A DNA stretch of 29,764 bases, taken from IMG/VR virus record IMGVR_UViG_3300006790_000079, positions 1-29,764 of that record; one strand, given 5' to 3'. Each line of letters begins with the position of its first letter. The first letter of the stretch is position 1. Both the position numbers and the translations under genes were made by a program. Below, piece after piece: positions 1 through 29,764 of the stretch. The stretch is from a virus. The notes below the pieces were generated by a model. The model made no database searches, was not told where the DNA came from, and saw only the letters and a list, made by a program, of their open reading frames with translations.

Positions 1-611
1 CGCCCACGGCCCGGGCGGTGGCGAAGCTGACCACTTCGGCCTCGGCCAGGGCGTCGAAGGCGTTGAAGTCGCCATCGATCAGCATCAGCTCGCGCGTCGA
101 ATAGGTCTGGCGGTAGGTGTAGATCTCGGCCGGGGTGGCGCCGATGGCGCGGGCATAGGCCATGGCCCGCAGCTGGGCAGCGACGACGCCCATAGCCGCG
201 GTGACGGCCGCGTCGTCGAGACCGGGCGCGGCCAGGATGCGCGGGCGCACGGCCACGGCCTGCTCGGCCAGCAGCAGCTTCTGGAGCCCGGCAATGACGT
301 TCGCCGCCTGGTCGGCCGCGATGTCCTCGGGGTCGGCCCCCTCTCCTTCCTCGACCAGGATCAGGACGCCGGTCGAGCGGCCGAAGTCAGCGATGGCGCG
401 AAGCGCGCGCGAGGCGGTCCCGGCCTCGCCGGCCGCGGCGATGGTGGCCTCAAGGTCCTGGACCAGGATCGGAGTGTTGAGATCGAGGCCGACCGCGTCC
501 GGCGCCGTGGCGACGATACCCCAGACGGACAGGGGATTGACGAACAGGGCGACCGCGCCAAGGGCGGCGGCGGTGATGGCGACGCCGTGGGTGAGAGGGG
601 TCAGGGCCATG
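1..611 (-). CDS. FI: Tail sheath protein (P2 gpFI-like), 3' end cut by window edge
   Basis: This is the contractile tail sheath subunit, which polymerises around the tail tube and contracts during infection. The frame is open from the ATG at 611 leftward to the edge, giving 203 residues without a stop. Its N-terminal part follows P2 FI segment by segment: a short strand with VWGIVATAPDA, then LNTPILVQD, ASRALRAIADFGRSTGVLILVEEGEG, RPRILAAPGLDD, a QLRAMAYARAIGAT segment and YRQTYSTRELMLIDGDF, ending near FATARAVG. It follows W after 38 bases, as FI follows a baseplate block in P2. The tube gene FII would be expected next, outside the window. Identification is by family resemblance read from the translation. 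Confidence 0.93.
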
Positions 612-649
612 GGAGTTCCTTCAGGTCGAGCAGGAGGCGATCAGGGCGA

Positions 650-1015
650 TCAGGCGGCGGACGGAGCGGGGTGAAGCGGATAGGCGAAGTCGAAGCCCTC
701 GGGCCGGGGCAGATCCACGCGCCGGCCGAGGATGCGCAGGTGAAGGGCGCCCGGGCGCGGGCGCTCGAGCGTCACGCGCGTCAGCTGCACGCGAGGCTCC
801 CACCTCAGGAGCGCCATGGCCGTCGCCGCATAGATGGCGAGGCGGGTGCGGGGGTTGTCGGGCTGGTCGACCAGATCGGGCAGGCGCGAGCCATAGGGGC
901 GCAGCATCACGCGGCTGCGCTCGGGCGTGGTCAGAATGTCGCCGATCGACTGCTCGAGGTGTGCGGCGCTGCGACTGTCGAGGGCGCGGCCCGTGGTGCG
1001 CGACATCCCGGTCAT
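650..1015 (-). CDS. W: Baseplate protein W (gp25-like)
   Basis: 121-residue homologue of P2 gpW, a gp25/lysozyme-like baseplate wedge component (P2 W is about 115 residues). The diagnostic part is HLEQSIGDILTTPERSRVMLRPYGSRLPDLVD, followed by PRTRLAIYAATAMALLRWEPRVQLTRV, which matches the wedge family pattern of an arginine-rich ILTTP segment and a conserved WEPR. The ATG at 1015 overlaps the stop of V in an ATGA junction, which supports this start and indicates translational coupling. It should assemble with V, J and I at the base of the contractile tail. Confidence 0.93.
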   Translation of the reverse strand: MTGMSRTTGRALDSRSAAHLEQSIGDILTTPERSRVMLRPYGSRLPDLVDQPDNPRTRLAIYAATAMALLRWEPRVQLTRVTLERPRPGALHLRILGRRVDLPRPEGFDFAYPLHPAPSAA

Positions 1016-1617
1016 ACCGGTGCCCCCGTCTTGCCGGAGATCGTGCCGCCGGTGTGGACGTGCGACTTGAGGCTCTTGGGTGCGCCGGCGACGTCGACGA
1101 CGACGTCCTCCTTGGCGGTCACCTTCTTGTCGACCACGGTGTTGCCGGTGATAGCGGTGTCGCCATCGATCGAGACGTTGCCGGTGATGGTGGTATCGCC
1201 GACGATGGTGACGCCGCCCGGGGCGGTCATGGTCACGCGGCCGGGCGTTTCGACCTCGAGGTGCTGGCCCTCCGGATCGTAGGAAACCTGGGCACCGTCC
1301 TGAAAGCGGATGGCGTTTTTCAGGCCGAGGAACAAGGGTGCGAAGGCCGAGGACGGCAGGCCGTTCAGCACCATGCCCTGCTCGATGTCGCCTTCGGGGG
1401 CGATCACCAGGACTTGCTGGCCGGCCGTCGGCGGGATCCAGATGGTGGTGTCGCCGACCGCCATCAGCCAGTCGATCGGCGGAGTGGTCTGTTCGCCCAT
1501 GGTCACCACGACCTTGCCCGCCTCAAGATCAACCGACTGGACGAGGCCGACGCGCAGAAGCGAGCCGATCAGGCGATCGGAGTCAGCGGCCGGACGTGGG
1601 ATGGCGGGGCGGGTCAT
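1012..1617 (-). CDS. V: Baseplate spike protein V
   Basis: 201-residue homologue of P2 gpV, the trimeric membrane-piercing spike under the baseplate. The N-terminal half is an OB-fold (DLEAGKVVVTMGEQTTPPIDWLMA, then TTIWIPPTAGQQVLVIAPEGD). The C-terminal half is a run of short beta repeats (GDTTITGNVSIDGDTAITGNTVVDKKV) typical of the spike helix, and it ends with a SHVHTGG motif; the HxH there corresponds to the iron-binding tip of P2-type spikes. I use the ATG at 1617; another in-frame ATG lies at 1650. Upstream is the first copy of the 22-bp late element, whose centre is 59 to 60 bases from the ATG. The stop overlaps W. Confidence 0.93.
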   Translation of the reverse strand: MTRPAIPRPAADSDRLIGSLLRVGLVQSVDLEAGKVVVTMGEQTTPPIDWLMAVGDTTIWIPPTAGQQVLVIAPEGDIEQGMVLNGLPSSAFAPLFLGLKNAIRFQDGAQVSYDPEGQHLEVETPGRVTMTAPGGVTIVGDTTITGNVSIDGDTAITGNTVVDKKVTAKEDVVVDVAGAPKSLKSHVHTGGTISGKTGAPV

Positions 1618-1665
1618 AGGCTGCGGACGATGGCGCAGCACGCGCAACATCGCAGGGGCGCGGTG

Positions 1666-1687
1666 TTGTCAGCACCGCACGGCACAA
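1666..1687. promoter_or_regulatory. Late-operon element, copy 1
   Basis: 22-bp element with TTGT and ACAA ends and the core GCACCGCACGGC. It lies between the stop of the fibre chaperone (1695) and the start of V (1617). It is identical, on the opposite strand, to copies 2 and 3. By analogy with the dyad sites bound by P2 Ogr upstream of late promoters, it is proposed as an activator site for the V-W-FI unit. No binding data can be seen from sequence. Confidence 0.6.
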
Positions 1688-1694
1688 AAGGCGG

Positions 1695-2378
1695 TCAGCC
1701 CGTGGTGGTCAGGCTTTCGTCCAGCTCGGGCCAGCTGATGGTGTGCGGGAAGCTCGCCTGATCCGGGACGTCCCGCAGCGCCTGAATGTGCTCTAGGACG
1801 GAGCGATAGTCCTCTGGCGTCAGGGTGGTGGTGATGCCGAGGGCAAGCTCGTCACGGTGACGATCAACCAGCCAACGGACCCGGGCGATGCGGCGGGTTC
1901 GGTCGGTGCGCACAGCGTGCGCCAGCAAGGCCACGTCGGGCTCGAGGTCCGCATCATCGTCTTCGGTGGACGCCGCTCGAACCGTCCAGGTCCCGTCCTG
2001 AAACACCGCTTCCTCGTGGAAGCCGAAGGCGGGCGGCGGCTCCTGGGTGGCGCTGGCCGGGATCAGCCAGTGCTCGGGCTGCACCCGGGCCGCCGCAGCC
2101 CTCGCATCGGCAAGGGCGGCGTCGCGGATCTGCATGGCCTGCCCGATCGCAGCGTCCAGATCCTGCTCGGCCAGGGCCAGCTGGTCGAGCGTCACGCGCG
2201 GGGCGTTGGCGAAGTCGGCCATGGCGCCATGATAAGCGGTCGAATAGGCGGCGTGGGCGGCCGCCGCCAACGGGTCGTGCACGGCGTTTCGCGCCAGCTC
2301 GAGCTCCATGGGGTCCGCTTCGGCCATGCCGGCGCCGCGATAGAGGCCGGTCTCGGGATCGTAGTGATAGATCAGCAT
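1695..2378 (-). CDS. Tail fibre assembly / fibre-associated protein
   Basis: 227-residue protein directly downstream of the tail fibre gene, where P2 carries the fibre chaperone G. It begins MLIYHYDPETGLYRG, a short beta-rich head typical of tail-fibre assembly and DUF4376-like fibre-associated proteins. The middle is alanine-rich and helical (residues about 30 to 100), followed by a WTVRAAS strand. The C-terminal half contains RRIARVRWLVDRHRDELALG, reminiscent of the DUF4376 helix pair, and ends with FPHTISWPELDE, similar to the WPE-type ends of fibre chaperones. It probably folds or attaches the H fibre. The role is inferred from position and these short motifs. Confidence 0.65.
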   Translation of the reverse strand: MLIYHYDPETGLYRGAGMAEADPMELELARNAVHDPLAAAAHAAYSTAYHGAMADFANAPRVTLDQLALAEQDLDAAIGQAMQIRDAALADARAAAARVQPEHWLIPASATQEPPPAFGFHEEAVFQDGTWTVRAASTEDDDADLEPDVALLAHAVRTDRTRRIARVRWLVDRHRDELALGITTTLTPEDYRSVLEHIQALRDVPDQASFPHTISWPELDESLTTTG

Positions 2379-2386
2379 CGGGCGCC

Positions 2387-4897
2387 TCAGTAGGAGATAC
2401 AGGCCAGGAGGGCCTCGTTGACCGGGCGGGCTTCGGACCCGCCCTCGTAACCGGTGAACATCGAGCGCGCGGTGCCATCGGAATCGCCGTCCTCGACGTA
2501 GTTGTCGTTCGACCCCGTCGAGCTGCGCGCGGCGATGGAGTGCCGGTGCTGCAGGTTCTGGCTGGCCTGATAACCGCCCGTCCCCAGCGCGCGGCCCGGG
2601 TCCAGCCCGCGGCCATTGTCGAGACCCCGGAAGAACAGGCCGCGCCAGTCCGGGATCTGGAAGGTGGTCGCCCCGTCGCCGGCGCCATAGCGGGTCCCGA
2701 TCGCGGCAAACAGCCGGGCATAGGTGGTGCGCGAGACGACGGCGCCATTGGCGACCAAACAGCGAGTGCCGGCAGGGACCGCGGCCTGGTCGAAGAGATG
2801 AAGCTCCCCAGCCGGCCAGACCAGATCGAGCAGGTCGGTGATCTTGGCAGACGTCAGGTTCGGGATGCGGGCAATATCGAAGACACCCGAGGTGACGTCG
2901 CCTGCGGCGTGGGTGTGGGCCGAAGGCGTAAAGGTCGACGGCTTGCCGGTGATCTCGCCCCAGGCGTGGGCATGGCCGAGGGGCGAGGCATAGGCGGCGA
3001 CGGCCTGGCGAACCCGCTGGGCGGTGAAGTAGCGAACGGTCGTCGCCGTGCCGGCCTCGGCCTCAGCCTGGCTGATCAGGCTATAGGCGTTGGAAGCCAG
3101 CTTGGCATCGAGCGCGACCTGCAGGCCGGTGACGTCTCCGATCGCGTGGGTGTGGGGCGCCGGGGCGAAGTAGTCCGGCTTGCCGCTGATTTCGCCCCAG
3201 GCATGGGCGTGTCCGAGCGGCGAGGCATAGACAGCGATCGCCTGACGGATACGCAGGGCCGAGACGTAGCGGACAGTCGTCGCGGTGCCGGCCTCGGCCT
3301 CGGCCTGGCTGATCAGCGAATAGGCCGTGGCGTCGAGCTTGGCGTCCAGGGATGCCTGCAGACCGGTGACGTCGCCGATCGCATGGGTGTGGGCCGAAGG
3401 CGTGAAGGTCAGCGGCTTTCCGGTGATCTCGCCCCAAGCGTGGGTGTGACCGGCGTCCGCCTTGGAGTTGGGGTCGAAGTTCCCGCTGTCCCAGAATTTC
3501 CGCCAGGCCGACCAGGCGCCACCGATAGAGCCTCGGTGGAAGACATCGCCGCTGGCTGTACGGGTGTAGCGCTGCTCGATCTGGTCGCCCTGGGCCAGCA
3601 CCTCGATCATGCCGGCCGCACCGATTGGATAGTTGGCGCCGTCGGTCGCGCCGGCGTGCAGCGGCTGCCGGTAGAAGCCGGGCGTGACGCAGAGATTGAG
3701 GTCGGAGCCCGAGGCCGCGAGCGAGCTGACAAACTGCAGCAGGACCGGCTTGCCGGTCACCTGGGCCCAGTCGTGGGAGTGGATGGCGGCCGCCTTGGTC
3801 GCGGGATCGAAATTCCCGGAGTGCCAGAACGGGTTGGTGCCCCAGGCCGCATAGGTCGGATAGACCCGGATGGCGTTCAGCTCATTGTGACCAAGGCTGG
3901 TCGACAGGGCGACGTAGGCATAGGCGGGCCCGCTAACACCGCCCTGGCTGCCGAAGTGAGCGCGATAGCTTTCCGTCGTGCCCGCGCCGATGCTGAAGCT
4001 GCGGACCCAGCCACCCGGCCCTGCGGCGCCTTGCGCAGCCGATATGCTGAGGCCCGTGGTGATCGTCTCAAGGAAGGTCGAGGTGCCCGCCACCTTGGGC
4101 AGGTAGCTGGCCAGGGCCGCCGCGAGGCCGGTGATCTTGGACATGGCCAGATCCGGAATGCGCGCGACGTTGAAGATGCCCGCCGTGACGGCGGCGGCGT
4201 CGTGGGTGTGCCCCGTGTCTGACTTTCCGGCCAGGGCCGCCGCCAGACCGGTGATCTTGCCCATCACCAGATCCGGGATGCGGGCGACGTCGAAAGTCCC
4301 GGAGGTGACATGGCCCGCATCGTGGCTGTGCGCCACGTCGGCCTTCGTCCCCAGCAGGGCCGTCAGCAGCACCTTGAGACGCGACGGCGGGACCGCGACG
4401 TCGCTCCGCACGCCGGCGTCGACCTCGGGCTGGGTGGCGATCTTGATGACGCCCGCCTGGTCGACAGTCGCCGGGGGATTGATGAAGTCGGTATTGCCGA
4501 ATTCGATCATGGCCGTGGTCAGGCTGGCCAGCACCACGTCGACCGCCAGCAGCATGATCGAGGCCGTCGACTTCTGGACGATGGGCGCGGCCTGGCCATA
4601 GACGGCAAAGAGGGTGCCATCGGACAGGATCAGGCCGAAGCCGCGCATCGAATAGGACTGGATCGACTCGTCGCGGATCGTCAGGTGCAGGGTGTCGGCC
4701 GCGACCACGTCGCCCGAGAAGGTGGTCAGACGCTTCAGCTCGGTCGGCAGGGCCGTCATGGCCGCGAAGTTCGCCCCCTCCATATTCGAGGACGTCAGGG
4801 CGATCTCGTTGATCGTCAGCGCGTTGGTGCCGGTGTTTTGGGCATTGATCAGGGCCGCGCGGCCCGCGTCGGTAATGGTGATCGGCAATCCGGGCAT
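2387..4897 (-). CDS. H: Tail fibre protein H with C-terminal collar domain
   Basis: 836-residue tail fibre, the receptor-binding appendage. The N-terminal 150 residues (starting MPGLPITITDAGRAALINAQ, with LTSSNMEGANF) are the P2 gpH-type baseplate attachment domain. Then come collagen-like alternating shaft repeats: two units of about 40 residues containing VARIPDL and KITGLAAAL, many GHTHAWGEITGKP and HTHAIGDVTGL segments (HxH motifs), and a 79-residue tandem repeat around residues 505 to 663. The last 140 residues form a phage tail collar domain (LFDQAAVPAGTRCLVANGA, then FQIPDWRGLFFRGLDNGRGLDPGR) ending with a short tip. The ATG at 4897 overlaps the last base of I. The chaperone gene follows after 8 bases. 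Confidence 0.92.
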   Translation of the reverse strand: MPGLPITITDAGRAALINAQNTGTNALTINEIALTSSNMEGANFAAMTALPTELKRLTTFSGDVVAADTLHLTIRDESIQSYSMRGFGLILSDGTLFAVYGQAAPIVQKSTASIMLLAVDVVLASLTTAMIEFGNTDFINPPATVDQAGVIKIATQPEVDAGVRSDVAVPPSRLKVLLTALLGTKADVAHSHDAGHVTSGTFDVARIPDLVMGKITGLAAALAGKSDTGHTHDAAAVTAGIFNVARIPDLAMSKITGLAAALASYLPKVAGTSTFLETITTGLSISAAQGAAGPGGWVRSFSIGAGTTESYRAHFGSQGGVSGPAYAYVALSTSLGHNELNAIRVYPTYAAWGTNPFWHSGNFDPATKAAAIHSHDWAQVTGKPVLLQFVSSLAASGSDLNLCVTPGFYRQPLHAGATDGANYPIGAAGMIEVLAQGDQIEQRYTRTASGDVFHRGSIGGAWSAWRKFWDSGNFDPNSKADAGHTHAWGEITGKPLTFTPSAHTHAIGDVTGLQASLDAKLDATAYSLISQAEAEAGTATTVRYVSALRIRQAIAVYASPLGHAHAWGEISGKPDYFAPAPHTHAIGDVTGLQVALDAKLASNAYSLISQAEAEAGTATTVRYFTAQRVRQAVAAYASPLGHAHAWGEITGKPSTFTPSAHTHAAGDVTSGVFDIARIPNLTSAKITDLLDLVWPAGELHLFDQAAVPAGTRCLVANGAVVSRTTYARLFAAIGTRYGAGDGATTFQIPDWRGLFFRGLDNGRGLDPGRALGTGGYQASQNLQHRHSIAARSSTGSNDNYVEDGDSDGTARSMFTGYEGGSEARPVNEALLACISY
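2907..3450 (-). repeat. 237-bp tandem repeats inside the tail fibre gene
   Basis: Units begin at 2907, 3144 and 3381 (the last one partial), with an exact 237-base period, that is 79 codons. The most conserved stretch encodes SQAEAEAGTATTVRY and the HAHAWGEI and HTHAIGDVTGLQ segments. Copies differ mainly at scattered positions, suggesting an old duplication kept in frame. Such repeats let fibre length change by unequal recombination. Confidence 0.85.
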
Positions 4898-5457
4898 CAG
4901 GCGGCCTCAAGCTGCAGGCGGACGTAGTCGGCCACGCGCGCCGCGGCGGCCGTGCCAAGTCCGCCCTGGGCCGAGAGGCCCTGGGTGAAGGTGAAGTGCG
5001 CGCGCACGGGCTTGGTCCGGGCGACCTCGCCGATGACTTCCTCGACGAAGCGGGCCGTGGCCGGCTGACCGCCCTCCCCGTTCAGGGTCAGCACCAGGTC
5101 GAAGGTGTAGGGGTCGCCCGGGGGATCCTGTTGCCACCATTCGCGCAGCGCGATTTGACCGCCGAAGGCTGCGACCACCTGGCGGACCGAGGCGGCGGTG
5201 CCCTTTTTTCGCTGGATCTCGATGGCGGCCGCGACGACGGCGCGCTTGACGCCCTCCGGCCAGGTCGGATTCCAGCTGTCGATCGACAGGGCATAGGCCA
5301 GCCAGGGCAGGAGCTCGATCGGGCAGGTGTCGGGGCGCCAGAGATCGCGCAGCGGCACCGGCACGGCATCAAGGCGCCGCGTCAGGCGCTCCAGCGCCAG
5401 CTCGAGCGCGGTGGAATTCTCAGGGGCCAGGCACTGGCTGTCGCGGACGAGGGGCAT
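4897..5457 (-). CDS. I: Baseplate/tail protein I
   Basis: 186-residue homologue of P2 gpI, a baseplate wedge protein between J and the fibre. Family features are ALELALERLTRRLDAVPVPL, then DLWRPDTCPIELLPWLAYALSIDSW and EGVKRAVVAAAIEIQRKKGTAASVRQVVAAFGG, matching the P2 tail protein I pattern of a DLW/CP block and a helical RKGT block. A C-terminal strand-rich part (DPPGDPYTFDLVLTLNG) follows. P2 I is about 176 residues, so length fits. It starts 2 bases after the stop of J and its last base overlaps H. Confidence 0.92.
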   Translation of the reverse strand: MPLVRDSQCLAPENSTALELALERLTRRLDAVPVPLRDLWRPDTCPIELLPWLAYALSIDSWNPTWPEGVKRAVVAAAIEIQRKKGTAASVRQVVAAFGGQIALREWWQQDPPGDPYTFDLVLTLNGEGGQPATARFVEEVIGEVARTKPVRAHFTFTQGLSAQGGLGTAAAARVADYVRLQLEAA

Positions 5458-5459
5458 GC

Positions 5460-6401
5460 CTATTCCCCGAGGCCCGCGTGGGTGACGTCGATCGATGTGC
5501 AGCGCGCCGCCTGGGTACGGGTTACGACGACATTGGCAGCGGGCAACACCAGGTCGACGTCCTGGACGCCTTCGGGCGACAGAGCCGCAATGATGCCCGA
5601 ACGCGTGACGTCGCGGCCGAGCCGGAAGCAGGCCGCCAAATAGGCGTCGAGCCGCGCCAACGCTTCCGCCACAACGACCGAGGCGTCCGGCCCGGCGAAG
5701 GTGGTCAGTGTGGCTTCGACCCCGAACGTCAGCACCTCGGCCGCGGCGACGGTGACCTGATCGGTCAGGGGACGGACGTCCTCGGCCGAGACATAGGCCT
5801 CGACCGCGTCCAGCAGGGCCTGGTCCGGCACGCCGTCACCGAGGCGGGACAGGACCGTGACCAAGACCTGGCCCGGTGACGGGCTGGTGGCGCTGGCGTC
5901 CAGGACATCGCCGGAAGCGTCGAGGGCCTTCGACACATAAGCGCCCTCGGGCCCGGCCACGGAATAGGCCTCAGGCGCGAGCAGGGCGCGCCGGCGCAGG
6001 GCGTCGTCGTCTTCCATGATGGCCGGGACGAGGCCGTCGCCGGACGCCGGCACGATGACCAGGCGCTCCACGCCGAGCAGCGCGACCAGGTGATCGAGGT
6101 CAGACCCCACGGCATAGGCGATCGTCACTGCCCGGGCGGCGTCGTTGACGCGCTGGCGCAAGCCGAGCTCGCGATAGGCGAAGATCTGGATGATCTTGAC
6201 CAGCGGCTCGGACGGCAGGGTCAGCACCTGGGCCATGGCGGCGCCGGCCTCCGGGCTGTCCTCGGCCATCGCGTCGATCAGCAGCTGCTTGGCCTCGGCC
6301 ACGATGGCGTCGAAGGACAGCGCCTCGACGACTTTCGGGAAGGGCAGCTTGGACAGGTTGACGGCGGTCGAGCCGCTGACCTGGCCGGCGAGGACAGACA
6401 C
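5460..6401 (-). CDS. J: Baseplate protein J
   Basis: 313-residue Baseplate_J family protein (P2 J about 302 residues), a wedge component at the edge of the baseplate. The N-terminus contains LSKLPFPKVVEALSFDAIVAEAKQLL, and the centre holds the typical IFAYRELGLRQRVNDAARAVTIAYAVGSDLDHLVALLGVER block followed by a DDDALRRRALLAPEAYSVAGPEGAY segment. The C-terminal part (GQVLVTVLSRLGDGVPDQALLDAVEAYVSAEDVRPLTDQVTV) is also characteristic. This is the first gene of a J-I-H-chaperone unit; the 22-bp late element copy 2 lies 84 bases upstream of its ATG. Confidence 0.94.
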   Translation of the reverse strand: MSVLAGQVSGSTAVNLSKLPFPKVVEALSFDAIVAEAKQLLIDAMAEDSPEAGAAMAQVLTLPSEPLVKIIQIFAYRELGLRQRVNDAARAVTIAYAVGSDLDHLVALLGVERLVIVPASGDGLVPAIMEDDDALRRRALLAPEAYSVAGPEGAYVSKALDASGDVLDASATSPSPGQVLVTVLSRLGDGVPDQALLDAVEAYVSAEDVRPLTDQVTVAAAEVLTFGVEATLTTFAGPDASVVVAEALARLDAYLAACFRLGRDVTRSGIIAALSPEGVQDVDLVLPAANVVVTRTQAARCTSIDVTHAGLGE

Positions 6402-6474
6402 GGACGGAAACCTCTAGGTCACAAGCGGGCCTCCGTTGTCACCGCCCGGGCAGGGGGCTGGCGACCGGGCGCTG

Positions 6475-6496
6475 TTGTGCCGTGCGGTGCTGACAA
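6475..6496. promoter_or_regulatory. Late-operon element, copy 2
   Basis: 22-bp TTGT-N14-ACAA element between S (ends 6524) and J (starts 6401). It is an exact match to copy 3 in the same orientation and to copy 1 on the other strand. The gap between S and J is one of the few breaks in an otherwise overlapping late cluster, consistent with a promoter for J-I-H. Confidence 0.6.
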
Positions 6497-6523
6497 ATGT
6501 AGCGGGGAAGTCGCGGCTGCGGG

Positions 6524-7231
6524 CTAGCGCCCGGCCCGGCGACCCCATCCGAGGGCGTCGCCGGCATGATCGATGAAGGCGTTCAGGAGCATCGCTTCGT
6601 CTGATGGCGCGAAGCCGATCAGCTCCCGCCTGGGATAATCGATCTCTGGCCCGCCCGGGGCGACCTGATCCCGGCCGCCGTCGTGGTGAACGCGGGCGAT
6701 GCGCGACGCGCGCGAGGTGAACTCGACCCAGGCGGCCTCGCTGTCCGCGCCTGCCTTGAGCCAGCGACTGGACCGCAGCCCCCGGAACATCGGCTGGGCC
6801 CGCCGCCGCACCCGACCCTGCACGCTACGGGCTGCGGAGGCATCCATAGAGGTATCGGCCTGACCTTCAGGCGTGATCCAGCGGATCACCCTGGACTTCT
6901 TGAAGGTGCGAAGGCCGTCGGCCTCGCGGTCGAAGCCGATCATCATCTTGCCCTGCTGGCGCCAGCTACGCATGTCGACCAAGCGCGGCTCGCCAGATCC
7001 ACCGGACGGGTACAGAAAGCGCACCGGCCGCGTGGCCGGCTTCATGTCGCGGCGCGGCTTGCGCTTGGGCCAGCTGGACCCGTCCGGTGCCTTCTGGGTA
7101 GCCATGCGACGCTGCTGGACGCGGCGGATATCCCCCGAAAGACGCTTGAGCAGGCGCCCGCGGGCGGGCGGGTCGAGCGCGGCCAGACAGGCCGCCGCGA
7201 TATCATGCAGCTGGGCCAGATCCTCGGCCAT
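6524..7231 (-). CDS. S: Tail completion / virion morphogenesis protein S
   Basis: 235-residue homologue of P2 gpS, which acts with R to finish the tail and allow head joining. Family marks are LLKRLSGDIRRVQQRRMATQKAPDGSSWPKRKPR near the N-terminus and, in the C-terminal half, SRASRIARVHHDGG and PRRELIGFAPSDE. P2 S is about 150 residues; the extra length lies between the two conserved blocks (about residues 80 to 165, including MRSWRQQGKMMIGFDREADG), an extension seen in alphaproteobacterial versions of the family. It starts within one base of the R stop. It is the last gene before the late element at 6475. Confidence 0.9.
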   Translation of the reverse strand: MAEDLAQLHDIAAACLAALDPPARGRLLKRLSGDIRRVQQRRMATQKAPDGSSWPKRKPRRDMKPATRPVRFLYPSGGSGEPRLVDMRSWRQQGKMMIGFDREADGLRTFKKSRVIRWITPEGQADTSMDASAARSVQGRVRRRAQPMFRGLRSSRWLKAGADSEAAWVEFTSRASRIARVHHDGGRDQVAPGGPEIDYPRRELIGFAPSDEAMLLNAFIDHAGDALGWGRRAGR

Positions 7232-7731
7232 CAGGTGACCTCGGGGTGGGCCTCACAGCGGGCGATGACCGCGCCGTCCAGGTAGACGATGTGCAGCGGC
7301 GGGCCGTCCGCGAAGGCCAGCGGTTCCGGAGGTTCGAGGTACACCACATCGTGGCCGCCGCCAGGGCGGGCCTCGATCCGATAAGACTCGGTCAGTTTGA
7401 GATCGATGTGGACGTCGACCTTGTCGGCGCTCAGCATCTCGACGGTGAGATTGATGCCCCGCGCCGTGGCCTCCGGACTGCTGATCAGGTCGTGCTGCCA
7501 ACGCTGGATCCAGAGCATCAAGGGGACCGTGATCTCGGCCGGGTCACCCGCGAAGTCCAGGAGGGCCAGCTCGAGCGTGTAGCGATACTCGAACGCCTGC
7601 CCCGGCCGGGCCGACGCGAAGATGCCGAGATCGGTGGCGACCATGTGCAGACGATAGGGGTCGGTCTTGACCCCGTGGCGCGGATCCAGGCTCTCCGCCA
7701 GGTATGCCCGAAGCGAATTCGGCTTCTTCAC
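7231..7731 (-). CDS. R: Tail completion protein R
   Basis: 166-residue homologue of P2 gpR (about 155 residues). It starts MKKPNSLRAYLAESLD, matching the conserved KPDSLR head of the family, and contains RYTLELALLDFAGDPAEITVPLMLWIQRWQHDL, closely parallel to the P2 RYTLNVIVTDFTGD segment and the PVLAWL helix. The C-terminus has EPPEPLAFADGPPLHIVYLDG. The 5' end overlaps the stop of the outer spanin by four bases and the 3' end overlaps S by one, so all three are translationally coupled. Confidence 0.92.
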   Translation of the reverse strand: MKKPNSLRAYLAESLDPRHGVKTDPYRLHMVATDLGIFASARPGQAFEYRYTLELALLDFAGDPAEITVPLMLWIQRWQHDLISSPEATARGINLTVEMLSADKVDVHIDLKLTESYRIEARPGGGHDVVYLEPPEPLAFADGPPLHIVYLDGAVIARCEAHPEVT

Positions 7732-8042
7732 GGTTCAACCCCTAGCTCGCGCAGCCAATCATCCTCGTCGGCATGTTCGCCGTCGTGGACGTCGACGGCG
7801 GTCTGGCGAGCGATGTCGCACTTCACGAGGGCGACGCCGGCGTGCACGAGGGTCTGCTCGACCGTGTCGACGGTCAGTTCATCCGGCAGGACCGGGAGCC
7901 GGCACGGGCGGCGGGCGCTTTCCGGCATCTCGCGCCGCGGCGGCGTCACCGTGACCGGCACAGACGGCCGGGCGAAGTTCGCACAACCGCTGCCAGCTAT
8001 CGCGCAGACCAGCGCCACCGTCAGGAAGAGGAATCGAGTCAT
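7728..8042 (-). CDS. Outer-membrane spanin lipoprotein (Rz1/LysC-like)
   Basis: 104-residue small lipoprotein. The N-terminus is a lipoprotein signal (MTRFLFLTVALVCAIAGSGC, acylated Cys at about position 20), followed by a proline-rich stretch (PSVPVTVTPPRREMPE), both hallmarks of outer spanins. The gene starts inside the inner spanin gene in a different frame and extends past its end. This nested arrangement is typical of Rz/Rz1 and P2 lysB/lysC pairs. Together with the inner spanin it would bridge the periplasm and disrupt the outer membrane at lysis. The C-terminal extension of about 60 residues after the proline-rich part is longer than in classical Rz1 proteins. Confidence 0.8.
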   Translation of the reverse strand: MTRFLFLTVALVCAIAGSGCANFARPSVPVTVTPPRREMPESARRPCRLPVLPDELTVDTVEQTLVHAGVALVKCDIARQTAVDVHDGEHADEDDWLRELGVEP

Positions 8043-8358
8043 CGGCCTGGGCCTCTCGTTGCAGGGCAAAATCGTGGGCGACCGCATCGGCGGCCTCGCG
8101 GTCGGCGGCCGCCTGTTCGACCAGGCGCGTGGTCTGGCGGGCCCCGGAGGCCTCGGCCGATCGGGCGCCGGCGTCGGCCGTGGCGACGGCCGCCTTGCCC
8201 TCGGCCACCTCGGCCCGATGCTCGGCCGCGTTGAACGGATCCCATCGGAAACCGAGACCGCCGAGGATCTGGACGCCGGCCACGGCAAAACAGATCAGCG
8301 CGCCGGCGATCAGGATCCCGTGGACCAGAGTGAAGCGCGAGACGTCGGGCAGCTTCAC
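7879..8358 (-). CDS. Inner-membrane spanin (Rz/LysB-like)
   Basis: 159-residue protein starting at a GTG (8358) that overlaps the stop of the upstream membrane gene (GTGA junction). One N-terminal membrane segment lies at about residues 9 to 32 (LVHGILIAGALICFAVAGVQILG). It is followed by a long alanine, glutamate and arginine-rich helix with coiled-coil character (about 45 to 110), then a Cys-containing tail, LRDSWQRLCELRPAVC. This is the layout of an i-spanin. The lipoprotein gene nested in its 3' half supports the call. The low-complexity proline-rich end is unusual and is partly dictated by the overlapping frame. Confidence 0.75.
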   Translation of the reverse strand: MKLPDVSRFTLVHGILIAGALICFAVAGVQILGGLGFRWDPFNAAEHRAEVAEGKAAVATADAGARSAEASGARQTTRLVEQAAADREAADAVAHDFALQREAQADDSIPLPDGGAGLRDSWQRLCELRPAVCAGHGDAAAARDAGKRPPPVPAPGPAG

Positions 8359-8618
8359 GACGGGGCCATCCGGATCAGGAGGCCGATGACCAGGCCAATC
8401 GCCAGAACAATGCCGCCAATCGGGGCGATGATAGCCCGCTCGCCATAGACGCCGGGGTCGAAAAAGAACCGGACCCAGACAAACCAGCAGATGCCGGCGA
8501 CGATAAGCCCCGGAGTGAAACCGTGGTCGACCACGAAGGTGGCCGCTGCGATGATCAGGACCAATACCAGGAGGGCCAGAACGACGACTGAGACGGCCTT
8601 GTGGAGCTGGGCGAACAT
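8355..8618 (-). CDS. Small membrane protein, holin candidate
   Basis: 87-residue, very hydrophobic protein with three predicted membrane segments: about 9 to 30 (VSVVVLALLVLVLIIAAATFVV), 36 to 54 (FTPGLIVAGICWFVWVRFFF) and 62 to 84 (IIAPIGGIVLAIGLVIGLLI). It sits between the amidase and the spanins and overlaps neither by more than four bases. Size, topology and context fit a holin that releases the endolysin, but no family signature is recognised and two other membrane genes upstream are alternatives. Confidence 0.6.
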   Translation of the reverse strand: MFAQLHKAVSVVVLALLVLVLIIAAATFVVDHGFTPGLIVAGICWFVWVRFFFDPGVYGERAIIAPIGGIVLAIGLVIGLLIRMAPS

Positions 8619-9079
8619 CAGCGCGAGCCCTTACGTTCGGCCCACCAGGCCGCGACGTCGAAGGTCGGGCAGGCCTTGACCCACTCGCCCGGCTCGACCC
8701 GGCCATTGCCGTTGCGGTCAGGCGACAGGTCGCGGTGGCCGCAAACCCGGGCGCGGGGATGGCGCGTGGTCAGGGTGCCCAGCAGCTGCTCGAGCGCGGC
8801 GTACTGGTCCGGCGTGAAGTTCGTCTCGGCCGTCATGTCGGGCTTCACGCCGCCGACCATGCAGATGCCGAGGCTATTGGCGTTGTGGCCCTGGACGTGC
8901 GCGCCCATGACTGTTTCGGGACGGCCCTTCTCGACCGTGCCATCGCGGCGAATGACGTAGTGATAGCCGACGTCGCGCCAGCCCTTGGCCCTGTGCATGG
9001 CGCGGATTTCGGCGACGCCGATGTCGCGGACGGCGGGGGTGGCCGAACAGTGGACCACGAGCAGGCTGATGGTCTTCAT
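8618..9079 (-). CDS. N-acetylmuramoyl-L-alanine amidase endolysin
   Basis: 153-residue Amidase_2 (T7 lysozyme fold) enzyme that cuts the amide bond between muramic acid and the peptide stem of peptidoglycan. Zinc ligands expected in the family are visible: His10 (LLVVHCSAT), His115 (VCGHRDLSP) and Cys137 (WVKACPTFD). Tyr40 (VGYHYVI) and Lys135 fit the catalytic positions. A DRNGNGRVEPGE loop near 121 to 132 resembles the Asp/Asn-rich insert often found in these phage amidases. There is no signal peptide, so export depends on a holin. An AAGGA-like SD about ten bases upstream supports the ATG at 9079. P2 itself uses a different endolysin, gpK. Confidence 0.94.
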   Translation of the reverse strand: MKTISLLVVHCSATPAVRDIGVAEIRAMHRAKGWRDVGYHYVIRRDGTVEKGRPETVMGAHVQGHNANSLGICMVGGVKPDMTAETNFTPDQYAALEQLLGTLTTRHPRARVCGHRDLSPDRNGNGRVEPGEWVKACPTFDVAAWWAERKGSR

Positions 9080-9081
9080 CG

Positions 9082-9417
9082 TCAGGTGTCCTTTGAAGGG
9101 GCCGGGTCTTCCCGGTCAAAATCGACGTCGAGCTCGACGCCACCGGCCTTGACGCCGACGCGGCCGGCGCGGCCGAAGGCCAGGGTGACCATGACGAGGG
9201 CGACGATGGCGGTGCTGGCCAGCCCCATCCAGGTGGCGCCCTGAATGCGGGCCAGCCAGACGGTCTCGGCGTCGGGGAAGCGACCGTGAAGGAGCCAGGC
9301 CTGGACATGCGCGGCCAGAGCCGTCGCCACCAGCCCGCCGCCCAGCATCAGGGCGAAGCGAATCATGGGCAGGGCCTTCAGCAGGGCGAACAGCTGGCCG
9401 GGCTTGATCCGGATCAT
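9082..9417 (-). CDS. Two-pass membrane protein of the lysis cassette
   Basis: 111-residue protein with two hydrophobic segments, about 19 to 40 (IRFALMLGGGLVATALAAHVQAW) and 63 to 82 (ATWMGLASTAIVALVMVTLAF). A charged tail follows that ends in a strand-like VELDVDFDRED. It overlaps the upstream gene by ATGA and lies just before the endolysin, the position of a holin or antiholin in many P2-like phages. No named family is recognised; it could equally be a class II holin or a lysis regulator. Confidence 0.65.
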   Translation of the reverse strand: MIRIKPGQLFALLKALPMIRFALMLGGGLVATALAAHVQAWLLHGRFPDAETVWLARIQGATWMGLASTAIVALVMVTLAFGRAGRVGVKAGGVELDVDFDREDPAPSKDT

Positions 9418-9644
9418 GACGGCTCTCGCTCGAGGCGATCGCGGATCCACGCGACGTCGCGCTGGACTGCCACCAGGTCGCCATTGGCCAGGGGCTGGGT
9501 GCGGGCCTCGAGCGTCTTGAGGCGCTGCTCGCCCTGGGCACCGAAGAAGACCCAGCCCGCGACGGTGATCGAGGCGGCCCACAGGAAGGCGACCTTGGAC
9601 CAGTTGATCGGCGGATTGATCGGCTGCGGATGATGCGCGGTCAT
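9414..9644 (-). CDS. Single-pass membrane protein of the lysis cassette
   Basis: 76-residue protein with one membrane segment (about 18 to 37, KVAFLWAASITVAGWVFFGA) followed by a helical, charged tail (EQRLKTLEARTQPL, then QRDVAWIRDRLERE) with coiled-coil character. The proline-rich N-terminus would face the cytoplasm and the tail the periplasm, or the reverse. It follows tail gene X after one base and overlaps the next membrane gene. It may be a holin partner or pinholin-like regulator; the function is not established by sequence. Confidence 0.6.
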   Translation of the reverse strand: MTAHHPQPINPPINWSKVAFLWAASITVAGWVFFGAQGEQRLKTLEARTQPLANGDLVAVQRDVAWIRDRLEREPS

Positions 9645-9645
9645 A

Positions 9646-9873
9646 TCAGTCCCACAGATTGATCGTTGGCGGGGTGGCCGGGAGGGTCGCGGCCGCGGGG
9701 ATCACGATGCCCTGGCCGGCCTGCAGGATCGGGCCCTGGTCGGCGAGGTTCGGGTTGGCGTCGAGCACCTGCTCCACGGCAGGCGATCCCTTGCCGAGAA
9801 CGCGATAGACCAAGGCGTCGACGGTCTCGCCAGCCTCGGCCTCGACGCGGATGGATGTTGCCAGACGCGCCAT
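9646..9873 (-). CDS. X: Tail protein X (LysM-like)
   Basis: 75-residue homologue of P2 gpX (67 residues), a short LysM-like tail protein. The sequence VEAEAGETVDALVYRVLGKGSPAVEQVLDANPNLADQGPILQAGQGIVIP is the characteristic single LysM unit, and it ends with the conserved TINLWD. The ATG at 9873 overlaps the L stop (TGATG); a GTG one codon upstream is possible. It lies between head completion L and the lysis genes as in P2. Confidence 0.93.
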   Translation of the reverse strand: MARLATSIRVEAEAGETVDALVYRVLGKGSPAVEQVLDANPNLADQGPILQAGQGIVIPAAATLPATPPTINLWD

Positions 9874-10367
9874 CACAGCGCCTCTGCAATGACCCGCGGC
9901 CGACCGAGGAAGTCCCGGACGGCCCAGGCGACGTTGCGGGTGTGGATGTCGATGTCGGCCGACAGTTCCTCGGCCCGATCGGCGCCGGCCGAGGTGAGAC
10001 GCGAGCCGATCTGACGCTCGGCCAGATCAGCGCCGACGACTGAATAGACCGCGCGATTGAAGCGCATGACGTAGTCGCTGACGCCGTCCACCATGATCCG
10101 GGCCGGCACGGCCGCGAGGCTCGTGTAACCGGCCGCCTCCTGATCGACGCGCCAGTCGGCCAGCGCAGCGGCGACGTCGAGCATCGCCTGGCGAACAGCG
10201 TCGCGCAGTCGATCAGGCGTCACCGTAGTGTCGATGCGGATGGCGTCCCGGACGGCGGTGATGTTCATGTTCGGCCACCAGCCGTCGAACATGACCGCAT
10301 CGGCCGCCGGGGGCGGCGCCGGTGGCTCGGTGTCCGAGTTCGGAGGGTTGAAGACAAAGCCGGACAT
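9873..10367 (-). CDS. L: Head completion/stabilisation protein L
   Basis: 164-residue homologue of P2 gpL (169 residues), which seals the filled head for tail attachment. Family marks are DGWWPNMNITAVRDAIRID, the ALADWRVDQEAAGYTSLAAVPA block (compare the P2 GYSSLADVPA) and FNRAVYSVVGADLAERQ. It closes with AWAVRDFLGRPR. It is separated from M by about 120 bases that contain a strong inverted repeat, and its stop overlaps the X start. Confidence 0.93.
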   Translation of the reverse strand: MSGFVFNPPNSDTEPPAPPPAADAVMFDGWWPNMNITAVRDAIRIDTTVTPDRLRDAVRQAMLDVAAALADWRVDQEAAGYTSLAAVPARIMVDGVSDYVMRFNRAVYSVVGADLAERQIGSRLTSAGADRAEELSADIDIHTRNVAWAVRDFLGRPRVIAEAL

Positions 10368-10400
10368 GGGTCACACGGGCGGGAGGAAGGCCCGGTTTAC

Positions 10401-10465
10401 GGCGGTGGGGGACCGGCGCGACGATGGACGGATTGGGGACGCCGTCGTCTGCCGGTCCCGCCGCC
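10401..10465. repeat. Strong inverted repeat between M and L
   Basis: Arms GGGACCGGC (10409-10417) and GCCGGTCCC (10451-10459) pair perfectly. An outer GGCGG/CCGCC extension and an inner GACGA/TCGTC pair (10420-10424 with 10445-10449) add to the stem. No T-run follows in the leftward direction, so a simple intrinsic terminator is unlikely. In the leftward late mRNA it would form a large hairpin in the only sizeable gap of the head operon. Confidence 0.7.
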
Positions 10466-10486
10466 GAGCGCCGGGGGGCGAAGGTG

Positions 10487-11470
10487 TCAGGCGCCTGCCC
10501 CGCCCTGCTCGGGCGGGGTCTGGGCCTCTGGTGAATTCTCGGGCAGCGCGCCGGCCTTCTTGAGGGCGCTCTGCAGCTGGGTGATCGGCTTCTTGACGCC
10601 GACCCTTTCGTCGAGCTGCAGGGCGCGCTGATAGCAGCGCAACGCCTGGCCCTGACGCGCGGTCAGGTCGTCGGCGTCGTCTTCCTTGGCGCCCGCGAGG
10701 ATGGCCATGCCGAGCGCGCGGTGCAGCTTGGCGCTGATCTCGTCGTGGATGTCGGCATCGACGAGTTCGATCAGGTCCTCGATCGCGGGCAGGACGGCGG
10801 CCGGGAAGGCCCGCGCGGCGTCCTCGCCCGCTTCATAGGCACGGATGGCAGCCTCGGAGACCTGCTCAACCACAAAGGCCGGCGTCTCGCGCTTGAAGCG
10901 GTCGGGCATGGCCAGGCCGTTCAGCAGGGCGTGCTCGATCATGGGCATGGCGCCCTCGATGTCGCCGGTGTCGATGCGCCAGGCCATCAGGGCGGTGAAG
11001 ACCTGGTCCAGCGGCGAGGCCGAGGCCTTGCCGGCCTTGATCATGCCATCGATCCAGCCGGCGTAACCGGGCAGGAGCTCGGCCTTCAGGGCGATCTTGC
11101 GCTCGATGGACTGGATGTCCTTCAGGCGCCGCTGATCCTCCTGCAGCTGCAGCATGACCTTGGCCGCTTCCCGCTCGCGCTCGCTGCGGTTCGAGTCGTT
11201 GTCGTTCTCGGCCATGGCCTGAACGTTGACGCCCCCCGCGGCGAGCACTCGCCCGGCGCTGGCCGCGATCAGGAAGGCTTTTCGCTGCGCCGCGGCCGAC
11301 AGCACTCGCGGGCGGCGGGGCGCCTCGACAGTGACCTCGGGCATGAAGGCCGGCACCGGTCGGGGCTTCTTGCGCGTCCGCGCCTTTTCGGCCGCCTGGG
11401 TGGCGGCTTCGATCTCGGCCTGTTTGCGGGCTTCGGCCTTTTCACGGGCGAGGGCAGCGACGGACTTCAC
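10487..11470 (-). CDS. M: Terminase small subunit M
   Basis: 327-residue homologue of P2 gpM (247 residues), the DNA-recognition subunit of the packaging terminase. Homology to P2 begins near residue 58 (LSAAAQRKAFLIAASAGRV) and is clear in LQLQEDQRRLKDIQSIERK, LLPGYAGWIDGMIKAGK, LMAWRIDTGDIEGAMPMIEHALLNGLAMPDRFKR and ISAKLHRALGMAI, ending in an ALQLDERVGVKKPI repeat-like helix. The first 57 residues, rich in Ala, Arg, Lys and Glu, are an added coiled segment. Start GTG at 11470 is supported by an AGGAG SD eight to nine bases upstream. It follows capsid N. Confidence 0.92.
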   Translation of the reverse strand: MKSVAALAREKAEARKQAEIEAATQAAEKARTRKKPRPVPAFMPEVTVEAPRRPRVLSAAAQRKAFLIAASAGRVLAAGGVNVQAMAENDNDSNRSEREREAAKVMLQLQEDQRRLKDIQSIERKIALKAELLPGYAGWIDGMIKAGKASASPLDQVFTALMAWRIDTGDIEGAMPMIEHALLNGLAMPDRFKRETPAFVVEQVSEAAIRAYEAGEDAARAFPAAVLPAIEDLIELVDADIHDEISAKLHRALGMAILAGAKEDDADDLTARQGQALRCYQRALQLDERVGVKKPITQLQSALKKAGALPENSPEAQTPPEQGGAGA

Positions 11471-11516
11471 GGATCAGCTCCTGGAGTGGACGGGCGAGGT
11501 TCAGCGAGGCGCCGGC

Positions 11517-12557
11517 TTAGGGCGCCGGCGTCGGGCCGAACTGGATGTTCTCGATCAGCAGGGCCCAGTCGTGATCCTCGACCACGTAGTCCTCGTTGAC
11601 CGACTCGTAGGTCTCGATCCGGCTGCGCTTGGCGTTGTCGACCACGGTGCGCCGGCGGGTGCCCTCGTGCTCGTAGATCGACAGGTTCTTGCGCGGCGTG
11701 ATCAGGATGCCGTTCTCGAGCATGTAGGCCACGCGTCCGGCCGGACGGCCGCCGAGCTGCTTCTTGGACATCAGGACGTCGAGGGCCAGACGCTCGGTCG
11801 GCTTCTCTTCCTGGTCGACCATCGGGAAGTACTTCTCGTGCAGCAGGCCGTCGCCGACCAGGCACTCGAGGGCCGTGTCCGCCCGCACCCAGGCCGGGAG
11901 GAAGGAGTGGATGGCGTCATAGACCAGGGCGTCGAGGTTCCGGTAGTCGCCATTGCCGGCGGGGTCGATGATGATCAGGCCAGCTTCAGTGCCGCCCTCG
12001 TCGAAGACGTGGGTCGGCTTGTTCACGCGGATCTTCTCGCACCAGCCGACATTGACATCCTGCAGGAGCGGGTTGGCGACGCGATCGGTCTGGGCCGCAG
12101 CCGAGGTGCCATTGAAGCCGATGATGATGCGGTCGCGGGCCTGTTGCTGGACAACCTGGCCGGACAGGCGCTGCTGGAAGTTCGGGAACTTCGACCACAG
12201 GTCGAGCTTGGCGTAGCTGACGTGAGTGTCGGAGTTGGTCTGCTTGGTCAGGAACCCATCCTTGTCGAGGGTGGTGGGGTCCTGCGTCGCGCGGTCGTTG
12301 GCGTCGGTGTTGGTGCGGCCAGCCAGCGTCGAGCCGATGCCCAGGCCGATCTTCTCGCCCGACTGCTCGGGCACCGGCACGATGTTGATCGAGCTGAGGA
12401 AGGCGGACGATTCCTGCTGCTTTTCGATCAGGCGTTGCTGGACCGACGGGGCGACCGTGAAGGCCTTCTCGCTGCGGACGGTCTGGCCGTCGACCTCGTT
12501 GATGCGGGCCTGTTGGTCCAGCCAGTTGTTGTAGGCGACGCGGGTCGTATTGCGCAT
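11517..12557 (-). CDS. N: Major capsid protein N
   Basis: 346-residue homologue of P2 gpN (357 residues), an HK97-fold capsid precursor. The resemblance is close along the length: MRNTTRVAYNNWLDQQARIN, FTVAPSVQQRLIEKQQESSAFLSSINIVPVPEQSGEKIG, a KLDLWSKFPNFQQRL block, IIIGFNGTSAAAQTDR, NPLLQDVNVGW, DYRNLDALVYDAI, EKYFPMVDQEE and a final ESVNEDYVVEDHDWALLIENI. In P2 the first 31 residues are removed by the O protease; the corresponding N-terminal stretch is present here. It sits between O and M as in P2. Confidence 0.96.
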   Translation of the reverse strand: MRNTTRVAYNNWLDQQARINEVDGQTVRSEKAFTVAPSVQQRLIEKQQESSAFLSSINIVPVPEQSGEKIGLGIGSTLAGRTNTDANDRATQDPTTLDKDGFLTKQTNSDTHVSYAKLDLWSKFPNFQQRLSGQVVQQQARDRIIIGFNGTSAAAQTDRVANPLLQDVNVGWCEKIRVNKPTHVFDEGGTEAGLIIIDPAGNGDYRNLDALVYDAIHSFLPAWVRADTALECLVGDGLLHEKYFPMVDQEEKPTERLALDVLMSKKQLGGRPAGRVAYMLENGILITPRKNLSIYEHEGTRRRTVVDNAKRSRIETYESVNEDYVVEDHDWALLIENIQFGPTPAP

Positions 12558-12620
12558 GGTTCGGTTCCGGTGTGAGCGTTCAGGCTGGAGGGGGCGGTCT
12601 GGGTGGCGGAGCGGAGCGGG

Positions 12621-13529
12621 TTAGAAGTCGACCTGCTCGTTGTTGTCGCCCGTGGCATCGGGGCGGCGGGTGTAGGTGTCGGACGGGGTGCGCTCGATCG
12701 TGGCCTTCAGCCCGGCGAATTCGCTCTGCAGCCGGGCCATGTCGGCGCGGTGCTGGGTGGCCATGGCCTCTCGGTCAGCCTTCATGGCGGCGGCCATGTC
12801 GCCGACCAGGGCGGTGAAGCCCTGCATCATGGCAGCGCTCGGATCAGCGGGCGGAGTTTCGGGCTGTTGCGGCGGGGTCGGCTCGGGCTTCTTGCCGTCC
12901 AGCAGGGCCGAGAACTTGGCCAGCACCTTGTCCAGGGCGGACTCGGTCGCGGCGTTCGGGGCGGTTTCGAATTCGATAGTGGTGTCGATCAGGGCCGAGA
13001 ACAGGCTGGTGGCGTGCTGCTTGCGCGCATCGAGTTCGGCCTTCAGCTGCTGGGCGAAGGTATTGTCCGCCTTGGCGGTGAACTTCAGGGCCTCCGTGCC
13101 CAGGCTGGCCGGGTTGTCGGTGACGGCCAGGCCCATCAGGTAGCACTTGCCGGTGCCGGCGAAGTTCGGCTCGACCTCGATCGAGGTGTAGATCTTCTGG
13201 CGGGCCTTGTTGAACTTGATCAACTGATCGGTCGGGTCGATCTGGGCGAACAGGGCCAGGCGCTTTTCGGTCTTGCCGGCCAGTTCGATCTCGACCTCTT
13301 CGGTCTTGACCGCGAGGACGTCCCCATAGGCGATGAAGGGGCCCTCGGCCGAATAGCCCTTGATGTGCTCCATATTGACCCGGGCGCCGAAGGTCGCCGG
13401 GTTGTAGCTGGCGGCGATCTCGAGCAGCCAGTTCCGCTCGATGGTGCGGCCATCCGAGGCGGTCGACCCTTCGACGGCGACACGGAAGAACTTGGACTTG
13501 GGGGTCGACAGAGCGGTCGTATCGGACAT
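12621..13529 (-). CDS. O: Capsid scaffolding protein with serine protease, O
   Basis: 302-residue homologue of P2 gpO (284 residues), an internal scaffold with an N-terminal protease that cleaves head proteins. Start is the ATG at 13529 (MSDTTALSTPKSKFFRVAVEG). Asp26 (ASDGRTI), His55 (NMEHIKG) and Ser116 (YTSIEV) fall at nearly the same spacing as the P2 catalytic residues Asp19, His48 and Ser107. The C-terminal half is helical with an alanine, methionine and glutamine-rich scaffold part (about 210 to 285), preceded by a proline-rich linker, PEPTPPQQPETPP. It heads the leftward head operon; the late element copy 3 lies about 110 bases upstream. Confidence 0.95.
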   Translation of the reverse strand: MSDTTALSTPKSKFFRVAVEGSTASDGRTIERNWLLEIAASYNPATFGARVNMEHIKGYSAEGPFIAYGDVLAVKTEEVEIELAGKTEKRLALFAQIDPTDQLIKFNKARQKIYTSIEVEPNFAGTGKCYLMGLAVTDNPASLGTEALKFTAKADNTFAQQLKAELDARKQHATSLFSALIDTTIEFETAPNAATESALDKVLAKFSALLDGKKPEPTPPQQPETPPADPSAAMMQGFTALVGDMAAAMKADREAMATQHRADMARLQSEFAGLKATIERTPSDTYTRRPDATGDNNEQVDF

Positions 13530-13628
13530 CGGGGCCTCGGGTGATGGGCGTTCGAAGCGCCGGATGCGGCGCGGACTGATCGGGCCGCAGATCACCGCGA
13601 TGCGGCGCGCCTTCTCAAGGCGGGGCTG

Positions 13629-13650
13629 TTGTGCCGTGCGGTGCTGACAA
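13629..13650. promoter_or_regulatory. Late-operon element, copy 3 (between divergent O and P)
   Basis: 22-bp TTGT-N14-ACAA element identical to copy 2. It lies between the divergent starts of O (13529, leftward) and P (13698, rightward), where P2 has its divergent PP and PO late promoters. Its centre is 110 bases from the O start and 58 to 59 bases from the P start, so one site could serve both directions. Confidence 0.6.
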
Positions 13651-13697
13651 CAGGGAGGCGAAGGGCCGCCGCGCGCGCGCGGTTAGCGTCCGCCCCG

Positions 13698-15596
13698 ATG
13701 AAACAGCGGCCCCAGAAAGCAGAAGGAGCACCCGACGGCGGTCCCGACGACCTCGGGGCGATGCTGGCTGCGAACAGCGGGTTCGGGTTTCCGGTCGCGG
13801 CCATGCTGGACGCTCGGCGCGCGGCCAAATTCCTCTATTGGGCCTGCTGGCGGCTGTGCGACATCGCCGAGCTGATGGGTGTGCCCGAGGGCACGATCGC
13901 CAGCTGGAAGGCGCGCGAGGAGTGGGACAAGGCCAGCTCGCTCGAGCGCATGGAGGGGGTGACCGAGGCCCGCTATATCGCCGTCGCGATGAAGGACCGG
14001 AAGTCCGGCCTGGACTTCAAGGAGCTGGACCTGCTGGGCCGCCAGGCCGAGCGCTTCGCGCGGATCCGCAAGTTTGAGGGCGGCGGCAATGAAGCCGACC
14101 TGAACCCCAAGATCGCCAATCGTAACGCCGGGCCGAAGAAGAAGCCCGAGCGCAACCGAATCACGCCGGACCAGGCCGAGATCCTGAAGGCGCGGTTCCT
14201 GGAGATCCTGTTCGACTACCAGGCGGGGTGGTGGTCAAAGCGCGAGCTGCGGAGCCGCAACATCCTGAAGAGCCGGCAGATCGGGGCGTCCTACTATTTC
14301 GCGCTCGAGAAGCTGATCGTCGCGCTCGAGACCGGCAAGAACCAGATCTGGCTGTCGGCCTCCAAGAGCCAGGCCCATATCGCCCGCGGCTATGTGCGGG
14401 CGTTCGTCATGGAGACGATCGGCGTCGAGCTGAGCGGCGATCCGATCCTGATCGACCGGGGCGAGGCGGAGGACGGGCGGCCCCTGGAGCAGCCGACCCT
14501 CTATTACCTGGGCACCAATGCGCGCACGGCGCAGGGCTATCACGGCGACTTCTACTTCGACGAATATTTCTGGGTCTTCGGCTTCCAGGTACTGAAGAAG
14601 GTCGCCTCGGGCATGGCGATGCAGAAGCGGTACCGGAAGACCTTCTTTTCGGCACCGAGCTCGGTCACGCACGAGGCCTATCAGTTCTGGACCGGCCAGG
14701 AGTGGAACAAGAAGCGGCCGAAGGATCGCCGCGTCGATTTCGACACCACCTGGAAGGCGACCAAGGACGGGTTGTTGCTACCCGACCGCATCTGGCGCCA
14801 GACGGTGACGATCGAGGATGCGGAGCGGGGCGGCAACGACCTGTTCGACATCGAGGAGCTGCGCGACGAGTACTCGGGCCCCGAGTTCGCCAATCTGCTG
14901 ATGTGCCAGTTCGTCGACGACACCCTGTCGGTGTTCCCGATGACGATCCTGACGCCTTGCATGGTCGACGAGCAAGACGTCTGGCCCGACGTTGACCACG
15001 TGCGGATCACTCTGGGCTTCGGCAAGCCGTATGATGGTGAGGTCTGGCTGTCCTATGACCCGAACGGGGACGGTGAGAACGCCGACGCTGCGGGCCTGAT
15101 CGTGCTGGCGCCGCCGCGGACGCCGGGCGGCAAGTTCCGCGTTCTGGAGCGTCGGCAGTTCAAGGGCAGCGACTTCACCGAGCAGGCCGAGGTGATCCGG
15201 CAGTACACCCAGCGCTACAACGTCACCAAGATCGACATCGACAAGACCGGTATCGGCAATGCCGTCTTCCAGCTGGTGAAGACCTTCTTCCCCCGGGCCA
15301 CCGGCCACCAGTACGATCCGTTCGTGAAGACCCAGATGGTCTACAAGGCGCTCGACGTCGTATGTAAACATCGCATCGAGATCCCGGCCGGGTTCACGGA
15401 CCTGCTCGGCGCGCTGATGTCGATCCGGCGCACCATGACGGCGTCCGGCCGGCATGTGACCTATGAGGCCAGCCGCACCAAGAACAGCGGCCATGCAGAC
15501 CTGGCCTGGGCCCTGTTCCAATCCCTGATCAATGAACCCATCGAGGCCGCCATCGGCGGCGGCTCGAGCTCTCGCGTGGTGATCTCCCATGACTAG
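13698..15596 (+). CDS. P: Terminase large subunit (ATPase/nuclease) P
   Basis: 632-residue packaging motor, homologous to P2 gpP. An N-terminal helix-turn-helix lies at about residues 42 to 72 (RAAKFLYWACWRLCDIAELMGVPEGTIASWK), as in P2. The ATPase domain has a deviant Walker A (ILKSRQIGAS, about 188 to 200) and a Walker B-like FDEYFW (about 286 to 292). The RNase H-like nuclease domain has acidic motifs in LSYDPNGDGENADAA, IDIDKTGIGNAV and the C-terminal SGHADLAWAL. I choose the ATG at 13698; an in-frame TTG at 13629 would read through the late element and is unlikely. The stop overlaps the portal start by eight bases. Confidence 0.95.
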   Translation: MKQRPQKAEGAPDGGPDDLGAMLAANSGFGFPVAAMLDARRAAKFLYWACWRLCDIAELMGVPEGTIASWKAREEWDKASSLERMEGVTEARYIAVAMKDRKSGLDFKELDLLGRQAERFARIRKFEGGGNEADLNPKIANRNAGPKKKPERNRITPDQAEILKARFLEILFDYQAGWWSKRELRSRNILKSRQIGASYYFALEKLIVALETGKNQIWLSASKSQAHIARGYVRAFVMETIGVELSGDPILIDRGEAEDGRPLEQPTLYYLGTNARTAQGYHGDFYFDEYFWVFGFQVLKKVASGMAMQKRYRKTFFSAPSSVTHEAYQFWTGQEWNKKRPKDRRVDFDTTWKATKDGLLLPDRIWRQTVTIEDAERGGNDLFDIEELRDEYSGPEFANLLMCQFVDDTLSVFPMTILTPCMVDEQDVWPDVDHVRITLGFGKPYDGEVWLSYDPNGDGENADAAGLIVLAPPRTPGGKFRVLERRQFKGSDFTEQAEVIRQYTQRYNVTKIDIDKTGIGNAVFQLVKTFFPRATGHQYDPFVKTQMVYKALDVVCKHRIEIPAGFTDLLGALMSIRRTMTASGRHVTYEASRTKNSGHADLAWALFQSLINEPIEAAIGGGSSSRVVISHD

Positions 15597-16725
15597 CCCC
15601 CTGCCCCGTGCCCGCCATCTGGCCCGCGCCCGCGCGCGAAATGGCGTCGAAGCCATCCCGGCCGAGGAGCGCGGCGAGCTGTCGATGGCCGCGCGCATGT
15701 CGCTGACGCCGTCGGCGAAGGGTCACGGCGGCCCGCCCCTGGGCCTGGAGGCCTCGGCACCCACGGCCACCGCCTTCGCCCTGGGGGACGCCGAGCCGGT
15801 GCTGAGCCGGCGTGACCTGATCGAGTGCCTGGACTGCTGGGAGGTGTCCGGCACCGGCGGGCGCTGGTACCAGCCGCCGATCGACCAGGCAGTGCTGTCG
15901 CGGGCCATGAATGTGACCTCGCACCACGCGAGCGCGTTCCGGGTGAAGGTCAACCAGCTGATGCGCGACTTCATCCCGCATCCGATGCTGAGCCGGGAGA
16001 CGTTTGAGGGTCTGGCGCTCGATTATCTGGTCATGGGCCAGTGCTATGTCGAACAGGTCACCAACCTGGTCAATCGGCCGATGGCGCTGCGTCACAGCCT
16101 GGCCAAGTACACGCGGCGCGGGGTCGAGACGGGGGCGTTCGTCTTCCTGTCGGCCTATCTGAAGGAGCACTGGTTCCGGAAGGGCACGGTCCTGCAGCTG
16201 AAGCAGCCGAGCCTGGACCAGGAGATCTATGGCGTGCCCGACTATCTGAGCGCGCTGCAGTCAGCCTTCCTGAATGAGGCAGCGACTCTGTTTCGCCGTA
16301 GGTATTATATCAATGGGGCGCATGCCGGCTTCATCCTGTACGTCGGCGAAGGCGGGCTGAGCGATGCGGACGCGGCCACGATCCAGTCGGCGGTGAAGAA
16401 CACGAAGGGCGTCGGCAATTTCAAGTCGATGTTCGTGCACCTGCCGAACGGCAAGAAGGACTCGATCCAGATCCTGCACCCGGGCGAGGCGGCCGCTAAG
16501 GACGAATTTGTCGGCATCAAGAACGCCACGCGCGACGACGTGCTGGCCGCGCACCGGGTGCCGCCCCAGCTGCTGGGCGTTATCCCCCAGACGGCGGGCG
16601 GGTTCGGCGACGTCGAGAAGGCCGAGGCCGTCTTCTATCGGGCCGAGATTATCCCCCTGCAGATGCGATTCCTGGCGATCAATGACTGGCTGGGCGTCGA
16701 GGTCGTGCGTTTCAGGGAGCGGTGA
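15589..16725 (+). CDS. Q: Portal protein Q
   Basis: 378-residue portal (P2 Q 344 residues), the dodecameric channel at the head vertex through which DNA is packaged. Diagnostic segments are WYQPPIDQAVLSRAMNVTSHHASAFRVKVNQLMRDFIPHP, FRRRYYINGAHAGFILYVGEGGLSDADAATIQSAVKNTKG and GIKNATRDDVLAAHRVPPQLLGVIPQTAGGFGDVEKAEAVFYRAEI, a near-canonical phage portal family core. The gene is coupled to P by overlap, and the pair is the rightward packaging operon opposite the head operon. The N-terminal 60 residues are arginine- and alanine-rich and poorly conserved. Confidence 0.95.
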   Translation: MTSPLPRARHLARARARNGVEAIPAEERGELSMAARMSLTPSAKGHGGPPLGLEASAPTATAFALGDAEPVLSRRDLIECLDCWEVSGTGGRWYQPPIDQAVLSRAMNVTSHHASAFRVKVNQLMRDFIPHPMLSRETFEGLALDYLVMGQCYVEQVTNLVNRPMALRHSLAKYTRRGVETGAFVFLSAYLKEHWFRKGTVLQLKQPSLDQEIYGVPDYLSALQSAFLNEAATLFRRRYYINGAHAGFILYVGEGGLSDADAATIQSAVKNTKGVGNFKSMFVHLPNGKKDSIQILHPGEAAAKDEFVGIKNATRDDVLAAHRVPPQLLGVIPQTAGGFGDVEKAEAVFYRAEIIPLQMRFLAINDWLGVEVVRFRER

Positions 16726-16735
16726 CCGCCGCCAT

Positions 16736-16757
16736 TTGTCGGCACCGCACGGCACAA
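16736..16757. promoter_or_regulatory. Late-operon element, copy 4
   Basis: 22-bp TTGT-N14-ACAA element eleven bases after the Q stop. It matches copy 1 in the same orientation except for one base (G for A at position 6). It lies upstream of the adenine methylase, suggesting that this gene is expressed as its own late unit. The single difference may alter strength. Confidence 0.55.
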
Positions 16758-16943
16758 ACGGCAGGGGCTATCCGGGGTCTGGGCCGATGTGCTGGACCGG
16801 CGCCGTCCCCGGCTCGATAGAGGCGGGGGCCGGGCGCGGGAACGCCCGAGCCGCCGAGCGTGAACTCAGCACGTCCAGGGGTGCACCCCCTTCTGCCCCG
16901 CCACCGGCCTGACCGGCGGGCGCTATCCGTGATTGAGTCGTCC

Positions 16944-17744
16944 GTGAACGCAACAACCCTCCTGCCTGTAACCCCCGTTTCCCCCGTCGCCCCGTACATC
17001 GGCGGCAAGCGCAATCTGGCGCGGCGCCTGTGCGCCCTTATCGAGGCCACGCCGCACGAGGCCTATGCCGAGGCCTTCATCGGCATGGGCGGCGTCTTCT
17101 TTCGTCGGCGTTCCCGGCCGAAGTGCGAGATCATCAATGACCGCTCCGGAGAGGTCGCCAACCTGTTCCGCTGTATGCGGGCGCACCCCGGCGCGCTATG
17201 CGACCTGATCAGCCTGCAGCTGCAGTGCCGGGCCGACTTTGACCGCGAACAACGCGTGGATCCCACGCATCTGACGGATCTGCAGCGCGCGGCGCGGTTC
17301 GTCTTCCTGCAGAAGGTGGCCTTCGGCGGGAAGGTGACCGGCCGGGACTTCGGCATGTGCCGCGATCGGCCAAGCCGATTCCAGGCGTCGAAGGTCGGGG
17401 CCGACCTGATTGCTGCCGGCAGGCGCCTCGAGGCCGTCGTGATCGAGCAGCTCGACTGGGCCGACTTCATCCGGCGCTACGACCGGCCGGGAATGCTATT
17501 CTACCTCGACCCGCCCTATTTCGCCTGTGAGGGGGACTATGGCCCGGGCCTGTTCGACCAGGGCCAGTTCGAGGTGATGGCTGAGCAGCTGGCCAGCCTC
17601 AAGGGCCGGTTCATCCTGTCGCTCAATGACCGGCCCGAGGTGCGCCGGATCTTCGAGCGCTTCCAGATCGAGGGCGTCGGCACCCACTACAGCCTGCAAG
17701 GCAAGGGAGCGAAGCCGGCGGGCGAGGTGATCATCACGAACTAG
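16944..17744 (+). CDS. Dam-type DNA N6-adenine methyltransferase
   Basis: 266-residue class alpha (D12 family) adenine methylase. The N-terminus has the SAM-binding layout VAPYIGGKRNLARRL, then EAFIGMGGVFF (motif I). The catalytic motif IV is DPPY in FYLDPPYFACEGDYG, followed by HFILSLND-type motif LKGRFILSLNDRPEVRRIF and a final GEVIITN. A helical target-recognition part lies in between (about 80 to 160). The frame is open to a GTG at 16860, so the start is uncertain: GTG at 16860, 16929 or 16944; I use the last, giving VNATTLLPVTPVSPVAPYIGG, which matches how homologues begin. It probably modifies phage DNA against restriction; the recognised site cannot be read from sequence. Confidence 0.9.
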   Translation: MNATTLLPVTPVSPVAPYIGGKRNLARRLCALIEATPHEAYAEAFIGMGGVFFRRRSRPKCEIINDRSGEVANLFRCMRAHPGALCDLISLQLQCRADFDREQRVDPTHLTDLQRAARFVFLQKVAFGGKVTGRDFGMCRDRPSRFQASKVGADLIAAGRRLEAVVIEQLDWADFIRRYDRPGMLFYLDPPYFACEGDYGPGLFDQGQFEVMAEQLASLKGRFILSLNDRPEVRRIFERFQIEGVGTHYSLQGKGAKPAGEVIITN

Positions 17745-17751
17745 GCCAGGC

Positions 17752-17771
17752 GGCCGGGCCTTGGCCCGGCC
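17752..17771. repeat. GC-rich perfect inverted repeat after the methylase
   Basis: GGCCGGGCC and GGCCCGGCC arms separated by TT, eight bases past the methylase stop. A hairpin of this strength can slow polymerase, but no T-run follows directly. Confidence 0.55.
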
Positions 17772-17796
17772 ACGCCACCCACAGATGAGAACAAAA

Positions 17797-17824
17797 CGGG
17801 GCCAACTCCGCTTGAATTTTTTTT
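17797..17824 (+). terminator. Candidate intrinsic terminator of the P-Q-methylase region
   Basis: Short hairpin CGGGG-CCAA-CTCCG (17797-17810, one G-U pair) followed six bases later by a run of eight T (17817-17824). It lies between the methylase stop and the next rightward gene. The stem is short and the gap to the T-run is longer than ideal, so strength is uncertain. Confidence 0.45.
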
Positions 17825-17886
17825 GCGTCGGCGGCAAGCCTCGCGGGTCGGTGGCGCGGCCGGAACCTCGGGAAAGGGGGACGCCC

Positions 17887-18144
17887 ATGACCATCGCCAT
17901 GCGAGCAGATCTCGAGATGGGGATTGGCCTCGACATCCACTGCTGGTGCGGACGCTATTCCAGGATGTCGGCCGAAGAGGCTGTTCGGAGGTTTGACCCG
18001 GACCTGACCTATGCCCAGGTCGCCAATCGCTTCACGTGCACAGGGTGTGGCGCGCGGGGCACCCCGCGCGTCCACGTTCGAAGGTGCACGCTCGACTATT
18101 ACGCCTGGTGTCGATCGAAGGGTTATGGCGTCGGTCCGCCTTGA
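17887..18144 (+). CDS. Small zinc-binding protein, possible regulator
   Basis: 85-residue protein preceded by an AAAGGGGG SD, starting at the ATG at 17887. It carries a four-cysteine zinc-ribbon-like arrangement: HCWCGR near residue 20 and CTGCGARGTP near residue 50, the two knuckles separated by an acidic helix, SAEEAVRRFDPDLTYAQVANRF. Further Cys residues lie in the tail. Similar Cx(1-2)CGR...RCxxCG proteins are common and uncharacterised in alphaproteobacteria. P2 Ogr is a 72-residue zinc protein that activates late promoters, but its cysteine spacing (C-X2-C-X22-C-X4-C) is not the same. A role as late activator here is only a hypothesis. Confidence 0.75.
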   Translation: MTIAMRADLEMGIGLDIHCWCGRYSRMSAEEAVRRFDPDLTYAQVANRFTCTGCGARGTPRVHVRRCTLDYYAWCRSKGYGVGPP

Positions 18145-18167
18145 GCCGGCGAGCGACCAGCGCGTGG

Positions 18168-18368
18168 CTATTCCCGGTCACCGCGCTCAAGATGCTGGGC
18201 ACCGATTTCAAGGCACATCCGACCGATCTCAGACCGTGGCACCCCTCGCTTCTCAGCCAGGATTGATAGTCGATCCTGGAGCGCCACCGGCACTCGAAGG
18301 TTCAGGTGCGGCACTTGGCCTGTCGCAGGGCGGCCGCGACCCCTCCCGGGCTGGATCTGATCACTCAT
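18168..18368 (-). CDS. Ribbon-helix-helix DNA-binding protein
   Basis: 66-residue protein read leftward from the ATG at 18368. After a basic, glycine-rich head (GRGRGRPATGQ) comes a beta strand, VPHLNLRVP, and two helices, VALQDRLSILAEKRG and VPRSEIGRMCLEIGAQHLERG, the pattern of a MetJ/Arc (RHH) dimer in which the strand contacts the DNA groove. Upstream, 45 to 85 bases away, lie two GGGTTACA repeats around a promoter-like sequence, which could be its operators. No SD is visible; in-frame upstream ATGs exist (for example 18407). A role as repressor or Cox-like switch protein is inferred from fold and position. Confidence 0.7.
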   Translation of the reverse strand: MSDQIQPGRGRGRPATGQVPHLNLRVPVALQDRLSILAEKRGVPRSEIGRMCLEIGAQHLERGDRE

Positions 18369-18412
18369 GGCTATGTGTGTGCCATAAAATACGGCCCGGC
18401 CCAACATTTTTT

Positions 18413-18452
18413 GGGTTACAGGGTTGACCGGTGATAGTTTATGGGTTACAAC
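18413..18452 (+). promoter_or_regulatory. Promoter-like sequence with two GGGTTACA operators
   Basis: TTGACC (18424-18429) and TACAAC (18447-18452) are 17 bases apart and read rightward. GGGTTACA occurs just before the -35 (18413-18420) and again overlapping the -10 (18443-18450), 30 bases apart. The second copy lies within AGTTTATGGGTTACAACT, which resembles the operators of the early promoter at 22466. A repressor bound here would block polymerase. There is no clear rightward gene for the next 2.3 kb, so the product may be an RNA. Confidence 0.5.
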
Positions 18453-18533
18453 TAATAATCCCCTCATTTGCGCGCCGCCCACCCAAGGGCCGCGCTTTTC
18501 CCCCCACCTCGCCCGCTGGCTTCGCGTGTCGAA

Positions 18534-18628
18534 TTCCTTGCACCCTTGACAGGGCCTCTGGAGCCCGCCCGGCGCGGCTGGGGTTGGCGTGGGACGGGGT
18601 GCGCGCGCATTGCGTTTCCTTGCACCCT
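18534..18628. repeat. 13-bp direct repeats
   Basis: TTCCTTGCACCCT occurs at 18534-18546 and again at 18616-18628, 82 bases apart, in the gene-free stretch beside the RepA-like gene. With only two copies an iteron role is speculative. Confidence 0.5.
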
Positions 18629-18841
18629 GAGGCCCTTGAGGGGCGCCGCCGGGCTGGAATGCGCTGCCCCTGGCCGTTCGGCAAAATCCTCGACCCCCTC
18701 CCCTTTCGCCGAGCCAGCGACCGAGGAAGCAGGTGGCGGCGGAGGCCGATCATCCGTGGCATGGCGGGTGGGTCGGAGGGCGCGTGTACGCGCCCCCGGT
18801 GTCGGTTGGGGTGTTTTCGCCGCCTTTGGCGGCATCGATCC

Positions 18842-18924
18842 GGGAAATTCTGCGTCGCGCGATCAGCGCGACACCTTTCATCCCTGGGAATTTGCCGTCT
18901 CGCGACCAGCGAGACGCCCTTTTA
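18842..18924 (+). repeat. Tandem 43/44-bp hairpin units; the second is terminator-like
   Basis: Two successive units start with GGGAAATT (18842) and GGGAATTT (18886). The hairpins are GTCGCGC-GATCA-GCGCGAC (18854-18872) and CGTCTCGC-GACCA-GCGAGACG (18896-18916). In the second, a G:C pair of the first is replaced by T:A on both arms, so pairing is kept. The second hairpin is followed by CCCTTTTA and could terminate rightward transcription coming from the promoter at 18424. Confidence 0.6.
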
Positions 18925-18966
18925 TAGATCTGAGGTCCGGATTCTGACCCCTCAGATCATTCACGT

Positions 18967-19605
18967 TCATTCCAGGCGGAACCGGTCGCGGCGGGCCATT
19001 TTGTCGGCGCCGGCGTCACGCACCCGCGCCAGCTGGTCGGCGAGCTCAGGGTGCGCCGCGAGGAACCGCTCTTCGCGGGCCGTGTCGACGTCGGCCGAGG
19101 GCGGCACCCGCAGCTTCGCCACCAGGGCCGCGGCGGCCTTGGGCAGGGCCGTCCAGTAGGCATTGGTCGTCTGCTCGACCTGAGGCCCCCGCACGCCGTC
19201 CCGACCCGTCTCGACATAGCGCCGGATCCAGCCGAGGAAGCCGTGCTCCTTCAGCTGAGCCTTCCAGACGTGGATCATGCGCACCGGCACGTTCCGCTGT
19301 TTGGCCAGCCACGCGGCCGACGGCTCGACCCGGCCGCCGTATTTGGCCGCCATGTTCAGCAGCAGGCGATAGAGGCCGATCGCCCCGTGACTGATTGTGC
19401 CCTTGGCGCCCCAGCGCTGGCCGGGCTTGCGGAGGCCCTCCTGGTAGAGCTCAAGCGCAAGAAGGCGGCGGCGCGCCTCGGCTTTCGGCAGAGGTTTCCA
19501 GTCCGTCCGGGTCGCGGGGCGGCTGCGCCGGCGAACGGGCTGCAGGGTACGGCGGTGCTGGGCCTCGCGCCGGCGATGGCTGTGATCGATCGGAACGGCG
19601 GTCAT
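18967..19605 (-). CDS. RepA-like winged-helix protein, possible replication initiator
   Basis: 212-residue protein. After a basic head comes TDWKPLPKAEARRRLLALELYQEG, then WGAKGTISHGAIGLYRLLLNMAAKYGGRVEPSAAWLAKQRNVPVRMIHVWKAQLKEHGFLGWIRR, a winged-helix unit (strand, helix, PS..WLA helix, recognition helix with R-MIHVWKAQLKEHG, wing). This pattern recurs in RepA-like helix-turn-helix proteins of alphaproteobacterial plasmids and integrative elements. No P2 gpA (rolling-circle tyrosine) motif is present here or elsewhere in the window, so it is the best candidate for replication initiation. The ATG at 19605 overlaps the upstream regulator stop (ATGA). A transcriptional regulator is the main alternative. 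Confidence 0.6.
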   Translation of the reverse strand: MTAVPIDHSHRRREAQHRRTLQPVRRRSRPATRTDWKPLPKAEARRRLLALELYQEGLRKPGQRWGAKGTISHGAIGLYRLLLNMAAKYGGRVEPSAAWLAKQRNVPVRMIHVWKAQLKEHGFLGWIRRYVETGRDGVRGPQVEQTTNAYWTALPKAAAALVAKLRVPPSADVDTAREERFLAAHPELADQLARVRDAGADKMARRDRFRLE

Positions 19606-20036
19606 GCTGCCACCTCGCGGTCCAGGGCCGACCGAATTCCGTGGAGGCGAGCTTCGACGCGCTGAAGGATCGGCTCGATCTGGCGCTTCTCATTCTCGCT
19701 GTATTCGCCATCCAGCCCGGCCAACCTGACCAGGCGCTGAGCGGACGCCATGTCCTCGGCGCCCTCGCAGGCCTCGCTCAGGGCGCAGATCGCGTCCGAC
19801 GGCTGGGCCAGCTGGCGCGCGAGGGTGGCGCTGTAGAGACGCCAGTTCTGATGCGCCTCGAGGAAGGCGATGGCGCCGATCGGCATGGTCCGCCCCTTGG
19901 CGGGATCCCGGCAGTCATAGAGGTGGGTGCGCCCCATCTTGAAGGGGGTGTCCTCGAGGAGCTCGAGGCATTTGTCCGGGCCTCCGCAGGCGTCCTGCAG
20001 GGCGCGCGCATAGAAGGCGTGCTGTCGCACGTTCAT
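19602..20036 (-). CDS. Phage regulatory protein, CII (CP76)-like
   Basis: 144-residue protein, start ATG at 20036. The first part reads MNVRQHAFYARALQDACGGPDKCLELLEDTPFKMGRTHLYDCRDPAKGRTMPIGAIAFLEAHQN. A helical start, a hydrophilic turn with a recognition-like helix, a D-P pair and MPIGAIAFLE resemble the P2-type phage CII family, in which MPxDVIADLE is typical. The C-terminal half is helical with an ECEGAEDMASAQRLVRLAGLDG-like stretch. It forms a leftward two-gene operon with the RepA-like gene. Its ribosome-binding site lies in the loop of a perfect 8-bp hairpin. The family assignment is tentative. Confidence 0.55.
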   Translation of the reverse strand: MNVRQHAFYARALQDACGGPDKCLELLEDTPFKMGRTHLYDCRDPAKGRTMPIGAIAFLEAHQNWRLYSATLARQLAQPSDAICALSEACEGAEDMASAQRLVRLAGLDGEYSENEKRQIEPILQRVEARLHGIRSALDREVAA

Positions 20037-20037
20037 G

Positions 20038-20058
20038 GGATTCGTCCTTCACGAATCC
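20038..20058 (-). promoter_or_regulatory. Hairpin presenting the ribosome-binding site in its loop
   Basis: Read leftward, GGATTCGT-GAAGG-ACGAATCC is a perfect 8-bp inverted repeat with a 5-base loop, ending one base before the ATG at 20036. The loop GAAGG is the Shine-Dalgarno sequence, at normal spacing. It could act as a translational switch or, in DNA, as an operator. Both arms contain GANTC, the CcrM methylation site of Caulobacterales. Confidence 0.6.
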
Positions 20059-20612
20059 GCCTGACAACCGGTCAGCTTGGCGCACAGGCTCACGGTCACG
20101 CGGCGAGCGGTGCCGCGCGTTGAGCAAAAGGCGTCCCGATGACCGTCCGTAAGGCGGCCATGGTTGGCTGTGATGAAGGCAAGGCGATCGCGTCGGCCCG
20201 CTGTGGCGGGAGACGAGACGGGCACGTCCCGAGCCGCGAAGGTCCGCCCCCGGCGGGGCAAGGCGACCCGGTGGCCGCGCGGCCGCGACCGCCCTTGAGC
20301 GGCCGACACGCTCGGCTTGCCGATGTGGATGGGCACGTCATGATTGCGGGGGCTGGCTCCGCGACCGGGCAGTCGGTCGGGCCTGTCAGCGCTTCATCCG
20401 CAAAGGGGACCTGTCGCTCGCGGTCCTGGCCAAGGCGGGCGAGAAGGCTTCGCCGCAGGGCCGTCAACCGGCCCCTTGCAAAGCGACAAGAAAACAGTCT
20501 GTTAACCAATGGTACGAATCGGGAACTTGATTCGGTCGGAGTGACAGTCCGAGTCATGGGCGCCGGGGTCCGACGCCCCGCCCTCACCGATTCCGCCCTG
20601 CTGCAAAAGCGA

Positions 20613-20655
20613 CGCCCCGCCGACGTCCGAGGGGAGGCGACGCGTCGGCGGGGCG
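20613..20655. repeat. Perfect 13-bp inverted repeat A
   Basis: CGCCCCGCCGACG (20613-20625) pairs with CGTCGGCGGGGCG (20643-20655), loop 17 bases. Read leftward it is followed by TCGCTTTTGC, so it may terminate leftward transcripts. Confidence 0.65.
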
Positions 20656-20719
20656 CTCAACCGCACCGGTCAGGCGGGCGGCGAGGCTGGGGTGATGCGG
20701 GGTGCGCAGGGCCATGTCA

Positions 20720-20780
20720 GGCAGCCTTGCGGGTCGGCTGCCCCGCCGACGCGCGCATGCGTGTGGACGCGCCGGCGGGG
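20720..20780. repeat. Overlapping inverted repeats C and B
   Basis: GGCAGCC (20720-20726) pairs with GGCTGCC (20736-20742). Directly adjoining, CCCCGCCGACGCG (20741-20753) pairs with CGCGCCGGCGGGG (20768-20780) at 12 of 13 positions. The arms of B share about 11 bases with the arms of repeat A 130 bases away. The two structures overlap by two bases, so they could be alternative folds in the leader of the gene at 20824. Confidence 0.6.
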
Positions 20781-20823
20781 GCCTCTACCTGGCAGGGCTG
20801 ACACACACCAAGGAGAGATTCGG

Positions 20824-21072
20824 ATGGCCTTCGAACTGGAAGCTCGCGTGCGGACTCTTGAGGCCGAGCATCGCGCCCTCGAAGCCGTCACCCTCGACAT
20901 CCTTATGTTGCTGGCTTTCAGAGACCCGACCAATATTCGGCTCCTGCGCGCTGCTCTGCCTGAGATGGCGCGCAAGCACATCCCGGGACCAGGTACGGAC
21001 GACCCGGCCGCAGCCGCCATTGCCGAGCTGCTTGTCAAAATCGAAGAGAGAGTCACGCCGACGGACGAGTAG
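20824..21072 (+). CDS. Small hypothetical helical protein
   Basis: 82-residue protein with a good SD (AAGGAGAG) seven bases before the ATG at 20824. The first half is a heptad-like helix (FELEARVRTLEAEHRALEAVTLDILMLLAF), suggesting a coiled-coil dimer. The second half (DPTNIRLLRAALPEMARKH, then AAAAIAELLVKIEERV) is also helical. There is no cysteine and no membrane segment. The gene converges on the leftward gene at 21074, two bases away, and follows the hairpin-rich stretch. I do not recognise a family; function is unknown. Confidence 0.7.
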   Translation: MAFELEARVRTLEAEHRALEAVTLDILMLLAFRDPTNIRLLRAALPEMARKHIPGPGTDDPAAAAIAELLVKIEERVTPTDE

Positions 21073-21073
21073 C

Positions 21074-21271
21074 CTACTCATCAAGGGACCTCGCTCGATG
21101 GGCGGGGGTGCTTCGCTGGAGTTCGAGGAGAGCGCGCTCCGCACCCTCGCGCCCGAGCGTCGACACTTCCTCCCGCACGATTTCGCGGATCCGCGCCTCC
21201 TGTTTGTCACTGAAGGGCCGGCCGGGTGGGTGCTGAGACGCGGGCGGAACGCCCTTCCAGGTGTCGCTCAT
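21074..21271 (-). CDS. Small hypothetical protein downstream of an XRE regulator
   Basis: 65-residue protein. Its ATG at 21271 overlaps the stop of the upstream regulator (ATGA), so the two are probably coupled. It has a proline-rich start (VPPASQHPPGRPFSDKQ) and one charged helix (EARIREIVREEVSTLGREGAERALLELQRS) that could form a coiled coil. No family is recognised. It may be a partner or modulator of the regulator. Confidence 0.6.
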   Translation of the reverse strand: MSDTWKGVPPASQHPPGRPFSDKQEARIREIVREEVSTLGREGAERALLELQRSTPAHRARSLDE

Positions 21272-21507
21272 GGACGGGCCTCGGGCGCTGCGGCCGTTCG
21301 CACGACGCGGACGTCGTGCAGATCGGGGCGGAGGGAGGCGACGGGCAGGGCGCCGTCGCTGAGCCGGTCGAGGGCTATGGCGAGGTCGGTTGTGAGGCCG
21401 AGGCCGCGCTCAAGGCGCGAGACATGCCCCTTCGACCGGAGGCCCAGCTGAATGGCTAGGTGCTCCTGCGTCCAACCTTTTGATTCTCGCCATCTGCGAA
21501 GCAACAT
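21268..21507 (-). CDS. XRE-family Cro/CI-type regulator (leftward)
   Basis: 79-residue helix-turn-helix protein, almost entirely the DNA-binding domain: LLRRWRESKGWTQEHLAIQLGLRSKGHVSRLERGLGLTTDLAIALDRLSDGALP, with the typical WTQEHLA helix, a recognition helix KGHVSRLERG and a third helix. Its size and lack of a dimerisation domain are Cro-like. It is transcribed away from the larger regulator at 21581, the classical divergent immunity-switch arrangement. The AT-rich interval around 21515 to 21560 (including TTGACT on the leftward strand) probably holds both promoters. Confidence 0.8.
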   Translation of the reverse strand: MLLRRWRESKGWTQEHLAIQLGLRSKGHVSRLERGLGLTTDLAIALDRLSDGALPVASLRPDLHDVRVVRTAAAPEARP

Positions 21508-21580
21508 GGCGGAAGGTTGTGTTAATCGAAACTTTGAGTCAAGCGCGCCGGTTGAGGAATTCGCGAACGACCCAATCGGC

Positions 21581-21952
21581 GTGGTGATTGAGACTGTCCA
21601 AGTGGACGCTATCGATCAGCCCAACTGGTATTTGCAGGAGTGGTTTGGCCACTTCGGCAAGAGGCAGGCCGCCCTCGTCAACGAGCTCGGCTGGGACAAA
21701 TCCAGGGCAAACCACGTTTGGCATGGCAGGCAGCCCTACCGCCGCGACACCGTAAACGAGATCGCCGGCTTCCTGGGCATCCAGCCTTATGAGTTGCTGA
21801 TGTCGCCAGGCGAGGCCATAGCCCTTCGGAGCCTAAGGGACGCCGCGCGCGCAATTGCTGCGAACGGCTCCCAAACGCCGGAAGCTGTACCATCAGGTAA
21901 AGGGCGCAAAACCCCTACTCCTAATGAGACATCCCGCCGTAGGGCCGCGTGA
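21581..21952 (+). CDS. Prophage repressor-like HTH protein (rightward)
   Basis: About 123 residues with an XRE-like helix-turn-helix: QPNWYLQEWFGHFGKRQAALVNELGWDKSRANHVWHGRQPYRRDTVNEIAGFLGIQPYELLMSPGEAIALRSLRDAARAIAAN. The pattern FLxEWF...QxxLVNELxWxKSxANxxWHGRQ...VNEIAxxLxIxPxELLM is frequent in repressors of alphaproteobacterial prophages. The C-terminus is basic and low in complexity (KGRKTPTPNETSRRRAA). The start is uncertain: an upstream ATG at 21506 would overlap the divergent gene; GTGs at 21581, 21584 and 21602 are possible. It is a candidate lysogeny repressor acting on the repeated operators at 22441 to 22495. Confidence 0.78.
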   Translation: MVIETVQVDAIDQPNWYLQEWFGHFGKRQAALVNELGWDKSRANHVWHGRQPYRRDTVNEIAGFLGIQPYELLMSPGEAIALRSLRDAARAIAANGSQTPEAVPSGKGRKTPTPNETSRRRAA

Positions 21953-21986
21953 ATGATCGGCGTCCGTCGTATCGACGGAGGTCACC

Positions 21987-22442
21987 TTGGACGACTTGCT
22001 TTTCCTTTACGAGAGCAAAGACGGCACGATTTCAGAGCGTATCTTATCGCGCTGGCGCGATTTTCCGACCTTCATTATTGGGTACTGCGAGCTGACGGGC
22101 GCCGTACGCAGCTTCAGTAAGCAAAGAATAGTCGAGTGGCTTGAGTTACCTATCGGTGTCTACAAGCCCCACCAGGCCGAGGAGCCGGCACCGCCTCCAG
22201 CGCCAAGGCGAGCGGCGGATATCCTGTTCACCGGCTTCAAGAAGGGCGAGCGCGCGAGGTTAGAGGAGGCGGCGCGCTGTGCTGGGCTCGTGGTCCGGAC
22301 GACCGTTACCAACGAGCTTACCGTCCTTGTGGCTGGCCCCAACGCCGGATGGGCGAAGCTCCAGCGAGCCGGCGAGATCGGAGCCACGGTGATTCACGAA
22401 GAGGATTGCGCTGCGCTCTTCGCAGATGGGATCCTCCCGTAG
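21987..22442 (+). CDS. WYL-like plus BRCT domain protein
   Basis: 151-residue protein starting at TTG 21987, chosen because a perfect GGAGGT SD ends six bases upstream. The N-terminal 55 residues (LLFLYESKDGTISERILSRW, then FIIGYCELTGAVRSFSKQRIVEWLE) match the core of WYL-type domains, ligand or nucleic-acid sensors in regulators. After a proline-rich linker (EEPAPPPAPRRA), residues about 75 to 150 form a BRCT domain: DILFTGFKKGERARLEEAARCAGLVV, TNELTVLVAGPNAGWAKLQRAGEIGATVIHEEDCAALF. It follows the repressor-like gene after 35 bases and its stop abuts the early operators. A role in DNA-damage sensing or repair signalling is inferred only from the domains. Confidence 0.75.
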   Translation: MDDLLFLYESKDGTISERILSRWRDFPTFIIGYCELTGAVRSFSKQRIVEWLELPIGVYKPHQAEEPAPPPAPRRAADILFTGFKKGERARLEEAARCAGLVVRTTVTNELTVLVAGPNAGWAKLQRAGEIGATVIHEEDCAALFADGILP

Positions 22443-22495
22443 TTTCATTTGTCACAACTTTCGGGTTGACGGGATAAGTTTCATTCTTCACAACT
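22441..22495 (+). promoter_or_regulatory. Early promoter with two 19-bp operator repeats
   Basis: AGTTTCATTTGTCACAACT (22441-22459) and AGTTTCATTCTTCACAACT (22477-22495) are direct repeats matching at 17 of 19 positions, 36 bases apart. Each has AGTT-N11-AACT dyad ends. Between them is TTGACG (22466-22471), a strong alphaproteobacterial -35; with 17-base spacing the -10 falls in the second repeat (CACAAC). The rightward early operon begins 26 bases downstream. This looks like a repressor-controlled early promoter. Confidence 0.65.
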
Positions 22496-22520
22496 CCCCC
22501 TCAGATTGAGGGAGAGACCC

Positions 22521-22886
22521 GTGCAGACAACCGACGCACCCGACCTGCAGAGCCGCATCAGCAGCCTGCGCCAGACGCTGGAAGCGATCGTTGACCCCAA
22601 CAGCGGCGCCTTCCTCCGTCAGCCGATCGACCACCCTGCCCTCGCCCTGACCGCCCGCAGCCTGCAGGCCGAGCTCAAGTACCAGGGCCAGGAGCGCGGC
22701 GCGGCCCTGCTCTGCAACGCGGCCGACAATCTGCAGATCGCCTCCCAGATGCAGAAGGAAGACCCCACGCGGGAACTCTGGGGCATCCGGGGGCGGGCTG
22801 GTCTCTACGACCTTGTCTTCGACGCTTTAGACAGCCTGTGCTGGGTCGAGTGGCCCGAGCATGGCGAACCGCTGGAGGCCGCGTGA
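22521..22886 (+). CDS. Hypothetical protein, first gene of the early operon
   Basis: 121-residue soluble helical protein. I use the GTG at 22521 with GGGAGAG SD seven bases upstream, rather than the TTG at 22506 that includes it. The sequence has LQSRISSLRQTLEAIVDPNSGAFLRQPIDHPALALTARSLQAELKYQGQERGAALLCNAADNLQIASQMQ, two helix pairs, and a tryptophan-rich end, SLCWVEWPEHGE. No family is recognised. As the leader of the operon it may be an early host-takeover factor; that is inference from position only. Confidence 0.75.
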   Translation: MQTTDAPDLQSRISSLRQTLEAIVDPNSGAFLRQPIDHPALALTARSLQAELKYQGQERGAALLCNAADNLQIASQMQKEDPTRELWGIRGRAGLYDLVFDALDSLCWVEWPEHGEPLEAA

Positions 22887-23179
22887 CCTACGTCGGCGTC
22901 TCGGTCGCTCCCGTGCCCATCGACCTCATCGTGCGGCGCTTCTGCGCATGCGGGGCGATGAACCGCTGCGACTGCGATCTGCCCCCTCCCCGGTCGGGTT
23001 GGACGGTCGACTCTTTGACCGAGCTGCGCCAGCTGATGCGCGAGCACGGCAGCCTCGAGACCGTCGCCATGATCACGGGAGTTTCCCGCCGCGACTGCAA
23101 TGTCGCACTCAATGCCCTGATCGGCCGGACGCCTGTGCACGCCCTCGCGGCCCTCGAGGCGGGGATGCCGCGTCAATGA
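22883..23179 (+). CDS. Hypothetical Cys-rich/HTH-like protein
   Basis: 98-residue protein from a GTG overlapping the preceding stop (GTGA). Residues about 20 to 32 carry a cysteine cluster, FCACGAMNRCDCDLPPP, a possible zinc site. The C-terminal half, TELRQLMREHGSLETVAMITGVSRRDCNVALNALIGRTP, has the spacing of a helix-turn-helix. It may be a small transcription or DNA-binding factor. No family name can be given. Confidence 0.7.
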   Translation: MTYVGVSVAPVPIDLIVRRFCACGAMNRCDCDLPPPRSGWTVDSLTELRQLMREHGSLETVAMITGVSRRDCNVALNALIGRTPVHALAALEAGMPRQ

Positions 23180-23361
23180 GCTGGACCGTGACCTTCAAGC
23201 TGGTCGGCCACGACTTTGACGTCAAGCGCGACCCGATAGGCGGCTTCGACACCAAACTCGAGGCCTGTGACGAAGTGGTCTCGGTCCTCGAGCAACGCCG
23301 CCGCGATCTGGCGCGCGCTATCCGCAAGGCCAAGCGGATGCGGCGGAGGGCCAGAGCATGA
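23176..23361 (+). CDS. Small basic hypothetical protein
   Basis: 61 residues, ATG at 23176 overlapping the previous stop (ATGA). Two strands (SWTVTFKLVGHDFDVKRDPIGGF) precede a helix that ends in a strongly basic tail, RRRDLARAIRKAKRMRRRARA. The tail suggests nucleic-acid or membrane binding. Unknown family. Confidence 0.6.
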   Translation: MSWTVTFKLVGHDFDVKRDPIGGFDTKLEACDEVVSVLEQRRRDLARAIRKAKRMRRRARA

Positions 23362-23660
23362 AGGTCGACCTGCAGCATGCCATCGACCAGGTCGAGAAGG
23401 CCGTGGCGGCCGCCGAGGCCGAGATCGGCCCTCGCGAGGGGGCGGGTCTGGATTGGTGGGACAGGCACCGCGACGTCATGAAGCGCTGCGGCGATGACCT
23501 GACGGAACGCCTCGGTGCCCGCATCAACGACCGCTGGGATGGATGCCGCGTCCGGATTGCCGGGGTGTCGTCCACCTGCACCGCCGGCCTGCACGGCTGC
23601 CTGAAAAACTGGCTGCGTGCCGCCCGGGCTCACCTCGAGAACGCAAGGGCCGAGCAATGA
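23358..23660 (+). CDS. Hypothetical protein with conserved Cys residues
   Basis: 100 residues, ATG at 23358 overlapping the previous stop. An N-terminal helix (DLQHAIDQVEKAVAAAEAEIG) is followed by a WWDRHRDVMKRCGDDLTERLGARINDRWDGCRVRIAGVSSTCTAGLHGCLKNWLRAARAHLE segment with four Cys. It is mostly helical and soluble; no known motif. Its place in the coupled early operon supports that it is a real gene. Confidence 0.65.
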   Translation: MKVDLQHAIDQVEKAVAAAEAEIGPREGAGLDWWDRHRDVMKRCGDDLTERLGARINDRWDGCRVRIAGVSSTCTAGLHGCLKNWLRAARAHLENARAEQ

Positions 23661-23845
23661 CCGCTCCCGCCCTTCCCCAGCTGCAGGGTGTCTCGCTGCA
23701 TCACGGCAAGATCGACTGCCCGCGATGCGGCCACCGTCACCTGAACCCCGAAAGCCTGCGCTGCCTGTGCTCGGCCGAGTTCACGGCCGAGGGCCTCGAG
23801 TACTGGCGCAGCCTGCCCTCCCACCAAGCCCTGAGAACCCACTGA
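23657..23845 (+). CDS. Small zinc-ribbon protein
   Basis: 62 residues from the ATG at 23657 (ATGA overlap). CPRCGHRHLNPESLRCLC contains a CxxC pair and a CxC pair 12 residues later, a compact zinc ribbon. It may bind nucleic acid or act as a structural adaptor. Similar tiny zinc proteins recur in early regions of phages of this host group. Confidence 0.65.
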   Translation: MTAPALPQLQGVSLHHGKIDCPRCGHRHLNPESLRCLCSAEFTAEGLEYWRSLPSHQALRTH

Positions 23846-23858
23846 AAGGACCATCACC

Positions 23859-24095
23859 ATGCGTATCATCCATGACTGGAAGGCCAAGCGCTCGAGCGCG
23901 ACCATGACGATCGAGGGCGTCGACCTCGACGGCGCGCCGGTGAGGGTCGTCGGCATCGTGACGATCGAGGCCGGAACCGTCTGGCCGGTCGCCACGGACC
24001 TCGATGGTGCGGAATACGAGCTGCGCCAGAGCCAGTACCGCCCGACCCAGGGCGCGGCCAACGCGGCCGACGTCCGCGCGCCCATGGTCGCCTGA
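23859..24095 (+). CDS. Hypothetical beta-rich protein
   Basis: 78 residues, start ATG 23859 after an AAAGGA SD. The sequence consists of successive strands: SSATMTIEGVDLDGAPVRVVGIVTIEAGTVWPVATDLDGAEYELR. There is no Cys or membrane segment. The fold looks like a small beta sheet or barrel, function unknown. Confidence 0.65.
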   Translation: MRIIHDWKAKRSSATMTIEGVDLDGAPVRVVGIVTIEAGTVWPVATDLDGAEYELRQSQYRPTQGAANAADVRAPMVA

Positions 24096-24099
24096 CGTG

Positions 24100-24288
24100 A
24101 TGACCGTCAAACAGCTGATCGCGCACCTCGAGGCGCTGGCCCTGCCGGACAGCCCGGTCTTCTTCGATCCGATCGGAGCTGTTCCGGTGCTGATCCTCGG
24201 TGGCATCGCCAACCCGCACCGTCACGCCGACGGCGGGATGATCGTGTGCCTCACACCGGTCGGCCTCGAAGCGGAGGGCGGGTTCTGA
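24100..24288 (+). CDS. Small hypothetical protein
   Basis: 62 residues from the ATG at 24100 (a GTG lies one codon upstream). MTVKQLIAHLEALALPDSPVFFDPIGAVPVLILGGIANPHRHADGGMIVCLTPVG has an N-terminal helix then strands; the TVKQLIxxLxxLPxDxPV opening is frequent in short phage proteins of unknown role. It shares its last base with the next start. Confidence 0.6.
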   Translation: MTVKQLIAHLEALALPDSPVFFDPIGAVPVLILGGIANPHRHADGGMIVCLTPVGLEAEGGF

Positions 24289-24524
24289 TGGCCTGCCAAT
24301 GCCTGAACGAGATCGATGCCGAGCTGGCCGGGCGCAACACCCGCCTGATCAGGACCGTCGTGCTGAGCGGCTATCGCGCCACCGCGACCATCGCCGTCGA
24401 AAAGATCGCCCCGCGCGGCAAGGCGCCGGTGTTCTGCGTCCCGACCTACTGTCCTTTCTGCGGCGTGGCCTATGAGGCCCAGCCTGCCGCGCCTGCCATT
24501 CCGGAGGTCCCTGCCCATGGCTGA
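24288..24524 (+). CDS. Small zinc-ribbon protein
   Basis: 78 residues, ATG at 24288 overlapping the previous stop (TGATG). It begins MACQCLNEID, has a central strand pair (TATIAVEKIAPRGKAPVFCV) and a CPFCGVAY knuckle. The N-terminal CxC with the later CPFCG suggests one zinc site. This short Cys-rich type is common in alpha- and gammaproteobacterial phages; its role is unknown. The SD of the GapR gene lies inside its last codons. Confidence 0.65.
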   Translation: MACQCLNEIDAELAGRNTRLIRTVVLSGYRATATIAVEKIAPRGKAPVFCVPTYCPFCGVAYEAQPAAPAIPEVPAHG

Positions 24525-24792
24525 CGACGCCAATTTCGACGCTTCGCCCGACGTCCTGACGTCGACGGCCCAGGGGCGGCTGCGCTCCGTGGTCGAACGC
24601 CTCGAGCGCCTCGAAGAGGACAAGCAGGCCGTCATGGGCGACATGAAGGAGGTCTTCGCTGAAGCCAAGGGCGAGGGCTATGACGTGAAGGTGCTGCGCA
24701 AGGTGCTGCGCATCCGGAAGCAGGACAAGGCCAAGCGTCAGGAGGAAGAGGCCATCCTCGACCTCTACCTGTCCGCCTTGGGTGAAATCTGA
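24517..24792 (+). CDS. gapR: GapR-like DUF2312 DNA-binding protein
   Basis: 91-residue member of the DUF2312/UPF0335 family. The conserved core is present almost entire: QGRLRSVVERLERLEEDKQAVMGDMKEVFAEAKGEGYDVKVLRKVLRIRKQDKAKRQEEEAILDLYLSALG. In Caulobacter, GapR is an essential nucleoid-associated protein that encircles overtwisted DNA ahead of replication and transcription and stimulates topoisomerases. The long first helix, the GYD turn and the basic second helix needed for DNA contact are all present. GGAGGT SD ten bases upstream supports the ATG at 24517. The phage copy may protect its own replication forks or alter host chromosome topology; that is inference. Confidence 0.93.
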   Translation: MADDANFDASPDVLTSTAQGRLRSVVERLERLEEDKQAVMGDMKEVFAEAKGEGYDVKVLRKVLRIRKQDKAKRQEEEAILDLYLSALGEI

Positions 24793-25049
24793 TGCCCAGC
24801 GCGCCTGTCACCCCCAAGATGCTCGAGCAGCTGCAGGTCCTGCAGCGCGCCGGCGCGACCAGCCTGCAGAGCGCGCTGGGCCCCTACGACGGAAAGCCGT
24901 TCAATGCGGGGGTTCTGTCGCGCCTGGTCACCTGCGGCTGGGCCGAGGCAAAGACGCTGCGCGCCGGCGCCGGTGGCGGGCTGGGCAGCCAGAAGACGGT
25001 CTACTGGCTGACGCCGGCGGGCCTGAGCGAAGCGGAGCGTCTCCCGTGA
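24792..25049 (+). CDS. Hypothetical winged-helix-like protein
   Basis: 85 residues, ATG at 24792 sharing a base with the GapR stop. The sequence VTPKMLEQLQVLQRAGATSLQSALGPYDGKPFNAGVLSRLVTCGWAEAKTLRAGAGGGLGSQKTVYWLTPAGLSEAERLP reads like a winged helix: two helices, a recognition-type helix (NAGVLSRLVTCGW), a glycine-rich wing and the YWLTPAGL strand-helix ending seen in MarR/PadR-like domains. It could be a small regulator. Confidence 0.68.
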   Translation: MPSAPVTPKMLEQLQVLQRAGATSLQSALGPYDGKPFNAGVLSRLVTCGWAEAKTLRAGAGGGLGSQKTVYWLTPAGLSEAERLP

Positions 25050-25261
25050 GCGCCGTCGCCGATCAGATCTGCGCGGAGATCCACCGCCGCCTCGAGGGCT
25101 CCGGCCTGGCCTTCGCCTTGGTGCTGTGGAAGCCGGGCGAAGCCGACAAGGTGGAGTCCGTCGCCATGTCCGCGCACCCCATCCATCAGGACGAGGCCAC
25201 CACGGCCCTGCGCTGCGTCGCAGACCAGGTCGACACGATCAAGCAGAGGGAGCGGCGGTGA
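25046..25261 (+). CDS. Small hypothetical protein
   Basis: 71 residues from a GTG at 25046 overlapping the previous stop (GTGA). An N-terminal helix (VADQICAEIHRRLEG), two strands (GLAFALVLWKPG, VESVAMSAHP) and a C-terminal helix (DEATTALRCVADQVDTIKQRE) suggest a small alpha/beta fold. No family recognised. Confidence 0.62.
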   Translation: MSAVADQICAEIHRRLEGSGLAFALVLWKPGEADKVESVAMSAHPIHQDEATTALRCVADQVDTIKQRERR

Positions 25262-25262
25262 C

Positions 25263-25541
25263 ATGATCATCCTTTCGATCCTTCTGGCCGCGTTGGCCTG
25301 GTGCTGGGTGTGCTTCCAGCTCTTCAGTCTGGCCGATCCTGAACCATCGGAACCGACCAGCTTGCTCGGCTGGATTTGGTACCCGGTAGGAGGGTTGCGG
25401 GCCATCGTCGCCAACAAGGCATTCGATCTGTTCTTGGCCGCGCTGATCCTCTTCGTCCTGACCATCGGCGCTTGGACGCTGTGCGACTACGCGCGCCTTG
25501 ACGCTGACCTTCCCGCCCCTGTCCGGAGTGCCAGCCAATGA
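25263..25541 (+). CDS. Small two-pass membrane protein
   Basis: 92 residues with two hydrophobic segments, about 2 to 23 (IILSILLAALAWCWVCFQLFSL) and 56 to 76 (LFLAALILFVLTIGAWTLC), joined by a soluble loop rich in Pro, Ser and Trp. It starts one base after the preceding stop and overlaps the next gene by four bases. An inner-membrane protein; superinfection exclusion is possible but unsupported. Confidence 0.65.
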   Translation: MIILSILLAALAWCWVCFQLFSLADPEPSEPTSLLGWIWYPVGGLRAIVANKAFDLFLAALILFVLTIGAWTLCDYARLDADLPAPVRSASQ

Positions 25542-26203
25542 GCCAGCCTCGCGCCTATCCCCTCGCCTGGCCCGCGCATCGGCCGCGCACGGCGCCCTCG
25601 GCTCGCAAGCCGGGCCGATTCAAGCATCAGGGGTCCGCCCGCTATCCGACCGACATAACCGTCGCCGGCGCGAGCGATCGCCTCGACACCGAGATCGAGC
25701 TGCTGGGCGGGCAATACGCGCTCCTGTCGACCAACCTCGAGACACGCCTGGATGGCCGGCCTCGCTCTGGCCAGGCCGCGCCGCACGACCCCGGGGCCTG
25801 CGTCTATTTCAGCCTCAAGGGGCGGGCCTACGCCCTAGCCTGTGACACCTATACCAAGGTCGAGCAAAACATCGCCGCGCTGGCCGCCCACATCAACGCG
25901 ACGCGGGCGATCACCCGACACGGGGTCGCCTCGGCCGAGGACACCCTGCAGGCGTTCAGCGCCCTGCCCCCGCCCGGGGGCGGCGTCCAGACCTCGAGCC
26001 GCAGCTGGCGCGAGATCATGGAATTCCCCCCGGACTTCCCCGGCCACCTCGGCCTGTCGGCCGAGGGCATCGAGGGCGCGATCCGTGACCGCTTCCGCCG
26101 CCTGTCGCGCGAGCGGCACCCGGACGCCAAGGGCGGCTCGGCCGAGGCCTTCACCGAACTGACCGCCGCGCGCGATGCGGCCCTTCTGGAGCTCGTCAAA
26201 TGA
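25538..26203 (+). CDS. J-domain (DnaJ-like) phage protein
   Basis: 221 residues. The C-terminal 50 residues form a J domain: IEGAIRDRFRRLSRERHPDAKGGSAEAFTELTAARDAALLEL, with the diagnostic HPD motif that stimulates the ATPase of DnaK-type Hsp70. The region before (about 45 to 140, DRLDTEIELLGGQYALLSTNLETRLDG, then CVYFSLKGRAYALACDTYTKVEQNIAALAAHINATRAI) is a conserved partner domain seen in phage J proteins of this host group. The junction EFPPDFPGHLGLSAEG links them. It probably recruits host DnaK to a phage target. It is coupled on both sides by ATGA overlaps. Confidence 0.85.
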   Translation: MSQPRAYPLAWPAHRPRTAPSARKPGRFKHQGSARYPTDITVAGASDRLDTEIELLGGQYALLSTNLETRLDGRPRSGQAAPHDPGACVYFSLKGRAYALACDTYTKVEQNIAALAAHINATRAITRHGVASAEDTLQAFSALPPPGGGVQTSSRSWREIMEFPPDFPGHLGLSAEGIEGAIRDRFRRLSRERHPDAKGGSAEAFTELTAARDAALLELVK

Positions 26204-26439
26204 CCCAGCACAACATCGTCGGCAGCGAGGTCGGCGCCAGCCGCCCGCTCGCCTATCTCAGCCGCCTGCCCGAGCGGCGGCGACCGCGTAACCCGGTCGT
26301 GTGGCTGTTCGCCGGCGTCGCCGTCGCCGGCATCGGTCTCGGCCTGATCGACACGCTGGTGATCGGCCGGCCTTTCACGATCTTCGGCGCCCTGGCCGTG
26401 CTGGTGATCTGGCGCTTCTGGCCCGAGCGGCGCGGATGA
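26200..26439 (+). CDS. Small two-pass membrane protein
   Basis: 79 residues, ATG at 26200 overlapping the J-protein stop. After a basic cytoplasmic head with LSRLPERRRPRNP come two short membrane segments, about 33 to 50 (VVWLFAGVAVAGIGLGLI) and 58 to 72 (FTIFGALAVLVIWRF), and a basic end. No family recognised. Confidence 0.6.
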   Translation: MTQHNIVGSEVGASRPLAYLSRLPERRRPRNPVVWLFAGVAVAGIGLGLIDTLVIGRPFTIFGALAVLVIWRFWPERRG

Positions 26440-26531
26440 AGCGCCGGCACTTCCTCGGCCTGCTGGCCATCCTTCTCGCGGCCTATGCCCTCGCCTGGCT
26501 GGCCGCATCCATCCTGAACCCCGGAGCCTGA
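26436..26531 (+). CDS. 31-residue membrane peptide
   Basis: MKRRHFLGLLAILLAAYALAW-type peptide: a basic head and one hydrophobic helix with a short tail, ATG at 26436 overlapping the preceding stop (ATGA), stop two bases before the next start. The coupling and the clean signal-anchor profile support translation despite the size. It could also be read as a cleavable signal, but no lipobox or cleavage site is clear. Confidence 0.5.
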   Translation: MKRRHFLGLLAILLAAYALAWLAASILNPGA

Positions 26532-26533
26532 CC

Positions 26534-26956
26534 ATGACCGACACTGCCCGAACCCCTCACCCGATCGACGTCCAGGTCGGCAAGCGCATCGCCCGCCTGC
26601 GACTGGCCCGAGACCTCAATCAGTCGCAGCTGGGCGCCGCAATCGGCGTGACCTTTCAGCAGGTCCAGAAGTACGAGAAGGGCGTCAACCGCGTCTCGGC
26701 GTCCAAACTGGTCATGATCGCCGACTTCCTGAAGGTCGAAGTCCAGGACCTTTTTCCGCCGCGCGAGGAAGGCCAGCCCGCCCGCACTGCCGAGCCCTCG
26801 GCTATCGACCAGCTGGCCTCGACCGGCAACGGGCGCGAACTGGCCGGTTTGTTTGTCAGCATGTCACGGGAGCGCCAGCATTCGCTGGTCAGTGTCGCCC
26901 GCGCCATCGCCGGGCCCTCGGCCGGGGAAGTGGCGCGCGAACTCGAGGCCGCCTGA
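26534..26956 (+). CDS. XRE-family transcriptional regulator
   Basis: 140 residues. Residues about 12 to 75 form the HTH: HPIDVQVGKRIARLRLARDLNQSQLGAAIGVTFQQVQKYEKGVNRVSASKLVMIADFLKVEVQDLFPP, nearly the consensus of alphaproteobacterial XRE regulators with the FQQVQKYEKGxNR recognition helix. The C-terminal 60 residues are helical (GRELAGLFVSMSRERQHSLVSVARAIA) and probably mediate dimerisation. Within the early operon it may shut off early transcription or control the integrase. It shares its last base with the next start. Confidence 0.85.
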   Translation: MTDTARTPHPIDVQVGKRIARLRLARDLNQSQLGAAIGVTFQQVQKYEKGVNRVSASKLVMIADFLKVEVQDLFPPREEGQPARTAEPSAIDQLASTGNGRELAGLFVSMSRERQHSLVSVARAIAGPSAGEVARELEAA

Positions 26957-27456
26957 TGCGCGCCTCGACCGGCCGGGCCGACTATGACCAGACGGTCAAC
27001 CTGACCACGCTCGAGCCCGGGGAGCCGATCTTCGTCATTCGCGGGCGCGACGCGGTCGGGGCCGAGGCCGTGCGCGCCTGGGCCAATCTTGCCGCGAAGG
27101 CGGGTGCGCCGATCGAGGCCGTCGAGCTGTCCCTGCAGCAGGCCGACCGCCTCGAGGCGTGGCCTGACAAGAAGAAGCCGGACGGGCCGAACCTCAGCGA
27201 AGGTCAGCGCAAGCAGCTGCGCTACGAGCACTCGCGCCGGGCGTGGGACAGACGGTCCGTAGTCGAGACGGAAGCCGGTCTGTTGGCTGCCCAGCTGGCC
27301 CGGGGCGAGCTGCGACCGGCTGTTACCGAGCTGGTGAGCGCCCTGATCGCCGAAGGGAGGCATTTCGAGACCAAGTTCCGCTTGGCACTCGCTGTGCAAA
27401 AACTCACGGAGCTCGCCGGACTTCGGCTGGAGGATCTGACGAGGGCCGCCGACTGA
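26956..27456 (+). CDS. Conserved phage hypothetical protein
   Basis: 166 residues. The N-terminal block LEPGEPIFVIRGRDAVGAEAVRAWANLAAKAGAPIEAVELSLQQADRLEAWPDKKKPD matches a recurrent phage pattern (PGEPxFVLRGxD...VRxWAxxAxxxGA...A..MExWP) of unknown role. The C-terminal half (LRYEHSRRAWDRRSVVETEAGLLAAQLARGELRPAVTELVSALIAEGRHFETKFRLALAVQKLTELAGL) is helical. Both ends are coupled to neighbours. Confidence 0.7.
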   Translation: MRASTGRADYDQTVNLTTLEPGEPIFVIRGRDAVGAEAVRAWANLAAKAGAPIEAVELSLQQADRLEAWPDKKKPDGPNLSEGQRKQLRYEHSRRAWDRRSVVETEAGLLAAQLARGELRPAVTELVSALIAEGRHFETKFRLALAVQKLTELAGLRLEDLTRAAD

Positions 27457-27806
27457 TGCATGCCGCTGCGGCCGAGGAAATCCGTCTGGGCCACGCCGCC
27501 AGCGTGGCCGAGACCGCGCTTGCCGTGCGTGGTCAGCGGATGCTCGATGCCGAAGCCTTCCAGCGCATCCTGTGGCGCCACAGGGCCGAGATCGTGAACA
27601 TGATCGACCGGCAGGCCGAGCAGGCCGCCCTGATCGCCGCCCTCACCGAGGCGCTCGCGCCCTTCGCCCGATGCGCCCTGGTGCTGGCCGAGGGACAGAA
27701 CCCGGTCCTGATCAGCCTGCCGGCAGACACAGACACCGGTCGCACCTTCGTCCAGCTCCGCCCGGCCGACTTCCGCCGCGTCGCCGACCTGGTGGCCGTA
27801 AGATGA
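27456..27806 (+). CDS. Hypothetical protein
   Basis: 116 residues, ATG at 27456 sharing a base with the preceding stop. Helical N-terminal two-thirds (LGHAASVAETALAVRGQRMLDAEAFQRILWRHRAEIVNMIDRQAEQAALIAALTEALAPFARCALVLAEG) and a strand-helix end with FVQLRPADFRRVADLV. It has no family that I recognise; the end resembles a C-terminal module often found in short phage proteins next to DUF-type helical repeats. Confidence 0.62.
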   Translation: MHAAAAEEIRLGHAASVAETALAVRGQRMLDAEAFQRILWRHRAEIVNMIDRQAEQAALIAALTEALAPFARCALVLAEGQNPVLISLPADTDTGRTFVQLRPADFRRVADLVAVR

Positions 27807-28018
27807 GCCAGAAGCCCCTCAGCGCGCGCACCCGCACCGCCCTCGCGACCCGCGCGGTCGAGATGGCCATCGCGGGCGGACAGCACCAGGTGATCATCGA
27901 CGAGCACGGGCGCACCCGCATCTTGCCTTTGGGTGTCGATCTCAAGCAGGCTGACGAGGCCGCGCTGGACGCGGAGATTCGCGGACTGCTGGAAAGCGAT
28001 GGCGATGCTCGACATTAA
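27803..28018 (+). CDS. Small hypothetical protein upstream of integrase
   Basis: 71 residues, ATG at 27803 overlapping the previous stop (ATGA). A basic, serine-rich head is followed by RTALATRAVEMAIAGGQHQVIIDEHGRTRILPLG and an acidic helix, ADEAALDAEIRGLLESDGD. Its end overlaps the start of the integrase by about 14 bases. The position next to the integrase would suit a recombination directionality factor, but no excisionase fold is evident. Confidence 0.6.
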   Translation: MSQKPLSARTRTALATRAVEMAIAGGQHQVIIDEHGRTRILPLGVDLKQADEAALDAEIRGLLESDGDARH

Positions 28019-29033
28019 GGGCGTCCACGTCGTTAAGGCGAAGGGGCGGACCTACGTCTACGCCTGGCGCGGAGGCCCGAGGCTGCTCAGCGAGCCGGGC
28101 ACGCCGGAATTCGTCAAGGAGCTGGCGGATCTGGTCGCCGCCCGCACGACTGGTGACCGCACCAAGATTTCCGGCCTGCTCGCCAGCTATCGCGCGAGCG
28201 ACGACTGGAAAAACCTGTCCGACAAGACCCGCAAGAACTGGAAGCCGTTTCTGGACCGAATCCAGACCCGGTTCGGCGGGCTCAGCATCGGCGCCTTCGA
28301 CCGCCCTCTGATGCGCGTGGCAATCCGGAAGTGGCGGGACGAGATGAAGCACACGCCGCGCCAGGCCGACATGGCCCTGCAGGTGCTGTCCCGGGTCCTG
28401 TCGTTCGGCATTGCCGAGGGGCAGCTGCAGGTCAACGCCTGCACCGGCGTCCCGCGCATCTACAGGAGCGACCGCTCGGAGATCATCTGGACCGACGACG
28501 ATATGGCCGCCCTCGCCAGCAAGGCCTCGACCGAGGTGATGTGGGCAGTTCGACTGGCGGCCATGACCGGACTGCGCAAGAGCGACGTCCTGCGCCTGTC
28601 GTGGTCGCACGTCCAGGGCCACTCGATCGAGATCCGCACCGGAAAGAGTGGCGAGCGGAAAACAGCCGTCATTCCGCTCTACAGCTCGCTGCGCGGCCTC
28701 CTGCAGGAGATTCCCAAGAGGGCCACCACAATCCTGACCAACACGGACAAGGTCAGCTGGAAAACCGGCTTCGACGCCTCCTTCATCAGGGCCAAGAACG
28801 CCGCCGGCGTCGACAAGCACTTCCATGATCTGCGCGGCACCGCTGCGACGAAAATGTTTCTGGCTGGCCTCACCGTGCGCGAGATCGCCGAGATCTTCAC
28901 CTGGTCCGAGGATCACGTCGAGCGGCTGATCAACGTCTACGTCAAGAAGGACGAGCTGCTGCGCGACCGCATCCGGCGCATCGATGAGCTCGAAAGCAGA
29001 ACAGCCAGCGCTCACACTAGGTCCGAGGACTAG
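28005..29033 (+). CDS. int: Tyrosine recombinase (prophage integrase)
   Basis: 342-residue phage integrase. The N-terminal domain (VHVVKAKGRTYVYAWRGG) and a core-binding SAM-like domain (about 50 to 150) precede the catalytic domain. Active-site residues are Arg191 (TGLRKSDV), the beta-hairpin Lys in RTGKSGERK, His274 and Arg277 (HFHDLRGT), Trp300 in place of the second His (FTWSEDHV) and nucleophile Tyr312 (INVYVKK). The start may also be the ATG at 27999. It should integrate and excise the phage at the tRNA-Arg gene to the right. As the last gene of the early operon it is co-transcribed with it. Confidence 0.95.
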   Translation: MLDIKGVHVVKAKGRTYVYAWRGGPRLLSEPGTPEFVKELADLVAARTTGDRTKISGLLASYRASDDWKNLSDKTRKNWKPFLDRIQTRFGGLSIGAFDRPLMRVAIRKWRDEMKHTPRQADMALQVLSRVLSFGIAEGQLQVNACTGVPRIYRSDRSEIIWTDDDMAALASKASTEVMWAVRLAAMTGLRKSDVLRLSWSHVQGHSIEIRTGKSGERKTAVIPLYSSLRGLLQEIPKRATTILTNTDKVSWKTGFDASFIRAKNAAGVDKHFHDLRGTAATKMFLAGLTVREIAEIFTWSEDHVERLINVYVKKDELLRDRIRRIDELESRTASAHTRSED

Positions 29034-29045
29034 AAACGGGTCACC

Positions 29046-29204
29046 ATGATGTGGATGATCAACCGCTCCGCCGTCGACGAGGCGGTTTGGCCACAGGTCG
29101 AGGGTCAACGACGGCTTGGGAAATCCTTGGCCTGTGTCGCTGAGCGACGCTGGCGTGGCCGCGTTTGCGCTGGACTTAGGCTCAATCGGAGGGGACGAAC
29201 ATGA
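29046..29204 (+). CDS. Possible 52-residue protein, doubtful
   Basis: Short frame from the ATG at 29046 whose stop overlaps the next start (ATGA), beginning MMWMINRSAVDEAVWPQVEG. There is no good SD and the second half is arginine-rich without pattern. The overlap could be chance, because the next gene has its own SD. Otherwise this 160-base gap holds a small AACCGC/GCGGTT inverted repeat. Confidence 0.2.
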   Translation: MMWMINRSAVDEAVWPQVEGQRRLGKSLACVAERRWRGRVCAGLRLNRRGRT

Positions 29205-29593
29205 AAGTCCGGGCCGACGGGGGCTTAACCCCGACCTTTGTGCGCAACGCATCGCGCGAGGTCTACTTCCTCCAGGCGCGAAAGCTGAGGCTCATTAAGA
29301 TCGGGGTCGCGAACGATTTGCTAGCGCGGCTCCGGTCGCTGATGGGGGCTTCGCCAGATCAGCTGGACTTGCTGGCCGTCAGCGTCTGCCATGAAGGAGG
29401 GGCCATGGAGGCCCGGCTCCATCAGCGGTACGCGCGGCTCCGGGCCCACGGCGAATGGTTTCGTCCGGGCACCGATCTCCTGAACGATATCGAGGCGATC
29501 GCGCTTGCCAATCCGCTGCGGTTGAAGCGGGTCCAGGCCTGGATGGCGGAGCCGACCCGGCATCGTGCAGGCCGTCCGAAGAACGTAGCGTGA
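29201..29593 (+). CDS. GIY-YIG-like (T5orf172/Mug113) protein
   Basis: 130 residues, ATG at 29201 with GGAGGGG SD. The pattern EVYFLQARKLRLIKIGVANDLLARLRSLMGASPDQLDLLAVSVCHEGGAMEARLHQRYARLRAHGEWFRPGTDLL follows the T5orf172/Mug113 branch of GIY-YIG nucleases: VYF at the first strand, KIG in place of YIG, an Arg helix, a Glu in GGAMEARLH and the GEWF end. Homologues are found in phages and mobile elements; nuclease activity is not shown for most. It lies between integrase and tRNA, outside the early operon, a place typical for cargo genes. Confidence 0.8.
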   Translation: MKVRADGGLTPTFVRNASREVYFLQARKLRLIKIGVANDLLARLRSLMGASPDQLDLLAVSVCHEGGAMEARLHQRYARLRAHGEWFRPGTDLLNDIEAIALANPLRLKRVQAWMAEPTRHRAGRPKNVA

Positions 29594-29602
29594 TCAACGA
29601 GT

Positions 29603-29622
29603 GTAAAACCCCAGGTAAAACC
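29603..29622. repeat. GTAAAACC direct repeats near the attachment site
   Basis: GTAAAACC at 29603-29610 and 29615-29622, 12 bases apart, about 25 bases from the 3' end of the tRNA gene. The spacing of just over one helical turn and the position are those of integrase arm-type sites. This is a candidate only. Confidence 0.35.
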
Positions 29623-29644
29623 GTCATGACCAAATCGGCTGAAA

Positions 29645-29690
29645 CCCTGGCGCGCCCTGCAGGATTCGAACCTGCGACCGTCCGCTTAGA
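29645..29690. other. Probable attachment site region (attR) in the tRNA 3' half
   Basis: Tyrosine recombinases of this type usually cross over in the anticodon or T-loop part of a tRNA gene and rebuild its 3' end. The integrase lies on the 3' side of this tRNA, as expected. The matching core (attL) would be outside the window, so the exact core cannot be read here. Confidence 0.5.
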
Positions 29691-29724
29691 AGGCGGGTGC
29701 TCTATCCAGCTGAGCTAAGGGCGC
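29648..29724 (-). tRNA. tRNA-Arg (anticodon TCT)
   Basis: 77-base leftward tRNA with encoded CCA. The acceptor arms GCGCCCT and AGGGCGC pair fully, the D arm is GCTC/GAGC, the anticodon loop is CTTCTAA (TCT, reading AGA), the variable loop is CGGTC and the T arm is GCAGG-TTCGAAT-CCTGC. The anticodon stem CCCGC/GCGGA has one mismatch at its top (C27 with A43). The 3' end faces the integrase, so this is the probable integration target. Confidence 0.97.
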
Positions 29725-29764
29725 CTCGGGTTCGCCGCCGAGCGGTGGCGTGGGCCGGGGCTCA

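Follow-up and report, generated by a model that had tools for sequence, protein, structure and literature searches.

A candidate immunity switch with related operators at two promoters, and a separate promoter beside cos, in a P2-like phage

The window, that is, the whole stretch of DNA analysed here, is a complete virus record of 29,764 bases. Its early promoter at 22.4 kb is bracketed by a pair of direct repeats, and a similar element overlaps a second promoter at 18.4 kb, which raises the question of what these elements bind and whether one protein serves both. The initial annotation proposed that a single phage repressor may control the two promoters. Our analysis suggests a different arrangement, to which we assign a probability of about 0.85: a prophage immunity switch uses the 22.4-kb repeats as two of its operators and has a third at a leftward promoter, and the 18.4-kb unit is separate.

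The terminase, portal, scaffold and major head genes of the window are of the P2 type and stand in P2 order (phrog_3746, phrog_68, phrog_73, phrog_70), with a cos downstream of the portal gene, as in P2-like phages with Peduoviridae-type morphogenesis. Close relatives were found in Brevundimonas genomes. At the DNA level, a small gene at 24517-24792 has about 85% identity with part of the genomes of Brevundimonas giant phages, Marchewka and Domovoi among them, and its protein presumably resembles DUF2312/GapR.

Candidate operators, predicted promoters and genes of the proposed immunity region

The two 19-bp direct repeats at 22.4 kb (22441-22459, AGTTTCATTTGTCACAACT; 22477-22495, AGTTTCATTCTTCACAACT) are identical at 17 of 19 positions and offset by 36 bp, and the -35 hexamer TTGACG (22466-22471) sits between them, as the initial annotation described. 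One other 19-bp pair of equal similarity within 60 bp was found in the window (at 9969), and the pair is far beyond chance since no comparable pair occurred in 100 simulated windows. Analysis of the window also revealed a third copy that had not been annotated before (AGTTTCGATTAACACAACC, 21515-21533, minus strand). The core GTT-N11-AAC occurs three times in the window, all three being these operator sites; about 1.7 occurrences are expected by chance, so that the evidential weight falls on their placement in promoters. The window operators are poorly palindromic (three to five of eight positions), below most relatives.

The window has exactly three matches to the pattern TTGAC-N16-18-YACAAC, at 18424 and 22466 on the plus strand and at 21542 on the minus strand, against 0.02 expected. 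All three sequences resemble the Caulobacter RpoD consensus, TTGaCgS / GCtANAWC (PMC8144410). This excess together with the likeness to the consensus makes it very probable that the three sites are promoters. Coordinates of all features are shown in the table.

Features of the window. Promoters are predicted; operator, box and protein roles are candidates derived from comparison.
Feature	Position	Strand	Remarks
Putative ribbon-helix-helix (RHH) protein, 66 aa, candidate binder of the GGGTTACA boxes	18168..18368	-	weak CopG/RHH matches
GGGTTACA box 1	18413..18420	+	upstream of the 18.4-kb -35; missed in the initial annotation; kept in L005
18.4-kb promoter, TTGACC-N17-TACAAC (predicted)	18424..18452	+	points towards cos
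GGGTTACA box 2	18443..18450	+	overlaps the 18.4-kb -10; kept in L005
Probable cos site, GCTTTTCCCCCCACCTCGCC	18494..18513	+	41 bp right of the 18.4-kb site
Cro-like small XRE/HTH protein, 79 aa	21268..21507	-	HTH_31 2.7e-07; relatives have homologues in the equivalent position
Third candidate immunity operator, GTTTCGATTAACACAAC	21516..21532	-	inside the leftward promoter; distance to TTGAC 5 bp
Leftward promoter of the Cro-like gene, TTGAC-N16-CACAAC (predicted)	21516..21542	-	
Proposed lysogeny repressor, about 123 aa, start codon uncertain	21581..21952	+	alignments; structure model
BRCT-domain protein, encoded between the repressor gene and the early promoter	21987..22442	+	phrog_2561 2.2e-22
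Candidate immunity operator, upstream copy at the early promoter, GTTTCATTTGTCACAAC	22442..22458	+	GTT-N11-AAC direct repeat; same position in 17/23 loci
Early rightward promoter, TTGACG-N17-CACAAC (predicted)	22466..22494	+	
Candidate immunity operator, downstream copy at the early promoter, GTTTCATTCTTCACAAC	22478..22494	+	covers spacer and -10
Conserved leader inverted repeat, CTCCCCCTCA-GAT-TGAGGGAGAG	22494..22516	+	directly follows the operator; marks the right boundary of the exchanged segment
XRE regulator	26534-26956		likeness to CdxA/RtrA/TgrL judged by eye
Integrase	27933-29033		
tRNA-Arg	right end of window		

The structure model of the 21581 protein shows a five-helix, XRE-like HTH domain followed by an extra C-terminal helix. 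C.AhdI, SinR and the lambda repressor are among its structural neighbours, with weak E-values that speak for likeness at the fold level only; in Pfam the protein gave only a weak HTH match, and no C-terminal cleavable domain. The BRCT protein downstream is of the stand-alone kind, resembling the end of NAD-dependent DNA ligase, and its gene occupies the position of rex in lambda.

Conserved layout and exchange of the immunity module

Relatives of the repressor were gathered from 390 genomes of the family, and a total of 23 loci, the window included, were scored by a fixed rule; sequences simulated with the same dinucleotide composition served as control. In the leftward promoter, 21 of the 23 loci have an operator that follows TTGAC at exactly 5 bp, compared with 0.65% of simulated sequences. 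At the early promoter, 17 loci have one operator on either side of TTGAC, the two being 34-36 bp apart, as do none of 460 simulated sequences. The initial annotation had named conservation in relatives as a check on the repeats, and this layout is indeed kept. The comparison lends strong support to its view that the repeats serve a phage regulator as operators; that a regulator binds them is what we infer.

Among the relatives the operator ends GTT and AAC are nearly invariant and the inner positions vary. One relative, the L005/L002 prophage (hereafter L005), shares 94% identity with the window between 16.8 and 21.28 kb and about 92% beyond 22.49 kb. The segment corresponding to 21282-22492 is different: it holds homologues of both HTH genes, an unrelated gene in place of the BRCT gene, and operators of the form GTTCA-N7-TGAAC, one in the leftward promoter and two around the early -35. 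The same module is also present in Brevundimonas sp. A19_0 (L011). GTTTGG-N5-CCAAAC occurs at the equivalent places in L003, L004 and L010, L013 and L014 have others, and further inner-base variants include GTTCTATC..GATAGAAC and GTTCGATA..TCGAAC. Nearly invariant ends with variable inner bases are the look of an immunity-operator family with changing specificity, and the number of its natural operator variants is uncommon.

The leader inverted repeat (CTCCCCCTCA/TGAGGGAGAG) is kept in L003, L005 and L010 despite their differing operators, and the swap breakpoint adjoins it. In five further loci (L072, L073, L078, L079 and L080) another operator-like site abuts the ATG of the repressor homologue, for example GTTCGCATCATGTGAAC-ATG, which suggests autoregulation or a leaderless mRNA. 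A search for homoimmune relatives by operator pattern returned 64 viral contigs with a single match each, none with the repeated pair, and a search with the immunity DNA of the window in 131 genomes of the genus returned diverged relatives only, with no relative of the same immunity among them.

Taken together, these observations fit the following scheme. In the lysogen, all three 17-bp sites of the form GTT-N11-AAC would be occupied by the XRE repressor encoded at 21581-21952. At the early promoter the bound repressor would cover both flanks of the -35 as well as the -10, keeping the early operon (22506 onward) silent, and at the leftward promoter it would shut off the Cro-like gene. During lytic growth the Cro-like protein would probably bind the same three sites. 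The module at 21282-22492 is exchanged as a block between relatives, the inner operator bases moving with it, which would give rise to different immunity types among phages that are otherwise almost identical. Binding, repression and the part given to each HTH protein are what we infer from layout and comparison.

The roles of the two HTH proteins might also be reversed, the Cro-like 21268 protein being the main lysogeny repressor and 21581 lytic or accessory. The 21268 protein has the clearer HTH match and its overall divergence tracks that of the operators better (r 0.325, against 0.06 for 21581), but 21581 has an operator region on either side, like cI, the 21268 gene is read from the promoter under repression, like cro, and the operator-like site at the start of 21581 homologues in the five loci fits autoregulation; we consider the reversal unlikely. 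Co-variation between the recognition helix of 21581 and the operators is suggestive (partial r 0.20, p 0.06), with one helix position reaching p 0.008 uncorrected. Assignment of the repressor by co-variation was tried and set aside as not decisive, the two HTH proteins not being separated by it. A further regulator, the XRE gene at 26534, does not vary with the operators and is conserved in L005; it is therefore not the immunity repressor and not tied to immunity type.

The 18.4-kb promoter and the probable cos site

The element AGTT-N10-AACT at 18436-18453, with GGGTTACA at 18443-18450, overlaps the -10 TACAAC (18447-18452) as the initial annotation reported. Compared with the 22.4-kb elements, the spacing is short by one base, and since its ACAACT arm is the -10 hexamer itself, most of its likeness to the 22.4-kb operators is explained. 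L005 aligns with this region at 86%. In L005, AGTT has become CATT and AACT has become AGAT, and no GTTCA-type operator was found in its 18.4-kb region, though all three L005 immunity operators have switched. The 18.4-kb site thus does not co-vary with the immunity operators. The two GGGTTACA boxes with the preceding T are identical in L005 at 18 of 18 positions, against 45 of 63 nearby bases (hypergeometric p 0.006, for a comparison selected post hoc and made with one diverged relative). GGGTTACA is absent at 22.4 kb. An occurrence at 16967 was rejected as a third box; it lies inside a gene and is not kept in L005. Across viral contigs, pairs of GGGTTACA are too common to be informative.

These results speak against the earlier proposal of one repressor for both promoters, under which the 18.4-kb element would be a weaker operator with a core one base shorter. 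In favour of the proposal, the window has three matches to AGTTN{10,11}AACT where 0.13 would be expected, the right arms GTTACAACT and GTCACAACT match at 8 of 9 positions, and the loss of both arms in the heteroimmune L005 is what immunity-type-specific binding would predict. However, the operators detected in relatives keep the 17-bp register from which the N10 spacing departs, the common -10 hexamer YACAAC explains the right arm, no replacement operator is seen in L005, and the better-conserved feature of the region is GGGTTACA, so that shared repression is highly improbable. The 18.4-kb site most likely answers to a protein other than the immunity repressor, judging from this pattern of conservation. 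A weak contact of the immunity repressor in this phage alone is possible, because no relative of the same immunity was found. In the reading preferred here, the 18.4-kb promoter is a separate unit with its own GGGTTACA pair, sharing with the immunity promoters only the host promoter hexamers.

The most likely regulator of this unit, acting through the GGGTTACA boxes, is the putative RHH protein encoded at 18168. Its Pfam matches (CopG_antitoxin 0.0041, RHH_5 0.016, RHH_1 0.025) are all below the Pfam cut-offs. Substitutions relative to L005 are of the coding type (2/2/10 by codon position), and the gene reads away from the boxes, which lie about 45-80 bp from its start and are conserved in L005. 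Among the 75 viral contigs that carry the cos element described below, the RHH gene and the GGGTTACA pair both occur in the same single one, that of the L005 phage. The relatives of 18168 in the 390 genomes are remote ones only, with other upstream repeats.

The element GCTTTTCCCCCCACCTCGCC was found in 75 viral contigs. A portal gene was found in 66 of these contigs, and in 64 of the 66 a P2-type portal gene precedes the element on the same strand within 6 kb; the reverse complement of the element resembles the annotated cosL of P2; on these grounds the element is very probably the cos site. The 75 contigs yield the consensus CGCGCTTTTCCCCCCGCCTCGCCCGCGCGCTTTTNGTGTCGCTTTTGATGCA for P2-like alphaproteobacterial phages, with flanks to about 18546, and its right-hand GTGTCG..TGCA is perhaps a terminase site. 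With the GGGTTACA pair lying only about 40-80 bp from cos, it could be supposed that the pair belongs to the packaging apparatus and is bound by terminase instead of a transcriptional regulator. Nearly all of the 75 phage contigs with the same cos do without the pair, and in the window it brackets the -35 and overlaps the -10 in the manner of operators, which leaves this supposition very doubtful beside control by the RHH protein.

Several readings of the DNA at and beyond the 18.4-kb promoter were considered. A short terminator directly after the promoter (GCGCG..CGCGCTTTT) was rejected, because its bases form the left arm of cos and are conserved as such. For 18431-18960, a coding gene was rejected, as codon-position bias is absent between the window and L005, and for a structured RNA on the same stretch the fold was no better than that of shuffled sequences (z -0.95). 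A terminator-like hairpin is present at 18896-18916. It is conceivable, if rather improbable, that the promoter drives a non-coding RNA through cos to this hairpin, switched by a dedicated RHH repressor on the GGGTTACA boxes; if true, such an RNA across cos would link transcription to packaging or to access to cos. The non-coding stretch 18780-18957 is almost unchanged in L005, with higher conservation than neighbouring genes, and contains two look-alike hairpins (GTCGCGCGATCAGCGCGAC, GTCTCGCGACCAGCGAGAC).

Comparison with known immunity systems

The relatives provide about 20 natural repressor-operator pairs in one fixed layout with varying inner bases. Such a series constitutes a clean set from which to learn how phage repressors change specificity, and it may be useful in predicting mutual immunity among prophages. 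Our analysis also sets the immunity operators apart from the cos-side promoter.

The immunity region of lambda comprises cI, cro, OL/PL, OR/PR and rex, with three operators at each promoter. The window has in common with it the 17-bp operators, a divergent repressor/Cro-like pair with an operator between (21581 on the plus strand, 21268 on the minus strand), a second operator-promoter block across the repressor gene (22442-22494), an accessory gene at the rex position and the block-wise swap of immunity. The lambda gene order is mirrored, running from the Cro-like gene through operator, repressor, accessory gene and two operators to the early operon. Unlike lambda, the window has one operator on the cro side and two on the early side, its proposed repressor of about 123 aa consists of an HTH and a helix and lacks the C-terminal dimerisation and self-cleavage domain of CI, and the region is carried by a P2-like phage.

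The C repressor of P2 binds two 8-bp direct repeats, one on each side of the -10, whose centres are 22 bp apart (PMC4752584). The window shares with the C/Pe system and its O1/O2 sites a direct repeat of the site at the early promoter, P2-type genes and a P2-like cos; unlike them, the window sites are 17 bp long with inverted end triplets, flank the -35 and are 36 bp apart from start to start (34-36 bp across the loci). XRE regulators of the CdxA/RtrA/TgrL kind are reported from Caulobacter and alphaproteobacterial phages (PMC10688885), and the 26534 gene, by eye, resembles them. The immunity family itself is not described in the part of the literature that our search covered. As a lambda-style immunity region in P2-like alphaproteobacterial phages, it is ordinary as a type, and its details are new.
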